Shown in pieces: positions 1 through 64,000 of a stretch of DNA of 64,000 nucleotides. The DNA is from Erysipelothrix anatis (GTDB taxonomy: Bacteria > Bacillota_I > Bacilli_A > Erysipelotrichales > Erysipelotrichaceae): assembly GCF_009828745.1 (NCBI RefSeq), contig NZ_WTSX01000010.1, forward strand, positions 1 to 64,000, in the 5' to 3' direction. Under the pieces are notes generated by a model, which saw only the letters and a program-made list of their open reading frames with translations, was not told the origin of the DNA and did not search any database. Position numbers and translations under genes: made by a program. Every line of letters begins with the position of its first letter. Position 1 is the first letter of the stretch.

Positions 1-44
1 TTCATTTTTATCTCATAACTATGCATAATCCGTGTTCCCATAAG

Positions 45-100
45 AAAACCTCCCGTATTGAATCATTTTACAATAATTCGTTTACAAGAGGTTTTTTCTT
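45..100 (-). terminator. possible terminator of the PBP1A operon
   Basis: Inverted repeat AAAACCTC (45-52) and GAGGTTTT (88-95). Read on the minus strand the second arm ends GAGGTTTTCTT, so it could stop recU-ponA transcription. The loop is long (35 nt). A second small hairpin, AGGAACT/AGTTCCT, lies at 109-127, nearer the stop codon. Confidence 0.4.
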
Positions 101-149
101 GAGTCCCAAGGAACTAGGTCAGTTCCTAGTAAGTTGGTGCTTTTGTTTG

Positions 150-3100
150 TTATTCAAGAACAAGAGTTACTGGGTTTTTTCCAACGACGGATGTTCGAAT
201 AGATTGTGTGGTTGTACCGTTGACGGTATAACCAATAATGCGTTTCTTGTCTTGACCGGATGCATTCACAATGTTCAAATACTGAGAATTTGGATCATTG
301 AGCAATGTCTCTACGGTAATGCCGGACTCGAATTGATTATCGCTAACATCAACTTTTAAGGTCAATGCCGCAAGTTCTTTCGAAGTATACTGTTTACCTG
401 CAACATTTGGTGAGACGCTTATTACTTCACCATATGCCATATCGTTTCGTACGACAAAGTTTGGTTGCAGTGTTACTCCTTTTGGTTCAGCCCAACCACG
501 CATGATGCCATAAGACTGGCCAACAAAGTTCGGGAAGGCTTCGCTAGGAATTTGAGAAGCGTCTACCGGCTTACAGATTTGATTTGATTTCCGTGATGTT
601 GCTTTTTCAAATGTGTAGTATGAGCAAACTTCAAGTTGTTTTGTTCCTGGTGGAACAGAAGCAGCAACGGTGAAGGTGTTTGATTCACTCATTTGCTCTG
701 CAATAGGATTTCCGTCTGCTCGGATTTCTGTTTTGTATCTGACTGCACCATAAATCCAGGATTCATCGAAGACACGTTTTCCAGTAACACTACCACCGTG
801 TGGGTGAGGCATTACTAAGCTTGCATCCGCTTCTTTGAGTTTTGAAGCATCAGGGTAAGCTGTCATATCAATATTGAATGTGAATTGCTGTCCAATAGAT
901 GTTGCCGTAAATGTAGCGTCTGAAAGTGGACTTAGATCCTGAGGTTTTGCTTCAGCAAGTTTTGCGAAGTCTTTCAGAATGTATCCAGTTGAAATTAGGT
1001 CTTTATTCATATCAGGTAATGGTGACTGATATGGGAAAGGTCCTTTAATATGTGTAATCTGAGTTACATCAGAAGGCATTGAGACATCTGTTGGAACACC
1101 GAATGAATCTTCAAGTAAGGACAGAATGTAACTGTTTAGTTTACCAGGTACATTACGCTCTTGCTCTGATGGTGAGAAATAAGGTTGACTAATCTGTCCG
1201 CGATCAGCAGATGGGAATCCAACCCACGTTGAGATTGAGAAATCCCCGGTAGCGGTCATCATGAGACGGGACTCTTGTGCCGCTTTAGGGTAACCAAGTT
1301 CATCCGCCATAATCGGGTCATACTGGTTAGTTCCTGTTTTACCGTAAACTGGGTAGTTTCTGCGTGTTACGTTTGTATAGTCTGTACTTCCGCTGTCGAT
1401 AACATATTTCATGTTTCGGGTTGCCATGTATGCAGCTCCAGGTTGGATAACCTGTGTTGGAGTGTATTCTGGTACGTATGGAGCACTACCATCTTCAAAT
1501 TCGATGCGAACGACAGTATGTGGTTTGATATATTTTCCATCATTGTAAAGCATAGCATTTGCAGCGGCCATTTCAGCAGGTGTTGCATAGAGTGGGTCAT
1601 TACCCATCGCAACTCCCCAGCCAAAGCCGTTGTTAGTTTCATCAATTGTTAATCCGATATTTGTGAAGTATTGACGGTATGCATCGTACCCGATTTTGTC
1701 TGCGACGGTCATAAACGTTTTTACAGCCGGCACGTTTCGTGAATCGGAGATAGCACGGTCTAACGTGATTTCACCTTCGTAGCGGTTATCGTAGTTTGTA
1801 ACAACAAATCCACCACCCGTATCGTATGGATCATCGGTAATGATGTGGTCCGTTGACCAACCTAAGTAGTTGTATGCTGGCGCATAACTGACGACAGGTT
1901 TCAATGTAGAAGCAGGACGAACACGAGCGTACTTAGTATTCGTTGCACGGTTTGTGATTCGTTGTCCGTTATAATCATAACCACCAACAGTTCCGACAAT
2001 CTCACCAGTTTTGTTATTGACGACTGCGGATCCAACTTGGATGCCGGAATCTTCATCAAATGTTAGTTCTTCAATTTCACGAGCTTGAACGCGGTCAAGG
2101 CCAGCTTGAACATCTAAGTCAAGTGCTGTATAAACCTTCATTGGCACTTTTCCAGGATCTTTTCCTGTTAATTCAATAACCTCTTCGACTACAGCGTCAG
2201 CGTAGGATTGATAAGGGTGTGCATTTCCTTGTTGCGCTTTACGTTCGACCAATAAGTCCTCAACACGGACAGCAGATGCAATTGCATGCTCTTCGTCGCT
2301 AATATAACCATGTTGAAGCATTAAGTCGAGAACTTGTTGTGTTCGTTCGTTCGCTTTTTGAATATTCATATATGGCGAATAAGCATATGGAGCATTGATA
2401 ACACCAGCCATCATTGCGGCTTCAACCGTGTTAAGCTCACTTGCTGATTTTCCAAAATAGGCCTTGGAACTGTTTTCGATACCAACGGTATTGTTTCCAA
2501 CTCCAAAATCAATTTGGTTGAGATACAGTTCTAAGATAAGTTTCTTACTTAGAACACCACCACCATCAATTTTTTGTGAAAGGTAGATTTCCTGAATTTT
2601 TCGGCTGATTCCAGAGCTTCCGACATCAGGACCTTTGACATCTTCACCATCTGACCCATCAGACATAAATTCTGTTTGTTTAATTAATTGCATCGTGAAG
2701 GTTGATCCACCTTCAGAGAAGTCTAACCTCCCACTCGTTACAGTTTTCTTTAAGTTATTGAGTGCTGCACGTGTGAAACGTGGAACATCAAACCCGTTGT
2801 GGGTAAAGAAACGAGAATCTTCGATTGCAATAAAGGCATCAATGACAGAATTGGATAGGTCATCATAACCAATGTTGTCTCGCAATTTGTATCCTGTTTC
2901 AAAGAAGGATTGGTCATTGGATGCGTAGAATGTTGAACTCGATGTTGGGATGAAATCCTCATGAGCCAGTGGTGTTGTTTTATTAATCTGAATTCCGGCA
3001 TATATACCGACAGTTGCAACACCGAGAACACCAAGTGATGTTAAAACGATTAATACCCAAGCGGTAATGCGTTGTGCTTTAAGTTTACCGGCCACGGGTT

Positions 3101-3224
3101 CTTTTCTTTTTTTCTTTTTCATTGGACCTTTTGATTGTTTCTTTTTTGAATTATCAGTTGAAGGCGCTGTGTTTCCATCTGAAACACGTCGGAATTCAAC
3201 TGTTTTCTCATTGTTATCACTCAT
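150..3224 (-). CDS. ponA: class A penicillin-binding protein 1A (bifunctional transglycosylase/transpeptidase)
   Basis: Polymerises and cross-links peptidoglycan at the outer face of the membrane. The 1024-aa product has a Lys-rich cytoplasmic tail, one membrane segment (about residues 52-79), a GT51 domain with the catalytic Glu in EDSRFF (about 135) and EGGSTFTMQL (171-180), then a transpeptidase domain with SxxK (S439-TL-K442), SRN (495-497) and KTG (629-631). A PASTA-like segment follows near residues 890-960. The start overlaps the end of recU by 8 bp, the recU-ponA arrangement known from Bacillus, so the pair is co-transcribed and translationally coupled. It is longer than many PBP1A proteins because of the C-terminal extension. 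Confidence 0.95.
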   Translation of the reverse strand: MSDNNEKTVEFRRVSDGNTAPSTDNSKKKQSKGPMKKKKRKEPVAGKLKAQRITAWVLIVLTSLGVLGVATVGIYAGIQINKTTPLAHEDFIPTSSSTFYASNDQSFFETGYKLRDNIGYDDLSNSVIDAFIAIEDSRFFTHNGFDVPRFTRAALNNLKKTVTSGRLDFSEGGSTFTMQLIKQTEFMSDGSDGEDVKGPDVGSSGISRKIQEIYLSQKIDGGGVLSKKLILELYLNQIDFGVGNNTVGIENSSKAYFGKSASELNTVEAAMMAGVINAPYAYSPYMNIQKANERTQQVLDLMLQHGYISDEEHAIASAVRVEDLLVERKAQQGNAHPYQSYADAVVEEVIELTGKDPGKVPMKVYTALDLDVQAGLDRVQAREIEELTFDEDSGIQVGSAVVNNKTGEIVGTVGGYDYNGQRITNRATNTKYARVRPASTLKPVVSYAPAYNYLGWSTDHIITDDPYDTGGGFVVTNYDNRYEGEITLDRAISDSRNVPAVKTFMTVADKIGYDAYRQYFTNIGLTIDETNNGFGWGVAMGNDPLYATPAEMAAANAMLYNDGKYIKPHTVVRIEFEDGSAPYVPEYTPTQVIQPGAAYMATRNMKYVIDSGSTDYTNVTRRNYPVYGKTGTNQYDPIMADELGYPKAAQESRLMMTATGDFSISTWVGFPSADRGQISQPYFSPSEQERNVPGKLNSYILSLLEDSFGVPTDVSMPSDVTQITHIKGPFPYQSPLPDMNKDLISTGYILKDFAKLAEAKPQDLSPLSDATFTATSIGQQFTFNIDMTAYPDASKLKEADASLVMPHPHGGSVTGKRVFDESWIYGAVRYKTEIRADGNPIAEQMSESNTFTVAASVPPGTKQLEVCSYYTFEKATSRKSNQICKPVDASQIPSEAFPNFVGQSYGIMRGWAEPKGVTLQPNFVVRNDMAYGEVISVSPNVAGKQYTSKELAALTLKVDVSDNQFESGITVETLLNDPNSQYLNIVNASGQDKKRIIGYTVNGTTTQSIRTSVVGKNPVTLVLE

Positions 3225-3804
3225 AAGATACTCCTTTTTGGTAGACCTCTGCGATTACAGGGATGTAATTGCAAGGTATTTGGTAGGACGCGGTCACACT
3301 ATGACCGTGTTGTTTGATCCATTTATATGGAATTGAACGTTGCGTTGTATCCTTTATAAATGGCAGTAAGTCTTTGGCAAAGATCAGGTAAGTTTCGTCA
3401 TACTCGCTAAAACGTATAATTAAGAAGGCGATTGCCCCTTGTCGATGAACCGCAGTCAAATGGTCAATTTGATGCTGGTGCAGCGCTGCAAGTGGAAAAA
3501 CAGTTTTGTTCCGTGTTTCTTTAGCCTCGAAATCTAAAGCATAGCTGTTCCAAACCCCTTGGTAATCAGTGGTCGAAGCCTGTCTAAAATATGCTTCGGT
3601 TATTTTAGCTTTATTTCGCGAAGGATAGTCAACATTAACAATCTGGATCGGAGTCGGCTTTTTATGGACCACCGCAATCTCTCGAATGAGATACTGTTCA
3701 TTGGTTCTGTTGAGGTCTTCTTCTAAACTCATACCACGCCGGCTAGTAACACCAGAAGTGGTTGTTCTTTGGTAGACTTTTTTGCTACCAGGATAATTTA
3801 TCAT
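3217..3804 (-). CDS. recU: Holliday junction resolvase RecU
   Basis: Endonuclease that resolves four-way junctions during recombination and chromosome segregation. The 195-aa protein begins with the YPGSKK region and contains SRRGMSLEEDLN and the catalytic-region signature DFEAKETRNK, where family members carry the acidic/Lys metal site. Length and motifs are normal for Firmicute RecU. It is the first gene of the two-gene operon with ponA. On the minus strand a TATAAT box (RC of 3820-3825) lies 15 bp upstream of the ATG and GGTGA provides a modest ribosome site. Confidence 0.95.
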   Translation of the reverse strand: MINYPGSKKVYQRTTTSGVTSRRGMSLEEDLNRTNEQYLIREIAVVHKKPTPIQIVNVDYPSRNKAKITEAYFRQASTTDYQGVWNSYALDFEAKETRNKTVFPLAALHQHQIDHLTAVHRQGAIAFLIIRFSEYDETYLIFAKDLLPFIKDTTQRSIPYKWIKQHGHSVTASYQIPCNYIPVIAEVYQKGVSYE

Positions 3805-3968
3805 AGAATCACCATAGTTATTATACTATAATTCCATATTTTTACATACTTTTGAAATGTGGGAAGTTACGGAAGGGGGAAGTACGCCTGTAAAATATGA
3901 AAGATTTGTGTATTTTCATGAAATTGCGGTAAAGAAAACTGCGGGAAACGAAATGCACGCAATCGTGC

Positions 3969-3997
3969 TTGAAGTCATAGACCCTTTTTGAGATAAT
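3969..3997 (+). promoter_or_regulatory. probable sigma-A promoter of gpsB
   Basis: TTGAAG (3969-3974), 17-bp spacer, GATAAT (3992-3997). It lies in the divergent recU/gpsB intergenic region, just after a small hairpin GCACG-CAAT-CGTGC (3955-3968). Confidence 0.55.
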
Positions 3998-4015
3998 ACT
4001 TGTGAGGTGAATACG

Positions 4016-4336
4016 ATGACACAGAAACTAACACAAGATATGATTTTAAACAAAGAATTCCATGTCGATTTCAAAGGATACAGTGCGCTTGAAGTTGATC
4101 AATTTTTAGATGATGTTTTAAATGATTATGCAATGTTTGAAACACTTCTTAAAGAACAACACGAGCGTTTAATGAAATATGAAGAATCATTAGCGCAGCA
4201 ACGTAAGATGTTACTAGAGTATGAAGGCAAATCACGCGCACAAGGCGACATAACTCCAAACCAATACAGTCACGTTGATGTTCTAAAAAGAATTTCAAAA
4301 TTAGAGGCTGCAGTCTTCGAAAACCAAGATAAATAG
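4016..4336 (+). CDS. gpsB: cell division regulator GpsB (DivIVA-like)
   Basis: Small DivIVA-family coiled-coil protein that coordinates septal and peripheral wall synthesis and binds class A PBPs. The N-terminal DivIVA domain is visible (KEFHVDFKGYSALEVDQFLD), followed by a coiled coil from about residue 40 and a short C-terminal helix. A GTG at 4007 is in frame, but GAGGTG (4004-4009) sits 6 nt before the ATG at 4016, which is the better start and gives 106 aa. The gene directly precedes RNase P RNA, as in many Firmicutes. Confidence 0.93.
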   Translation: MTQKLTQDMILNKEFHVDFKGYSALEVDQFLDDVLNDYAMFETLLKEQHERLMKYEESLAQQRKMLLEYEGKSRAQGDITPNQYSHVDVLKRISKLEAAVFENQDK

Positions 4337-4338
4337 TG

Positions 4339-4344
4339 TATAAT
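4339..4344 (+). promoter_or_regulatory. -10 box of the RNase P RNA gene
   Basis: Perfect TATAAT starting 3 bp after the gpsB stop codon, with a poor -35 (TTCGAA, 4316-4321) inside the gpsB coding end. Initiation near 4351 fits the RNA's 5' end. Confidence 0.5.
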
Positions 4345-4352
4345 ACTCACGT

Positions 4353-4700
4353 ACATGAAAGATAATCGCTGCATTCGTTAGAATGTAGAGGAAAGTCCAT
4401 GCTCGCACAGTCTGCGATGACTGTAGTGTTTGTGTCTGATGAAACCATAAGTCAGAGCATAGAGGCATCTATGACGGCAGATCAATATCCTAAGGCTTCG
4501 GCTATGGATGGCGACTTGAAAGTGCCACAGTGACGGAGTCTATTGTGAAAACAGTAGAGTGGAACGCGGTAAACCCCATAAGCGAGAAACCCAAAATTGG
4601 TAGGGGAACTCTAACATACAAATTGAAGTATCACGGAGACGTCTTAGGACGTAGATAAATGATTATCGTAACAGAACATGGCTTAATGATTGTATATGCA
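4353..4700 (+). ncRNA. rnpB: RNase P RNA (class B)
   Basis: Catalytic RNA of RNase P, which matures tRNA 5' ends. Hallmarks are visible in order: GAGGAAAGTCCATGCTCGC near 4390, GACGGCAGA near 4473, GAAAGTGCCACAGTGACGGA near 4518, GAGTGGAACGCGGTAAACCC near 4557, GATAAATGATTATCG near 4653 and ACAGAACATGGCTTA near 4672. The layout matches the Bacillus-type (class B) RNA, shortened to about 350 nt. Ends are approximate. A terminator follows directly. Confidence 0.96.
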
Positions 4701-4702
4701 TT

Positions 4703-4726
4703 AAAGGAGCGTAAGCTCCTTTTTTT
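4703..4726 (+). terminator. terminator of rnpB
   Basis: AAAGGAGC (4703-4710), loop GTAA, GCTCCTTT (4715-4722), then T's to 4726. Confidence 0.9.
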
Positions 4727-4741
4727 ATCCATGTGAACGCA

Positions 4742-4770
4742 TTGTAAAAGTTTGTTTAGATTGTTATAAT
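4742..4770 (+). promoter_or_regulatory. probable promoter of rodZ-pgsA-recA
   Basis: TTGTAA (4742-4747), 17-bp spacer, TATAAT (4765-4770), about 50 bp before the rodZ start. Confidence 0.6.
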
Positions 4771-4820
4771 CGGTATGTATGAAAACAAATAAGTAAATAT
4801 ATAAGGAAGGTGGGTTAAAG

Positions 4821-5738
4821 TTGGACAGAATCGGATCCATTTTAAAAGAAAAACGAATTGAAAAAGGATTGTCACTTGAAGATATGAGTAAAACGACAAA
4901 ACTTTCGACAATTCAATTGGAAGCGATTGAAGAGGGAAACATTCAGTTTTTTAAAGAAGACCTCTCATACCTCAGCTATTTTGTTCGTTATTATGCAAAT
5001 GCCTTAGGGGTTAGCTATGATGAACTGCGTGGTGAATTGGATGATACCATTCATGCGTATACTGATTCCATTACGGTATCACAAATACAAAAACAAGATG
5101 AAATTACAACGAATATAAGAAATAAAGTGAACCCGAATGCAAACGTTAAAGTGCACCGGGCTAAAAAATCACGACGATTTGATTTTGGTACGGTCGGTCT
5201 TGTTGTACTTGGGGTTGCAATTGTAACCTTGTTTGGTTATTTAGCAATCACATATGTTGTACCGATGTTCGGAAGTTCCGATCCCATCGAAAAACCTGTA
5301 ATTACTGTTCCTAAAGTCGAAGAGGAAGAGAAACCTGCAGAAGGCAGTGGTAATACTGGAACTGAAACAACTCCGGAAACCAAGCCAAATACAACGGTGA
5401 CAGTCAATCGTACATCCCCAACAGAATATACAATTGCGGGCTGGGAACAAGGGAAAGATGTCACCCTTGATTTCACATTCAACGCAACGTCTTGGATGCA
5501 GTTTGAAGAAGATGGCAAGATTATGACAAGCCCAGCAAGTGGAACATACCCACAAGGCCAGACGGCAAAAGTTACCGTTAAACCAAGTAAGAACAAAAAA
5601 ATTGAAGTCCAATACGGAGCATTCAAAGGAAATACAATCAAGGTTAATGGCGTAGATTTGGAAATTGATCCAAGCATCGCGCCTGCAGATGTCGTGTTGT
5701 TAACCTTTACGTTTATTGAAGGAGCAACGCAATCATGA
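4821..5738 (+). CDS. rodZ: RodZ-like helix-turn-helix membrane protein
   Basis: Cytoskeletal/cell-shape protein of the RodZ (YmfM) family. Residues 1-70 form an XRE-type helix-turn-helix (GLSLEDMSKTTKLSTIQLEAI), residues about 121-148 a single membrane segment, then a Glu/Pro/Thr-rich linker and an extracytoplasmic DUF4115-like beta domain. The start is TTG at 4821: AGGAAGGTGG (4804-4813) lies 7 nt upstream and no ATG fits. It overlaps pgsA by 4 bp (ATGA), the conserved rodZ-pgsA pairing. Confidence 0.88.
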   Translation: MDRIGSILKEKRIEKGLSLEDMSKTTKLSTIQLEAIEEGNIQFFKEDLSYLSYFVRYYANALGVSYDELRGELDDTIHAYTDSITVSQIQKQDEITTNIRNKVNPNANVKVHRAKKSRRFDFGTVGLVVLGVAIVTLFGYLAITYVVPMFGSSDPIEKPVITVPKVEEEEKPAEGSGNTGTETTPETKPNTTVTVNRTSPTEYTIAGWEQGKDVTLDFTFNATSWMQFEEDGKIMTSPASGTYPQGQTAKVTVKPSKNKKIEVQYGAFKGNTIKVNGVDLEIDPSIAPADVVLLTFTFIEGATQS

Positions 5739-6328
5739 ATTTAGCAAATAAATTGACTGTTTTTAGAATTATTTTAATACCGATTATTTTACTCATTGAA
5801 CTTTTCCCATATAGCCAATTTGGAATTAGTATTCCATACTATACAATTGATCATGTTTCAATTTCACTCAAAAGTATCATAGTCCTCATTGTCTTTATTG
5901 TAGCGTCACTTACCGATTTTGTAGACGGTTATTTAGCGCGAAGCCGTAACATGGTGACAACATTTGGAAAATTCTTAGACCCAATTGCAGACAAGTTATT
6001 GGTGAATACATTGTTTGTTCTATTTGCATACCAAGGGGTTGTTCCTGTTGTTGCAGTTATTGTAATGATTTGGCGTGATACTATCGTGGATGCAGTCCGG
6101 ATGTTATTATCTCAAAAAGGTATGGTAATGGCAGCTGGGTATTTAGGTAAAGTAAAAACTGTAGCGCAGATGCTTGCAATTATTTTTGTTTTACTCAACA
6201 ACTTACCATTTGAATTGTTTGGAGTACCGTTCTCATCCATACTTGTATGGTTTGCAACAATCATGTCACTACTCAGTGGTGCATCCTATGTAATTCAAGC
6301 ACGTTCATATTTAACAGAATCAATGTAG
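5735..6328 (+). CDS. pgsA: CDP-diacylglycerol--glycerol-3-phosphate 3-phosphatidyltransferase
   Basis: Membrane enzyme of phosphatidylglycerol synthesis: CDP-DAG + glycerol-3-P gives PG-phosphate + CMP. The CDP-alcohol phosphotransferase motif is complete: DFVDGYLAR, then GKFLDPIAD with both terminal Asp. Several membrane helices; 197 aa is normal. Start ATG 5735 overlaps rodZ. In Bacillus, cinA usually separates pgsA from recA; here only a 43-bp gap with no gene separates them. Confidence 0.95.
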   Translation: MNLANKLTVFRIILIPIILLIELFPYSQFGISIPYYTIDHVSISLKSIIVLIVFIVASLTDFVDGYLARSRNMVTTFGKFLDPIADKLLVNTLFVLFAYQGVVPVVAVIVMIWRDTIVDAVRMLLSQKGMVMAAGYLGKVKTVAQMLAIIFVLLNNLPFELFGVPFSSILVWFATIMSLLSGASYVIQARSYLTESM

Positions 6329-6371
6329 GATTTCAAAGTAAACTCGTGTATTTAAACTAGAGGAGATCACC

Positions 6372-7391
6372 ATGGAAAATGATAAAAGAGATAAAATTTT
6401 AGACGAAACACTGAAACAAATTGAAAAACAATTTGGTAAAGGATCCATCATGAAACTCGGCGAACGTAGTGCCGTTGATATTGATGCAATCAGTTCGGGT
6501 TCCTTAGCATTAGATGCTGCACTCGGAATTGGTGGTTATCCGAAAGGCCGTATTATTGAAATTTACGGTCCTGAATCAAGTGGTAAGACAACGCTGGCAC
6601 TTCATGCAATTGCAGAAGTCCAGAAGACCGGTGGGAAAGCTGCATTTATTGATGCTGAGAATGCCATTGATCCTGTTTATGCACAAAATTTAGGCGTAAA
6701 TATTGATGAGTTAATCCTATCTCAACCGGATTCGGGTGAGCAAGGGTTAGAAATCGTGGATGTGTTAGTACGTAGTGGTGCCGTTGATCTTATTGTTGTG
6801 GATAGTGTTGCTGCTCTAGTTCCTCAAGCTGAGCTTGATGGTGAAATGTCAGATGCACATGTTGGTTTACAAGCACGGATGATGTCAAAAGCGATGCGTA
6901 AACTTGCAGGTGGTATGAACCGTGGAAACTGTACAGCGATTTTCATTAACCAATTACGTGAAAAAGTGGGAGTTATGTTTGGAAGTCCCGAAACAACACC
7001 AGGTGGTCGCGCGCTTAAGTTTTACTCATCGGTCCGCTTAGATATTCGTCGATCTGAACAAATTAAGCAAGGTACAGATATCGTTGGGAATAAAGCGAAC
7101 ATTAAAGTTGTAAAAAACAAGGTAGCACCGCCATTTAAAGCGGTACAAGTTGAAATCATTTATGGTAAGGGTATTAGTTATACTGGTGAAGTTATTGATT
7201 TAGGTGTTGAACACAACATTATCAATAAAAGCGGATCATGGTATTCTTATAATGACCAAAAAATTGGACAAGGTCGTGAAGCAGTACGTACATACCTTGA
7301 CGATAATCCAGAAATTAAAAAAGAGGTTGGAGCCTTGGTTCGCGATAAAGTGTTGCCACCAAAAGAACAATCTACTGAAAAAGAGTCATAG
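6372..7391 (+). CDS. recA: recombinase RecA
   Basis: DNA strand-exchange protein and SOS co-protease. The 339-aa product has Walker [10 protein letters not shown], Walker B region [10 protein letters not shown], the L2 region [19 protein letters not shown] and a full central domain. AGAGGAGATC precedes the ATG. No LexA-box palindrome was recognised upstream; expression probably comes from the rodZ promoter. The stop codon lies inside the terminator hairpin. Confidence 0.98.
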
Positions 7392-7404
7392 ACTCTTTTT
7401 TTTT
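7378..7404 (+). terminator. terminator of recA
   Basis: AAAAAGAGTC (7378-7387), GACTCTTTTT (7391-7400), T's to 7404. The stem uses the last recA codons. Confidence 0.9.
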
Positions 7405-7656
7405 GTTTCATTGTAAGCAAGATTATAGAGAGTGTACCTTCGGAGTTTAAATTTCGGACCCATAAGTGAATTCATGTTGAACGTAAAAAGCGGAAAATGA
7501 TACGGTTTTCATTGTGGTGAAGATGGAAACTGTAAAAGACGAGGCAATTCAGTATGGGTGGTTTGATTTCTAGTTGTGAAACGCTCCAAAATAAAGTATT
7601 ATATATATGTTAGTTATCTAACAATTTAATTATTTTAAAGAAGGTAGGGGCAAATA
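7405..7656. other. intergenic region before rny
   Basis: About 250 bp without a gene. It holds AT-rich sequence with a likely -10 (TATTAT near 7598) and a short perfect hairpin GTTAG-TTAT-CTAAC (7608-7621) in the rny leader. Nothing else is supported. Confidence 0.4.
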
Positions 7657-9213
7657 ATGGACAATGTAACATTATTCTCCATCATTACCGGTTTGATTGT
7701 ATTTGTTGTTATGGGGATTGCGATGGTCGTCATCAACAAATTAGGAATTAGTCGCTCTAAAAAAGAAGCGAATTCAATTATCAATGACGCAAAAGAAAGA
7801 GCAGAAACATTAACTCGTCAAGCACATTTAGAAGCGAAGACGAATGCCTATGAAGTTAAATTAAATGCTGAACGAGAAGCGCAAAAATTACGACAAGAAT
7901 TACAAGAATTTGAAAGTCGTCTCGAACGCCGTGACGAAAATTTAAATATGCGCGACAAGAATATTGTCACTCGTGATAATGAGCTACTTGATATGAAACG
8001 CGATTTAGAATCTAAATCTGCCAAATTGGACAAGATGGAAGAAGCATTAAATGAACGTACGGAAGTACAACTTAGAGAGCTTGAGCGCGTCGCATCGATG
8101 CCTGCTTCAGAAGCTAAAACAGAATTATTTGAAATTGTAGAAAAACAAATGGAACATGAAGTATTGTCATATATCCGTGATCAAGAGGAGGAAGCTCGTT
8201 CACGAGCTGATGACATCGCACGTAATATTATATCTCTTGCTATTTCACGCTATGCACAAGAAGAAACAACACAACGTACTTCTACAACAATTACATTACC
8301 AAACGAAGAAATGAAAGGCCGTATTATAGGTCGTGAAGGTCGAAATATTCGTGCCTTTGAAAACGCTACAGGTGTTGATTTATTGATTGATGATACACCG
8401 GAAGTTATTACATTATCATGTTTTGATCCAATTCGCCGTGAAGTTGCGCGAATGGCTCTTGAAACATTACTCAGTGATGGTCGTATTCAACCAGGACGCA
8501 TTGAAGAAGCGGTTGATAAAGCACGAAAAGAACTGAATACAATTATTTCAAAAACAGGTCAAGATACACTCTTTGAACTTGGTATTAGTAAAATGGATAA
8601 AGAAATTGTGAATGTCTTAGGACGTCTCAAATACCGTTATTCATATGGTCAAAACGCACTTGCACATAGTATTGAGGTTGCTAATTTAGCCGGCATGATG
8701 GCGGCGGAGTTAGGGCTTAACCAAAAACTTGCGAAACGTGCTGGATTACTCCATGACATCGGGAAAGGTCTCGATTTTGAAATGGAAGGATCCCACGTTG
8801 AGCTTGGTGTAAGACTTGCGAAGAAATATAACGAACACCCAATCGTTGTGAATGCAATTGCATCTCACCACGGTGATGTTGATGCAACGAGCGCAATCTC
8901 TGTTCTTGTAGCAGCTGCTGACACATTAAGTGCAGCACGACCAGGAGCACGATTCGAATCATTTGAAAGTTATATTCAACGACTCGAAGATCTTGAAGCA
9001 ATTGCTTCAACGCATGAAGGTGTGCAACGTTCGTTCGCAATTCAAGCAGGTCGTGAACTTCGTGTACTTGTAGTACCAGAAGAAGTTGATGATCTGGGAA
9101 CAGTTAAGATGGCACGCGAAATTCGCGAGTCAATCGAAGAGAATCTAACATACCCAGGACAAATTAAAGTAACGGTTATTCGCGAACTCCGTGCCTTGGA
9201 GCTTGCAAAATAA
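7657..9213 (+). CDS. rny: ribonuclease Y
   Basis: Membrane-anchored endoribonuclease that initiates mRNA decay. The 518-aa protein has an N-terminal membrane segment (about 5-27), a long charged coiled coil to about residue 200, a KH domain ([15 protein letters not shown]), and an HD phosphohydrolase domain with the catalytic LLHDIGKG. Length and order are those of the family. Its stop shares one base with the ymdB start, the conserved rny-ymdB pair. Confidence 0.97.
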
Positions 9214-9977
9214 TGCGTATCTTGTTTGTTGGAGATATTGTAGGAGCAAGTGGTCGACAAATTGTTGTTGACCACTTACCTATGTTAAAACAGCAATACG
9301 ACATTGATTTCACAATCGCGAATGGTGAAAACAGTGCACATGGTAAGGGGATTACAAAGAAAATTTATAATCAACTCATCAATGCAGGTATTGAATGTAT
9401 TACAATGGGAAATCATACGTTTGCGAAACGTGAAATTTTTGATGATTATGAGTCCTGTCCAGAACTGCTGGTTCCTGCGAATATAGATCCGGTTGATTTT
9501 GGAAACTACTACAAAGTATATACAGTAAAAGAAAAACGCATTTGTGTTGTTAATCTCTATGGAGAAGCATTCATGAATCGCGTTGGTGGAAGTCCGTATC
9601 CTTTTATGGACGATGTTCTTGAAAATGTTAAAGCTGATTATTATTTTGTTGATTTTCATGCAGAGTCAACAAGTGAAAAGATGCTTTTTGCAAATGTATA
9701 TAGTGAAGACATCAACGCTTGTGTTGGGACTCACACGCATGTTCAAACTGCCGATGAACGTTTAATTGGCCGTGTGGCATATATAACCGACGTCGGTATG
9801 TGTGGCGCTCGTGATAGCATTATTGGTCGTGATGTTGAAGAACTCTACCACAATGTTATCTTGGGTGAAAAAACCCGTTATACTGTCGCAAGCGGCGATT
9901 CATTCTTGAATGCGGTGGTCATTGATATCGACGATACCACCATGGAATCAAAATCAATTCAACGCATTGCCATTTAA
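9213..9977 (+). CDS. ymdB: YmdB-type metallophosphoesterase
   Basis: Dinuclear-metal phosphodiesterase (2',3'- and 3',5'-cyclic nucleotides in the characterised Bacillus homologue) affecting RNA decay and multicellular behaviour. Metal ligands are visible in GDIVGASGR (N-terminus), NGENSAHGKG, GNHTFAK, DFHAE and GTHTHVQTAD. 254 aa is close to the usual 260-265. It is translationally coupled to rny (TAATG overlap), so both act in the RNA-turnover unit. Confidence 0.93.
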   Translation: MRILFVGDIVGASGRQIVVDHLPMLKQQYDIDFTIANGENSAHGKGITKKIYNQLINAGIECITMGNHTFAKREIFDDYESCPELLVPANIDPVDFGNYYKVYTVKEKRICVVNLYGEAFMNRVGGSPYPFMDDVLENVKADYYFVDFHAESTSEKMLFANVYSEDINACVGTHTHVQTADERLIGRVAYITDVGMCGARDSIIGRDVEELYHNVILGEKTRYTVASGDSFLNAVVIDIDDTTMESKSIQRIAI

Positions 9978-9998
9978 GCATCTTCGGATGCTTTTTTT
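9976..9998 (+). terminator. terminator of rny-ymdB
   Basis: AAGCATC (9976-9982), a UUCG-containing loop, GATGCTT (9987-9993), then T's. The first arm overlaps the ymdB stop. Confidence 0.9.
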
Positions 9999-10049
9999 AT
10001 TGGTGTTCGATGATAAATTACGTATAATAAGAAAAACGGAGGAATACTC

Positions 10050-11048
10050 ATGCAATATAATCAACGATTCACACTAAATCCTGGAGACACCATTGGATTC
10101 TTCTCACCATCTTCGCCAATCACAGCAACCGTTCCAACACGTTATGAGACTGCAAAGCAGTATTTGGGTTCTAAGGGGTTTAAAATCAAAGAAGGTAAAT
10201 TGACAGGAAAACAGGATTTCTACCGCTCTGGAACGATACAAGAGCGTGTAGCTGAATTTAATGCGCTTTTAAGAGATCCAGAAGTTCGCTGTATAATGTC
10301 AACGATTGGCGGTTTTAATTCCAACGCCATGCTTCCATATATTGACTACGATGCCTTTCGCGCTGATCCGAAGATAATTATTGGGTATTCCGATGTCACT
10401 GCCGTACTATTTGCATTATATGCGCAAACGGGAATTCCTACATTTTACGGTCCGGCAGTTGTTCCCTCTTTTGGCGAGGTAGAGCCATTTAAGGGACTAA
10501 CATATCATTATTTTGAGCAGGTGTTGATGCATAGTGAATTACCCATTGCGTTGGTTAAACCTGAAGTGTGGACCGATGAGCGAAAGCCCTGGCATCTTCC
10601 TTATAATCAAAAAACAGAAAACAGTAATGCATGGACGATTATTAATCCAGGGAGTGCCCGTGGACGTCTTATAGCTGGAAATCTGAATACGATGCAAGGG
10701 ATTTTTGGAACTCAATATATGCCAGAGATTAAACATGGTGATATATTGTTGATTGAGGATTCTATGAAAGATGCCATGACCGTAGAACGTTCATTCGCGT
10801 TATTGAAAAATGCTGGTGTATTTGAGCGTATTGGTGGTTTAATGTACGGAAAACATGAACTTTTCGATGATCAAGGAACGGGACGGAAGCCAATTGATAT
10901 CCTTTGTGAAGTCATCGGAGACATTCCCAATATTCCGATAATTGATGGTGTTGACTGTAGTCATACGCATCCCATGTTTACACTCCCGATTGGTGCTGTA
11001 GTAGAAATTGATACTGAAAAAGAAATCCTTGAAATCATATCTTATTAA
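10050..11048 (+). CDS. S66-family serine peptidase (MccF/LD-carboxypeptidase type)
   Basis: Cytoplasmic S66 peptidase. The nucleophile region GYSDVTAVLFALYA and the GGNLNTM-like glutamate region (AGNLNTMQGIFG) match MccF proteins, and the final His lies in CSHTHPMFTLPIG. MccF homologues cleave amide bonds of peptide-nucleotide antibiotics; LD-carboxypeptidases trim murein peptides. The wording of the active-site loops is more MccF-like than LdcA-like, but the substrate cannot be read from sequence. A GGAGGAATACTC site precedes the ATG. The gene stands alone between terminators. Confidence 0.85.
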   Translation: MQYNQRFTLNPGDTIGFFSPSSPITATVPTRYETAKQYLGSKGFKIKEGKLTGKQDFYRSGTIQERVAEFNALLRDPEVRCIMSTIGGFNSNAMLPYIDYDAFRADPKIIIGYSDVTAVLFALYAQTGIPTFYGPAVVPSFGEVEPFKGLTYHYFEQVLMHSELPIALVKPEVWTDERKPWHLPYNQKTENSNAWTIINPGSARGRLIAGNLNTMQGIFGTQYMPEIKHGDILLIEDSMKDAMTVERSFALLKNAGVFERIGGLMYGKHELFDDQGTGRKPIDILCEVIGDIPNIPIIDGVDCSHTHPMFTLPIGAVVEIDTEKEILEIISY

Positions 11049-11061
11049 GATAAAAAAAATA

Positions 11062-11089
11062 AAATACCCGTTCATGTCGGGTATTTTTT
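11062..11089 (+). terminator. terminator of the S66 peptidase gene
   Basis: AAATACCCG (11062-11070), 7-nt loop, CGGGTATTT (11078-11086), T's. Confidence 0.88.
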
Positions 11090-11175
11090 AATGAACTTAA
11101 GCCGTTAGTAGTGTATAATAGAAATAACGAATTCACACTTAATACATAAGAATGTTTAAAAAGGAGATTTTTTTT

Positions 11176-12834
11176 ATGGACAAAATTAAATTCCTCGCAC
11201 TAGGAGGACTTGACGAAGAAGGAAAAAACCTAAATATCGTTGAGATAAATGACGACATGTATATTGTCGACGCAGGATTGAAATATCCAAAAAGTGATCA
11301 ATTAGGAGTCGAAGAAGTAATTCCTGATTTATCCTATATCAAAAAGAATAAGAACCGTGTTCGTGCTATTTTCATTACGCACGGTCATGATGATGTGGTC
11401 GGTGCATTACCATACTTACTAAAAGAAGTGAAAGCACCAGTATATACAACCCCATTGGTTGCGAATATCATTGAAGACGATTTACGCGCACGTAAAGTTA
11501 AAAACGTAAAGATTTTCAGAATTAAACGTGATAGCAAATTTAAAGTTGGAAGCCGTCAAATGATTTCATTTGGTGTTACCCATTCAATTCCAGATTCATT
11601 TGGATTAGCCATTGCTTCTGATCAAGGGTATATTGTGTTTGCAAGTGAATTCATTATCGACTTCAATATTCAAAATAAAGGATTTACAACTGAGCTTGCG
11701 AATATCTCAGATATTGGGAAAAAAGGCGTTTTCTTACTTGCTGCCGAATCTGGATATGCAAAACATGAAGGATTTACATCCCCACATCACCGTACGAGCC
11801 GACGTTTAGAACGAGTATTTGAAAATACCGATAACCGTATCATTGTAACGTTGTATGAACAAAATATTTTCCGTTTCATTGAAACAATTGAAATGGCTCA
11901 AAAATTTGGCCGTAAAGTGTTTATTTACGGAGATGCGCAAAGACGCTTGATTACACATATCGAAAAACTAAATTACTATAAAATGCCAGAAAATATTGAA
12001 ATTGATGCTAAAGAATTCGACAATACTGACGAAAATGTTGTGATTATCGTGTCAGATGTCGGCCCAAATGTATTCCGTAAAATGGCGAAAATCGCGATGG
12101 GCGAAGATTTAAAAATTGAAGTCCGTGATACAGACAGTGTCATTGTTGCGTCACCAGAAATTCCTGGAACCGAACAAGAAGCAGGGTTGATGATTAATGA
12201 ACTCTACAAAGATGGCGTTCAAGTCACAACAATGAGTTACAAAGAAGTTCTTGCGATGCATGCATCTGTTGAAGATATCAAAATGATGATTTCATTATTG
12301 AAACCGAAATATTTTGTACCTGTAAAAGGGGAATATCAGCACTTAGTTGCGAACGCAAGTATTGCGGTAGAAATGGGCATCAGCGCTGGAAACATTGTGA
12401 TTCTTGATAATGGTCAAGTAGCTACTTTCGAAGAAGGTCGATTAAAATCAACTAAAGAAGTAATCAAACTTGAAGATGTTCTCATTGATGGTAAAGACCA
12501 TTTAGATACATCAGGACTTGTTCTTCGCGATCGTCAAATTCTTGCGACCGATGGAACAATCATTGTAGGTGTTGTCATCAACAATAAAACAAAAGAAGTT
12601 CTTGGAGGTCCAGACATTCAATCACGCGGTGTTATCTACCTTAAAGATGCAGACAATGTGATGAGTGAAGTTGGAACAATTCTTGAAAATACCATTGCCA
12701 AATTTAAAGAGGAACGACGTTATACCAATGTCGATGCTCGTAACGAAGCGCGTGATTTAATCGCAAAGTATATCTTTAAGCAAACTGGAAAACGACCAAT
12801 GATTCTTCCAGTTATTATTGAAATCAACGTTTAA
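11176..12834 (+). CDS. rnjB: RNase J2-like protein with degenerate metal site
   Basis: Metallo-beta-lactamase/beta-CASP protein of the RNase J family (552 aa). Upstream ATG 11152 is in frame, but AAGGAG (11161-11166) selects ATG 11176. The metal motif reads THGHDDVVG: H69, H71 and D73 are present, but the final His of HxHxDH is Val (74). The GDFKFD-like Asp motif is replaced (ASEFIIDFN), and the late SGHG His motif reads AMHASVED. HSIPDS is kept. These losses resemble the weakly active J2 paralogue of Bacillus rather than J1, so it probably acts with an active RNase J1 encoded elsewhere. It is 14 bp upstream of ftsK and probably co-transcribed. Confidence 0.85.
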   Translation: MDKIKFLALGGLDEEGKNLNIVEINDDMYIVDAGLKYPKSDQLGVEEVIPDLSYIKKNKNRVRAIFITHGHDDVVGALPYLLKEVKAPVYTTPLVANIIEDDLRARKVKNVKIFRIKRDSKFKVGSRQMISFGVTHSIPDSFGLAIASDQGYIVFASEFIIDFNIQNKGFTTELANISDIGKKGVFLLAAESGYAKHEGFTSPHHRTSRRLERVFENTDNRIIVTLYEQNIFRFIETIEMAQKFGRKVFIYGDAQRRLITHIEKLNYYKMPENIEIDAKEFDNTDENVVIIVSDVGPNVFRKMAKIAMGEDLKIEVRDTDSVIVASPEIPGTEQEAGLMINELYKDGVQVTTMSYKEVLAMHASVEDIKMMISLLKPKYFVPVKGEYQHLVANASIAVEMGISAGNIVILDNGQVATFEEGRLKSTKEVIKLEDVLIDGKDHLDTSGLVLRDRQILATDGTIIVGVVINNKTKEVLGGPDIQSRGVIYLKDADNVMSEVGTILENTIAKFKEERRYTNVDARNEARDLIAKYIFKQTGKRPMILPVIIEINV

Positions 12835-12848
12835 AAAGGAGGACCATT

Positions 12849-15203
12849 GTGGCGGCTAAGAAAAAAAGAAAAACAAAAGCAAGTATAGCGAGACAAAATG
12901 AATTGATTCGCTTTCTCGTATCAATCGCGACAATCGGATTCTCGGTTATCGGATATTTCCGATATGGAATAGTTGGTGAAATCATCGATAACACGATGCG
13001 CGTCGTCGTAGGACAATATACGTTCCCATACTACATTCTCATTACTGGAATTGCATTCGTTGCGATGGTGAAACCAAAACAGTTTTCCCGATCCATAAGC
13101 TTTTGGTTAGGGATTAGTTTACTAATGGTATCTTTGATATTAACCGTATCATTATCCTTCAATCAAGATTTGGTTGGCTGGCCAATAATCGTGGACTACT
13201 TTACGAGTGTTCCGAAGATTTTTATGAATTATAATCAACCTGCATATGGTGGGATTATTGGTGCTATCTTATATGGTGGTTTGTCATTTCTTGTTGCGCG
13301 GGAAGGTGTTATTGTAATTATCTTTGTCTTTTCAATCTCTGCGTTAGCGTTACTCTTTTCACCGCAACAAATTGTGGATACGGCAAGCAAAGGGACAGAA
13401 AAAACAAGTTCATTCTTTGGACGTCGTAAAGAAAAACGAGAAGCGAAGCAACTTGAAAAAGAAGCTGAAAAAGCCGCAACCGTTGAAGATATGATCGCGA
13501 AGAATTATGATGAACCAGATGTTCGAGCTGGTTTCATGTCGTTAGAAGATGCTTCAAGCCAACAACCGAGTCAACATACTGGAAGTTCATTGTTTGTAAC
13601 GTTAGATGATGACATGCAACACGAACCGATAGGTAATGAAGATTCTGTAAAGGTATTAGATACGCCTACTTCAGAGACACGTGAAATTGTCGATTCTGTA
13701 ACATTACCGTCTTCTGATGCAACCACGTTACGTGAAAATGTCAAAAATGATAGCGATCAAAGACCCTTAAGCTATGATAATTATCGAGTACCGCCGGTCA
13801 CGTTGCTTGAAACGGCGAAAGCGAACAATCGCTCTAACGCAAATGCAACTAGCGCTAAGAATAAAGCTGACCGCTTAATCAATGTTCTGAAACAGTTTGG
13901 CATTGAAGCGACGCTTATCGATATTCATATCGGACCCGCAGTTACAAAATTTGAACTCAAACCAGACAGCAACGTAAAAATATCGAAGATTTCATCAATC
14001 CAAGATAATTTGATGATGGAACTCGCGGTCAAAACCTTACGCATTGAAGCGCCAATCCCTGGAAAAAGTGCAGTTGGAATTGAAATTCCAAATGTTGAAA
14101 TGATTCCAGTGAAAATGAAGGAAGTTATTAACCAATCGCCTAATTTTGCGGATAAAGACAACATCAACGTCGCACTCGGAAAAGATTTAATGGGGAAACC
14201 GATTACTGTTGCCTTGAATAAAATGCCGCACCTTTTGGTTGCTGGAGCAACGGGGAGTGGTAAGTCAGTATGTATGAATTCCATTATTACTTCAATAATT
14301 CTTAATAAAAAACCTGACGAACTTAAGTTGTTGTTAGTGGATCCTAAAAAAGTAGAATTTACACCCTACATGGATATCCCACATTTAATTGGTCCGGTTA
14401 TATCAGACCCAATGCAAGCATCGATGGCTTTAAAGGTTATCGTTGATGAAATGGAAGAGCGTTATGATACATTCTCTAAAGTGGGTGTCCGGAATATTGG
14501 ATCTTACAACGAAAAGGTAAAATTACACCCCGAAGAAAATCGACCATTCATGCCTTGGATTGTTGTTATTATCGATGAGTTAGCAGATTTAATGGCAGTT
14601 GCTGGAAAAGATGTTGAAACAAGTATTCAACGAATTACGCAACTTGCGCGTGCTGCGGGTATACATCTCATTGTTGCAACACAAAGACCATCAGTGGATG
14701 TTGTAACGGGTGTTATTAAAGCAAATATTCCGTCACGCATTGCCTTTGCGGTTTCAAGTTCGATTGATTCAAGAACTATTCTTGATACAGTCGGTGCTGA
14801 GAAACTATTGGGTTATGGGGATATGCTATACATTCCTATGGGCGAACCTAATCCAGTACGAGTTCAGGGTGTATATGTAAGCGATGATGAAGTACGTCGA
14901 ATCGCTGAGAAAGCAAGCATGCAAGCAAAACCACAATATGACGATGCATTTATCCGTCTTGATGGTGTTGAAGGAAATAATGGATTTGTTCAATCAAATG
15001 AAGATCCATTGTATGAAGAAGCTTATGAATTTGTTGTTAAAGAACAACGGGCTTCGACATCCTTGCTACAGCGTCGCTTTAAAGTGGGTTATAACCGTGC
15101 AGCAAACCTTATTGATGCCCTTGAACAAAATGGTATCATTGGCCCTGCAAATGGAAGTAAGCCACGCGATGTTTACAAACAAGCGTCTATAGAAACAGAA
15201 TAA
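12849..15203 (+). CDS. ftsK: FtsK/SpoIIIE DNA translocase
   Basis: Septal DNA pump that clears chromosomes during division. The 784-aa protein has an N-terminal region with about four membrane segments (residues 20-175), a charged linker, the motor with Walker A GATGSGKS and Walker B VVIIDELADLM, and a C-terminal gamma winged helix (RRFKVGYNRAANLID) that reads polar DNA motifs. The start is GTG 12849: AAAGGAGG (12835-12842) lies 6 nt upstream. Confidence 0.95.
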   Translation: MAAKKKRKTKASIARQNELIRFLVSIATIGFSVIGYFRYGIVGEIIDNTMRVVVGQYTFPYYILITGIAFVAMVKPKQFSRSISFWLGISLLMVSLILTVSLSFNQDLVGWPIIVDYFTSVPKIFMNYNQPAYGGIIGAILYGGLSFLVAREGVIVIIFVFSISALALLFSPQQIVDTASKGTEKTSSFFGRRKEKREAKQLEKEAEKAATVEDMIAKNYDEPDVRAGFMSLEDASSQQPSQHTGSSLFVTLDDDMQHEPIGNEDSVKVLDTPTSETREIVDSVTLPSSDATTLRENVKNDSDQRPLSYDNYRVPPVTLLETAKANNRSNANATSAKNKADRLINVLKQFGIEATLIDIHIGPAVTKFELKPDSNVKISKISSIQDNLMMELAVKTLRIEAPIPGKSAVGIEIPNVEMIPVKMKEVINQSPNFADKDNINVALGKDLMGKPITVALNKMPHLLVAGATGSGKSVCMNSIITSIILNKKPDELKLLLVDPKKVEFTPYMDIPHLIGPVISDPMQASMALKVIVDEMEERYDTFSKVGVRNIGSYNEKVKLHPEENRPFMPWIVVIIDELADLMAVAGKDVETSIQRITQLARAAGIHLIVATQRPSVDVVTGVIKANIPSRIAFAVSSSIDSRTILDTVGAEKLLGYGDMLYIPMGEPNPVRVQGVYVSDDEVRRIAEKASMQAKPQYDDAFIRLDGVEGNNGFVQSNEDPLYEEAYEFVVKEQRASTSLLQRRFKVGYNRAANLIDALEQNGIIGPANGSKPRDVYKQASIETE

Positions 15204-15229
15204 CTCACCAAATAGGTGAGTTATTTTTT
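15199..15229 (+). terminator. terminator of rnjB-ftsK
   Basis: AATAACTCACC (15199-15209), loop, GGTGAGTTATT (15215-15225), T's. The ftsK stop is inside the stem. Confidence 0.9.
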
Positions 15230-15236
15230 GTATATG

Positions 15237-15261
15237 TAAAAAAACTGACCGTAGTCAGTTT
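15237..15261 (-). terminator. terminator of proS
   Basis: Plus-strand AAACTGAC (15242-15249), CGTA, GTCAGTTT (15254-15261). On the minus strand it is followed by a T run, just beyond the proS stop. Confidence 0.85.
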
Positions 15262-15265
15262 GATT

Positions 15266-16954
15266 TTATTTTAAGAATGATTGAATTGTAGTGAGAACTT
15301 CGTCACGATCAAGTTTAATCGCTTCGTCTTTATTACGCTCTTTAAATTCAACTTGATTGTTTTCAACATCACGACCAATCGTAATTCGTAATGGGATACC
15401 AATTAATTCCATGTCATTAAATTTGACACCAGGACGTTGGTTGCGATCATCAAGAAGAACCTCAATTCCTGCTTGTGTTAACTCGTTGTAAAGGTCAGTT
15501 GCATAAGCCATATGTTCATCACTCTTGCTATTGATGACAACAATTGAGACATGATATGGTGCTAAATTGATTGGCCAAATGATTCCGTTATCGTCATGAC
15601 TTTGTTCAACGATAGCTGCTAAAGTACGACCCAGTCCGATTCCATATGAACCCATATATACGTCTTGAAGTTTATTGTTTTGATCAAGATATTCTAGATT
15701 CATTGCTTTTGAGTACTTAGTTCCTAATTTAAAAGTATTTCCAACTTCAATTCCTTTTGAAAAGGTAAGAACACCAGTACCATCAGGGTTTGGATCGCCT
15801 TCTTTAACATTAGATACGTCAACAATATGTGTTGCTTCGAAATCTGAGTGATTAGCATTGATGAAGTGGAAGTCATTTTCGTTAGCTCCGACAGTGAAGT
15901 TACGTAAGCCTTCAATTTCTTTATCAACAATAATATCAATATCGAGACCGATAGGACCTGCAAATCCAACATTAGCATTTGTAATACGTTGGACATTTTC
16001 AAAATCAGCAAGTTCAACTTCAGTTGCACCATAGATTTTGGAGAGCTTTGTTTCGTTTACATCACGGTCCCCTAAAACGCAAACAGCGACGAATTTATCG
16101 TCAAGACGGTAAATAAGTGTTTTAACGAATGTTTTGACATCTTGATTTAAAAATGCTGATACTTCTTCGATTGTTTTTGCATTGGGTGTGTGCACTTTTT
16201 CAAGAGATTTTAAATCATCGGTACTGACGATGCGTGATACGTTCTCAGCAACTTCTAAGTTGCTTGCAAATCCTGTATCTTCACCAAGGACTAGGATATC
16301 TTCTCCAATTTCAGTAACTGCTTGGAACTCTTCTGAGAGAAGACCGCCCATAATTCCAGTATCCGCACGTACAATACGATAATCTAAGCCAATACGATCA
16401 AAAATACGTTTGTAAGCTTCAAACATTGCATCGTAAGAATCGTTTGCGTCTTCCAATGTTGCATCGAATGTATAGGCATCTTTCATCACAAATTCACGAA
16501 CACGAATGAGTCCAAAACGAGGACGGGCTTCATCACGGAATTTAGTTTGGAATTGGTATAAACTAAAAGGCATATCTTTGTATGATTTAATTTTCATCTG
16601 TGCTGCTTGAGCAAAGAGTTCTTCATGTGTTGGTCCTAAAACGAACGGTTTTTGGTAGCGATCTTTCAATGTAAACATGCTTGAACCAATGATATCACGA
16701 CGTCCTGAAGCAATATAGACATCTTCCGGGATAAGGGTTGGCATGGTCATTTCCATGGCATCAATGCCATTCATTTCTTCACGAATGATAGTTTCAATTT
16801 TATCTTTTACACGAAGTCCTAGCGGCATATACATATACACACCTGATGAGCTTTTTTTGATAAAGCCGGCACGTACAAGTAGGTTACCACTTGTTGAATC
16901 TTCGTCTTTTACATCCTCGCGTAGGGTGTAAAAGAAACTTTTACTTAATTTCAT
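15266..16954 (-). CDS. proS: prolyl-tRNA synthetase
   Basis: Class II synthetase charging tRNA-Pro. The 562-aa bacterial-type enzyme has motif 1/2 regions (GPTHEELFAQ, FRDEARPRFGLIRVREF), the editing insertion between motifs 2 and 3 (about residues 230-400), motif 3 (GSYGIGLGRTLAAI) and a C-terminal anticodon domain (DDRNQRPGVKFND). GAGGTG lies 5 nt before the ATG. No T-box leader is present: the promoter (minus-strand TGCTATACT) is only about 27 bp upstream. Confidence 0.97.
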   Translation of the reverse strand: MKLSKSFFYTLREDVKDEDSTSGNLLVRAGFIKKSSSGVYMYMPLGLRVKDKIETIIREEMNGIDAMEMTMPTLIPEDVYIASGRRDIIGSSMFTLKDRYQKPFVLGPTHEELFAQAAQMKIKSYKDMPFSLYQFQTKFRDEARPRFGLIRVREFVMKDAYTFDATLEDANDSYDAMFEAYKRIFDRIGLDYRIVRADTGIMGGLLSEEFQAVTEIGEDILVLGEDTGFASNLEVAENVSRIVSTDDLKSLEKVHTPNAKTIEEVSAFLNQDVKTFVKTLIYRLDDKFVAVCVLGDRDVNETKLSKIYGATEVELADFENVQRITNANVGFAGPIGLDIDIIVDKEIEGLRNFTVGANENDFHFINANHSDFEATHIVDVSNVKEGDPNPDGTGVLTFSKGIEVGNTFKLGTKYSKAMNLEYLDQNNKLQDVYMGSYGIGLGRTLAAIVEQSHDDNGIIWPINLAPYHVSIVVINSKSDEHMAYATDLYNELTQAGIEVLLDDRNQRPGVKFNDMELIGIPLRITIGRDVENNQVEFKERNKDEAIKLDRDEVLTTIQSFLK

Positions 16955-16980
16955 AGTTCACCTCGAATTGTTTCTTTTAT

Positions 16981-16989
16981 AGTATAGCA
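16981..16989 (-). promoter_or_regulatory. extended -10 promoter of proS
   Basis: Minus-strand TGCTATACT, an extended -10 (TGn plus TATACT). No good -35 is seen. The leader is too short for a riboswitch. Confidence 0.5.
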
Positions 16990-17106
16990 TGAAACGTATT
17001 CCTATCCTATATTAAAAGTGCTATTTAAGTGCGTTTAGGCCGATAATAATGTGTATTGTACACAACAATTAGTAGTAGGATATCAGGTGGATAGCGGTTA
17101 CAAATC

Positions 17107-17134
17107 TTGTGGTTTGGTCAAATTGTGATATAAT
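17107..17134 (+). promoter_or_regulatory. promoter of the probable 6S RNA
   Basis: TTGTGG (17107-17112), 16-bp spacer and extended -10 TGATATAAT (17126-17134). Predicted initiation at about 17141 coincides with the start of the RNA's closing helix. Confidence 0.65.
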
Positions 17135-17140
17135 ATAAAT

Positions 17141-17299
17141 GCCTAGAAGGAACTAATATTTTTCCGACACTTTGATATAAGGGAGTTCGGATGTACTTGC
17201 GGCAGCGTGAAAACTAGCTACGTGTTAGAATCCCAAACCAAGAGACAGAACACCCACCTGTAAGAAACAGGGGACAATATCAACCTTCTGGGTTTTTTT
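17141..17299 (+). ncRNA. ssrS: probable 6S RNA
   Basis: About 160-nt non-coding transcript. The ends pair: CCTAGAAGG (17142-17150) with CCTTCTGGG (17284-17292), followed by T7. Inside, a partly paired rod contains a central open region and a small 3'-side hairpin CCTG-TAAGAAA-CAGG near 17257-17272, the arrangement of 6S RNA, which mimics an open promoter and sequesters sigma-70-type RNA polymerase. The extended -10 promoter is well placed. Family assignment rests on architecture read by eye, not on a covariance search. Confidence 0.7.
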
Positions 17300-17386
17300 G
17301 TGTTTAAGAGGGAGTCTGGGGTTGTTTTTACCCACTAAACAGTATAGAATATAGATATAAATTAGTTTAATAAGGATGGTGAAACC
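17300..17386. other. short leader before the YneF gene
   Basis: A probable -10 (TATAGA near 17343) and an AAGGATGG ribosome site precede the ATG at 17387. Nothing else is seen. Confidence 0.3.
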
Positions 17387-17617
17387 ATGTTAAGTATTCT
17401 TGAAGCGAACACAACTCTCATCAGTATTGGATGGGTGTTACTTGGAGCAGTTATTGGAGGAATCGCAACTTTCTTCATAACAAAACATATGTTTGAAAAA
17501 CAAATTAAAGAAAATCCACCAATCAACGAAAAAATGATTCGTGCAATGTATATGCAGATGGGGCGTAAGCCTTCAGAAGCGCAGATTCGTCAAATTATGA
17601 AATCGATGGGTCAATAG
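17387..17617 (+). CDS. YneF-family (UPF0154) small membrane protein
   Basis: 76-aa protein with one N-terminal membrane helix (about 8-32) and a basic helical tail (MIRAMYMQMGRKPSEAQIRQ) that is the hallmark of the UPF0154/YneF family found throughout Firmicutes. The function is unknown in all members known to me. It has its own terminator. Confidence 0.9.
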   Translation: MLSILEANTTLISIGWVLLGAVIGGIATFFITKHMFEKQIKENPPINEKMIRAMYMQMGRKPSEAQIRQIMKSMGQ

Positions 17618-17641
17618 AAAACACAGGCGACTGTGTTTTTT
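17618..17641 (+). terminator. terminator or attenuator between yneF and the transglycosylase gene
   Basis: AAAACACAG (17618-17626), GCGA, CTGTGTTTT (17631-17639), T's. It ends 8 bp before the next start codon. Confidence 0.85.
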
Positions 17642-17648
17642 CATTAAA

Positions 17649-18362
17649 ATGAAGAAGAAAATACTCAAAGGTTTATTGGTGGTTGCCCTCGCTGTCTTAG
17701 CAGTTACGGGATGGATTGTATACCAAGGTTACGAAGAATATACGCGAGCGATAGCGGAGCGTCCTGTTACGCAAATGTTTGCGGATGAAATGGCAGAGGA
17801 TGATTTTGTCTATGCCGATCAATTACCTGAAATGTTAAAGGCGAGTGTTATCGCAACTGAGGATGCCCGCTTCATGACACGCTGGACAACGTTGGATTAT
17901 ATCGCACTCTCGCGAGCAACGTTACGAAATATCCAGAATCTTAGTTATGTTGAAGGTGGCAGTACAATCCCACAACAAATCGCAAAGAATTTTTATTTTG
18001 GCGATGAAATGACGCTTCGACGCAAAGTGGCCGAATATTTTGTTGCGCGTGATATGCTAAAAACATTTAGTAAAGAAGAAATTCTAGCGATTTACATTAA
18101 TATGAATTACTATGGCGATGGTTATGATGGTCTGGAAGCAGCAACACATGGCTATTTTGGTGTCGATCCGATTGATTTAACGGATGCCCAGGCAACAATA
18201 CTTGCAGGTATCCCGCAAGCGCCGTCGCATTATCAACTGAGTACAAATTATGAAGGTGCGAAAGCACGACAGCGACACGTACTTAATCGACTTGTTAAAA
18301 CGAAAGTCATTACTGAAGCACGTGCTCAAGAAATTTACGATACCGATATTTACGGAGGTTAA
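17649..18362 (+). CDS. mgt: monofunctional peptidoglycan glycosyltransferase (GT51)
   Basis: Polymerises lipid II without cross-linking. The 237-aa protein has a signal-anchor (about 5-27) and a GT51 domain with the catalytic Glu in ATEDARFM and the second motif EGGSTIPQQIAKN; it stops after the glycosyltransferase fold, so there is no transpeptidase domain. The ATG follows a terminator hairpin after only 8 bp and has no Shine-Dalgarno sequence, so the start is unusual. The last codons (GGAGGTTAA) serve as ribosome site for trpS. Confidence 0.92.
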   Translation: MKKKILKGLLVVALAVLAVTGWIVYQGYEEYTRAIAERPVTQMFADEMAEDDFVYADQLPEMLKASVIATEDARFMTRWTTLDYIALSRATLRNIQNLSYVEGGSTIPQQIAKNFYFGDEMTLRRKVAEYFVARDMLKTFSKEEILAIYINMNYYGDGYDGLEAATHGYFGVDPIDLTDAQATILAGIPQAPSHYQLSTNYEGAKARQRHVLNRLVKTKVITEARAQEIYDTDIYGG

Positions 18363-18363
18363 C

Positions 18364-19353
18364 ATGAAAAAAAGAATGATTAGTGGAATTAAACCCACTG
18401 GACAATTAACGTTAGGAAACTACATTGGCGCTTTGAGACCTTTTGTCCAATCTCAGGAAGAGTACGATGTGAATGTGTTTATTGCAAACTTGCATTGTAT
18501 TACAATGCCGATTGATCCCCAAGAACTTGAGACAAACCTCAAGGACGCCTTGTTGTTTTATTTAGCAAGTGGATTGGATCCTGAGAAATGTACCATCTTT
18601 TTACAAAGTGATGTGAAAGAGATTGCTCAATTAGGTTTTATTATGTCTTGTGTAACGCCAATGGGTGAGTTAAATCGAATGACTCAATATAAAGACAAAA
18701 AAGATACAGGGATGTCACTCAGTGGTGGCTTCTATACATATCCGACACTAATGACCGCTGATATTGTTATTCATCAAGCTGATTTAGTACCAGTAGGTGA
18801 GGACCAAAAACAACATGTAGAGCTTGCACGTAATACTGCAGAACGATTCAACAATCGCTTTGGTGATACTTTTGTGATTCCAGAACCTGTCATTGCGAAA
18901 GTTGGAAGCAAAATAATGTCACTTCAAGATCCAACGAAAAAAATGAGCAAGTCAGACACTGAGGGCGAAAAAGGCGTTATTTATCTTCGTGATGATCTTA
19001 AATCAGCACGTAAAAAAATTATGTCTGCAGTAACCGATTCACTTGGTGTTGTGAAGTATGATGTTGAGAATCAACCTGGAGTGTCTAATTTGCTTACCAT
19101 TTATGCAGCACTAGAGAATATATCAATTCCTGAAGCAGAAGCGCAGTTTAAAGACTCACAATATGGAGGATTCAAAAAAGCGGTTGCCGATCGGGTTGTT
19201 GCAGAGTTGGAAATGCTTCAAACAGGCTATGAGAAATTTAACCAAGGAGAATACCTTGCTGAAGTCCTTGAGAAGGGTGCAGAAGCAATGCGTCCAACAG
19301 CGAAAAAGACGCTTGAAGACGTCCAACGTAAAATGGGTTTAGATTGGTTGTAA
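18364..19353 (+). CDS. trpS: tryptophanyl-tRNA synthetase
   Basis: Class I synthetase charging tRNA-Trp. 329 aa from ATG 18364, chosen because GGAGGT (18355-18360) lies 3-4 nt upstream and the N-terminus then reads MKKRMISGIKPTGQLTLGNY as in the family. The HIGH-like motif lies in TGQLTLGNYIG, and the KMSKS motif is KKMSKSD. It starts one base after the transglycosylase stop, so the two are coupled. No T-box is seen. Confidence 0.97.
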   Translation: MKKRMISGIKPTGQLTLGNYIGALRPFVQSQEEYDVNVFIANLHCITMPIDPQELETNLKDALLFYLASGLDPEKCTIFLQSDVKEIAQLGFIMSCVTPMGELNRMTQYKDKKDTGMSLSGGFYTYPTLMTADIVIHQADLVPVGEDQKQHVELARNTAERFNNRFGDTFVIPEPVIAKVGSKIMSLQDPTKKMSKSDTEGEKGVIYLRDDLKSARKKIMSAVTDSLGVVKYDVENQPGVSNLLTIYAALENISIPEAEAQFKDSQYGGFKKAVADRVVAELEMLQTGYEKFNQGEYLAEVLEKGAEAMRPTAKKTLEDVQRKMGLDWL

Positions 19354-19441
19354 CATAATATCACACACCAATCTAACGCAAAAAACACTATGAAATAAAG
19401 GCTTTACACGTTATAATGATAAGTAAAAGAGGAGGTCTCTT

Positions 19442-19840
19442 ATGATTGTACTATACTCATCTCCCGGATGTGCGTCGTGCCGCAAAGTGCGACAATGGCT
19501 AAAAGAACGTAATCTCAAGTTCATTGAGAAAAACATTTTCACATCTATGTTGAGTGAAAAAGAAATTAAACATCTTTTGATGCGTAGCGAAAATGGAACT
19601 GAGGATATTATTTCCAAGCGCTCAAAAGTTATGCAAGAATCACAAATCGATCTTGATGCATTATCAATTAATGAATTAATCGTTTTCATACAAAGACATC
19701 CTTCAATTCTTAAAAGACCAATCGTTATGAATGAAAAAACTTTCTTGGTAGGTTATGATGAAGAGGAAATTGATGCATTTTTGCCGTCTGAAATGAGACA
19801 GTCGCATCGTATTTCTATGGAAACAGCATCTGAATTATAA
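19442..19840 (+). CDS. spx: Spx/MgsR-family transcriptional regulator
   Basis: ArsC-fold regulator that binds the RNA polymerase alpha-subunit C-terminal domain and controls the thiol-stress response. The 132-aa protein carries the redox switch C10-AS-C13 in SPGCASCRK, the segment ERNLKF, EDIISKRSKV and the LKRPIVMNEK loop. Length and sequence match Spx rather than arsenate reductase. AGAGGAGGTC precedes the ATG, and a TATAAT box lies near 19415. Confidence 0.93.
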   Translation: MIVLYSSPGCASCRKVRQWLKERNLKFIEKNIFTSMLSEKEIKHLLMRSENGTEDIISKRSKVMQESQIDLDALSINELIVFIQRHPSILKRPIVMNEKTFLVGYDEEEIDAFLPSEMRQSHRISMETASEL

Positions 19841-19859
19841 GCAATAGAAAGTTGGTATT

Positions 19860-20984
19860 ATGAAAGTATTAGTAGGTTTATCAGGGGGCGTCGATAGCGC
19901 AGTCGCTGCTCACTTATTGAAGTCGCAAGGACATGATGTTACTTGCGCTTTTATGCGTAACTGGGATTCGTTTGCCAATAATGATATTATGGGTAACCCA
20001 ACAATTATGGACGACATGTGTACACAGGAAGTCGACTATGCAGATGCGAAACGAGTTGCTGACCACTTAGGTCTTCCATTGCTTCGTGTCGATTATGTCA
20101 AAGAATACTGGGACAATGTCTTTTCCTTCTTTCTAGCAGAAACAGAACGAGGACATACCCCTAATCCAGATATTCTTTGTAACCGATATGTAAAATTTGA
20201 TTCATTCTATGATTTTATGGATAAAAATGGCTTTGATATGCTTGCTACAGGGCATTATGCAGTGACTAAAGATGGTAAAATGTTTAGAGCAGAAGATCAA
20301 AACAAAGATCAAACATATTTCTTGAGCCGTGTGAAACCAGAAGTTTTACCACGTGTTATGTTTCCATTAGGGGAACTTAATAAAGAAGAAGTTCGTAAAA
20401 TTGCCTTAGAATTAGATTTACCAGTTGCTACCAAAAAGGATTCAACTGGAATCTGTTTTATTGGTGAACGTGAATACCGTGATTTCTTAAAAAACTACCT
20501 CAAAGATTCTGAAGGATCAATTGTTGAAGTTGATTCAGGGAAGGAAATTGGACGTCATCAAGGCGTCATGTTTTATACCATTGGACAACGACACGGATTG
20601 AATATTAATACATCAGTTGGACCATTCTTCGTAGTTGGGAAAGACCTTTCAACGAACACGATTTATGTTGGTAAAGGATCAGACCATCCAATGCTCTTTG
20701 CCTCAAAAGCAGAGATTGCTGAGATGAACTGGTTCTCAGACAGACCTAAAGCAACAATGGATGCAACGGCGAAGTTCCGTTACCGCCAAAAAGACTTAAA
20801 AGTTCGTATTACATGGTTTGATGACACGCGCATTGAAGTTACAATGTTAGAAGATGTAAAGTCAGTAACATTAGGACAAGAAGCAGTCTTTTATCTTGGA
20901 GATGAAGTGCTCGGTGGTGGTCGCATTGATCGAGTATTTGATATTCATGGTAAAGAAGTTAAGTATGACTCACGTCTCGCTTAA
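19860..20984 (+). CDS. mnmA: tRNA 2-thiouridylase MnmA
   Basis: Adds sulfur to U34 of tRNA-Lys, -Glu and -Gln. The 374-aa protein has the ATP-pyrophosphatase loop LSGGVDSAV, the first catalytic Cys in DILCNRYVKF and the second in STGICFIGER, followed by the C-terminal beta domains. It starts 20 bp after spx. The ribosome site (AGAAAG) is weak. Its last codons overlap the next gene in another frame. Confidence 0.96.
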   Translation: MKVLVGLSGGVDSAVAAHLLKSQGHDVTCAFMRNWDSFANNDIMGNPTIMDDMCTQEVDYADAKRVADHLGLPLLRVDYVKEYWDNVFSFFLAETERGHTPNPDILCNRYVKFDSFYDFMDKNGFDMLATGHYAVTKDGKMFRAEDQNKDQTYFLSRVKPEVLPRVMFPLGELNKEEVRKIALELDLPVATKKDSTGICFIGEREYRDFLKNYLKDSEGSIVEVDSGKEIGRHQGVMFYTIGQRHGLNINTSVGPFFVVGKDLSTNTIYVGKGSDHPMLFASKAEIAEMNWFSDRPKATMDATAKFRYRQKDLKVRITWFDDTRIEVTMLEDVKSVTLGQEAVFYLGDEVLGGGRIDRVFDIHGKEVKYDSRLA

Positions 20985-21699
20985 TCAATCAAATAAGAAT
21001 GCTATATTTACGCTCAAGGAGACTTTAGGTGTATTGGCACATTACTTTGTGGGTATGCAATTTGCATATCCACTTTTAGGAATGTGGGTATCCCTGGACA
21101 TACTTAAAATCAAGACATCGTATTCAGGAATAATGGTCGTTTCGCTAGGTGTAGGATTCTTTGGAATGCTTTATATCGTTCGAAAGACATTGCGCTTATT
21201 AATTCGAGATTTAAAAAAACGATGGCGATATTTATGCAAGCAAATGGTGATAGGAGCAGTAATTCTCGGCATCGTAAATTTATTCATGAATTGGATAATT
21301 CTGTTGATATGGGGTAATGGTGCGATAGCGGCAAATCAAGAACTCGTATATATGAAGATTTTGAATAGTCCAATCAGTGCATTTTTTTCGATCGTATGTG
21401 TAACGCCATTTGTCGAAGAAATTGTGTTTCGGGGTGTTTTGTATCAAAAATTTGGTTTTGAGAGTTCACAACGTATTGGAGTCATTATCTCTTCATTACT
21501 ATTTGGAATGTTTCATGCCTGGCCCGGCGATAGCATGGGTATTTCGTTGCTTTTACCGATATATTTATTTCAATATACTGTTATGGGATTTTTACTCGCA
21601 AAATATGTTGCGAAAACAGAGACAATTTTCACCTCAATCGGTATACATTTTTTGAATAACTTGATAGGCTATATAGGAATAATACTAATGATAGGATGA
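20965..21699 (+). CDS. CPBP (CAAX/Abi) family membrane protease
   Basis: Polytopic membrane protein of the type II CAAX prenyl-protease/Abi family. The three signature motifs are visible: EEIVFRG (glutamates), FGMFHAW (His) and the final HFLNN. There are six to seven membrane helices in about 244 aa. The start is uncertain: ATG 20965 (AAAGAAG upstream) or 20947, both inside mnmA. Members act as intramembrane proteases or bacteriocin-immunity proteins; the role here is unknown. The stop overlaps the recD2 ribosome site. Confidence 0.8.
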   Translation: MTHVSLNQSNKNAIFTLKETLGVLAHYFVGMQFAYPLLGMWVSLDILKIKTSYSGIMVVSLGVGFFGMLYIVRKTLRLLIRDLKKRWRYLCKQMVIGAVILGIVNLFMNWIILLIWGNGAIAANQELVYMKILNSPISAFFSIVCVTPFVEEIVFRGVLYQKFGFESSQRIGVIISSLLFGMFHAWPGDSMGISLLLPIYLFQYTVMGFLLAKYVAKTETIFTSIGIHFLNNLIGYIGIILMIG

Positions 21700-21707
21700 G
21701 GGTAAGT

Positions 21708-23834
21708 ATGGAACAAACTGTTAAAGGCGTCGTAGATTCAGCGATATTTGTAAATGAGCAATCTGGATTTGGTATCTTTAGAATTGTTCTTTTTAATACC
21801 AATCAAAAACCCTTAACGATCAAAGGACCTATCAGTGCTTTGGAGCTTGAGTCATTCTATGAATTCACAGGTACTTATCGAGAGGATCCTCGCTTTGGGA
21901 TGCAGTTTGCCGTAAGTGCATACCAGAAAATGATGCCACAAGATCGTGATTTCATCATTCGTTATTTAAGTGGTCCAAATTTTCCAGGAGTTGGTCAAAA
22001 ATCTGCAGAAGCACTTGTAGATAAATATGGGGCAACAATTTTAGATGATATAAGAAATAATCCTGACTTTATAATTGAATGCAAAGGCATTACACAAGGT
22101 AAAGCTGAGTTGATTATGGAAAAAGTTCGCTACCAAGATCCAATTGAAGATGCTGTAGCTTTTTTGATAGCGAATGGACTGGGTAATAAGCAAATCATTA
22201 AAATTACTAAGGCGTATGGCGAGGAATCTGTACCGTTGATAAAAAGTAATCCGTACCGTCTGGTTTATGATATTGATGGCATTGGATTTAAAACAGCAGA
22301 TAAAGTAGCGATGTCATTAGGTTACGACATGGATGACCCAAATAGAATTGAAGCACTCATGCTTGATCGCTATAAAACGCTAGCATTTGGGCAAGGTGAC
22401 AGTTACATTTTCCGAGAACAACTTATAGAGAGTATACGTCCATCGGAGTTGGAACGTGCAGAAATCGCGATTGACGCATTAATAGAACATGGTGAACTTG
22501 TTGAAGATGAAGACCGTCTCTATCATTATACCCAATATGAAAGTGAGACATATGTCTCAGATTTCTTAAAAGAATTCAATTATCCAGCGGATGAGTTTTT
22601 ACTTGATGATATTGATGAAAAAATTGATGCTGTGGCGCAAGATTTGCGAATTGATTTTGATGATGTCCAACTACATGCTATTAAAGAATTTATGGCATCA
22701 AATATGATGATTTTAACAGGGGGACCAGGTACTGGTAAAAGTACGTTATTATCCGGGATAGTCACTTTACTTCAAAAAAATATGCCGTGGCTTCAGATAA
22801 CGTTGTGTGCTCCAACAGGACGAGCCGCAAAACGTATGGAAGCATTAACAAATGTACAGGCGTCTACAGTTCACTCGGCACTTCGTTGGGATTTGGAGTC
22901 AAATCAATTTGGTATGCATGAGGATAATCCTCTTGAGGCAGACATCTTAATTGTTGACGAGTTTTCGATGGTTGACATTTGGTTGTTTGCGAACCTATTA
23001 AAAGCAAGTGGTCGTGTTAAAAAGTTTCTGTTTGTAGGTGATCAAAATCAGTTGCCTTCGGTAGGAAGTGGATTTGTACTGGGTGACTTGATTGCATCCA
23101 AAGCTATTTCAACCATTGAATTGGAACGTAATTATCGTCAAGAATCAGGCTCTGAAGTCATTGACCTTGCGGTGAATATGAATCAAGGGATTTTTGAAGT
23201 GGCATCGTATCATCGTGATGTGAAGTTCTTTGATGCTCGCTATGGTAGCGTTAAGGATATCGTCCTTAAACTGGTGGATCAAGCCTTATCCAAAGGGTAT
23301 AGCTTGCAGGATATCCAAGTGCTGGCTCCAATGTATGACGGTATTGCTGGGATTGATAACTTAAACCATTTTCTTCAAAAAATGTGTAACCCAGAGAGTA
23401 TTTCTAAACCGCAACATATGGTGGGAACTCGAATATTCAGAGAAGGAGACAAAATTCTTCAACTCAAAAATCAACCAGACGACTTTGTTTTTAATGGTGA
23501 CATAGGGACCTTAGTCGAAGTAGACTCCAAGTATATGGTCGTTGATTTTGATGGCAATTTTGTTGAGTATGAGCCTTCGAATTTTATAAACATTACGCAT
23601 GCTTATGCAATGAGTGTTCATAAAGCACAGGGGAGTGAGTACCCAATTGTAATCCTAGTTGCAGTTTCAGATTTTTATCGAATGTTGTCGCGTCGTTTGT
23701 ATTATACTGGTGCAACACGTTCATCGAAATCACTAATTTTAGTGGGGGAATATGATGCATTCAGAAGAGCTGTTGATAATCATCATGAATCCAAACGGCA
23801 GACTTATCTTGAAGAACGCATGCGATCCAAATAA
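21708..23834 (+). CDS. recD2: RecD2-type 5'-3' DNA helicase
   Basis: SF1B helicase without RecBC partners, involved in replication-fork maintenance. The 708-aa protein has the N-terminal OB/HhH region (GPNFPGVGQKSAEALV, DGIGFKTADKVA), Walker A GGPGTGKST, DEAD-like VDEFSMV, and the C-terminal UvrD-like segment with VHKAQGSEY and YTGATRSSKS. ATG 21708 is preferred to 21696 because GAGGGTAAG sits just before it. Coupled to the upstream CPBP gene. Confidence 0.94.
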   Translation: MEQTVKGVVDSAIFVNEQSGFGIFRIVLFNTNQKPLTIKGPISALELESFYEFTGTYREDPRFGMQFAVSAYQKMMPQDRDFIIRYLSGPNFPGVGQKSAEALVDKYGATILDDIRNNPDFIIECKGITQGKAELIMEKVRYQDPIEDAVAFLIANGLGNKQIIKITKAYGEESVPLIKSNPYRLVYDIDGIGFKTADKVAMSLGYDMDDPNRIEALMLDRYKTLAFGQGDSYIFREQLIESIRPSELERAEIAIDALIEHGELVEDEDRLYHYTQYESETYVSDFLKEFNYPADEFLLDDIDEKIDAVAQDLRIDFDDVQLHAIKEFMASNMMILTGGPGTGKSTLLSGIVTLLQKNMPWLQITLCAPTGRAAKRMEALTNVQASTVHSALRWDLESNQFGMHEDNPLEADILIVDEFSMVDIWLFANLLKASGRVKKFLFVGDQNQLPSVGSGFVLGDLIASKAISTIELERNYRQESGSEVIDLAVNMNQGIFEVASYHRDVKFFDARYGSVKDIVLKLVDQALSKGYSLQDIQVLAPMYDGIAGIDNLNHFLQKMCNPESISKPQHMVGTRIFREGDKILQLKNQPDDFVFNGDIGTLVEVDSKYMVVDFDGNFVEYEPSNFINITHAYAMSVHKAQGSEYPIVILVAVSDFYRMLSRRLYYTGATRSSKSLILVGEYDAFRRAVDNHHESKRQTYLEERMRSK

Positions 23835-23864
23835 AAAGAGTTACACAATGGTGCAACTCTTTTT
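23833..23864. terminator. bidirectional terminator between recD2 and mscL
   Basis: AAAAAGAGTT (23833-23842) and AACTCTTTTT (23855-23864). It gives a hairpin with a T run in both directions and serves both convergent genes. Confidence 0.88.
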
Positions 23865-23866
23865 TA

Positions 23867-24274
23867 CTATTTTTTTGATTTTAACTCTTCAAGAATACCT
23901 TGGAGAAGTATGACTTCCTCGCTTGGTGCTGCTGGTGCTTCTTCAACAACTTCAGCTTCTTGTTTTTTCGAGAACTTATTGATTGCCTTAATTGCAACAA
24001 AGATACTCATGGCGATGATTAAGAAATCTATCGTAGTCTGAATGAATGACCCGTAGTTTAATGTCAGTGGGTTCGTTTCATCAGGTCTTAAAAGGATGTT
24101 CAATGAATCAAACGATCCACCACCTGTTACGACACCAACTAATGGCATAATAATATCATTAACTAAAGAGGTAACAATTTTCCCGAATGCGCCCCCAATA
24201 ACAACCCCAATTGCCATGTCGAGAACATTTCCCTTCATCGCAAACTCTTTAAATTCTGCTAGAAATTTTTTCAT
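23867..24274 (-). CDS. mscL: large-conductance mechanosensitive channel MscL
   Basis: Homopentameric pore that vents solutes on osmotic downshock. The 135-aa protein starts [20 protein letters not shown], has TM1 ([20 protein letters not shown]), a periplasmic loop, TM2 ([18 protein letters not shown]) and a charged C-terminal helix ending [10 protein letters not shown]. The reading frame stays open 38 codons upstream, but AAGGAGGAGGATTAC fixes the start at 24274. Confidence 0.96.
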
Positions 24275-24429
24275 GTAATCCTCCTCCTTATAATTACTTG
24301 AAATTTCAAATACTAACTTAATACTAACAAATATAGAGGCGATACACAAAGGATATGAAATAAAAATTAAATGCGATTCAGAGTCCAAATATATGATATG
24401 ATAATCACATTAGAAAGAAGGATATTACA

Positions 24430-25854
24430 ATGAATGAATCAACAATTATGAACTACTTTAAAGCGATAAGCGCTATTCCTCGTGCTTCTTTCAACGAAAA
24501 AGGCATGCATGATTATCTCGTAAATTTTGCCAATGAACGTGGCCTCAAAGTTATTTCTGACGCAATGTGGAACGTTATTATTTTTAAACCGGCATCAACA
24601 GGTTACGAAAACGCACCATCCGTCATGCTTCAAGGTCATACTGATATGGTCGCAGAAAAAGACAGCAGCAGTGATCACAACTTTGATACTGATGGATTAG
24701 AGCTTTATGAAGAAGATGGGTTTCTCAAAGCGAAAGGCACAACATTAGGAGCTGATAATGGTGTTGCTGTTGCCTATATGTTGGCACTTCTTGATGATAA
24801 AAATGCGAAACATCCTGCATTGGAATGTGTATTTACAGTCCAAGAAGAGACAGGATTAACAGGTGCTGAGAAAATCGATGTGTCGATGCTCGAATCACGT
24901 TTAGTGATTGGTCTTGACTCATCTGGTGAATCGGAGATTTATGTATCTTCATGTGGTGGTGCACGTGCAGTTTTAAATCGTGATGTTACATTTGAAAATA
25001 AGACAATGAAAACAGTAACAGTAGCAATCACGGGACTCTTTGGTGGGCACTCTGGTGGTGAAATTGATAAAGAACGTGGAAATGCTAATAAAATTGCAGG
25101 GATACTCATGTATCGTGCTGCGCAATTGATGGATGTTCGTGTTGTAGCTTTTGCAGGTGGAGATAAAATGAATGCCATCACACGAGAAGCGACATTTACA
25201 CTTGCCGTGGAAGATATCCAAGCATTTAAGGATTTCTATGAGACTGCAACAAATGAATTTAAACTTCAGTATGCTGCAAGTGATGCTGGCTTAGCATTTT
25301 CTTTAACAGAAGGTGAAACAGAAAAAGTACTAGATATCGATGCTTCTCGCGCAGTTATTACATCATTATTCATGCTACCATATGGTGTCATCCAAATGAG
25401 TAAAGATATCGAAGGACTCGTTATTACATCAAGCAATATTGGTAAAGTAACCCTAACTGACACAACTTATGAAGTCCAAATGTCAATTCGTGCAACACAA
25501 GCATTTGTGAAGGACACTGTCCTAGCTCAAGTTGATTGGATTGGTCGACAATGTGGCATGCAATCGGAATTTTCTGCGAAGTATCCCGGATGGATGTACG
25601 ATCCACAATCAAAATTCCGTGAACATACTGAGAGAGCTTACCGTGAACTCCGTGGCGAAGCAATGAAACACGAAGCAACGCATGGTGGTATGGAACTCGG
25701 GATTTGGAGTGACAAACTTCCGGGATCAGATATTGTTAGCTTTGGTCCAATTATGTATGATATTCATACACCTTTGGAAAGACTTGATATTGGCTCATTT
25801 GAGCGCACATATGAGTTTTTAGTCGTTCTGTTAGAAGGACTCAATAATTATTAA
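24430..25854 (+). CDS. pepD: aminoacyl-histidine (beta-Ala-His type) dipeptidase, M20C
   Basis: Cytosolic metallo-dipeptidase of broad specificity. The 474-aa protein shows the M20 metal ligands in QGHTDMVAEK (His/Asp), GADNGVAVAYM (bridging Asp), VQEETGLTGA (Glu pair), with a lid domain between. GAAAGAAGG lies upstream of the ATG. It is a single-gene unit with its own terminator. A nutritional peptidase in an organism expected to depend on peptides. Confidence 0.94.
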   Translation: MNESTIMNYFKAISAIPRASFNEKGMHDYLVNFANERGLKVISDAMWNVIIFKPASTGYENAPSVMLQGHTDMVAEKDSSSDHNFDTDGLELYEEDGFLKAKGTTLGADNGVAVAYMLALLDDKNAKHPALECVFTVQEETGLTGAEKIDVSMLESRLVIGLDSSGESEIYVSSCGGARAVLNRDVTFENKTMKTVTVAITGLFGGHSGGEIDKERGNANKIAGILMYRAAQLMDVRVVAFAGGDKMNAITREATFTLAVEDIQAFKDFYETATNEFKLQYAASDAGLAFSLTEGETEKVLDIDASRAVITSLFMLPYGVIQMSKDIEGLVITSSNIGKVTLTDTTYEVQMSIRATQAFVKDTVLAQVDWIGRQCGMQSEFSAKYPGWMYDPQSKFREHTERAYRELRGEAMKHEATHGGMELGIWSDKLPGSDIVSFGPIMYDIHTPLERLDIGSFERTYEFLVVLLEGLNNY

Positions 25855-25858
25855 TCAC

Positions 25859-25886
25859 AAAGCCCCCAGAGTTGTCTGAGGGCTTT
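25859..25886 (+). terminator. terminator of pepD
   Basis: AAAGCCC...CAGA, loop GTTG, TCTG.GGGCTTTT. Confidence 0.8.
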
Positions 25887-25946
25887 TCAGTATCAATATA
25901 CCGAACTTGTAGAATGTGGTATTATAAGTAATATGGAGGAAGAATC

Positions 25947-26402
25947 ATGACCAGTAAATTAAAGTTTAATTCATTTGGAAGTGGTACTATTTTGGGATTG
26001 GAAGACGTGCCAGATGAAGTGTTTGCAAATCAAATCATGGGTGAGGGCTACGCTATCGATCTTACTTTGGGAGAAATCTATGCACCCATTGATGGTGAGG
26101 TAAATATGCTTTTTCCTACAGGACATGCCATTGGTTTCATTTGTGATGATGGTTCTGAATTTATTATTCACTTGGGAATTGATACCGTTTCATTGAATGG
26201 TAAGGGATTTGAAACACTTGTTGATATTGGTGATTATGTTAAGCAGGGTCAGTTGATTTCGAAATTGGATTTGAATTTCATCAATGAAAAAGGGTATAGC
26301 ACAATTAGCCCAATAGTTTTTACGACAGGCCAGAAAATTAAGCTAATTGCAGAGGGAAAACACGTTAAATACGGAGAATCAGATATATTTAAATTTGTCT
26401 AA
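25947..26402 (+). CDS. PTS glucose-family EIIA protein
   Basis: Stand-alone soluble EIIA of the glucose family (151 aa), which passes phosphate from HPr to EIIB. Characteristic segments are GEIYAPIDGEV, GHAIGFICDDG with the first active-site-pocket His, FIIHLGIDTVSLNGKGF with the phosphorylated His, and GDYVKQGQLISKLD. No EIIB/EIIC gene is adjacent, so it must serve a permease encoded elsewhere. TATGGAGGAAGAATC precedes the ATG. Confidence 0.93.
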   Translation: MTSKLKFNSFGSGTILGLEDVPDEVFANQIMGEGYAIDLTLGEIYAPIDGEVNMLFPTGHAIGFICDDGSEFIIHLGIDTVSLNGKGFETLVDIGDYVKQGQLISKLDLNFINEKGYSTISPIVFTTGQKIKLIAEGKHVKYGESDIFKFV

Positions 26403-26464
26403 TCGTATTTTTCTCTACCAATAGAAAATTGTGCTAATTTTATTAACTTTAATCCTAAATTCTA

Positions 26465-26493
26465 TTGATTTATCGGGCTAATTGGATTATTAT
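26465..26493 (+). promoter_or_regulatory. promoter of tRNA-Leu
   Basis: TTGATT (26465-26470), 17-bp spacer, TATTAT (26488-26493), 12 bp before the mature tRNA. Confidence 0.65.
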
Positions 26494-26504
26494 AGTTAAG
26501 CAAT

Positions 26505-26591
26505 GCCCGAGTGGTGAAATCGGTAGACGCACTGGACTCAAAATCCAGCGAGGTAAAACTCATGACGGTTCGAGTCCGTCCTCGGGCACCA
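26505..26591 (+). tRNA. tRNA-Leu (CAA)
   Basis: 87-nt class II tRNA. Acceptor GCCCGAG (26505-26511) pairs with CTCGGGC (26581-26587), followed by encoded ACCA. Anticodon stem CTGGA/TCCAG, loop CTCAAAA with anticodon CAA at 26539-26541 (reads TTG). It has a variable arm and a normal GGTTCGAGTCC T-arm. The 3' flank contains decayed coding sequence. Confidence 0.97.
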
Positions 26592-26637
26592 TAAGATGAA
26601 TAATAACTCTGAATTTTAACTAATTCAGAGTTTTTTG

Positions 26638-27041
26638 TATTTACTGAAAGAAGATAAAACGAATAGATGGCCACTGAAAACGTTGGTTTCTAAACATATA
26701 AAAAATGAGTTTAACAATTCAGGATTAACAGTTAGAGTGTTTGCAAAAAAAGTGCTTGCACCGACAATTTTTCAGATACTGCCATATGCTGCATATGGTA
26801 GCACATTATCTCATATCATTGACGCTATGTTACAGTAAATTATTGTATCTCTTGCAGATATGATAAATAAAAATGTTGAATTTTTTGATCCTGATAAAAC
26901 AATCGAAGATAATGAATAAGCCCAAAAAAACATAAGGCCTATGAACTTTTAGACGGTTCAATTTTGCAATCTTACAAGGCGTACCACAACCAAGTAAAAT
27001 CCACTCAATACATTGATGACTTCTTTGAAACACATAAATGA
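26638..27041 (+). pseudogene. decayed gene, possible regulator remnant
   Basis: An open frame with SGLTVRVFAKKVLAPTIFQI (26730 region, faintly like a helix-turn-helix) runs to an in-frame TAA at 26836-26838, then continues in the same frame as IIVSLADMINKNVEFFDPDK to a second stop at 26917-26919. After a frame change, coding-like sequence KAYELLDGSILQSYKAYHNQ goes on to a TGA near 27039. No ribosome site is seen at the 5' end. I read it as the eroded remnant of an integrated gene beside tRNA-Leu; the family is not recognised. Confidence 0.4.
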
Positions 27042-27523
27042 TTGGGTTCTAAAATATTGAATTTTGGTTAAGAAAACTAATACATCGTCATCATTAGTAT
27101 GTTACGAAGGTTTGGATGCAGGTTTAACAGTATATATAGGAGGTAAAAGCATAAATTTTAAGAGTATGTAAACTCGTCCAAGGCTAATTGATATGACATT
27201 TTCAATAAAAAGACGAACCTGAGTTTAATCATCATGATAGAGAGCAAAATACATTCTTATTAATCTTCAGAATATCGAGTTTATTTGTTTGAGATAAATA
27301 GGTTCCCTTTCATTTCGTATTGTTTATGATTTTTCCTATTTACTGCCTATATTTACAGTATATTACCAGTGCTTGAAGTAAGAAATGCTGTCGACTCATA
27401 ATTTGCTATAATTATTGTAGAAATTAGATGCAGTTCTGAATAGGTATAGTTTAAGAAGAGAGAATTCTATCATTTGATTATGTAAGCAACCGCAAGTTGC
27501 GTTACGAATTCTATAAACAAGGA

Positions 27524-27538
27524 TATACTTCTGGTATA
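27524..27538 (+). promoter_or_regulatory. possible operator of the XRE gene at 27553
   Basis: Perfect inverted repeat TATAC-TTCTG-GTATA immediately 5' of the GGAGG ribosome site, preceded by an imperfect hairpin around GCAAC-CGCAA-GTTGC (27486-27500). Suitable for autorepression or for masking the ribosome site. Confidence 0.4.
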
Positions 27539-27552
27539 CGGAGGATTACAAA

Positions 27553-28299
27553 ATGAAAATAAATGAATTACTACGACTTCATCGAGAAAAGATTGGCTTT
27601 ACACAAGAACAGCTCGCTGAGACAATTTATGTCACAAGGCAAGCAGTCTCTAAATGGGAAAGGGGAGAATCATTACCTGATCTGGAGAATATAATTATTC
27701 TTAGTGATTTGTATGATATATCAATAGATGAACTTTTGCGAGGAGCAAAATTTTTGGTGAAACCATTCCAAATTGGAGAGCACTCTTTCAGAAGAAATTT
27801 GCTCATTGGTATAATAATTTCATTATTGTTTTCTTTCATAGTATATGGAGGAAATAATCTTGTTGTGTTTAGTTTCGTGCTAATTTTTCTCGTGTTAATA
27901 ACGGTAACTTCTATTAAGGAAGGCAAGATAATCATTACAAAGCAAGGGATTAAAGTTGTTGACTATAAAAATACAATTCAAAAAATTCGATCAGTTTTTT
28001 CTAAAGACCGTAATGTGCTAAATTATTCGTTCAATGAAATAAACAGTTTTTCGATAAATTATGTGAAACGTCTAAGAATGAGTCCATTTGATTTTCATCC
28101 AGATATATTTCAGGTAGTGTTTAGAACAAGTGATGGAAAAGTTCATACTCAAACATCGACACCTCAAGTGACAAAAAGTTTACCAATAATATGTGATTAC
28201 CTAATGAAAAAGGGAGTCACGGTTTATGATGATAATGAAATCATAGAAATCATTATCAAGGGAGAGAATATATACGAAGTGCTGCATCGAGATAACTAG
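27553..28299 (+). CDS. XRE-family regulator with membrane domain
   Basis: 248-aa protein. Residues 1-65 form a Cro/CI helix-turn-helix (GFTQEQLAETIYVTRQAVSKWERG) of the kind that pairs with membrane modules. Two closely spaced membrane helices follow at about 85-120 (NLLIGIIISLLFSFIVYGG and the next hydrophobic run), then a hydrophilic PH-like C-terminal domain of about 120 aa. Presumably a membrane-tethered DNA-binding protein; ligand and targets are not known. It sits in the accessory region, and AT-rich sequence surrounds it. Confidence 0.75.
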   Translation: MKINELLRLHREKIGFTQEQLAETIYVTRQAVSKWERGESLPDLENIIILSDLYDISIDELLRGAKFLVKPFQIGEHSFRRNLLIGIIISLLFSFIVYGGNNLVVFSFVLIFLVLITVTSIKEGKIIITKQGIKVVDYKNTIQKIRSVFSKDRNVLNYSFNEINSFSINYVKRLRMSPFDFHPDIFQVVFRTSDGKVHTQTSTPQVTKSLPIICDYLMKKGVTVYDDNEIIEIIIKGENIYEVLHRDN

Positions 28300-28320
28300 A
28301 AATTGTTAATGTTCAAGGTG

Positions 28321-28340
28321 TTTTTTTTTTTTTTTTTTTT
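28321..28340 (+). repeat. T20 homopolymer tract
   Basis: Twenty consecutive T's 22 bp after the stop of the XRE/membrane gene. No strong stem precedes it, so it is not a standard terminator. It lies about 30 bp upstream of the -35 of a candidate small RNA. Confidence 0.95.
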
Positions 28341-28369
28341 ATACTGTACGAAGGTTGAGCTTTGTAGCA

Positions 28370-28397
28370 TTGTATTTTTCATAATTTATGTTATAAC
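28370..28397 (+). promoter_or_regulatory. promoter of candidate small RNA
   Basis: TTGTAT (28370-28375), 16-bp spacer, TATAAC (28392-28397). Predicted start about 28404. Confidence 0.5.
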
Positions 28398-28403
28398 ATA
28401 CTT

Positions 28404-28568
28404 AAATTAAAGGTAACCGTCCACTGAGAAGCTCAATAGACGGTAAGTAGGTAAGGAGCGACATAATCATATAGGTGTGATGTAATCATGAGAATGATTT
28501 AGGGCAATGTCCTGGTAGGCATCAAAAAAACATTCAAACAAAGAGGACACTCATTACGAGTGTCTTTT
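28404..28568 (+). ncRNA. candidate structured small RNA
   Basis: About 165 nt between a promoter-like sequence and a clear intrinsic terminator, with no convincing reading frame. A compact 5' hairpin has outer stem ACCGTC/GACGGT (28416-28421 and 28439-28444) and inner stem TGAG/CTCA (28425-28428 and 28432-28435). The 3' end is GACACTC-ATTAC-GAGTGTC (28546-28564) followed by TTTT. It matches no family I recognise. Confidence 0.45.
28546..28568 (+). terminator. terminator of the candidate small RNA
   Basis: GACACTC (28546-28552), ATTAC, GAGTGTC (28558-28564), TTTT. Confidence 0.75.
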
Positions 28569-28574
28569 ATTACA

Positions 28575-28640
28575 AAAAGAAAACCTCTGATACTGTTTAA
28601 TACAGAACTGTATGTTCGTAATTACAGTAGTAGAGGTTTT
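28575..28640 (-). terminator. terminator of the minus-strand XRE repeat gene
   Basis: AAAACCTCT (28580-28588) and AGAGGTTTT (28632-28640), with further pairing of GATACTG and CAGTAGT inside. On the minus strand the stem is followed by TTTTCTTTTT. Confidence 0.7.
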
Positions 28641-28698
28641 AAAATTGTAAAAAGTATTAAATGATTGCTTGATTGAAATTCGTGATTACTTTGAGCTA

Positions 28699-29541
28699 TT
28701 AATGTTGTGAAGCGAATACAACGAATGGTGTAATATCAGACATTCGTTTTTCTCGTATTAAATAATCTAAAATCATATCAATCGTTTCAGTATCCACAAA
28801 TGGTGCGAGAGGAATCAAGCCTTCAACACGCGCATTCGGCATAGACAGAGTAAGTTCAACGTGTTTGCGTAGTACAGCATCTTCTACAAACGGATATAGG
28901 CCTTCAATACCTTCCATGTCACTTTTCTCGTGAGCATAAGTGAATAAATTATTAATAGTCTCTGCATCCATAAATGGAGCAAAAGGTACGATGTCTGAGA
29001 GTTTGAAATCTTCTCGTAGTTTTAATTTTCGGATGATCATATTTAGATCTTCTTCATCTATAAACGCAACCAATGGCACAATGTCCTGAATTTTATAACG
29101 ATCAATGTTTTCAAGAATCCAGGCATTAATTTGACTTGTTTCCATAAAAGGAGCAATTGCAATCAGTGATTCGACCGTGAAATCTTCAGGGTCAACTTTA
29201 CTAAATACTTTTTCGAAAAGATCGGGCTTTGTAATTGGAGCAATATCAATAATTTCTTTCTCGTTTAATGGTTCATCATTTTCTATCTTTCGAACAGATT
29301 CTGCCATCCTTACATTTCCAAGTAGTTCATCAATTGAAATTGAAAAAATTTGTGAGAGTTCTGATAATTTTCCAATATCGGGACTTGTTAATCCATTTTC
29401 CCAAGATGATACTGCTTGATGGCTTACACCAAGTGTTTCTGCTAGTTCTCCTTGAGTAAGGTTTCGTTGTTTCCGTTGTGCGGCAATTACCTTACCAAGG
29501 CGATCCATATTAAATGTACTGACATTGTGAGTGATTTTCAT
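28699..29541 (-). CDS. XRE-family regulator fused to helical repeats
   Basis: 280-aa protein. A Cro/CI helix-turn-helix occupies about residues 12-68 (NLTQGELAETLGVSHQAVSSW). The rest is built of about five related helical units of 28-32 residues, each with a core like I-x-P-[FL]-[AV]-x-F-[MVI]-[DE]-x-x-x-[IL]-[ND] (IAIAPFMETSQIN, IVPLVAFIDEEDLN, IVPFAPFMDAETIN, LIPLAPFVDTETID). Such repeats usually bind protein or peptide. GAGGT lies 6 nt before ATG 29541, preferred over 29547. It is transcribed away from the bacteriocin-type ABC locus and may control it. Confidence 0.75.
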   Translation of the reverse strand: MKITHNVSTFNMDRLGKVIAAQRKQRNLTQGELAETLGVSHQAVSSWENGLTSPDIGKLSELSQIFSISIDELLGNVRMAESVRKIENDEPLNEKEIIDIAPITKPDLFEKVFSKVDPEDFTVESLIAIAPFMETSQINAWILENIDRYKIQDIVPLVAFIDEEDLNMIIRKLKLREDFKLSDIVPFAPFMDAETINNLFTYAHEKSDMEGIEGLYPFVEDAVLRKHVELTLSMPNARVEGLIPLAPFVDTETIDMILDYLIREKRMSDITPFVVFASQH

Positions 29542-29586
29542 AATCATACCTCGCTTTCTAACTAAATCTTACAATCTGAGTGTCAC

Positions 29587-29637
29587 ATTATAAAGCAAGC
29601 GCTCCTTGAATTATAGATTCAAGTAACGCTTGAATTA
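29587..29637. promoter_or_regulatory. nested palindromic operator upstream of the XRE repeat gene
   Basis: CAAGCG (29596-29601) and CGCTTG (29627-29632) enclose CTTGAAT (29605-29611) and ATTCAAG (29617-29623). CTTGAATTA recurs as a direct repeat at 29605-29613 and 29629-29637. A minus-strand TATAAT (29587-29592) abuts it, so the elements probably bind a regulator at the XRE gene promoter. Confidence 0.5.
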
Positions 29638-30050
29638 GTGTTTACTTATTGTTTTCATAATAATACGGTAATAATCTTCTGTCAATGAGATGTCATGATA
29701 GCGATCTTTTGGGAACTAATCAATCCTAGAAATTCACTTAAAATATTCTACATCTTACGCTGGGAATTATTAATTGTTATAAAAGTGTTTAAGGTTAGCG
29801 ATAAGTATCGTAGTAGAAAAGAGCTATTTTGATAATGGAATACCAACTCGACTTTAAACTGTCGAATGACTTAGCCTTGACTCTTGCAAAGCATCAGTCT
29901 GTTTAAAACTACCAAATAAGTGCAAATAACGACGACTTGGACAGATATACTGTAAAATGAAAATTTTGTTTGGTAGTATTTTACTATAAGTCTTAAGATT
30001 AATGTATCGAAATTATCATGTGTATCCTGTGATGATGAGAGGAATAGTAA
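29638..30050. other. intergenic region before the bacteriocin-type permease
   Basis: About 410 bp. It holds a 9-bp inverted repeat ACTACCAAA (29908-29916) / TTTGGTAGT (29969-29977) with a 52-nt loop, and short open frames below 30 codons. No lactococcin-972-like precursor (signal peptide plus about 65 residues) is present. GAGAGGAATAGTAA gives the permease ribosome site. Confidence 0.5.
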
Positions 30051-31981
30051 ATGAAGAAAACAATTAACATGATCTTATTAAGTGTTTTTACTTTTACGTT
30101 ACTAATGTCAATTTTCCAAGTAGATAGGTTTTCTGAGTCAATAACTATCGAAAACTATGATAACGAAGAAGTTGAATCCTATTACATGGTTTTTGATAGT
30201 GATTCAGCAGATAGCAACAATAAAAATCGACTGTTGAATGAACTTGATATCTTATTCAGTCAGTTAGAGTTTAATATATATATTATAGATGTGAGTAAAG
30301 TGCGCGAAGACCGTTTAAGTATTATAGCAAAAACGAACGATAGATCGTACATTAATAATCTACCGATTCGGAACGCTAAATTGATTGAAATAGGTAATTT
30401 CTCAAGCATAAATAACGGATTCACCAATTTATTTCAAGTTTTCTCTAAAAGCGTACTTAGCTTAGACTTGGTGGATACTTTACCCACGAGTCTGCAGTTA
30501 GAAAATTTTAAAATTAATGTGACAATACCTCTAAATATTGAAAATAAGCAAATAGTATCTTTACTTAGCTCAATTGCAAGCAATTATAATGCACAAATTG
30601 TTAAATCAGAAGTGTATGTGCAAGATTCCTTCATATTAAGAATATTTAATATGAACACATATCTTTACTTTTCTTTTTTGTGTATCCAGGTACTAGTTGT
30701 TTTTAATGCAATTTTATCAAACTCTAAAGAAATAATCATAAGAAAAATTGAGGGATATAGTTCTCTCAATATTTGGAAAAGTCTCACAATTAATAAACTT
30801 TCACTGTGGCCATTCTTTATAATTGCACCGATACAGTTAGGATTAATTCTTTATGTTTATCCGTACAGGAGTATCACAAAATATCTTATCAAAATCGAAT
30901 TGATTTATTTGATGTTTTCAATCATTGTGTTGCTTATAGCCGCTTGGCTCATGATTTGGATCATTTGTAAGCACAAAGAAAGTGAACTAATTAAAGGAAG
31001 ATTACCTTTAAGAAGAATCCAATATCTCGTTATGTTTCTTAAAATAGCTACTGTATTCATGCTCTTAACCACAGTTCCTGCAGTGGTTGATGATGTTATG
31101 AGGTACACTTCGATGCGTTCTAATTCACGAGAATACTTTGAGAAGTATGATGGATATTATGCAATAGACGGAAGCAATAATGATTCTAGAATGATGACAG
31201 AAGAAATGTCTCGAGATTTGTATGAAAGCATCGACTTGGAAAAATTTGTCTACAGTGCATATGAAAATGATAATGGGCAAATAATCGTAAGCGTAAATGA
31301 GGATTATTTTGAAAGAGCGAAAATTTCAGTGATGGATTATGAAATATATTTTTATGCTCCATCCGATAAAACATTTTTACCGAGTATGTTAGCGGACTAC
31401 TTCCCTAACAGCTTTAATGAATTTGTGTTTAATGAACTTGAGAAACCATTAGGAGATTATGCTCTCAAAAATAGATTGATGATTGTTGATGGCGATGATA
31501 GGTTAATAATATATATACCTACTGAGAACACAATCTATCATTCAATCATAAAGTTTGATGGAAGTGAGAGCGATTTTCAAAACTACATTAATTCTCTGAC
31601 TTTAAGTAAAAACTTGGGAACTCCTTTGATATCAATTAGCTTAAATGAAGCATATGTTGAAGTACAACATATATTTGCGAAGACTGCGCTAAGAGCGATT
31701 TGTGTTTTGATTGTGACACTAAGTGTTTTGCTATTGTGCAATTTTAGTAATGTCGCAATATCTAGAAAGAACTATGTAAGCGTAGATAGAATATATATAT
31801 ATCAGAAGGGTATGCTTTAAAAAAATCAACGAGAGATTATCTCGTAAACAATATGTTTATGTACTTACTTGTGTCAATACTTGGAAGTGTGATTCTGAAA
31901 ATAAGTCCAATGAATTATATACTACCGTTGATATTAATATTATTATGTGATCTGCTGGCTATTGTAGGAGGCAACAAATGA
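30051..31981 (+). pseudogene. bacteriocin-associated integral membrane protein (lactococcin 972 type), frameshifted
   Basis: Permease partner of the ABC ATPase that follows. The open frame encodes 589 aa: signal-like first helix, a large extracellular segment, three helices at about 200-310, a fourth near 325-345, a second extracellular segment and one helix near 550-570, the topology of the family linked to lactococcin-972 export/immunity. It stops at 31818-31820, but the -1 frame from about 31812 continues with GYALKKSTRDYLVNN and two further hydrophobic helices to a TGA at 31979-31981 that overlaps the ATPase ATG by 4 bp. An (AT)6 tract (31791-31802) lies just before the break. The last two helices are therefore lost unless the frame is restored. 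Confidence 0.75.
31791..31802 (+). repeat. (AT)6 dinucleotide tract at the permease frameshift
   Basis: Six AT units inside the coding sequence, 16 bp before the premature stop. Loss of one unit, or gain of one base, would restore the downstream frame. Confidence 0.85.
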
Positions 31982-32607
31982 AAATTCAAGCTGAAAATAT
32001 CGTAAAGAAATATGGTCAAAGAGTGGTTCTAAACAACTTCAACATTTTGATTGAATCTGGAGAATTTATGGCTTTAATGGGTGAAAGTGGTTGTGGTAAA
32101 ACCACATTGGTTAATATACTTGGGCTCATTGATTCTGAATTTGAAGGTGTAGTTAAATATGATGGAAAAATAATTTCAAGATCGAGTGATAAAAGACAGA
32201 TTTTGAAAAATGACATTTCTTTTATCTTTCAAAATTACGGGCTTATTGATAATAAAACCGTAGAATACAACTTATCTTTACTTCTAAACGTCAAAAAAAT
32301 GAGCAAAGTGGAAAGGCAGGAAGCAATTAATTTAGCATTGAGTAAAGTAGGTTTAATTGATATTTTAGATAAAAAAGTTTACGAGCTGTCAGGAGGAGAA
32401 CAACAAAGAGTCGCATTATCAAAAGTCTTCCTTAAGAAATCTAAGCTAATTATTGCTGATGAGCCAACAGCATCGTTAGATAGTGAAAATGAAAAAGAAG
32501 TGATGCAATATTTTAATGAGATAAATCAGGAAGGCTGCACAATTGTTGTCGTAACACATAGTGCAACTGTTGCGAGTTATGCAAAGAGAACCGTGAAAAT
32601 TGAGTAA
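31978..32607 (+). CDS. ABC transporter ATP-binding protein (bacteriocin export/immunity type)
   Basis: 209-aa ATPase. Walker A GESGCGKTT, Q-loop FIFQNYGLID, signature LSGGEQQRVAL, Walker B LIIADEPTASLD and the switch His in VVTHSA are all intact. The sequence type and its coupling to the large permease match lactococcin-972-group transporters. The ATG overlaps the restored permease frame (ATGA), which supports the view that the permease frame originally ended there. Confidence 0.88.
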   Translation: MKIQAENIVKKYGQRVVLNNFNILIESGEFMALMGESGCGKTTLVNILGLIDSEFEGVVKYDGKIISRSSDKRQILKNDISFIFQNYGLIDNKTVEYNLSLLLNVKKMSKVERQEAINLALSKVGLIDILDKKVYELSGGEQQRVALSKVFLKKSKLIIADEPTASLDSENEKEVMQYFNEINQEGCTIVVVTHSATVASYAKRTVKIE

Positions 32608-32977
32608 TCACCAGAGTGAGGGTTAATGGATCGTGTATCTAATAGTATATCTTTAGATAGTGTTCCACAATATCACTTTCGACCATCAAACTATGCCATG
32701 ACACTGAATTTTCCAATAATTGATGATGCAGGTATGCAATGATTATATGTATTGAGTGCTACTTATGTTAGGTTGATACATAGCACTTTTCAATGAAGCT
32801 ACGTCAAAACCTTGGAAATAAGACAAAATATCAAGTATTTCGAAGGAACGAACACTAGTAATTGCGGTAGGAATATTTTAAACAATAGACTTAGTTCAAT
32901 TTGAATTCTTATTGCTCTACAAGCGCTTCATCATCGATCGTATCAGGAATAAGTGTGAAATAGAGGAGGGTGATAAT
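32608..32977. other. gap after the ABC ATPase
   Basis: 370 bp. A short frame at 32626-32742 (38 aa, begins MDRVSNSISLDSVPQYHF) follows GTGAGGG by 3 nt but resembles nothing I recognise and has no signal peptide. AAGTGC-type repeats near 32755-32790 (GAGTGCTACTTATG, ATAGCACTTTTC) can pair and may act as terminator. The rest appears non-coding. Confidence 0.35.
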
Positions 32978-33442
32978 ATGAAAAGAGTAACTGTAATCAG
33001 TATACTGCTATTACTTGTAGTAGGGTGTGCTTCAAATAATGATTCGTTAAGAACTGTTACAGTATGTAAGAGTAATTATTCTTTTTCAAACTACAGTTCA
33101 TTCACGCATACAATAATTGCCCAGGGTGATGAAATACAAAAAATGGATGCTGTTGGAATACTAAACTTTGATTCTATGGAAGATAGAGATTCGGCTTTTA
33201 AAATGTACAAAGAAAGTGAATCAGAGTTTAATGAAAATAATGGAATAAGAGTATCAAATGAAATCTATGAAGATACATCAATAGTACAGAACTATGAGTA
33301 TGATTTGGAATTAGTGTGAGGCGAAAATCTGATCATGAGAAATATAAGTCCAAATAAAAACATAAATCGAGGGACCTATTTATCTCGCGATATGATGATT
33401 AAACAAATAGAGTCTACAGATTTCACTTGTAATACAGAATAG
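32978..33442 (+). pseudogene. YehR-like (DUF1307) lipoprotein with in-frame TGA
   Basis: Starts at ATG 32978 after GAGGAGGGTG. Signal peptide with lipobox VVGCAS, then a domain paralogous to the lipoprotein at 47069. A TGA at 33317-33319 stops the protein after 113 residues. The same frame then continues GENLIMRNISPNKN and GTYLSRDMMIKQIESTDFTC to a TAG at 33440-33442, which matches the C-terminal part of the paralogue (GFVC near its end). Full length would be 154 codons against 152 for the paralogue, so this is a nonsense-interrupted copy. Confidence 0.7.
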
Positions 33443-33732
33443 GGTCTTTCCGCATCAATAGAACCTAGAAGCGTTTTGTAGCATTTCTTGACTTTAATCT
33501 CCTAAAGTGATTACAAGGATATGCGATTTTTTCATGTAATTGTATGTTAAGAAAACATAGTGTATTGATAAAAGTCTAGGTACTATTCAATACTTTAGTG
33601 AGGATATACAAGGAAGCAGTTTATTCTATTTGTCTTCAAAGTTAAATTTAATTGATTTGAGAAAACTAAATGCTAAATAGAAAGGAAAGTAGAGCATACC
33701 TTGTATGCTTAGTAACTTAAAGGAAAACTATT
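33443..33732. other. intergenic region
   Basis: 290 bp. A TTGACT hexamer near 33487 is the only promoter-like element. No gene is seen. AAAGGAAAACT precedes the next start. Confidence 0.3.
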
Positions 33733-34164
33733 ATGGACACACTCTACTCATTAATTGTTAGCAATATGAAGGATAAGATTCTTGATTTACAACGTTACAC
33801 AGACGAGCTTTATGGCCATTCATCAGATTTACCAGCGTATCGTGTTATTATGCGAAAACTTTATGTTGATTATAGAGATAGTAATGGAAATATCGTGAAA
33901 AATGTATTACTTGAATGTCCAAAATCACCTCTTGAAAGAGACAGGTATAAAAGTCTGATTGAGTTAAGAATATATACGGGACTTCTATATTTACCACTGC
34001 AATTGGATGACTTAATGGTGGAGGAGTTTGGCAGGGATTTGTGTGTGATCATTGATGGTATGTATGATAACGAATATGATTTTGTTGCTTTCAGACTTGT
34101 CGTGGAGAAATCTATGATTGAAGAAATGTACGAGCAAATTGCCCATGTATTTGAAATAGTGTAG
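33733..34164 (+). CDS. hypothetical cytoplasmic protein
   Basis: 143-aa soluble, acidic protein without signal peptide or membrane helix. Family not recognised. It is predicted mainly helical with a short beta-like stretch (AYRVIMRKLYVDYRDSNGN). A plausible ribosome site AAAGGAAAA lies 8 nt before the ATG. It stands alone between the broken lipoprotein and a surface protein in the accessory region. Confidence 0.6.
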   Translation: MDTLYSLIVSNMKDKILDLQRYTDELYGHSSDLPAYRVIMRKLYVDYRDSNGNIVKNVLLECPKSPLERDRYKSLIELRIYTGLLYLPLQLDDLMVEEFGRDLCVIIDGMYDNEYDFVAFRLVVEKSMIEEMYEQIAHVFEIV

Positions 34165-34207
34165 GTTCATACCGAGTAAAAGTGCCTACGTTAGGTTCAA
34201 AATAAAG

Positions 34208-34243
34208 GAAAATTCTCAATTCGGGGGTTTTCTTTTTTTCTGA
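34208..34243 (+). terminator. weak terminator
   Basis: GAAAATTCTC pairs (with G-T pairs) to GGGGGTTTTC, followed by TTTTTTTC. Confidence 0.45.
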
Positions 34244-34542
34244 TTATCTGCACATTTTTTGAAAAGTACAGATGAAATATCTCGAATGATAAGATACGTG
34301 AAGTTAATGATACCTAGTACGATTCCTAAATAAATGTACAATTACATTCATTTCTTTTAGAACTAATCTGCGTTGACGCAAATGCTATGATACCCTTTTT
34401 ATTCGTGCATATTTGATAATTTCGGGATTTCTTAGATTAATTACCAATGCTATGACTTATAAAAATATTTTAAAAATTCGCATAAATCACATTCTGGTGC
34501 TATTATATTAGTGTAGCGTCAAATCACTACGTGGGGGGAAAT
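34244..34542. other. promoter region of the MucBP surface protein
   Basis: About 300 bp of AT-rich sequence. A TATTATATT run at 34500-34508 is the likely -10. GGGGGGA (34533-34539) is the ribosome site. No gene seen. Confidence 0.35.
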
Positions 34543-36504
34543 ATGAAAAAAGGAAAAATCTGTTCGACTTTAGTCGCACTGACACTCTTACTTATGAGTG
34601 TTGCGCCAATGGTCGAACCAGTTTTAGCTCATCAAGTTACGATGGGTGGAGCAATACAAGGTGGCGAAACATACGGGGAATTCAATAGTATTCTCGTATA
34701 TCCGAATTCTGAATCGTCAATTCTTACAAGAACCAATATGTTCAATATGAGACGATTCGATAATTGGGATACATCACATGCATGGTCAAAAAGCTATGCG
34801 CCCTTAGACGGAATTCAAAGTATTGCACCAGGTATGGAAGTAAGTCTTCTACTATTGGAAGAACCAAGTAAAATTGAAGATTTCTTGACGAAAGACTTAG
34901 AATTTGTGTTCAGCATTACAAATGATGGTGAAAACTATACTGTTGCTACACAAGATCTTCAATACAATGAAGGTACACAAACCTACATTTATCCTAATGA
35001 AGTTCAAGGATATAAATTAGAATTCATTAATCATTCATCAGAGACTCAAGCAATTGATTCCGTGGCGAATGTTCAACATACGATTAAATTAAATTATAAC
35101 AATATGAGTCAAGACCAGCTTGCGGGGAAAGAACCGCTTGCTTATTGGGTTGATTCACAATTTGTCAATCAAGAACCTAAACCAACGACACAAAAAATTT
35201 ATGTCATCCAGCCTAAAATCTCGGGTCAAGTTAAGTACCAAGAACTTGAAAATGAAACCAATGCACCTCAGTGGGATACAGCAGTTGTAAAAGAAAATGC
35301 TGTTGTTCAACTAATTGAAAATACACCGGTTGGTAATGTAGTAGTTGGCGAAACAAAGACCGATGCAAACGGACAGTATACATTCTCAAGTTTGAAAAAT
35401 AACGCAGACTCCTACAAAATCTCAAACAGTGAAAATAGTCTCAGTGTTCGAGTCATGGAAGATAATGGTGAAACATGGATTCTGTCAGACAACATGTCTG
35501 ATTTTGTAAAAGGAAATGGCGTTTCCATAGGCCGTATTACAGATATAAGTAGATATGATGAATCATTTGAAACTGCTTTTGCGAAAGTTCGATGGAACCC
35601 AGAGTTCAAGACCATAAATGAAGAAGGATCTCATGCGGTAGATATAAAGACAATCATAACTGAGACTAAAGAAGAGCCACAACCAACTGAATTAACTGTT
35701 AGATATGTGGATACATTCGGAAATACGATTGCTCCAAATAAAGCAGTTCAAGGTCTTGTCGGTGATGCTTACGATGTTTCAACAGCTGATTACAAGTTAA
35801 ATATCGAAGGCTACTCATTCAAAGAAACTGAAGGTCTATTGATGGGGTCATTGACTGATGAAGCGCAAATAGTTACTTATATCTATACTAAGAATCCGGT
35901 TAGTCCATCAGTATTAACTGTAAATTACATTGATAAACTTGGAAATACAATTGCGCCAAGTAAAGTGATTCAAGGACATGTTGGTGATGTCTATGATGTC
36001 TCAACAGCTGAGTTCAAACTAGAAATTAAAGGTTTTACTTTTGATAAAATTGAAGGGGTGTTAAGTGGAACACTTGTTGACGCAAAACATACTGTTACAT
36101 TTATATATGATAAGCTACCCGCGAACACATCAGAGTTAACTGTAAACTATGTCGATACTTTTGGAAATACGATAGCGCCAAGTAAGGTTGTTCACGGTTT
36201 AGTTGGGGATGCATACGATGTATCAACACCAACTTTCAAACTTGAATTAAAGGGTTATACGTTTAAAAATGTTGAAGGACTCGTTGTTGGAAAATTAACA
36301 CAAGAGTCACAAGTCGTTACCTATATCTACGAACAAGATACTGTTACACCTGTGAAACCGGTCGAACCAGAAAAACCTGTAGAGCCTACATTACCCGCAA
36401 CCGGAATGAACAATTCATTCATGGTATTAGGTAGTTTAATACTTACACTCGGTCTACTATTGATTGTCAAAGAAGAGACGAACAAATCAACGCGTCAACA
36501 ATAA
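34543..36504 (+). CDS. LPXTG-anchored surface protein with three MucBP repeats
   Basis: Sortase-anchored cell-wall protein of 653 aa. Signal peptide (cleavage near VLAHQ), a unique N-terminal region of about 200 aa, a Cna-B/prealbumin-like domain (SGQVKYQELE to DANGQYTFSSL, about 225-300), three MucBP-type repeats of about 70 aa starting ELTVRYVDTFGNTIAP, and the anchor LPATG followed by a hydrophobic helix and a positively charged tail. MucBP domains in other species bind mucin or form spacers. The GTG at 34531 is less likely than ATG 34543. No sortase gene is in the window. Confidence 0.9.
   Translation: MKKGKICSTLVALTLLLMSVAPMVEPVLAHQVTMGGAIQGGETYGEFNSILVYPNSESSILTRTNMFNMRRFDNWDTSHAWSKSYAPLDGIQSIAPGMEVSLLLLEEPSKIEDFLTKDLEFVFSITNDGENYTVATQDLQYNEGTQTYIYPNEVQGYKLEFINHSSETQAIDSVANVQHTIKLNYNNMSQDQLAGKEPLAYWVDSQFVNQEPKPTTQKIYVIQPKISGQVKYQELENETNAPQWDTAVVKENAVVQLIENTPVGNVVVGETKTDANGQYTFSSLKNNADSYKISNSENSLSVRVMEDNGETWILSDNMSDFVKGNGVSIGRITDISRYDESFETAFAKVRWNPEFKTINEEGSHAVDIKTIITETKEEPQPTELTVRYVDTFGNTIAPNKAVQGLVGDAYDVSTADYKLNIEGYSFKETEGLLMGSLTDEAQIVTYIYTKNPVSPSVLTVNYIDKLGNTIAPSKVIQGHVGDVYDVSTAEFKLEIKGFTFDKIEGVLSGTLVDAKHTVTFIYDKLPANTSELTVNYVDTFGNTIAPSKVVHGLVGDAYDVSTPTFKLELKGYTFKNVEGLVVGKLTQESQVVTYIYEQDTVTPVKPVEPEKPVEPTLPATGMNNSFMVLGSLILTLGLLLIVKEETNKSTRQQ
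35689..36336 (+). repeat. three tandem MucBP-encoding repeats
   Basis: Three units of about 216 bp, each encoding [EL]LTV-Y-D--GNTIAP-K-[IV]-G--GD-YDVST. Identity between copies is clear at protein level and partial at DNA level. Confidence 0.85.
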
Positions 36505-36600
36505 AACTTTACGAAAAATGATATTGGAACGAATTATGCAAATAGCGTTTCTGATTCATTCGAACTAAAAAGTAGTTGCACTAGCATTAAACTATAATAA

Positions 36601-36661
36601 AAAGCATCTCTTATGGATACTGAATGCCAATTGGCAAAGTATGAACACGAGATGCTTTTTT
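36601..36661. terminator. bidirectional terminator
   Basis: AAAGCATCTC (36601-36610) and GAGATGCTTT (36649-36658) with T runs on both sides. A perfect TGCCAATTGGCA palindrome (36624-36635) lies in the loop. Confidence 0.8.
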
Positions 36662-36674
36662 GTGCTAAGTGTCT

Positions 36675-36947
36675 TTACTTACGTCGTTCCAATGCAATAG
36701 TTCCAAATCCCGATATAATTGCTATATAAAATCCAAGGTTATACGTAAACCCTGTATTGTATACTTGATAAATACTTAACTCGGGATTAAAAAAAGATAA
36801 AATTAAAGAAAATGGTGCGATCCAACCATGCCATAGTCCGCTAAAAAAACCAGCAGGATTTACTTCAGTTGCCACGTTATTGGGTACGCATCCTGTGAGT
36901 AAAATAAGACTAAAAAGGACTAGTAAGCCAATTCGAATTTTTTTCAT
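36675..36947 (-). CDS. small membrane lipoprotein
   Basis: 90-aa protein with a lipoprotein signal (LILLTGCVPN), a motif AGFFSGLWHGWIAPFSLI, a first hydrophobic stretch and a C-terminal membrane helix (LGFYIAIISGFGTIAL) ending ERRK. Similar short proteins with the GLWHG-APFSLI motif occur in many Gram-positives without assigned function (recollection, not a search). Start 36947 is fixed by AAAGGAG 9 nt upstream; the frame stays open further up. Confidence 0.75.
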   Translation of the reverse strand: MKKIRIGLLVLFSLILLTGCVPNNVATEVNPAGFFSGLWHGWIAPFSLILSFFNPELSIYQVYNTGFTYNLGFYIAIISGFGTIALERRK

Positions 36948-37315
36948 AAATGAACTCCTTTCTTTAATAATAGCATAGATAATAGAGGTCTGTTGTTTAT
37001 TCCTCGTCGCCAGTATTGTGATTCGTTCAATTTTTAAATTCAACGATGTGACAGAACTAATTAATGCCGTGAATCTTAGTGATTACCCAGTGTGTTCTGC
37101 ATTCATTAAATAATGAGCATAAAATATCATTGAACAAAGCCACGACACCATGAAGTACTTTAATTTCTAACGATAATTTTTAAAATCTCAAAATGAATTG
37201 ACCATAGTGGTAACTTAAAGGAAGATATTGTCCTCGTTAACAATTTTTCATGATATATGTCGAAAGTTATGATATGGTTAGTATTATAGAAAGAAATCAA
37301 AATGGGGGTTTTGAT
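36948..37315. other. intergenic region before the InlB-repeat protein
   Basis: 370 bp. The left end holds the promoter of the minus-strand lipoprotein. A short plus frame ending at about 37112 has coding-like composition but no start. GTTAGTATTATAG (37276-37288) is the probable -10 of the surface-protein gene. Confidence 0.35.
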
Positions 37316-39640
37316 ATGAAAAAATCATTTAAGATTTTGAATAGTTTTCTTGTATTAGTTCTATTGTTCGGTCTGTTATCCATTCATACAGTTTCGGCAC
37401 AAGAAAGTTTAACACAACAAGAAATATTTGAAGCAATTGTAAAAAAGGCCAATGGCTTCGATCCGAATGAAGATATGGTTCTGGAACAAGAACATTACGA
37501 TGCTGCAGAACGAGTCTCAACAATGCTGGAGTATCCAATGAATGGCTGGAATAATCCATCTGAGTTGGTATACTTGAACGACTTAAGTTATCTTGAAAAA
37601 CTTACGAATATGAAGGAATTAAGCATTCATGTTCCAACAGTAATTGATGCATTTGAATATGATGTCAATTATTTAAATACACTCCCTTACGAACGTTTAA
37701 CATTAGGTACACGTATCGGCTACAGTATAAATGATTCAGAAATAGTCAACATTCAGAAGAATCAAGTAAAATTACTCGAAATGCTTGATCGTCCTGACAA
37801 AGTTGAAGTTAGGGTTGCGAAATTTGGTGTCCTTGATAATGACTTTTTACTTGGTCTCGATTTGAAACCAAGCATTGCACTGCTCACTACAATTGACGAA
37901 GAAGCGAATATGCGAGATTTAGCACTCGATTTTGCATTTAGTCATGAAGCGAATGGCGTTCGCTATTATAAGACACATGTTGCGAACCCTTTCGCTACAA
38001 CACTGACACTGGACGAATCAGCACATGTTATTTCTGATCAAACGCGCACAAATTCTGAATGGGACTTATTGATTTTTGACCAAGACAGTCTGCGTCCTAT
38101 ATTTTATGATGTCAGTGGAAATGTTGTCGCAGGTCAAGACGAGTATTGGTCTTATCTAGGGAAAGCTGTAGATTCCATGGACGTATTCTTCACCGAGGAT
38201 GAACTCAATGAAATCATTTCAAGATTTGTTGATTATTTATCCTATTTAGGAAGTCAAATCACAAATAATTACGAATTTTTATATGAAACTGATGCTTTAC
38301 TTGTTGGCGAAACTGACCCAGCTGTCATCGAAGATTTGAATGAAACAATTGCATTTGCTAAAGAATTAATTGCAGAACTAGAACAAGAACTACTTCAATT
38401 GAAGACAGAGGGTACGTCTAGTGAAACAAAAGTTGTTGACTTTGCGATTATGCAAAAAGGTGTTGATGCTACTCAAGAACATTTCTTTGAAACCAGTCAA
38501 AGATTCTTTGGTAACTTGAGAATTACGGACGATGTTTATCAAACATATACCGTCACATTTGACTCAAATGGTGGTACTCGTATCCCACAATTACGTGAAA
38601 TTAAAACAAATAGTAAAATTGCCGAACCAGTAACTCCAACGAAAGGTTCGATTGCATTTGAAGGTTTGTTCAAAGAGGCATCTTTAACTACTCCATGGGA
38701 TTTTGATACCGATGTGGTAACTGAGGATATCACTTTGTATGCAAAATGGGACGAGATTATTCACGATGTACACTTTGATTCTAAAGGTGGTACCGCAATT
38801 GATTCACAGCGTATAGTCGACCAAGAACTTGTCGTAAAACCATCAGATCCAACATATCTTGGACATACCTTTGAGGGATGGTATCTGGATCAATCCTATA
38901 CAACACAATATGATTTCACATCACCAGTGTCCAATGGCTTAACACTTTACGCGAAATGGAATAAAATTCCTGTAAATTACACGGTCACCTTTGATAGCAG
39001 GGGCGGATGCTTGGTGGACGCCCAGTCAGTATTGGCGGGTACAACTGCATCCGTTCCGAATGATCCTACACAAAGTGGATACACGTTTGGCGGGTGGTAT
39101 AGTGATGAAGCGTATGCTTTAAGCTATGATTTTACGACGCCTGTTAATGATAATTTAACTCTATTTGCCAAATGGGATAAGGCTACTGTATCCCACATTG
39201 TTTCTTTCGAAAGCAATGGCGGTAGCTCTGTAGATGATCAAACGGTACTAGAAAATACTAAGGCAGTTGAACCATTGACACCGACTCGTGATGGATTCAC
39301 ATTTAAAGGGTGGTATCGAGATACAACTTTCGAAAATATGTACAATTTTAATCAACTCGTAACTGAAGATTTAACACTGTATGCAAAATGGAGTCAAGAC
39401 GCGATTAATCCAATTGACCCTGTAGATCCAATTGATCCAGTAAAACCAATTGATCCAGTAAAACCAATTGATCCAGTAAAACCAATTGATCCAGTACAGC
39501 CAATAGATCCCGTACAACCTGAGCCAACGCTACCTGAAACTGGAGTAGGTAATATGCTGAATAATTTTGGTATGTTCCTCATAGGATTTGGGATTTTAAG
39601 TGCTTTTGTAGGTTATTATAATAAACGAAAAACTGTTTAG
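37316..39640 (+). CDS. LPXTG surface protein with four InlB B-repeats and Pro-rich stalk
   Basis: 774-aa sortase substrate. Signal peptide (to about SAQES), a 400-aa N-terminal region with a leucine-rich-like segment (YLEKLTNMKELSIHV), four B-repeats of about 70 aa (FDSNGG...FEGWY...LTLYAKW), a PIDPVKP stalk encoded by 18-bp DNA repeats, LPETG, hydrophobic helix and a basic tail. In the first repeat the usual Trp of FEGW is Leu. ATG 37316 follows GGGGG; upstream in-frame ATG 37250 lacks a site. Repeats of this type act as adhesin spacers in Listeria internalins. Confidence 0.9.
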   Translation: MKKSFKILNSFLVLVLLFGLLSIHTVSAQESLTQQEIFEAIVKKANGFDPNEDMVLEQEHYDAAERVSTMLEYPMNGWNNPSELVYLNDLSYLEKLTNMKELSIHVPTVIDAFEYDVNYLNTLPYERLTLGTRIGYSINDSEIVNIQKNQVKLLEMLDRPDKVEVRVAKFGVLDNDFLLGLDLKPSIALLTTIDEEANMRDLALDFAFSHEANGVRYYKTHVANPFATTLTLDESAHVISDQTRTNSEWDLLIFDQDSLRPIFYDVSGNVVAGQDEYWSYLGKAVDSMDVFFTEDELNEIISRFVDYLSYLGSQITNNYEFLYETDALLVGETDPAVIEDLNETIAFAKELIAELEQELLQLKTEGTSSETKVVDFAIMQKGVDATQEHFFETSQRFFGNLRITDDVYQTYTVTFDSNGGTRIPQLREIKTNSKIAEPVTPTKGSIAFEGLFKEASLTTPWDFDTDVVTEDITLYAKWDEIIHDVHFDSKGGTAIDSQRIVDQELVVKPSDPTYLGHTFEGWYLDQSYTTQYDFTSPVSNGLTLYAKWNKIPVNYTVTFDSRGGCLVDAQSVLAGTTASVPNDPTQSGYTFGGWYSDEAYALSYDFTTPVNDNLTLFAKWDKATVSHIVSFESNGGSSVDDQTVLENTKAVEPLTPTRDGFTFKGWYRDTTFENMYNFNQLVTEDLTLYAKWSQDAINPIDPVDPIDPVKPIDPVKPIDPVKPIDPVQPIDPVQPEPTLPETGVGNMLNNFGMFLIGFGILSAFVGYYNKRKTV
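38545..39392 (+). repeat. four InlB-type B-repeat units
   Basis: Four units of about 210 bp, each ending in codons for LT-L-[YF]-AKW. Confidence 0.85.
39410..39517 (+). repeat. six 18-bp tandem repeats (PIDPVK)
   Basis: Six units of CCAATTGATCCAGTAAAA or close variants at 39410, 39428, 39446, 39464, 39482 and 39500. The three central copies are identical. They encode a Pro-rich wall-spanning stalk, and copy number can change without frameshift. Confidence 0.95.
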
Positions 39641-39654
39641 TGGTTTTAAAACAC

Positions 39655-39694
39655 AAAGAGCTCCGCAATTGATCACGTGCAGAGCTCTTTTTCT
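39655..39694 (+). terminator. terminator of the InlB-repeat gene
   Basis: AAAGAGCTC (39655-39663) and GAGCTCTTT (39682-39690), T's. Confidence 0.85.
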
Positions 39695-39816
39695 TTGCTG
39701 AAAGTTAACAGAAATTCTAAATACCATGAAACTTTAGGACAAGCTTACGAGTTAAAGTAAGCATCATGATATACTATAGTTAATCTAATATATGTAATTA
39801 AGAAAGAGGTGATTGT

Positions 39817-40674
39817 ATGGTCTTTTTGAAGTCATTTCAGCTTTTGAATGCTATTGGTGAGCACAAAGTATACGAATCAGAAACTAAGAATATTTATGCA
39901 ACTCGGTACCCATTAGGAATTTTTCCTCTAAAACAACTCGAGACGTTGTCTTTTGCACCAATCACAATTTTCTATGGGAATAACGGCTCAGGAAAAAGTA
40001 CGGTTTTGAACATTATTGCCCAAAAGTGTCATGCAAAACGAATTACACCTTTAAATAAAGGTATATTCTTTGATAATTACATTGAGAGATGTCAATTTGA
40101 ACTTCATGATGAAGGCCTTCAAGAGATAAAAGTAATCACAAGTGACGATATTTTTGATTATCTTCTGAACATTAGGGCCATCAATACAGGCGTAGATCGT
40201 CAAAAGGAACTTCTGATTCAACAATATCTTGATGCAAAATACGACACTCGAAATATCAATCAGCTTGATACATATGACAGTTTAAAAGAGAAAGTTGATG
40301 CACGCAGTAAAACAATGTCACGTTATGTCCGCGAGAAACTTATGACAAATACGATTCAAGAACAATCTAATGGCGAGTCAGCCCTAATGTTTTGGGAAAA
40401 AGAGATAACTGAGAACGCAGTGTATATTTTAGATGAGCCCGAAAATAGTTTATCCGCGAGTAATCAGAAGAAACTTTGTAAGTTTATTGAGGAATCAGCA
40501 CGCTTTTACAACTGTCAGTTTATCTTATCAACGCATTCCCCATTCTTATTAAGTTTGAAGGGTGCCATGATTTATGATTTGGATGATGTACCGGTACGCG
40601 TGAAAAGATGGACCGAATTAGAGAATATTCAGGAATACTATCAGTTGTTTAAGGATCATAACTCTGATTTTTAA
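39817..40674 (+). CDS. stand-alone AAA-family ATPase (ABC/SMC-like fold)
   Basis: 285-aa cytosolic ATPase. Walker A YGNNGSGKST (about residues 52-61), a signature-like EQSNGESALMF, Walker B AVYILDEPENSLS and a switch His in ILSTHSPFLLS. This is the AAA_21/RecF-like group with no DNA-binding or transport partner evident. It lies alone between terminators in the accessory region. A role in defence or repair is possible but is not shown by the sequence. Confidence 0.75.
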   Translation: MVFLKSFQLLNAIGEHKVYESETKNIYATRYPLGIFPLKQLETLSFAPITIFYGNNGSGKSTVLNIIAQKCHAKRITPLNKGIFFDNYIERCQFELHDEGLQEIKVITSDDIFDYLLNIRAINTGVDRQKELLIQQYLDAKYDTRNINQLDTYDSLKEKVDARSKTMSRYVREKLMTNTIQEQSNGESALMFWEKEITENAVYILDEPENSLSASNQKKLCKFIEESARFYNCQFILSTHSPFLLSLKGAMIYDLDDVPVRVKRWTELENIQEYYQLFKDHNSDF

Positions 40675-40744
40675 ATACGCTCAAATTTTTAAAACACCAG
40701 ACTCGAAATAGATGATCCGTCTGGAGTCAGATTTAAATTTGGAA

Positions 40745-40768
40745 GGAAGCTTCGAAGCTTCCTTTTTT
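40745..40768 (+). terminator. terminator of the AAA ATPase gene
   Basis: GGAAGCTT (40745-40752) and AAGCTTCC (40755-40762), then T6. Confidence 0.85.
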
Positions 40769-40866
40769 ATTACAACAAATTTGATGCTACTAATGCATAC
40801 ATTACGGTTAGAAAATTTATATAGTGTCTGATTTGACAGAAGGCTTAATTCATATTATATTATAAA

Positions 40867-40880
40867 GGAACGTTCATTCC
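40867..40880 (+). promoter_or_regulatory. possible TetR operator
   Basis: GGAACGTTCATTCC, containing the palindrome GAACGTTC, directly before the tetR ribosome site and just after a TATATTATA -10 region. Typical position for autorepression. Confidence 0.4.
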
Positions 40881-40895
40881 AGAACAGAGGTGATT

Positions 40896-41480
40896 ATGGC
40901 GAGACCAAAAGAATTCTCACGCAGTGAGGCTATTGAGAAGGCAATGTTAGCTTTTTGGCAGTATGGCTATTCTCAAACTAGTATGCAAATTTTGACAGAT
41001 GCAATGTCAATGAGTCGCTCCAGTATATATAGTGAATTTGAAAGTAAGGAGGCATTGTTTACTTTAGCGATTGACCGGTATGCTGAGAAAAAAATGACAA
41101 AACGTAATACTGATCTTGAACATTTAAAGGGATCGGGGCGCGATCGAATTCAAGCGGTCTTTGATATATTGATTGACGATTTACATAATCAATCATTGCC
41201 TGATGGATGTATGCTTACAGATACTTTGAGTGAAATTCCTGAAATCGATAAAAGTATTGCTGATTTTATATCACGAAATTTCAGTGAGATTCAAGGCATG
41301 TACCAAGATCTAATCAGACTTGGTAAGACGGATGGGAGCATTCAATCAACCATTCCGGATGAACAGTTGGCACGAATGGTGTTTAATCTTCATGAAAGTA
41401 CAATCATTCTGAGTACAATAAACTTTGATGGTTCGTCTCAAAAACAAGTAGTCCGAGATTTTCTGCAACTCATTGCATAA
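40896..41480 (+). CDS. TetR/AcrR-family transcriptional regulator
   Basis: 194-aa repressor. The N-terminal helix-turn-helix (residues about 10-55: AIEKAMLAFWQYGYSQTSMQ, then MSRSSIYSEFESKEALF) is typical, and the C-terminal ligand domain resembles that of YezE/AcrR-like members. AGAGGTG fixes ATG 40896. It lies 45 bp upstream of gapA in the same direction, an unusual neighbour for a glycolytic gene, so it may sense a thiol or aldehyde stress or simply share the transcript. Confidence 0.88.
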   Translation: MARPKEFSRSEAIEKAMLAFWQYGYSQTSMQILTDAMSMSRSSIYSEFESKEALFTLAIDRYAEKKMTKRNTDLEHLKGSGRDRIQAVFDILIDDLHNQSLPDGCMLTDTLSEIPEIDKSIADFISRNFSEIQGMYQDLIRLGKTDGSIQSTIPDEQLARMVFNLHESTIILSTINFDGSSQKQVVRDFLQLIA

Positions 41481-41525
41481 TACATCTGAAAAAACAGGGG
41501 ATAGAGTCCCATCGAGGAGATAATA

Positions 41526-42530
41526 ATGACAAAAAGAATCGCAATTAATGGTTTTGGCCGCATAGGTCGTATAACATTGCGTCGTATATTAAGCGATGCA
41601 CCAGATATGGAAGTTGTCGCAATTAATGATTTAACAGAACCAAAAGTACTCGCACATCTATTCCGTTTTGACACTGCGTTTGGCCAATTTGACGGCACAG
41701 TCGAAGCTACTGAAAATGGTATTATCGTTAATGATAAATTTATCAAAGTTTATTCCGAACGTGACGCACATAACCTTCCATGGGGTGAAGAAAACATAGA
41801 TGTTGTTATAGAATCAACTGGATTTTATACATCGGAAGCTAAATCGCAAGCACACATTGATGCTGGTGCCAAGAAGGTTATTATTTCAGGTCCAGCAGGA
41901 CCGATTAAAACGATTGTCTTTAATGTGAATGATGAAATTTTAAATGCAGATGATCGCATTATCTCGGTAGCATCATGCACCACAAACGGCCTCGCGCCAA
42001 TGGCTAAAGCATTGAATGATGCCTTTGGTCTAGAAGTCGGAACGATGACAACAGTCCATGCATATACGGGGAATCAAGCAATGGTTGATGGACCTAAAGG
42101 TGATAATCTTCGTGGAGCTCGTGCTGCTGCGGCAAATATCGTTCCGTACACCACAGGTGCTGCGAAGGCGATTGGATTAGTGCTTCCAGAACTAAATGGA
42201 AAACTTCAAGGTCATTCACATCGTGTACCAGTAATCGACGGTTCAGTTGTCGAATTAGTAAGTATCTTAAGCACAAAAGTAACTGATGAAATGGTGAACA
42301 ACGTTATGGTTAAAGCAACTGATAATAATCCATCTTTTGGTTATACTGACCTCGAAATTGTGTCGAGTGATATCATTGGAACACCATTCGGATCAATCTT
42401 TGATGCAACACAAACTGAAGTTACAACTGTTGGAGACTACCAGTTAGTCAAAACAGTTGCGTGGTACGATAATGAATTTGGATTTGTAACACAACTCGTG
42501 CGCACATTACTTAAATTTGCAGCATTATAA
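41526..42530 (+). CDS. gapA: glyceraldehyde-3-phosphate dehydrogenase
   Basis: Glycolytic enzyme; 334 aa. NAD-binding GFGRIGR, catalytic Cys in [12 protein letters not shown] (where most enzymes have CTTNCLAP, so the second Cys is Gly), the catalytic His region [10 protein letters not shown], substrate loop [11 protein letters not shown] and the C-terminal WYDNEFG. CGAGGAGATAAT precedes the ATG. Loss of the second active-loop Cys is a known natural variant type and need not affect catalysis. No pgk or tpi is adjacent. Confidence 0.97.
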
Positions 42531-42566
42531 CTCAAAATTCGAATCGTATTAGGACCATCACAATTG

Positions 42567-42616
42567 AACTCTTGGAGTCGAGTATGTAAGCGACATACCG
42601 ATATCCAAGAGTTTTT
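42567..42616 (+). terminator. terminator of gapA
   Basis: AACTCTTGGA (42567-42576) and TCCAAGAGTT (42604-42613) with inner GTATGT/GACATAC pairing, then T's. Confidence 0.88.
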
Positions 42617-43062
42617 TACGTTCATAAACTTGAAAATACCCCTCGACAATACGAATTCAGTTTTTAAGCTTAGTGAATAACTTATCATTGCAAGAAATGA
42701 CTAAAAATTTGTGCCATTTAAGCATGAAGCATTTGTTAATATTCCAATTCTAATAAACCTGACATTAGGACAAAATATCATAATAAAATGCAAAAATGAG
42801 AACGCATTTTTGCACACTTAGAGTGGTATTCTTAAAGTAGGTTAAATCGAAGCGAAAAACACTAAGAAAGAAGGACCATCATTTTAAAATACATGTGTCG
42901 AATATTTAATTTGATTGATGTGCGATGTATTTTAGAGATGCCCCAACTTCTTCGTAGTACAACTCGATTAACGCTGTAGATACAGAAAAAGTACTGATGA
43001 CACGCTATCCCGTAACGTATCATTCATTTTCGAGTTTCTGTATAAATAGAGGGGGAAATACA
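42617..43062. other. intergenic region before the LRR surface protein
   Basis: 445 bp without a gene. It contains a perfect 10-bp inverted repeat TGCAAAAATG (42789-42798) / CATTTTTGCA (42805-42814) with a 6-nt loop and no following T run, so operator or cruciform rather than terminator. AGAGGGGGAAAT is the ribosome site of the next gene. Confidence 0.5.
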
Positions 43063-45660
43063 ATGAATAAAAAGATTAAAGGAAGCTTAGTCGGCTTACT
43101 AACAGTAGTCATTGTCGGTTCTACAGTGCCAACATCAATCTTTGCTTTGGAAAATACCAACGAAGATTCGTTGAATACTGTTGAAACTCGTGTCGATTCT
43201 AATGTAGATGCACTAGAAGAAACTACAAAAGTGGACACAAAAGACGCATCCGAAAAAGATGCTATCAAAGAAACTGAATTAGCAGAGCCAGTGATTGAAA
43301 AAACTATGGAAACCGAACTGAATGAAGACAAGACATTAGATTTAGATAACTCAGTTCGCGTCAATGCCCAACCAGCAGCTGCGGCACTTGATGAGAATGA
43401 AATTGTTAATTTTCCAGATCCAGTCGTTTATAATCGCTTATTGTTACATTTTGCAAAACCTGCAGGATATCAATTTACAAAGAAAGATTTAAAGCAAGTT
43501 CGATACATTGATTTTCAAGGTAGCTCCACTGAATTTGATCATGTGACAACACTTTCTGGTTTAGAATATGCAACAAATCTAGAAAATTTAGGATTCACAT
43601 ATGTGACGATGTCAGAATCACTTTTACAAGAAATTGGTACACTTTCGTCATTAAAATCTTTAAACTTTAATTCAGTATTTTTCAAAGGTACAGATGCATC
43701 ATACAATTATGGTGGAAACACTCCTGTATCAATTCAAAACGATGTAGATTTTTCACCACTAGGAAATCTCTCGAATCTTGAAACTCTTTTTGTTAACTCT
43801 GTTAATTCAGAAATGACAGCAAATTACCAAATTAAAGCGCGCGGACGTTTCAATTTTGAAGGTTTAAAAAATCTCACAAACTTGAAAAAATTAGATATTG
43901 CAGTCGTTGATGACATGCATGATAATAGTGCTGCATGGTTATCTGGATTAGTTAATCTTGAAACATTATCCTTTACCGGATCGTCACTGAACAGCGTTGA
44001 AGGCATTAAGGATTTACCTAAACTTACAAGCGTGAACTTAACAGGTAATAAGATTACAGATTTCACGGCTGTAGGGGGAAAACCTTATCTAAGAGCTACA
44101 CAAACAAGAACTGCAGTCGCAGACACCGTATATTTGGAAACAATTGATGGAAGAGACAACGTGGTCACTTTGGATCATATTGTTAAAGGTGCAAACATTG
44201 TAAAAAATGATGTACTAACATACTCCGGTTTTACGAATTTCTTACCAATCAGTAAAGAAGACACAACGTCAGGTTCGAAAATGCTCTTGCAGATGACCTC
44301 ATCTCTAAATATCTCACGTTATAACTACGTTACTGGTGAGAATGATATCAAAACTCGTGGAATTCTTATTGGTCAAACATTAACAGATCAAAATGGAATT
44401 AAACTGACTATTCAAACGATTGTTCCTATCGGAATCCAAGTAACATACGATGAAAATTATGATCAAGGAGCAGTAACAACAGTTGGTTATGATCCTTATA
44501 CACCAATCGAAAACCGTACACCAGTACGCGCTGGCTATACATTTGAAGGCTGATTCGTTGATCAAGATACACAAACACCATTTGATTTTGACGCTACAAT
44601 TCTCGAAAATGTAACACTGTATGCAAAATGGGAAAAAGAACCGATTAAATTATACGATGTAACATTTGATAGTAACGGTGGTTCAACAGTTACTTCTCAA
44701 ACGGGTCTTGTTGCTGGATCAAGTATTACTAAACCAGCAAATCCAACAAAAGATGGATTTACATTTGAAGGCTGGTATGCTGATGAAGCACTCACAACAC
44801 TGTGGAACTTTGAAGCAGATACTATTACAGGTCATACAACACTTTATGCTAAATGGAGTGCAATTCCAGTCGCAACATACACTGTAACATTTGAAACAAA
44901 TGGCGGTACGAAAGTATCACCACAACTTAACCTATTAAGTGGTGCTAAAGTAATTGCTCCTAAAATTCCATCAAAATTAGGAAACATCTTTGGTGGATGG
45001 TATAAAGATGCAACGCTTCAAACACCTTGGAATTTTGATGTCGATACAATTTCAGAATCCATTACATTATATGCAAAATGGAACTTAGCACCTGTTGCTA
45101 AATTTGAAGTAACTTTTGATAGTAACGGTGGTTCAGCAGTTGCTACACAAAGTGGGCTAACGGCTGGTTCGAAGGTTGTCATGCCGGAAAACCCAACAAA
45201 ACAAGGATTTGTTTTTGATGGCTGGTTTATGGATACATTATTTGTAACTCCTTGGAATTTCGCCCAAGACACAATCAGTGCATCAATGACATTATATGCA
45301 AAATGGCGTGTCGCTCCGGTTACGACATTCGAAGTAACATTTGATAGTAATGGTGGATCAGCAGTTGCTTCACAACGTGATTTAGCAGCAGGGTCAAAAG
45401 TTACAAAACCTGCGGATCCTACAAAAAAAGGATTCAAATTCGCTGGTTGGTATCGTGATGAAAGTCTCACAACAGCCTGGAATTTTGATTCAAATACTGT
45501 AAATGAGTCCCTAACACTTTATGCAAAATGGGATAAAGATAGTAAAGAAGTACTTCCAGAAACAGGAATGTATACACAATCTATGATTGGTCTTGCCCTT
45601 GCAATTGTTGCAATTGGCGGAATGATGATTGTCTATAGCAAGAAAAAAGAAACTGAGTAA
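43063..45660 (+). pseudogene. internalin-like LRR/B-repeat LPXTG surface protein interrupted by TGA
   Basis: 866 codons from ATG 43063 (after AGAGGGGGAAAT). Signal peptide, an acidic Thr/Glu-rich stretch, a leucine-rich-repeat region (NLENLGF, LSSLKSLNF, LSNLETLFV, LTNLKKLDI, LVNLETLSF, LPKLTSVNLTGN; about 150-350), then five B-repeats and LPETG, helix and KKKETE tail. A TGA at 44551-44553 falls exactly where the first B-repeat needs Trp (FEG-stop-FVDQD, consensus FEGW[YF]). The same frame stays open to the anchor. A one-base TGG to TGA change therefore truncates the protein after 496 residues and removes the wall anchor, so the product would be secreted. Confidence 0.85.
44439..45531 (+). 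repeat. five InlB-type B-repeat units
   Basis: Five units of about 210-220 bp, the first spanning the TGA. Each ends in codons for TLYAKW. Confidence 0.85.
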
Positions 45661-45690
45661 GATTTCATTTATTGAGTCGAATCAATTCTC

Positions 45691-45728
45691 AAAAACCCAG
45701 ACTGTAATAATTGACAGTTTGGGTTTTT
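45691..45728 (+). terminator. terminator of the LRR surface-protein gene
   Basis: AAAACCCAGACTGT, AT-rich loop, ACAGTTTGGGTTTTT. Confidence 0.8.
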
Positions 45729-45820
45729 ATATGCTTTTGATGTATGTTGGCCATTAGAATACTTAATGGTACAATTAACTCAAAAGAATGATTGATTCAA
45801 TTTCATGAAGGAGATTAACA

Positions 45821-45985
45821 ATGATTGGGAAAAACGCACACAAAGCATTGTTATTAGGCATCGGATTTGAACTTTTTGCAATTTATCTTGGACAGATCAA
45901 TACTGGAGCAGCATCCTGGATTGGATTTTTCTTTGCAATAGCAGGCTTGTTATGTTTTTATATAGGCGTATTTTCACCTGATTAA
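45821..45985 (+). CDS. small two-helix membrane protein
   Basis: 54-aa protein too short for usual ORF cut-offs. It starts at ATG 45821 after AAGGAG with 7-nt spacing. Two hydrophobic helices (ALLLGIGFELFAIYLG and GFFFAIAGLLCFYIGVF) joined by a short QINTGAASW loop. Function unknown. The strong ribosome site and clean amphipathic pattern support it. Confidence 0.65.
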   Translation: MIGKNAHKALLLGIGFELFAIYLGQINTGAASWIGFFFAIAGLLCFYIGVFSPD

Positions 45986-46120
45986 CTTCACTTATGATTC
46001 AAAGAATAGATACAACTATAAAATTGGGTATCGAGTAGTAGACATGCGCTGATTACTCAAGTATGATTTTGATAGAGTATACAGCTGTTAAAAATCGTAA
46101 GTGTAAACGAGGAGGATGAA

Positions 46121-46435
46121 ATGAAACGACGTTATAAAGCACTTTTAATAGTTTTAACTTGTCTTGGTGTAATTGCAACAATGGGAATAATTGATTATAA
46201 ACGCATCGGATATGATAAGGATACAGATAATGGGTTTTCCGAACCTATTTTTGCGATTCGAGTAGGAGATGCAGGTGGTGGATTCACGGATGAGTATCGA
46301 GGCCTACTCTATTGGATCCGTGTTGGTACTGATGGTAAGGAAGAACCACTTGAAGGCTTTGTATACAAGTGTATTGATTTTTTTCCGGTATCGTTGATAC
46401 CTACAATGCGTGAGAATTTTTGCAGTAAAGGATAA
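46121..46435 (+). CDS. hypothetical membrane-anchored protein
   Basis: 104-aa protein: basic start MKRRYK, one membrane helix (about 7-25), then an extracytoplasmic domain of about 75 aa with two Cys (VYKCIDFF and ENFCSKG). Family not recognised. GAGGAGGATGAA precedes the ATG. It lies 38 bp upstream of the GNAT gene and is probably co-transcribed. Confidence 0.65.
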   Translation: MKRRYKALLIVLTCLGVIATMGIIDYKRIGYDKDTDNGFSEPIFAIRVGDAGGGFTDEYRGLLYWIRVGTDGKEEPLEGFVYKCIDFFPVSLIPTMRENFCSKG

Positions 46436-46473
46436 TTTGACCGACGTGACAATAAGATGGGAGAGGGATATGT

Positions 46474-46980
46474 ATGTTTCGATTAGCAACTAATGACGAT
46501 GTTCCACATTTACAACGGCTATTAACCAAAGCGTGGAAAGTAACCTATGCGGAGTTGTATCCAGAAGAATACATCAATCGCGTCATTTCTGAATTCTATA
46601 ATTATGATAGGTTGATGCACGAAACAAGCACCAATTCGAAGGAATGGTCCGGTTATTATGTAATTGAAGTTGATAAAGAGATAATTGGTTGCATTGGTGG
46701 TGGTGTGGTGGACGACCAGACTGGAGAAATCTATGTACTCTATATTGATCCAGATCAGAAACGTAAGGGCTATGGAAGCGAACTTGTTCACGAATTTACG
46801 CGTAAACAAATAGAAAACTATAACATCAAAATACAGAATGTCGCAGTTACAGAAGGAAACGAAATGGGAATTCCGTTTTATGAGAAGATTGGATTTAAAG
46901 CTAAAACCATCAAGGAACTGTATTTTAATGATGGAAGCGTTCAATCAAAATCAATCGTAATGCAAAGAGCTGTGTCATAA
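46474..46980 (+). CDS. GNAT-family N-acetyltransferase
   Basis: 168-aa acetyltransferase. The acetyl-CoA loop is visible as IDPDQKRKGYGSELVHEF (R/Q-x-x-G-x-G/A), with the beta4 strand GEIYVLYI before it and the C-terminal IPFYEKIGFKAK. Substrate unknown; the overall form resembles protein- or small-molecule-acetylating members. GGGAGAGGG lies upstream of ATG 46474. Confidence 0.85.
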   Translation: MFRLATNDDVPHLQRLLTKAWKVTYAELYPEEYINRVISEFYNYDRLMHETSTNSKEWSGYYVIEVDKEIIGCIGGGVVDDQTGEIYVLYIDPDQKRKGYGSELVHEFTRKQIENYNIKIQNVAVTEGNEMGIPFYEKIGFKAKTIKELYFNDGSVQSKSIVMQRAVS

Positions 46981-47068
46981 GAGTAGAATGTTTCGATTGT
47001 GATTTTCAAATCAACATGATTTCTCTAGAGTAATCAATTATAATAGAGGTAGAAAATGGGTGGGGACA

Positions 47069-47527
47069 ATGAAAAAAATAGTAAGTACTTTATTCTGTAT
47101 CTTCGTAATTACAGGATGTACACAGCAATCCAATCAAGTAATAACAACGTGTACGGACACGAGTAATCCAGAATTTACGCAAGAACTGGTGTATATTAGA
47201 GATAAAACTGGAAGCATGGAAGGATATAAAGCAGCCATAGGCATGAAGTTTGAATCGAAAAAAGATCTTGATGCTGCCGTAGATAGAGCAAAAGAAAGTG
47301 AAGGGAAATATAATCAATATCCATGGATTGATTTCTCATACACAGCTGAGAACAATATACTAACAACCAAAATTGTGTATGATTTCAAATCAGTAACACC
47401 ACAGGAAGTTAAAGATGCTGGATTTACTGGCTTTATTGATGGTGATAAATTTTCAAATATTATTAATGATAAGGAAGTAGAAAATATTAAATTGCGTGGA
47501 GCTGGATTTGTTTGTGTTGAAAAATAA
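47069..47527 (+). CDS. YehR-like (DUF1307) lipoprotein
   Basis: 152-aa lipoprotein: signal with lipobox VITGCTQ, then a domain with TTCTDTSN, a KDLDAAVDRAKESEGKY helix and VTPQEVKDAGF near the end, typical of the small YehR/DUF1307 lipoproteins. It is the intact paralogue of the interrupted gene at 32978. ATG 47069 follows GGGTGGGG; GTG 47060 is also in frame but less likely. A terminator follows. Confidence 0.82.
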   Translation: MKKIVSTLFCIFVITGCTQQSNQVITTCTDTSNPEFTQELVYIRDKTGSMEGYKAAIGMKFESKKDLDAAVDRAKESEGKYNQYPWIDFSYTAENNILTTKIVYDFKSVTPQEVKDAGFTGFIDGDKFSNIINDKEVENIKLRGAGFVCVEK

Positions 47528-47548
47528 TGACAGCATTTAATCAAAGAG

Positions 47549-47579
47549 AAATCGAGAGCGAGTTATCTCGATTTTTTTT
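47549..47579 (+). terminator. terminator of the lipoprotein gene
   Basis: AAATCGAGA (47549-47557) and TCTCGATTT (47566-47574), T8. Confidence 0.88.
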
Positions 47580-47616
47580 CGGGAATTGAAAAGTAGCTAA
47601 TGATTAGCATTATATA

Positions 47617-47670
47617 ATGTCAAATATACTTGACACAGTTACATGCGCATATGTATAATATATTTGACAT
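47617..47670 (+). promoter_or_regulatory. promoter flanked by 12-bp inverted operators
   Basis: ATGTCAAATATA (47617-47628) and its exact reverse complement TATATTTGACAT (47659-47670) flank a consensus promoter: TTGACA (47630-47635), 18-bp spacer, TATAAT (47654-47659). The second arm overlaps the -10/start and ends at the XRE gene's ATG. Strong candidate for XRE autoregulation. Confidence 0.75.
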
Positions 47671-47883
47671 ATGGGAGGTCATGATATCAAAAACTCAAAA
47701 ATAAAAGCGTTAAGAAAAGCTAAAAACTTATCTCAGATTGATGTTGCGAATGCGGTGGGTGTATCACGTCAAACGATTATCAGTGTCGAAAATGGCAACT
47801 ATAATCCAACGCTTGATCTTTGTATTCGTATTTGCAAACTGTTGGACGTGACCTTAAATGATTTATTTTGGGAAGAGGGGTAA
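47671..47883 (+). CDS. small XRE-family (YozG-like) regulator
   Basis: 70-aa protein consisting only of a Cro/CI helix-turn-helix (IKALRKAKNLSQIDVANAVG, then VSRQTIISVENGNYNPTLDL). The start is unclear. ATG 47671 has no ribosome site and lies 11 nt after the -10, so it would be leaderless. GGAGG (47674-47678) instead points, with 7-nt spacing, to ATC 47686, giving KNSKIKALRK as in relatives; ATC would be a rare start codon. It is followed at once by a membrane-protein gene, the common regulator/membrane-protein pairing. Confidence 0.85.
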   Translation: MGGHDIKNSKIKALRKAKNLSQIDVANAVGVSRQTIISVENGNYNPTLDLCIRICKLLDVTLNDLFWEEG

Positions 47884-47888
47884 TTGAA

Positions 47889-48320
47889 GTGTTTTCAGAA
47901 AAAATGGATGAGCGAATGATAATGATTCGTGGAAAAGGATTGTTGTATGGTTTTTTTGTAATGATTGGACTCATAGTTCTTAAAAATTTGGCTGTTGATC
48001 TATTCGGGCTATCCCTTGAATCAGCAACACGAACAGATTTTGTTATTATCTATATAGCTTTATTTACAGTTGTTGGTTATATGTTGTTGCACGATGGTGT
48101 TGCAGATACTTACATCGAACGCGTTCGCTATATATTTCTTGCTCTTAGCCTGCTGTTCGTTAGCATGATATTGATAGTGATTGTTCAAGGAGAAACAATT
48201 GGATTTATGCCACTCTTTACGAATTCAATGGGTTTGATTGTTCAGGCAATTGTAACGGTCGTATTTACCATTCTTGTCTTTAGAAAGTATGCTTCACTAA
48301 GAAATATTGAAGATATTTAA
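47889..48320 (+). CDS. four-helix membrane protein paired with XRE regulator
   Basis: 143 aa from GTG 47889, 5 bp after the regulator stop, with GAGGGG as ribosome site. Four hydrophobic helices (FFVMIGLIVLKNLAVDLF, then three more ending IVQAIVTVVFTILVF). Family not firmly recognised; similar proteins sit beside small YozG-like regulators in many Firmicutes and may modulate them. An ATG at 47868 inside the regulator gene is in frame but unlikely. Confidence 0.7.
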   Translation: MFSEKMDERMIMIRGKGLLYGFFVMIGLIVLKNLAVDLFGLSLESATRTDFVIIYIALFTVVGYMLLHDGVADTYIERVRYIFLALSLLFVSMILIVIVQGETIGFMPLFTNSMGLIVQAIVTVVFTILVFRKYASLRNIEDI

Positions 48321-48328
48321 GAGTTATT

Positions 48329-48358
48329 AACGATGCTTTAATCAAGCGTCGTTTTTTT
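48329..48358 (+). terminator. terminator of the XRE/membrane pair
   Basis: AACGATGCTT (48329-48338), TAATC, AAGCGTCGTT (48344-48353), T's. Confidence 0.88.
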
Positions 48359-48462
48359 ATAAGGCGCGTATAAATATTTTCCTAAGTCAATATGCATATC
48401 CTTAGTGTGCGAACGAATCTTAAAATGATAAAATAGAAATAACAAGGAAAGAGAGAGCAAAT

Positions 48463-49644
48463 ATGGATAATTTGATCGAAGCGTCATTAGCGTTGCATAG
48501 CAAACTTAAAGGAAAAATTAGTGTTGAGAATAAGATGGACGTTACATCTCTTGATGATTTAAGTCTCTTATATTCCCCAGGGGTGGCACAACCGTGTCTA
48601 AAAATTAAAGAGCATAAAGAAGCAGTCTATGATTATACATGGAAAGGCAATACGGTTGCGGTTGTCAGTAATGGAAGTGCAGTTTTAGGTCTTGGTGATA
48701 TCGGTCCCGAAGCGGGATTACCCGTTATGGAAGGGAAAGCGATGTTATTCAAAGCGTTCTCAGGTTTAAACGCTGTTCCACTCGTAATTGATGTCAATAA
48801 CCCCGATGAAATCATTGCTTTCTGTAAAATGATTGCTCCAACTTTTGGAGGTATTAACTTAGAGGATATCAAAGCACCAGAGTGTGTTTATATCGAACAA
48901 ACTTTGAAAAATGAACTTGATATTCCTGTATTTCATGATGATCAACATGGTACAGCAATTGTAGTGATTGCAGGTTTAATCAATGCATGTCGACTCGTTC
49001 AAAAAGATCTTAAAGATGCGAAAGTTGTAGTTGCAGGAACGGGTGCTGCAGGAAGTTCAATCATTCGGATGCTTCATGTCTATGGTGTAACCAATATTTA
49101 CGCCATCAACAATCTTGGTGTTGTCGATAAGACAAAACGCGAGTCCTATGATTTTGTCGTTCAAGAATTGTGTGACTATCTTGCTGATGTTCAAGACGAA
49201 GCTACATTATCAGATGTGATACAGGATGCAGATATCTTTATTGGCGTATCACTTGCAAATTTACTTTCGAAAGAAAATGTTGCACAGATGAACTCTGATG
49301 CAATTGTCTTTGCGCTTGCAAATCCTAATCCCGAAATTTCATATCCAGATGCAAAAGCAGCGGGAGCTCGCATCGTCGGAACGGGACGTTCAGATTACCC
49401 AAACCAAATCAATAATGTGCTTGCATTCCCTGGTATTTTCAAAGGGGCTTTGGATGTTCGGGCACGGCAAATTAGCGAGGCAATGAAGATTGCAGCTGCC
49501 GAAGGTATTGCTTCCTTGGTTGAAGATCATGAACTAACAGAAGAGTATATTATACCAACAGTTTTGGATCCGCGTGTTGTAGGCGTTGTCGCACAAGCTG
49601 TTGCTGATAAAGCCGTTGAAACAGGATTGGCTAAGGAGGACTAA
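48463..49644 (+). CDS. NAD-dependent malic enzyme
   Basis: Oxidative decarboxylation of malate to pyruvate + CO2. The 393-aa short-form enzyme has the N-terminal YSPGVAQPCLKI with the catalytic Tyr, VSNGSAVLGLGDIGPEAGLPV with substrate-binding Lys (EGKAMLFK) downstream, FHDDQHGTA metal site, and the Rossmann VVAGTGAAGSSI. It ends immediately before fumarase (stop TAA 49642-49644, ATG 49645), so the two form an operon running fumarate to malate to pyruvate. Confidence 0.94.
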   Translation: MDNLIEASLALHSKLKGKISVENKMDVTSLDDLSLLYSPGVAQPCLKIKEHKEAVYDYTWKGNTVAVVSNGSAVLGLGDIGPEAGLPVMEGKAMLFKAFSGLNAVPLVIDVNNPDEIIAFCKMIAPTFGGINLEDIKAPECVYIEQTLKNELDIPVFHDDQHGTAIVVIAGLINACRLVQKDLKDAKVVVAGTGAAGSSIIRMLHVYGVTNIYAINNLGVVDKTKRESYDFVVQELCDYLADVQDEATLSDVIQDADIFIGVSLANLLSKENVAQMNSDAIVFALANPNPEISYPDAKAAGARIVGTGRSDYPNQINNVLAFPGIFKGALDVRARQISEAMKIAAAEGIASLVEDHELTEEYIIPTVLDPRVVGVVAQAVADKAVETGLAKED

Positions 49645-51012
49645 ATGTCAACAATCAATGATATTTATGGGAGTGTTGAAATTCCAAGTGATGTGTATTG
49701 GGGTGCAAATACACAACGGAGTCTTGTGAATTTTCCGATTGGTGAAGAAACAATGCCGCAACCTCTTATCGAAGCACTTATTGTGGTAAAAAAAGCGTGT
49801 GCAGCGGTTAATAAATCACATCACAAACTTGATGTTGAAATTGCTGATGCGATAATAATGGCTTGTGATACGCTTCTCGATGGGGATTACGATAACCAAT
49901 TTCCACTCTCCGTTTGGCAGACCGGAAGTGGTACACAAACGAATATGAACGTAAATGAAGTGATTGCGAATCTAGCCAATGAGCGTTTAGGAGAAACTAA
50001 AGTTCATCCCAATGATCATGTTAACTATGGTCAAAGCTCCAACGATGTGTTTCCAACAGCGATGCATGTGAGTGCTGTCTTGGCGATTAAAAATTACTTG
50101 GAACCGAGTTTAAACAGAATCATCGATACTTTTACAGCTTTAGGGAATACCTACGGTACAATTATTAAAACAGGAAGAACACACCTTCAAGATGCAACTC
50201 CGATTTCGTTTGGTCAAGAGTTAAGTGGTTGGCAATACATGTTCATCGAAGGAAGACGTCAAACAGATGATGCATTAAAATACTTACGAACGTTGCCTAT
50301 TGGTGCAACAGCTGTAGGAACGGGTCTAAATGCTTATGAAGGTTTTGATATCGCAGTCTGTGACATGTTGAATCGTTATCTAAACGAATCATTCAAAGCA
50401 ACAGAGAACAAATTCCATGGAATAAGTTCAAAAGATAGTTTTGTCTTCAGTCACGGGGTCCTAAATACAATTGCAAGTAATGCAATGAAAATGGCCAATG
50501 ATATCCGTTTCCTTGCGAGTGGTCCACGGTGTGGGTTGGGGGAGATTAACTTACCCGCTAACGAAGCAGGCAGTTCAATTATGCCTGGAAAAGTGAACCC
50601 AACCCAAAGTGAAGCATTGATCATGGCAACAATTCAAGTTATGAGTAATCAACATGCCGTGACCATGGGTTCGGCGATGGGCAATTTTGAATTGAATGCG
50701 TGCATGCCATTGATAATCTATAATACACTACAGTCGACACGTCTACTTGCGGATGCACTTCAATCGTTTAATGATCGTTGTTTGTCCGGAATTACTGTAA
50801 ATGAGAATAAAATGAATACAAATCTTGAGACATCACTGATGACTGCCACATTCTTGAATCGTAAATTTGGCTATGATGAAACAGCTACTATCGTGAAAGA
50901 AGCACATCAAAAGAGTTTGAGTATTCGGGATGTTGTGATAGCACGTGGATTGATGGGTAAAGAAGCGTTTGATGAATTTTTTGACTATGAGAAGATGATA
51001 AAACCAGATTAG
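49645..51012 (+). CDS. fumC: class II fumarate hydratase
   Basis: Fumarate/malate interconversion. The 455-aa protein carries WQTGSGTQTNMNVNEVIAN, the fumarase-type version of the family motif (aspartase has AGTSMNMN), HPNDHVNYGQSSND, GRTHLQDATPI and the signature GSSIMPGKVNP. Its start is contiguous with the malic enzyme stop; CTAAGGAGG is the ribosome site. With aspartase at 57793 it links aspartate to malate. Confidence 0.95.
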   Translation: MSTINDIYGSVEIPSDVYWGANTQRSLVNFPIGEETMPQPLIEALIVVKKACAAVNKSHHKLDVEIADAIIMACDTLLDGDYDNQFPLSVWQTGSGTQTNMNVNEVIANLANERLGETKVHPNDHVNYGQSSNDVFPTAMHVSAVLAIKNYLEPSLNRIIDTFTALGNTYGTIIKTGRTHLQDATPISFGQELSGWQYMFIEGRRQTDDALKYLRTLPIGATAVGTGLNAYEGFDIAVCDMLNRYLNESFKATENKFHGISSKDSFVFSHGVLNTIASNAMKMANDIRFLASGPRCGLGEINLPANEAGSSIMPGKVNPTQSEALIMATIQVMSNQHAVTMGSAMGNFELNACMPLIIYNTLQSTRLLADALQSFNDRCLSGITVNENKMNTNLETSLMTATFLNRKFGYDETATIVKEAHQKSLSIRDVVIARGLMGKEAFDEFFDYEKMIKPD

Positions 51013-51030
51013 ATGTAAGGAGGGATAATC

Positions 51031-52932
51031 TTGAATTCAAGACAACGAAAAATTCTTGAGTACCTATCAGAGCAAGACGCATGGATTAAAGGAAAAGAGT
51101 TGTCCAAAGTTGTGGGTGTTACGGATCGAACAATTCGATCGGATATCGATGCCCTCAACCAAAACTATCCTGGTATCGTTGCATCAAGCACGCGTGAAGG
51201 ATACTTAATTGAGTTATCAATTTATCAAAAATACAAAGAAGCATCCGATGAAATTATCCCGCAAACACCTAACGAGCGAAGTATATACATTATAAAAGAA
51301 CTACTATTCAGCAAACAACGCCGCAGTATTGTTGCATTGCAAGAAGCATTATTTGTTAGTGAGCATACCATTGAAGGCGATATCAAGCGTATCCGGGAGT
51401 TAATAAAGCCCTATGGAGGCTTAAAATTGGTCCGAACTGACAATCATATATACTTTGATGGAAATGAACACGTGAAGCGAAAAATTTATCGTGATTTGCT
51501 AGCAGACGAAATTAAAGACAATTTCATTAATATTAATCGAACGGCATCATTGTATAAGCGCTTTGATCTTGTGCGTGTTACGGAAATATTTGAAGCGACA
51601 CTTGCCGATTATAATTATCAAGTGCGAGAGACTGCTGTGCCAATGATTGTTGTTCATATTGGAATTACCATCGAACGCATGCTTAGTGGTCACTACTTGG
51701 ATAAAAGCAATAATAATCTTCAGGACAGTGTAGAGTTTCAAATTGCTCAAGATTTCTTTCATAAGATAGTTACGATGATACCAATTACATATTCAGAAGT
51801 TGAAGCTGAGGCACTAGCAACTATTCTTATGGGATATAAGAACGCTGTAAAACTGAGTGAAACCCTTCAATATGAAGGGAAGGATGTCAATATCTCGAAG
51901 CTACTTGCTGATTTAACGGATGTTATCTTTCAAACGTTTGATTTGGATTTCACAGATGATGAGGATTTTCAAAACGGACTTCGCTTACACTTGCAATCGC
52001 TCGTTATGCGCGTCACGAATGAAACCGTAATTCCTAATGCCCATTTACAAGAAATAAAAAAATCATATCCCCTAATTTTTGAAATGGGGTTAGTGGTGAG
52101 CCGATTGATTGGAAATGCGTTTGGATTTGAATTATCAGAGTCTGAGGTTGGTTTCATAGCAATTCATATAGGTGCGGCTTATGACCGTTTATCCAGTTCT
52201 AAAAAATATCAAGTAATGTTGATTGCCCCTAATAACCGCAGCTTGTCGAAATTGACAAAAGGAAAGATCACCAACATGTTTAAAGACCGAATTGAAATTG
52301 CTGAAATTCAGGAGTATTTTGTTGAAAAAGATGTATTGAATCATGACATTGATTTAATCATCTCAATTTTACCAATCGAACATAGTCTTGAAATACCAAC
52401 AGTACAAATTTCGATGTTTGTCAATCATGATGATGAGAGTAAAATCTTTAGAGTTTTAAATGAGATGGATAAGAATCGCTTTAAACATGAATTTGGAAAT
52501 CAATTTGGGACGCTAATTGATGAACGGTTTTTCTTCAATAATTTAGATTTGGATACACCAGAAGCAGTCATTGATTATGTTTCAAAGGCACTTCAAGATA
52601 ACTTTATTGTTTCGGAGCATTTTAAGCAATCGGTCTTAGATCGAGAAAAGATGTCATCGACGTCCTTTATTTATGCCATCGCAATTCCACATCCGCTGGA
52701 TTTGGAAAGTCATCAGTCTAAAGTTGCTGTTGCATTGTTGAAAAAACCAATACGCTGGGGCAGTTATGATGTGAAACTGGTCATGTTACTCGCAATAACA
52801 GAAGAAGATAGTGCAAAGATGTGGCTATTCTTCGATTGGTTGTCAGAAACCATTACCAATACCGAAAAAATGTCGAAACTACTTCAATCAAAAAATAGAA
52901 ATGAATTTGTTCATTGGATGATGAACGACTAG
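51031..52932 (+). CDS. PRD-containing PTS regulator (BglG/LicR type)
   Basis: 633-aa transcription activator. Order: HTH_11 (residues 1-55), Mga-type HTH (about 90-150), PRD1 (about 180-280) and PRD2 (about 290-395) with phosphorylatable His, an EIIB-like domain (VMLIAPNNRSLSKL, no Cys at the usual site), and a C-terminal EIIA fru/mtl-like domain with AIPHPLD His. The DNA-binding N-terminus marks it as a LicR/MtlR-type activator rather than an RNA antiterminator. The start is TTG 51031, after AAGGAGGG with 6-nt spacing. It precedes the PTS genes it presumably controls. Confidence 0.92.
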   Translation: MNSRQRKILEYLSEQDAWIKGKELSKVVGVTDRTIRSDIDALNQNYPGIVASSTREGYLIELSIYQKYKEASDEIIPQTPNERSIYIIKELLFSKQRRSIVALQEALFVSEHTIEGDIKRIRELIKPYGGLKLVRTDNHIYFDGNEHVKRKIYRDLLADEIKDNFININRTASLYKRFDLVRVTEIFEATLADYNYQVRETAVPMIVVHIGITIERMLSGHYLDKSNNNLQDSVEFQIAQDFFHKIVTMIPITYSEVEAEALATILMGYKNAVKLSETLQYEGKDVNISKLLADLTDVIFQTFDLDFTDDEDFQNGLRLHLQSLVMRVTNETVIPNAHLQEIKKSYPLIFEMGLVVSRLIGNAFGFELSESEVGFIAIHIGAAYDRLSSSKKYQVMLIAPNNRSLSKLTKGKITNMFKDRIEIAEIQEYFVEKDVLNHDIDLIISILPIEHSLEIPTVQISMFVNHDDESKIFRVLNEMDKNRFKHEFGNQFGTLIDERFFFNNLDLDTPEAVIDYVSKALQDNFIVSEHFKQSVLDREKMSSTSFIYAIAIPHPLDLESHQSKVAVALLKKPIRWGSYDVKLVMLLAITEEDSAKMWLFFDWLSETITNTEKMSKLLQSKNRNEFVHWMMND

Positions 52933-52941
52933 GAGGAAATT

Positions 52942-53280
52942 ATGGAAGATTTAGAATTAGTGAGTTTTAAAATTATTAGTGCTGTAGGCGCAGCGAAATC
53001 ATCGTTTATGGAAGCAATGACCTATGCAAATGCATATGATTTTGATAAAGCACGTGCACTAATCGAAGAGGGTGAAGCATATCGTGTCCAAGGGCATGAA
53101 GCTCATTTTGGCTTAATTCAAAAAGAAGCTAGTGGTGAAAAGACAGCTTTAAATTTAATCTTGATGCATGCTGAAGATCAATTAATGGCAGCTGAAACAA
53201 TTAAAATTCTTGCGGAACAGTTGGTTGCAAGCTATGAAAAAATTCATACGCTCGAACAACTAATCCAAACTCAATCTTAA
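52942..53280 (+). CDS. PTS lactose/cellobiose-family EIIA
   Basis: 112-aa helical EIIA that carries phosphate from HPr to EIIB. Segments FKIISAVGAAKSSFMEAM, the LIQKEASG region and LMHAEDQLMAAETIK with the phosphorylated His are those of LacF/CelC proteins. It starts 9 bp after the PRD regulator stop (AGGAGGAAATT) and is separated from EIIB by a terminator and a promoter. Confidence 0.94.
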   Translation: MEDLELVSFKIISAVGAAKSSFMEAMTYANAYDFDKARALIEEGEAYRVQGHEAHFGLIQKEASGEKTALNLILMHAEDQLMAAETIKILAEQLVASYEKIHTLEQLIQTQS

Positions 53281-53303
53281 GAACTCGTCAGAGTTCTTTT
53301 TTT
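53279..53303 (+). terminator. terminator between EIIA and EIIB genes
   Basis: AAGAACTC (53279-53286), GTCA, GAGTTCTT (53291-53298), T's. It overlaps the EIIA stop codon. Confidence 0.85.
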
Positions 53304-53352
53304 GTATCACATAAAATCACGTAATTTTGTTCCGTTTACTTAGGAAATGTCC

Positions 53353-53385
53353 TTAGGTGGAAGCACTTTCATTGTGCGGTATACT
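53353..53385 (+). promoter_or_regulatory. promoter and cre-like site of the EIIB operon
   Basis: TATACT (53380-53385) is the likely -10. TGGAAGCACTTTCA (53358-53371) matches the loose catabolite-response consensus TGNNANCGNTNNCA at 9 of 10 fixed positions (A for the central G) and covers the -35 area, where CcpA binding would repress. CCTTAGG half-palindromes nearby could bind the PRD regulator. Confidence 0.45.
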
Positions 53386-53414
53386 AAAAGTACATAAAGG
53401 AGGGAGAGAATCCT

Positions 53415-53738
53415 ATGAAACGTGTCTATTTATTCTGTAATGCTGGGATGTCTACAAGTCTACTTGCAAGTAGGATGCAATCAGTCGCTGATACCCATAA
53501 CTTACCCATTGAAGTTAAAGCTTTTTCAGATTCTAAGATGGAAGCAATTGTGAATGAATTTAACCCAGATGTTATTCTTTTGGGTCCTCAAGTTAAATAC
53601 CGCTTGGAGCCAACTATTGAAAAATTCGGACATTTGGGGATTCCTATTGAAGTCATCAGTCTTGAAGACTATGGGAATGTGGATGGAGAACGTGTTCTTA
53701 AACGATCAATTTTACTCATGAAGGAGAATAAAAAATAA
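53415..53738 (+). CDS. PTS lactose/cellobiose-family EIIB
   Basis: 107-aa cytosolic EIIB. The phosphocysteine loop VYLFCNAGMSTSLLASRM is at the N-terminus, and VILLGPQVKY follows at about residue 54. It transfers phosphate to the sugar bound by EIIC. AAGGAGGGAGAG precedes the ATG. Its stop shares one base with the EIIC start. Confidence 0.95.
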   Translation: MKRVYLFCNAGMSTSLLASRMQSVADTHNLPIEVKAFSDSKMEAIVNEFNPDVILLGPQVKYRLEPTIEKFGHLGIPIEVISLEDYGNVDGERVLKRSILLMKENKK

Positions 53739-55096
53739 TGTTTGATACACTAGAGAGAGTGCTTGCTCCGATAGCGGAGAAGCTCAGTAAAAATAAAGTT
53801 CTATCAGCTATTCGTGATGGATTTATTATAAGTACACCATTTATTATTGTTGCATCGATCTTCTTACTTATTGCCAACTTCCCGATTCAGGGGTATCCGG
53901 AATTCATGGCAAGTATCTTCGGTGCAGGGTGGGATCGTCAACTATCATCTGTTGTTTCCGCTACATTTGATGTTATTTCGATTCTAACAGTTGTTGGTAT
54001 TGGATATGCCTTTGCTCGAGAACTCAAGGTTGATAGAATTTCAGGTGGTGTTGTTGCACTTGTTTCATTCCTAATCCTTACACAAACAAGCTATCCAGAA
54101 TATGTCAATGAAGCTGGAAAAGCATTCCGAGGATTCTCATTTGGCGTTCTTGGTTCACAAGGAATTTTCTTGGCAATGATTGTTGCCCTAATTTCTGTAA
54201 AAATCTTTGCATGGGTTCATCACAAAGGGTGGATTATTAAATTACCTGAAGGGGTACCACCTGCAGTTATGGAATCATTTGCTGCATTGATCCCAAGTGC
54301 ATTTGTATTCGTAGTTTTCTTCCTAACACGTATCGGATTCTCAGCAACAAGCTTTGAATATGCACACGTCTTTATCTATAAAGTACTTCAAGCACCGTTA
54401 ATGGGCTTTGGAGAATTTAAAGCATTTGATGTTATTTACCAATTCTTAAGTAACTTATTCTGGTTCTTCGGAATTAACGGTCCAGCTGTTACAAATACAG
54501 TGTTCCGACCAATTCATGAAGCAATGACATTGGCAAACCTTTCAGCATTTGAAGCTGGACAACCACTACAATATATCTTCACTGGACCATTTAGAGATTT
54601 CTTCTCAAACTTTGGTGGTGGTGGTTCAACCTTATCACTCGTTATTGTCATGATGTTCTTTGCGAAATCACAACGCCTCAAACAATTGGGTCGTCTCTCA
54701 ATTGTTCCAGGAATCTTTGGTATTAATGAAATGATCATTTTTGGATTACCAGTTGTTCTGAACCCAATTATCATTATTCCATTCTTATTTGTACCTGTGA
54801 TTAACTCAATTCTATCGACGATAATGATGACGACGGGACTCATACCACTGACAACGGGAATTGCGTTACCGTGGACGACACCATTCTTCTTCTCAGGTTG
54901 GCTATCGACCGGAAGTATCTTTGCCGGTATATTCCAAATTGGATTGGTCGTTCTCGACTGCTTCCTTTACTACCCATTCTTCAAGATTCTTGATAAACAA
55001 TATCTTCATGAAGAAAGCTTAAAAGGTAGTGAAAACGACACAATTGATGAGCTCGATGGCATTTCACTCGATGATATCTCATTTGATGATCTGTAA
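53738..55096 (+). CDS. PTS lactose/cellobiose-family EIIC permease
   Basis: 452-aa sugar-translocating membrane component with about ten helices. Family landmarks include SAIRDGFIISTPFIIV near the N-terminus, GINGPAVTNTVFRPI, the conserved loop FGGGGSTLSLV and GINEMIIFGLPVVLNP with the substrate-binding Glu. Substrate cannot be read from sequence; the neighbours suggest a glycosyl-asparagine or another amino-sugar conjugate. It overlaps EIIB by one base. Confidence 0.95.
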   Translation: MFDTLERVLAPIAEKLSKNKVLSAIRDGFIISTPFIIVASIFLLIANFPIQGYPEFMASIFGAGWDRQLSSVVSATFDVISILTVVGIGYAFARELKVDRISGGVVALVSFLILTQTSYPEYVNEAGKAFRGFSFGVLGSQGIFLAMIVALISVKIFAWVHHKGWIIKLPEGVPPAVMESFAALIPSAFVFVVFFLTRIGFSATSFEYAHVFIYKVLQAPLMGFGEFKAFDVIYQFLSNLFWFFGINGPAVTNTVFRPIHEAMTLANLSAFEAGQPLQYIFTGPFRDFFSNFGGGGSTLSLVIVMMFFAKSQRLKQLGRLSIVPGIFGINEMIIFGLPVVLNPIIIIPFLFVPVINSILSTIMMTTGLIPLTTGIALPWTTPFFFSGWLSTGSIFAGIFQIGLVVLDCFLYYPFFKILDKQYLHEESLKGSENDTIDELDGISLDDISFDDL

Positions 55097-55111
55097 GAAT
55101 TCATAATTTGC

Positions 55112-55156
55112 CAAAGCAGCTTTCCTGACATCGAGACGGGATATAAAGCTGCTTTG
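55112..55156 (+). terminator. intra-operon hairpin between EIIC and the GrdB-like gene
   Basis: Perfect 12-bp stem CAAAGCAGCTTT (55112-55123) / AAAGCTGCTTTG (55145-55156), followed by CTTTATTT. Probably a partial terminator or an RNA-processing/stability element, since downstream genes lack another clear promoter. Confidence 0.6.
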
Positions 55157-55180
55157 CTTTATTTAAAGGAGGTATGCTTC

Positions 55181-55699
55181 ATGCGTACATTATTATTTTT
55201 TGATCAAACCCAAGCAGGTGCTGGTGGGAAAGAACGTCCCAATGTTGAACTTGCTGTTGAAAAAGGTGGAATCGGTTCCTATCATATGTTTGAGAGTAAC
55301 CTTAAAGATGTGAATGCTTCGGTTCTTGCAACGATGTATTGTGGCAATCAGTATTTCTTTGATAATCAAGATGAAGTCGTTCGTAAAGTTGTTGGATTGG
55401 TCAATAAGTTAAAAGCTGAAATGGTTATATGTGGTCCATGCTTTAACTACAAAGATTATGCCCATATGTCCGCAATATTAGCGAACGCAATTGAAACACA
55501 AACGGATGCGAAAGCAATTGTTATGTGCTCTGTTGAGAATGACACGGTTATCCAAGAGTTTAAGGATCTTGTGACTATGGTAAAAATGCCTAAAAAAGGT
55601 GGCACGGGATTGCGTGACTCATTTGCAAATATGGCGAAAGTCATTGACGTAAAAACGAACAATGGTAATATGGAATTAATTAAAGACTACATTTATTAG
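55181..55699 (+). CDS. GrdB-like protein (glycine/sarcosine reductase B N-terminal domain only)
   Basis: 172 aa from ATG 55181 (AAAGGAGG with 8-nt spacing; the frame is open from 55154). It aligns by eye with the N-terminal 170 residues of GrdB: LFFDQTQAGAGGKE, MYCGNQYFFDNQ, MVICGPCFNYKDYAHMSAIL and KKGGTGLRDSFANMAKVID. The C-terminal half with the selenocysteine motif is absent, and no TGA lies in the frame. Such short GrdB-related proteins are annotated as putative oxidoreductases; activity unknown. It sits between EIIC and the glycosylasparaginase, so it probably acts on the imported compound. Confidence 0.8.
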   Translation: MRTLLFFDQTQAGAGGKERPNVELAVEKGGIGSYHMFESNLKDVNASVLATMYCGNQYFFDNQDEVVRKVVGLVNKLKAEMVICGPCFNYKDYAHMSAILANAIETQTDAKAIVMCSVENDTVIQEFKDLVTMVKMPKKGGTGLRDSFANMAKVIDVKTNNGNMELIKDYIY

Positions 55700-55715
55700 A
55701 AGGAAGGTACGCTCT

Positions 55716-56672
55716 ATGTGGGGTATTATTGCAACGTGGCGAATGGCTAAAGAAGGTATTGATGATGCTGTAGTAAATCTTCAAGATGGTGGAAGTGCGG
55801 GTGATGCCATAGAAACAGCAATCAAAGCAGTTGAAGATTTCCCGTTTTATAAATCTGTAGGATATGGCGGATTACCAAATGAAGAAATGGAAGTTGAATT
55901 AGACGCTGCTTATATGGATGGAACAAGTTTTGATGTTGGCGCAGTAGCAGCCCTCAAAGACTTTGCGAACCCAATTTCAATTGCACGTTCTCTTAGTGCG
56001 TTCCCTGTGAATAATCTACTTGTGGGTGCAGGTGCTGAAGCGTATGCTCATAAACACGGTTTTGAACGAAAGAATATGCTTACAGATCGTGCTAAAATTC
56101 ATTATAAAAATCGCGTTAAGGACTTGCGCGATACAGAAATTAGTCCATATTCAGGACATGATACAGTCGGAATGGTATCACTAGATCGTGCAGGTCATGT
56201 TGTAGCAGGTACATCAACAAGCGGCTTATTCATGAAGAAAAAAGGACGTGTTGGGGATTCACCAATCATCGGTTCTGGTCTTTATGCAGACAGTGAAGCG
56301 GGTGGTGCATCCGCAACTGGTCTTGGCGAAGATCTCATGAAAGGTGTCGTATCTTATGAAGTTGTACGACTCATGAAAACGGGAATGAGCCCCCAAGATG
56401 CTGTCAATAAAGTTACTTTTGATCTAGATCGTGAACTTATCAAACGTCGCGGAAAAGCCGGTGATATCTCAATTGTTGCTATGAACCAAAACGGTGAGTG
56501 GGGCGTTGCGTCGAATATCGATAATTTCTCATTCGCAGTCGCAACCGAAGCACAACCTAACACTGTATACACAACAAAACGTGTTGGTGATACGATGGTT
56601 CATGAAGTTGCATCTGAAGCATGGTTGGAGCAATATCTAACGGATCGCATGAAACCATTGGAGGAAAAGTAA
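55716..56672 (+). CDS. N4-(beta-N-acetylglucosaminyl)-L-asparaginase (glycosylasparaginase)
   Basis: Ntn-hydrolase that cleaves the sugar-asparagine bond, releasing aspartate. 318 aa. The autoproteolytic/catalytic Thr is T150 in SGHDTVGMVSLD, and the family-specific loop GRVGDSPIIGSGLYADSEAG plus ATGLGEDLMK follow, as in human and Flavobacterium enzymes. Those motifs favour glycosylasparaginase over isoaspartyl peptidase or plant-type asparaginase. No signal peptide, so the substrate must be imported, consistent with the PTS upstream. AGGAAGG precedes the ATG. Confidence 0.9.
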   Translation: MWGIIATWRMAKEGIDDAVVNLQDGGSAGDAIETAIKAVEDFPFYKSVGYGGLPNEEMEVELDAAYMDGTSFDVGAVAALKDFANPISIARSLSAFPVNNLLVGAGAEAYAHKHGFERKNMLTDRAKIHYKNRVKDLRDTEISPYSGHDTVGMVSLDRAGHVVAGTSTSGLFMKKKGRVGDSPIIGSGLYADSEAGGASATGLGEDLMKGVVSYEVVRLMKTGMSPQDAVNKVTFDLDRELIKRRGKAGDISIVAMNQNGEWGVASNIDNFSFAVATEAQPNTVYTTKRVGDTMVHEVASEAWLEQYLTDRMKPLEEK

Positions 56673-56673
56673 C

Positions 56674-57783
56674 ATGATACCTCAAATATATGAAAAAATA
56701 GATGCATTAATGCCAGAGTTACTGCAGTCGATTCAACGACTCGTAGCGATTGAATCGGTTGAAGGCGTGCATACACCAGATGCACCGTATGGTGAGATGC
56801 CTAAAAAGGCTTTGCTAGAAGTATTAGCGATTGCTGAAGAACTTGGCTTTAAAACAAAAAATATCGACAACATTATTGGCTATGCGCAATATGGCGAGGG
56901 TGATGGTGACTATATCGGTATTTTCGGTCACGTTGATGTTGTGCCTTTGGGTGAAGGGTGGCAATACCCACCACTTAAAGGTGTCATTGATAACGGTCGT
57001 ATTTATGGTCGCGGAGTTCTTGATAATAAGGGACCCATCTTAACGAACTTATATGCTCTTTATGCTCTCAAAGAACTCGGAGTAACTTTCAATAAACCAG
57101 TCCGCATTGTTTTTGGAACCAACGAAGAATCAGGATTCGGATGTGTGCAACATTACCTTACCAAGGAAAAACCTCCTGTGTTTGGCTGGACACCAGATTG
57201 TAAATGGCCTGCTGTCTACGGTGAACGGGGACGGGCACTCATTCAGTTCGTCAATCATGGATCGCTGGAATCGTTTAACGCATTCGTGAATGAGTATATT
57301 CTATCCAGTCCAACGAACGGTGTTAAATTGGGTATTAATGTTCGGGATGATGATTTTGGTGAAATGATCATGCGTGGATATAAACTGGGTGTCATTGAAG
57401 AAAATCTAATGTTCCAAATATCATTAAGCTATCCCAATGCCAAACCAATATCCGAATTGATCGAAATGATCAAAGCTGTAGTTCCAGATTCAATTGAAGT
57501 GATATGTGCCCATAATTGGGATCCTGTATTTTACGATAAAGAATCGAATGAAATTACGTTGCTGACAGATGCCTATGAAGAGGTTATAGGAACTCGATTG
57601 CTTCCGGTGACGACCACAGGTGGTACTTACGCCAAAATAATTCCAAATATTATTGCTTATGGTCCTAGTTTTCCAGGCCAAAAAGATATTGCTCATTTAC
57701 CGGATGAATGGATGAATCTTGAAGATATCCGCAATAATGGTAAAATATATAGCAATGCCTTGTATAAACTGAGAAATCTATAA
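56674..57783 (+). CDS. M20-family dipeptidase (Sapep/PepV-like, short form)
   Basis: 369-aa metallopeptidase. Metal ligands are visible in GHVDVVPLG, GRGVLDNKGP (bridging Asp), FGTNEESGFG (Glu pair), WTPDCKWP and DIAHLPDEW (final His). PepV proteins are about 470 aa; about 100 residues are missing from the lid/dimer region. It begins one base after the glycosylasparaginase stop. It may process an asparaginyl peptide or a released aspartyl compound; the substrate is inference. Confidence 0.85.
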   Translation: MIPQIYEKIDALMPELLQSIQRLVAIESVEGVHTPDAPYGEMPKKALLEVLAIAEELGFKTKNIDNIIGYAQYGEGDGDYIGIFGHVDVVPLGEGWQYPPLKGVIDNGRIYGRGVLDNKGPILTNLYALYALKELGVTFNKPVRIVFGTNEESGFGCVQHYLTKEKPPVFGWTPDCKWPAVYGERGRALIQFVNHGSLESFNAFVNEYILSSPTNGVKLGINVRDDDFGEMIMRGYKLGVIEENLMFQISLSYPNAKPISELIEMIKAVVPDSIEVICAHNWDPVFYDKESNEITLLTDAYEEVIGTRLLPVTTTGGTYAKIIPNIIAYGPSFPGQKDIAHLPDEWMNLEDIRNNGKIYSNALYKLRNL

Positions 57784-57792
57784 CAGGAGATC

Positions 57793-59190
57793 ATGATGAT
57801 GAACGATAAATTTCGAATTGAGAAGGATTCTTTGGGGGAGGTCAAGGTACCTTTTGATGCGTTGTATGGTGCTCAGACTGTCAGAGCGCTCGATAATTTT
57901 CAAATTACGGGTCGTCATGTCAACGATATGATGTACATTGCCTTAGCACAAGTAAAAAAAGCATGTGCACTCGCGAATCATGAAGTAGACGAATTAGATA
58001 GTGTTCGAAGTGATGCGATTGTGGAAGCGTGTGATGAAATCATTCAAGGATTGCATAAGCACGAATTTGTTACAGATGCGATTCAAGGTGGAGCAGGAAC
58101 ATCGATGAATATGAATGTGAACGAAATTATTGCCAATCGGGCAGCGCAAATTTTAAATAAACCAATCGGTATTTACGATTTTGTGCATCCCAATGATCAC
58201 GTAAATCGTGCGCAGTCAACCAACGATATCATTCCAACAGCTGGGAAATTAACAGTTTTAAATCTCGGTATGCTGCTTCTTGAAGAGATGTATTTTCTAG
58301 CTGACGCATTTCACGCAAAATCGGTGGAGTTTGCTTCGATTATAAAGGTTGGCCGAACGCATCTTCAAGATGCCGTCCTAATTTCTATGGGTCAGGTATT
58401 TCAAAGTTATGAGTCTGTTTTACAACGAGATATTCATCGTTTTAAGCATGCACTTAGTGAAATGCAAGTCGTAAATCTGGGTGCAACTGCGGTTGGGACG
58501 GGAATTAATTCGGTTCCAGGTTATCGCGAGAAAGCTGTGGCTAATTTAAGTAAGATTACAGGGAAATCGTTTGTAAGTGCTGAAGACCTCGTTGATGCGA
58601 CGAAACATGTCGACGGATTTGCCTATGTTCACGCTTCTTTAAAAACATTTGCGATTGGATTGTCACGAATTTGCAATGATATCCGAATGATGGCATCGGG
58701 ACCTAAAGTTGGTTTTAATGAAATCTTTCTTCCTGAAAAACAACCAGGAAGTTCAATCATGCCTGGCAAAGTAAATCCTGTTATTCCAGAAGTTGTAAAT
58801 CAGGTGTGCTTTCAAGTAATTGGTAATGATGCGACTGTCACAATGGCGGCGGAAGCGGGTCAAATGGAGTTAAATGTTTTTGAACCAGTATTATTCTATA
58901 ATTTGTTTGAATCTTTAGAGATTTTACGTCACGCATGCTCGACACTTCGACTCCATGCTATTCAGGATCTAAAAGTGAATGAACATCGGGTTCATGATTA
59001 TGTTGAACATTCATTAGCAATGGCGACAGCTCTTGTTAAACACTTAGGATATGCAAAGGTTTCAGAAATAACAAAACAAGCCTTAAAAGAAAACAAATCG
59101 TTACGTACAATTGTATTGGAACAGCAACTAATGAGTGAAGCAGAAGTGGATGATGCTTTACGACCTGAGTCCATGATTCATCCACGTTAG
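57793..59190 (+). CDS. aspA: aspartate ammonia-lyase
   Basis: Deaminates aspartate to fumarate + NH3. 465 aa. FRIEKDSLGEV and YGAQTVRA at the N-terminus, and GGAGTSMNMNVNEIIANRA, the aspartase version of the superfamily motif, separate it from the fumarase at 49645. The SS-loop GSSIMPGKVNP is intact. Three consecutive ATG codons (57793, 57796, 57799) follow AGGAGA; the second or third has better spacing. Placed after glycosylasparaginase, it would consume the aspartate made there. Confidence 0.93.
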   Translation: MMMNDKFRIEKDSLGEVKVPFDALYGAQTVRALDNFQITGRHVNDMMYIALAQVKKACALANHEVDELDSVRSDAIVEACDEIIQGLHKHEFVTDAIQGGAGTSMNMNVNEIIANRAAQILNKPIGIYDFVHPNDHVNRAQSTNDIIPTAGKLTVLNLGMLLLEEMYFLADAFHAKSVEFASIIKVGRTHLQDAVLISMGQVFQSYESVLQRDIHRFKHALSEMQVVNLGATAVGTGINSVPGYREKAVANLSKITGKSFVSAEDLVDATKHVDGFAYVHASLKTFAIGLSRICNDIRMMASGPKVGFNEIFLPEKQPGSSIMPGKVNPVIPEVVNQVCFQVIGNDATVTMAAEAGQMELNVFEPVLFYNLFESLEILRHACSTLRLHAIQDLKVNEHRVHDYVEHSLAMATALVKHLGYAKVSEITKQALKENKSLRTIVLEQQLMSEAEVDDALRPESMIHPR

Positions 59191-59198
59191 GAGACATT

Positions 59199-59954
59199 AT
59201 GACATATTGTGTTGAAGTACTTGCGGCATCAACAAGTGATTGCGAAATTGCAGAACAGTGTGGTGCTGATCGTATAGAATTAAACAACGGAATTCATCTC
59301 GGAGGGTTGACGCCAAGTATTGGTACCCTCGTTATGGCGCGTCGTGTGACGAAACTTCCTATTGTTGCAATGGTTCGACCAAGACCGGGAGGTTTTCATT
59401 ATAATCCAATGGAAGTTGAAACAATGTTCGTGGATGCGAAGCAATTAATCGCAGCAGGCGCGGATGGTTTGGTCTTTGGTTTTCTCAATGCTGATAGAAG
59501 TGTCGATGCATCCTTGACACAAAGCTTTGTCGAACTATGCCATGAGCATGGTATTGAAGCTATTTTTCACCGTGCTTTTGATTGTGTCGAGGATCCTTTT
59601 GCAGCAATCGAAGTGTTGATCGAATGTGGCGTAGATCGTATCTTAACGAGCGGATTGAAAGAAACTGCAATTGAAGGTGTTGCACTTCTTAAAACACTAC
59701 AAGCTCAATATGGTAATCGTATTGAATTATGCTTAGGTTCAGGAATTAATGCAGCAAACGCACTTACACTCATCGATCAAACAGGTGTAAAACAATTACA
59801 TGGTTCGTTCAAAGGATGGAACGAAGACCCAACCACTCGCACGGAAAATGTCTCGTATGCTTTTAGCGATCTTGGTGACTATGATGGTGTCGATCCAGTA
59901 AAACTGAAAGAAATGATAGATGTTATTAATACCAAAAAAGCAGTTTCAATGTGA
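59199..59954 (+). CDS. cutC: CutC-family TIM-barrel protein
   Basis: 251-aa TIM barrel. VEVLAASTSDCEIAEQCGADRIEL, MVRPRPGGFHY, DGLVFGFLNADRSVD, HRAFDCVEDP and DRILTSGLKETA are the family signatures. The copper-homeostasis name is historical; the fold and active-site-like pocket suggest an enzyme acting on a small phosphorylated compound. It is the last gene of the PTS/asparaginase operon, so a role in handling the sugar part is plausible. Its final codons form the terminator stem. Confidence 0.88.
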   Translation: MTYCVEVLAASTSDCEIAEQCGADRIELNNGIHLGGLTPSIGTLVMARRVTKLPIVAMVRPRPGGFHYNPMEVETMFVDAKQLIAAGADGLVFGFLNADRSVDASLTQSFVELCHEHGIEAIFHRAFDCVEDPFAAIEVLIECGVDRILTSGLKETAIEGVALLKTLQAQYGNRIELCLGSGINAANALTLIDQTGVKQLHGSFKGWNEDPTTRTENVSYAFSDLGDYDGVDPVKLKEMIDVINTKKAVSM

Positions 59955-59966
59955 AACTGCTTTTAT
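59936..59966. terminator. bidirectional terminator after cutC
   Basis: AAAAGCAGTTTC (59936-59947) and GAAACTGCTTTT (59953-59964). Uses the cutC C-terminal codons and also ends the convergent membrane-protein gene. Confidence 0.9.
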
Positions 59967-60214
59967 TATTCGTTTTTGTCGATGTGTTCTTCTCGAGATT
60001 CGTTACAACGCTGCTCATAAAAGAGAAAGGCGATAGCAACAATAAGCTGGAGAAGCCCAACATAAATAAAGGACTTAAAGAATATAGCTGCATTAAAATA
60101 TGCGCTATTTGAAACGCCGAATCGGATGTCAACCTCGGATATCACTGAAGCAAAAAAATAATACACGATAATATAAATTGAGAGGGCATTCGTTAAATTC
60201 TTAATTCTTTTCAT
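59966..60214 (-). CDS. small two-helix membrane protein
   Basis: 82-aa protein from ATG 60214 (AAAGGAAAC upstream). Two hydrophobic helices (ALSIYIIVYYFFASVI and FIYVGLLQLIVAIAFLFY) and a charged C-terminal tail. Family not recognised. It is convergent to the PTS operon and monocistronic. Confidence 0.65.
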   Translation of the reverse strand: MKRIKNLTNALSIYIIVYYFFASVISEVDIRFGVSNSAYFNAAIFFKSFIYVGLLQLIVAIAFLFYEQRCNESREEHIDKNE

Positions 60215-60381
60215 TGATAGTTTCCTTTCAGTATAGTTGTTAGCTGCGTTCATTATATCAAGTTTTGGCAAAATTTGATAATTGTAAGATAATGTGTGTG
60301 TTGCAGGTGCAATGATTGTGGTACGATAAATGAAATTGAACTACAAACGTTAGATGAAGTTAGAAAAGGTGAGGCTGCGAT

Positions 60382-60954
60382 ATGAAACGAAAAACGATTC
60401 TACAATGGCTTGTTGGAATTATTGGTGTTGGTGTAATTTATGCGCTTCTTGTGTTTGGACTCATATTATCGACATATCGTGAAGTTCCCCCTCAAAGAAT
60501 CGATACAATGATTGTTCTTGGTGCGAAAGCTTGGGGAAATGAACCATCACCAATTTTAAAAGAACGCTTAGATGCAGCGGTTCCATATTTGCAAACGAAT
60601 CCTCAGACGGTTGTGATTGTGACCGGTGGTCAAGGTCCGGATGAAATAGAACCAGAGGGTGTAGTTATGGGCAGATATCTGAAGTCCAAAGGAATTGATG
60701 CAAATCGGATTATCGTTGAATCGACCTCTACAACTACCGTCGAAAATATTCAAAATGCAGCTAAACTCCACGACATTTCAACTGCAATTGTAGTAAGTAA
60801 TGATTTTCATATCTATCGCGCAAAGCGAACTGCTACCCAAAATGGAGTAAACACAGTTTACGGTCTTGCGGCACCGTCTAAAACGAAAGCAACTTTCGTA
60901 TCGTATCTTCGCGAGGTTGTCGCATTGGGCTATCATTTAATATTTACACACTAG
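60382..60954 (+). CDS. YdcF/SanA-family (DUF218) membrane-anchored protein
   Basis: 190 aa: N-terminal membrane helix (about 9-30), then a Rossmann-like DUF218 domain with IDTMIVLGAKAWGNEPSPIL, IVTGGQGPDEIEPE, ESTSTTTVENIQNA and VVSNDFHIYRAKR, the standard motif series. Homologues (SanA, ElyC, YdcF) affect envelope integrity or bind nucleotides. GAGGTGAGG... (AGGTGAGGC) precedes the ATG. Confidence 0.9.
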   Translation: MKRKTILQWLVGIIGVGVIYALLVFGLILSTYREVPPQRIDTMIVLGAKAWGNEPSPILKERLDAAVPYLQTNPQTVVIVTGGQGPDEIEPEGVVMGRYLKSKGIDANRIIVESTSTTTVENIQNAAKLHDISTAIVVSNDFHIYRAKRTATQNGVNTVYGLAAPSKTKATFVSYLREVVALGYHLIFTH

Positions 60955-60991
60955 AACAAATAAATGACTTCGTGATTTCTAATCAAAACTA

Positions 60992-61019
60992 AAACTCTAT
61001 CAAATTGATAGAGTTTCTT
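60992..61019 (+). terminator. terminator of the DUF218 gene
   Basis: AAACTCTATC (60992-61001) and GATAGAGTTT (61007-61016), then C and T's. Confidence 0.8.
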
Positions 61020-61028
61020 TCTAAATCA

Positions 61029-61394
61029 TTAAAGCGATTCGAAATGGTTAATAATACATGTAATTGAAAGGATTGTTCCGAAGTAGATTACAAACAGAGG
61101 TGCAGTTTTGATCGGCGGAAATTTATGAGAGTTTTCGATAAACAAATAGGAAACCCAAAGTACCATCAATAATACACCCAAAAGATTCATATACTTGTTT
61201 TTAGCAACGGTACAATAGGCAAGAATGTAGGTTCCTACTATAATTATGCCAGCTTAAAATTGATGGGTGGGTGTCGGCATAATAAAATCCCAAGTAGTGT
61301 ACATTGTAATTAGAAAAAAACTAAAAGTAACAATGGGAAGAAAGGCGACAAACCAAAGCAGAATCCGTATTAATTTTGCTATCGCTGGTTTCAT
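61029..61394 (-). pseudogene. membrane-protein gene with internal stop, coupled to DUF2513 gene
   Basis: 122 codons from ATG 61394. Predicted helices: IRILLWFVAFLPIVTFSFFL, then after an in-frame TAA (61254-61256, codon 47) AGIIIVGTYILAYCTV, LLGVLLMVLWVSYLF and PLFVIYFGTILSITCI. The frame stays open on both sides of the single stop and reads as one four-helix protein, so it is a nonsense-interrupted gene. The ATG overlaps the DUF2513 stop by 4 bp (ATGA), supporting it as a genuine downstream cistron. Confidence 0.65.
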
Positions 61395-61792
61395 TGCACA
61401 GTGTTACGATCATCTGTCGTTCTACCATATTTAGTTGCTAAATAAGCATGGTATCCATACACAAAAATACTTAAATCATAAATAGGATACTTTGCTGCGA
61501 TGATATTTTTAAATTCCTCGAAGAGCGTTGGATCCTTAACTGCATCAACAAACGAAAGTCCATGATCCGTAATACCAATGATATAGGTTTGTTTCGGATT
61601 GTAATCATAGGAATCCGAAAACTCAACAGTTCCTATGTGTTCATTATGGATATGTCTTAGACTATCGGTTACATCTTGTTCTGAGTACATTTCTAGATTC
61701 AAGTCAGCTTGGGTGATGATCTTTGAAGCATCAGTTTTCTTCGTAATGTAAGTCATCAATACGTCGCGAATACAATCTATATTTAAAGTCAT
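61391..61792 (-). CDS. DUF2513-family protein
   Basis: 133-aa soluble protein starting MTLNIDCIRDVLMTYITKK, the DUF2513 N-terminal signature. A predicted winged-helix core covers residues 1-95 (ITQADLNLEMYSEQDVTDSL, then ITDHGLSFVDAVKD), followed by a short C-terminal tail. Members often occur in phage and mobile regions; function unknown. ATAGGAGGTAATT is a strong ribosome site. Minus-strand TATAAT (RC of 61813-61818) and the palindrome ACACC-n6-GGTGT (61818-61833) precede it. Confidence 0.8.
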   Translation of the reverse strand: MTLNIDCIRDVLMTYITKKTDASKIITQADLNLEMYSEQDVTDSLRHIHNEHIGTVEFSDSYDYNPKQTYIIGITDHGLSFVDAVKDPTLFEEFKNIIAAKYPIYDLSIFVYGYHAYLATKYGRTTDDRNTVQ

Positions 61793-62216
61793 ATGAATTA
61801 CCTCCTATCTAAATTATACACCAGTAAAGGTGTTTTTAATTTCGCATGAAGATATTTATTGATATTTCTTTGCATCATACTTACTAAGTCGAATCTACTA
61901 TTAAATGTCATGTTAGAAAAAATTGTAGTCTTTGGATTGATTTTAAGTCGATTATGGCTAATATTAATAGAAACTGGAGCCAATTTATATGCATAAAACA
62001 AAGTTTCAGAAGAATCAATGCAATTGGCTTGTTTATATTCTGACAAAGAACACAAGTTATGTTTCTTCTATAGCATCTTGGAACTTACTAAAAATGAGTA
62101 TATCAGCATTGAAAAGGCTTATGAAATTAGCAGGAAACCTAGATAATCAAAATTTACATTTAGCCGTTCGCACTGTATGATAGTCCTAAGATAGAAACGA
62201 GATTCCGAAGATACTT
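61793..62216. other. gap between DUF2513 gene and GNAT gene
   Basis: 420 bp. Left end: promoter and ACACC-AGTAAA-GGTGT palindrome of the DUF2513 gene. Middle: short frames on both strands without ribosome sites; a plus frame reading KLCFFYSILELTKNEYISIEKA near 62060-62110 looks coding-like and may be a gene remnant. No intact gene is supported. Confidence 0.4.
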
Positions 62217-62735
62217 ATGATTTCCTTAAAGCCTGTTGCCGGTGTGTATAAAAATGATGTTGAGATGTTATACCAGAATGCATTTCCTGAAAATGAGCGG
62301 AAAAATTTAGCATACATCTATGAAGACGAAGGAAAGAATAGTGAGATTTGTGTCTTACTCGATGATGATGTATTTGTGGGTTTCACGATTGTTCTTTTCA
62401 CTGATACCCTAGTACATTTAATCTATTTTGCAATTGACCCTAAAGTTCAAAGCAAGGGGTTGGGTTCGTCAACATTATTGTTAATTAAAGCACGTTATCA
62501 ACGTACGATTTTTGCAGATGTCGAAGTAGTTCATCCTAAGAAATCTGATGCACCAATTCGACGCCGAAGAATAAAATTTTATAAAAAGAATCATTACTTT
62601 GAAACGAGAATTGTATATAATTGGCGAGGCGAAGATTTTACCATTCTTTCTACTGATTACCCACTTACAGCCCGAGAGTACCACGATTTCTGGGAATCGA
62701 TTGAAAAGAGCAATCCAAAGCTTCTTGAATATTAG
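62217..62735 (+). CDS. GNAT-family N-acetyltransferase
   Basis: 172-aa acetyltransferase. The acetyl-CoA motif is IDPKVQSKGLGSSTLLLI after the beta4 strand LVHLIYFA, and the C-terminal FYKKNHYFETRIVYNW matches the group of GNATs acting on small molecules. The ribosome site is poor. Substrate unknown. A long palindromic terminator follows. Confidence 0.82.
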   Translation: MISLKPVAGVYKNDVEMLYQNAFPENERKNLAYIYEDEGKNSEICVLLDDDVFVGFTIVLFTDTLVHLIYFAIDPKVQSKGLGSSTLLLIKARYQRTIFADVEVVHPKKSDAPIRRRRIKFYKKNHYFETRIVYNWRGEDFTILSTDYPLTAREYHDFWESIEKSNPKLLEY

Positions 62736-62736
62736 T

Positions 62737-62764
62737 AAAGAGCATCGTATACGATGCTCTTTTA
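62737..62764 (+). terminator. palindromic terminator
   Basis: AAAGAGCATCGTATACGATG with CTCTTT following (62737-62762): a fully self-complementary stem that can serve both the GNAT gene and the convergent secreted-protein gene. Confidence 0.8.
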
Positions 62765-62767
62765 GTA

Positions 62768-63568
62768 TCAAGTAAAAGGATAGGGGTCCCAAACAGTTGA
62801 GTCTTGTCCAGGTTGCGTATAAATACCATTTTTATAATTTGAGGATGCTTTCAGGCGATAAAGTCGGTTCTCGCCATTCGAATCGTATGACACAACAATC
62901 GTTGGTGATTCATCCGATTTCTTATAAATCGTAAAGGGATCGTACTGAAGTGTATTTTGAAGATTCCATCCGAAGTCAACACCCGGTTCGGGATTTTGAT
63001 TTGATTGAATTGTTTCGTTCGCAACATATAATTTTTGCTCGTGATATGTGATGGAACCTTTAGTATAAACGCGTGTCTTTTGCCATTTCAAATCCGAGAT
63101 AGTGCCTATCTTCTTCCACCCGTTCCAACCATCGGACTGTTCGGGTGTCATATTTGATGCACCTCCATTATCTGCACGGTACACGATGTCATTCATTATA
63201 ACCAAATCATTGATAAAGTAGCGTGCTTGGATGAAATGGTGATTACTGTAGAAACGGTAATGGCCACTATAGCCTTCCGAAATGTCTGGTGAATCTGGAA
63301 GTTTATCATGCCATCCTGTTCGATACCGTAGCAAATACATATCCTTGTAATAAACGACGTTGCTTTCAACGTATCGGGTATTCTCTTGAAACTCAGTAGC
63401 ACCAATTGGGTGAATACTTGGTAACGAAAAAGTTCCGATTTTTAAGGAGATATCAGACGCAGTGTCTATGTTGTTTTTGATCGAAATATTTTGCCAGTAA
63501 CTGTAAGTGGTCGACACTAAGAGGCCTAGCATAAGTAGTAGGGTCCCTAACATTAGAATTTTTTTCAT
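62768..63568 (-). CDS. secreted protein with CalY/TasA-like leader and chitin-binding-like modules
   Basis: 266 aa. The N-terminus (LMLGTLLLMLGLLVSTTYSY, then NIDTASDISLKIGTF) resembles the SipW-processed leader of camelysin/TasA proteins. Three related segments follow (about 55-100, 105-155 and 165-215), the clearest reading TRVYTKGSITYHEQKLYVAN with later NPEPGVDFGW, like type-3 chitin-binding (CBM5/12) modules. It probably binds polysaccharide outside the cell. No enzyme domain. The ribosome site (AGAACAACC) is weak. Confidence 0.72.
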   Translation of the reverse strand: MKKILMLGTLLLMLGLLVSTTYSYWQNISIKNNIDTASDISLKIGTFSLPSIHPIGATEFQENTRYVESNVVYYKDMYLLRYRTGWHDKLPDSPDISEGYSGHYRFYSNHHFIQARYFINDLVIMNDIVYRADNGGASNMTPEQSDGWNGWKKIGTISDLKWQKTRVYTKGSITYHEQKLYVANETIQSNQNPEPGVDFGWNLQNTLQYDPFTIYKKSDESPTIVVSYDSNGENRLYRLKASSNYKNGIYTQPGQDSTVWDPYPFT

Positions 63569-63888
63569 GGTTGTTCTATGACATAATGCATAACGTATCC
63601 TTTGGTCAAAGGTGGGGGTTCAACGTAGCATTACTATTCTCCGCATTGTTATCGTGCTAATTTTACCACCTGTGATTGTATCGAGCAATCAATTTACAAT
63701 AAATTTCCTTTATTTTATAGGAGAAATCACACCAATCAACGGAATATTTGAATTTAGTATAAGATTTATTTTTTATACAATTGTGATATAATCCCTATTT
63801 TTGTTGAATTTAGGTATGTGAAAGCGGTTACCAAACAAGTACTATATGTATATGAAAGACATGTATTCATACAATACAGGAGGAAAAT
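63569..63888. other. divergent regulatory region
   Basis: 320 bp without a gene. It contains a perfect palindrome CCTTTG-GT-CAAAGG (63599-63612) that includes a minus-strand TTGACC -35 for the secreted-protein gene, and the extended -10 and cre-like site of the substrate-binding lipoprotein. Confidence 0.5.
63784..63832 (+). promoter_or_regulatory. promoter and cre-like site of the terminal lipoprotein gene
   Basis: Extended -10 TGATATAAT (63784-63792). TGAAAGCGGTTACC (63819-63832) matches TGNNANCGNTNNCA at 9 of 10 fixed positions and lies about 20 bp after the predicted start, a roadblock position for CcpA. Confidence 0.5.
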
Positions 63889-64000
63889 ATGAAGAAGTTC
63901 AAACGCATTAGTATTCTGCTTCTAGTTACATTAATGCTGGTAGCATGTTCTGGCGGAGGTAAGTCAGAAGAGAATAAAAAGCTTGTTGTTTACTCCCCAA
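63889..64000 (+). CDS. ABC transporter substrate-binding lipoprotein (5' part)
   Basis: Runs off the window after 37 codons. The lipoprotein signal MKKFKRISILLLVTLMLVAC has a lipobox (VACS), then GGGKSEENKKLVVYSP, the usual start of extracellular solute-binding proteins of the iron/polyamine/sugar (type 2) group. ACAGGAGGAAAAT is a strong ribosome site. Substrate cannot be assigned from the fragment. Confidence 0.75.
   Translation, partial: MKKFKRISILLLVTLMLVACSGGGKSEENKKLVVYSP

Follow-up and report, generated by a model that had tools for sequence, protein, structure and literature searches.

Within the 64,000-nucleotide stretch of Erysipelothrix anatis DNA analysed here (hereafter the window), a gene for a putative permease stops short of the ABC transporter ATPase gene that follows it, and does so at a run of six AT units. 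The question raised by this locus is whether the tract acts as a reversible switch of a transporter, or whether the sequenced allele has simply lost its function.

The frame break and the AT tract

The permease open reading frame (positions 30051–31820, forward strand) comprises 589 codons in the list of open reading frames and would encode a 589-residue protein; frame 0 ends early, at a TAA codon (31818–31820). The −1 frame is open from position 31790 to a TGA (31979–31981) that overlaps the start codon of the ATPase gene (ATG, 31978–31980). Since a stop in the −1 frame lies immediately before 31790 and frame 0 stops at 31820, the change of frame is confined to the 31 basepairs that are open in both (31790–31820), and 12 of those 31 bases are occupied by the (AT)6 tract (31791–31802). 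The initial annotation of this region had described the early stop, the continuation of the −1 frame into the ATPase start codon and the proximity of the break to six AT units, and all three were confirmed by our inspection of the frames.

The remainder of the permease gene in the −1 frame (31802–31981, forward strand) contains a second docking motif with its invariant glycine, two transmembrane helices (TM7 and TM8) and the terminal TGA. Hydropathy analysis agreed with the earlier statement that this stretch adds two membrane helices. The corresponding peptide, SEGYALKKSTRDYLVNNMFMYLLVSILGSVILKISPMNYILPLILILLCDLLAIVGGNK, contains an ‘x-G-Y’ motif. Its score was 19.2 bits against a C-terminal profile of homologues from which the window's own tail peptide was excluded, as compared with a maximum of 8.7 bits among 200 shuffled sequences. 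On the strength of this profile match the −1-frame tail is genuine permease sequence, and the annotation of the 589-residue open reading frame should be corrected from ‘protein’ to ‘truncated allele’.

The adjoining ABC ATPase gene (31978–32607, forward strand; TIGR03608, PF00005) is intact. Its product displays a Walker A motif (GESGCGKT), an ABC signature (LSGGE) and a Walker B motif (LIIADEP), and a GGAGG sequence is located just upstream of its ATG. Because all three motifs are present and the gene has its own GGAGG, the ATPase is probably still made despite the break upstream.

Pattern searches of the 2,185,093-base genome found ATATATATATAT only once, at 31791–31802. AT tracts of at least five units occur at only three places in the whole genome, two of which are in the permease gene: the (AT)6 tract and an in-frame (AT)5 tract at 30274–30283 (forward strand). 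Markov models trained on the window predict between 0.55 and 0.76 (AT)6 tracts per 2.185-Mb genome, as compared with the one observed. We therefore rejected the idea that an (AT)6 tract is remarkable by itself, given that the presence of one is expected by chance and that 39 of 60 related genomes carry at least one. By our arithmetic, the chance of such a tract landing in the 31-basepair interval is roughly 1e-5 if genomic positions are taken at random, and 1e-4 if the AT-richness of the gene itself is taken into account. What is unexpected is thus the position of the tract on the frame change, and not the existence of one (AT)6 in the genome.

Family membership, predicted fold and the site of the break

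The best match to the permease among NCBIfam models is TIGR01654 (bacteriocin-associated integral membrane protein; 47.7 bits, E 8.5e-13), with a score that misses the curated cut-off of 189.35 bits; no relative among 117 genomes reached that cut-off. A full-length member would be a two-unit permease that ends at the ATPase gene; the window allele stops before TM7. As judged from these scores, the window permease is a divergent relative of TIGR01654 and not a filed member. Its earlier designation as a bacteriocin-type permease is supported: the protein is of the bacteriocin-associated 7TM type and is located beside its ATPase. For the ATPase, TIGR03608 (L_ocin_972_ABC, putative bacteriocin export ABC transporter) was the best of all NCBIfam models (242.7 bits, E 2.5e-72), yet the score falls narrowly under the curated cut-off of 254.85.

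A profile built from 70 sequences matched MacB (5lil, E 9.4e-8). The predicted model of an intact homologue found in the same bacterial family (L048, 706 residues; mean pLDDT 82.6, pTM 0.79) aligned with E. coli YbbAP (Foldseek E 6.6e-11) and with BceAB (Z 18.3 over 377 residues, rmsd 6.6). The layout of a type VII (MacB/FtsX-like) unit, in which a membrane helix, an ectodomain, a second membrane helix, a docking helix and two further membrane helices follow one another, was found in the predicted models of this homologue and of the window protein. In the 589-residue frame, hydropathy and the structure model give the order TM1, ectodomain 1, TM2–TM5, ectodomain 2 and TM6. The intact relatives are thus predicted to consist of two MacB-like units fused in one chain, resembling YbbP and BceB.

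In the model of the intact homologue the second membrane helix of each MacB-like unit is followed by a short helix (residues 240–248 and 626–634), which corresponds to the ATPase-docking (coupling) helix of this fold, a role established for MacB, LolCDE and BceAB. The two helices are followed by Gly250 and Gly636, respectively. The glycine is invariant at each of the two docking motifs in all 50 aligned homologues, and the segment beginning ten residues before it is free of gaps in all 50 at both copies. The first-half docking motif of the window permease, SKEIIIRKIEGYS (30720–30770, forward strand), provides an internal counterpart of the broken site.

Approximately 79 distinct, full-length, intact homologues (a count that depends on the profile cut-offs chosen) read through the site of the break to the family C-terminus, and, within the genus, the family and the order, those with a similar ATPase as neighbour run past the break point up to the ATPase gene. 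Homologues ending naturally at the window's stop residue, which according to the initial annotation would have spoken against its interpretation, were looked for and rejected as an explanation: none of the intact homologues ends there, and the truncation therefore stands. An AT tract of at least five units was found at the break site in none of these homologues. Dinucleotide tracts of at least five units were seen in only three of the ∼79, never at a motif.

A search of genome contigs with the permease protein did not find a close relative, and the best relatives found with the ATPase protein, from Erysipelotrichaceae, displayed 46% identity. The plasmids and viral contigs searched contained no permease-like sequence, and the plasmid and phage records searched contained no near-identical copies of the region.

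Proposed explanations: loss of function, switching and others

The 589-residue product (modelled at pLDDT 72) keeps the first unit and lacks the end of the second docking helix, the invariant glycine and TM7–TM8. Because these elements are removed, the window allele is very probably non-functional. When the tract is discounted, the second motif fits the family register and mirrors RKIEGYS (RKIEG) in the gene's own first-half motif. Since it fits only in that case, the tract would represent an insertion of about 11 nucleotides, and because the insertion falls in a segment of invariant length, frames joined by a change of one unit would still leave extra residues in the docking helix.

On balance, we consider it probable that the window carries a recent and essentially ordinary loss of function made by slippage, open to reversal by further slippage but not a product of selection for switching. 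The locus would then encode a two-gene ABC transporter, composed of a permease of two fused MacB-like units and its ATPase. Either a changed length of the AT tract or the short AT-rich insertion from which it arose would shift the last ∼60 permease codons out of frame, and the resulting protein, without its second docking helix, glycine and last two membrane helices, would leave the transporter off in the sequenced genome. Slippage is the likely cause of the lesion, given that the lesion coincides with the AT tract. Some points count against a simple loss of function. The lesion is single and the rest of the locus, including the ATPase, is intact, which fits a switch as well; and the permease gene holds two thirds of the genome's longer AT tracts (at least five units), with a parallel case in a second genome (G112, described below). 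If the loss-of-function reading is correct, the locus illustrates ordinary gene decay, yet would also mark the docking segment as a break point in AT-rich genomes.

A survey of the family indicated that about 10 of roughly 90 loci are broken (about one in nine); the survey was small, drew partly on draft or metagenome assemblies, and used a profile (A1) that included the window's truncated protein. Four of the broken relatives carry plain in-frame stops (G025, G021, G068 and G087, the first with several lesions) and another (G580) is broken by a deletion. A link between breakage and repeats was considered for these five loci and rejected. With about ten broken loci, several of them interrupted by plain stops, loss by a single lesion appears to be common in the family.

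In two other relatives the frame changes at a repeat. In the permease of a distant relative in another family (locus L087; G112:C9:4800-9000, minus strand) the first half loses its frame at a (TA)5 tract immediately ahead of the first docking motif, at about 1687–1728 of the reverse complement; the frame change is confined to about 40 basepairs around the tract, and the ATPase behind it is intact. In a related permease (locus L089; G031:C49:7000-13000, minus strand) the frame shifts within the first docking motif, at an A7 run (about 2238–2267 of the reverse complement), again with an intact ATPase behind. Because its (TA)5 tract is in a place that tolerates changes in length, the G112 locus appears to be a better candidate for phase variation than the window gene. 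These breaks, taken together with the (AT)6 tract described here, allow the broader conjecture of recurrent switching in this permease family through slippage of repeats at the docking segments, with docking toggled and the ATPase left intact. We regard that generalization as quite doubtful; if true, recurrent slippage would constitute a family-wide contingency point in competition or immunity transporters of Bacillota.

The initial annotation had proposed that slippage by one unit switches the full-length protein on or off. On that view the transporter would be phase-variable: mispairing of slipped strands at (AT)6 would reversibly join and separate the two frames, ON and OFF cells would coexist in one population, and the sequenced genome would represent the OFF form. 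Several observations are consistent with that proposal: the lesion lies within the tract, and no AT run of the genome is longer; the lesion is the only one, with the ATPase intact and the stop/start overlap retained in the −1 frame; the breaks at (TA)5 in G112 and at A7 in G031 are parallel cases with intact ATPases behind them; and there is a precedent in the phase-variable gene p78, part of an operon for an ABC transporter in Mycoplasma fermentans (cited in PMC3711429). The repeat, however, contains only six units and is an insertion into a segment of identical length in all 50 aligned homologues, such that the product of the joined frames would still be abnormal and the ON form would carry extra residues. 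The intact homologues display no such tract at this site, and a single (AT)6 per genome accords with chance expectation. Had a contingency repeat evolved, one would look for it at a place that tolerates changes in length, as in G112, and given how often single lesions (several of them ordinary stops) inactivate members of this family, no switch is needed to explain one more. The claim of reversible one-unit switching was thus not upheld by the comparison with homologues, and we consider phase variation at this site to be unlikely. Our literature search yielded no direct report of dinucleotide repeats in phase-variable transporters of bacteriocins. Should the tract prove variable, the locus would represent a phase-variable, putative bacteriocin-immunity/export transporter, of a kind for which we found no report of such a switch in this Gram-positive genus, and would give experimental access, through its ON and OFF states, to a transporter family of as yet unverified function.

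Loss of function is also favored over three readings in which the true product is not disabled. The genome is a draft of 29 contigs, and a two-base miscount in a repeat is a classic artefact, such that the true gene might be in frame and the break an error of sequencing or assembly. Accurate short reads, however, rarely miscount a 12-basepair dinucleotide run, and restoring the frame by adding or removing one unit would still leave the length-invariant motif too long, which argues that something real was inserted; we judge an error to be very unlikely. More improbable still is that the truncated permease works as a short form, or that the −1-frame tail is a separate small protein that completes it. 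A restart ahead of the ATPase is conceivable and the tail does contain two helices, but none of the homologues is naturally split at the second motif, the glycine that is lost is invariant, and inspection by eye revealed no obvious start codon and Shine-Dalgarno sequence before the helices of the tail. The least probable of the readings considered is that the full-length permease is made because ribosomes are programmed to shift frame at the tract or because transcription slips there. Preservation of the −1 frame and of the tight stop/start overlap would fit that mechanism, but inspection by eye found no standard −1 slippery heptamer ahead of the 31818 stop. The ∼79 homologues have no such change of frame, and the window gene would be the only one with such a site.

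Genomic surroundings and comparison with known systems

The permease-ATPase pair is absent from a sister species (G007), in which no relative of the permease was detected. Similarity to that genome (87%) ends at position 26592, at the 3′ end of a tRNA-Leu gene (26505–26591). Given this limit and the lack of a permease relative, the pair sits in an accessory stretch (26592 to at least 32607) that has no counterpart at this position in the closest relative compared. The tRNA-Leu gene (anticodon CAA), with its 3′ end at the limit of similarity, is a likely hot spot of integration or rearrangement.

Several other features of the region were observed. An intergenic stretch of ∼185 nucleotides (28388–28572) is 84% identical (154 of 183 positions) to a segment of the sister genome (G007 C33:15044-15226) that has different neighbours; it folds well (−43.8 kcal/mol, z −3.3), terminates in a hairpin with T residues after it, had no Rfam match at gathering scores, and is a candidate small RNA. 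About 50 basepairs upstream of it, and ∼20 basepairs past the stop of an XRE regulator gene (27553–28299), is an uninterrupted run of 20 T residues (28321–28340), which exceeds every other homopolymer of the window by a wide margin and has a better length for slippage than (AT)6. The region of an XRE-type regulator gene at 28714–29677 is 82% identical to G003 226638-227595 and 79% identical to a sequence in G007:C45, is found in different surroundings in both, and is apparently mobile. Downstream of the pair are genes for cell-wall-anchored surface proteins (34531–36504 and 37250–39640) with MucBP repeats and Listeria-Bacteroides repeats, the latter accompanied by an 18-basepair unit repeated six times (39410–39519).

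Among the closest known systems is the TIGR01654 and TIGR03608 pair (bacteriocin-associated 7TM permease with a lactococcin-972-type ATPase, for example ScbB-ScbC of pneumococcus), with which the window pair shares the permease-to-ATPase gene order, size, helix layout and profile matches. The window pair differs in that the permease is far under the family cut-off and cut by a frame change, and the ATPase slightly under its own. Unlike a lactococcin-972-type locus, the window pair has no precursor gene that we could find beside it: no open reading frame resembling a secreted peptide was seen between 29548 and 30050, and the small open reading frames upstream of the permease were without a Pfam match. 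The products of the B and C genes of lactococcin-972-type loci themselves lack experimental verification (PMC11796350). As far as these comparisons allow, the ‘immunity/export’ role assigned earlier to the window pair is only an annotation.

The comparison with YbbAP, BceAB and other type VII (MacB/FtsX-like) transporters is structural. Two MacB-like units and two docking helices are shared, as predicted for the intact homologue, while sequence identity is just 8–10% in the best structural alignments. The second unit of the window permease is cut before its docking helix is complete, and no two-component system was identified next to the window pair. With contingency genes that carry simple-sequence repeats, including p78, the window gene shares a frame change inside a short repeat of the coding sequence; it differs from them in that its repeat is short and disrupts an element of invariant length.
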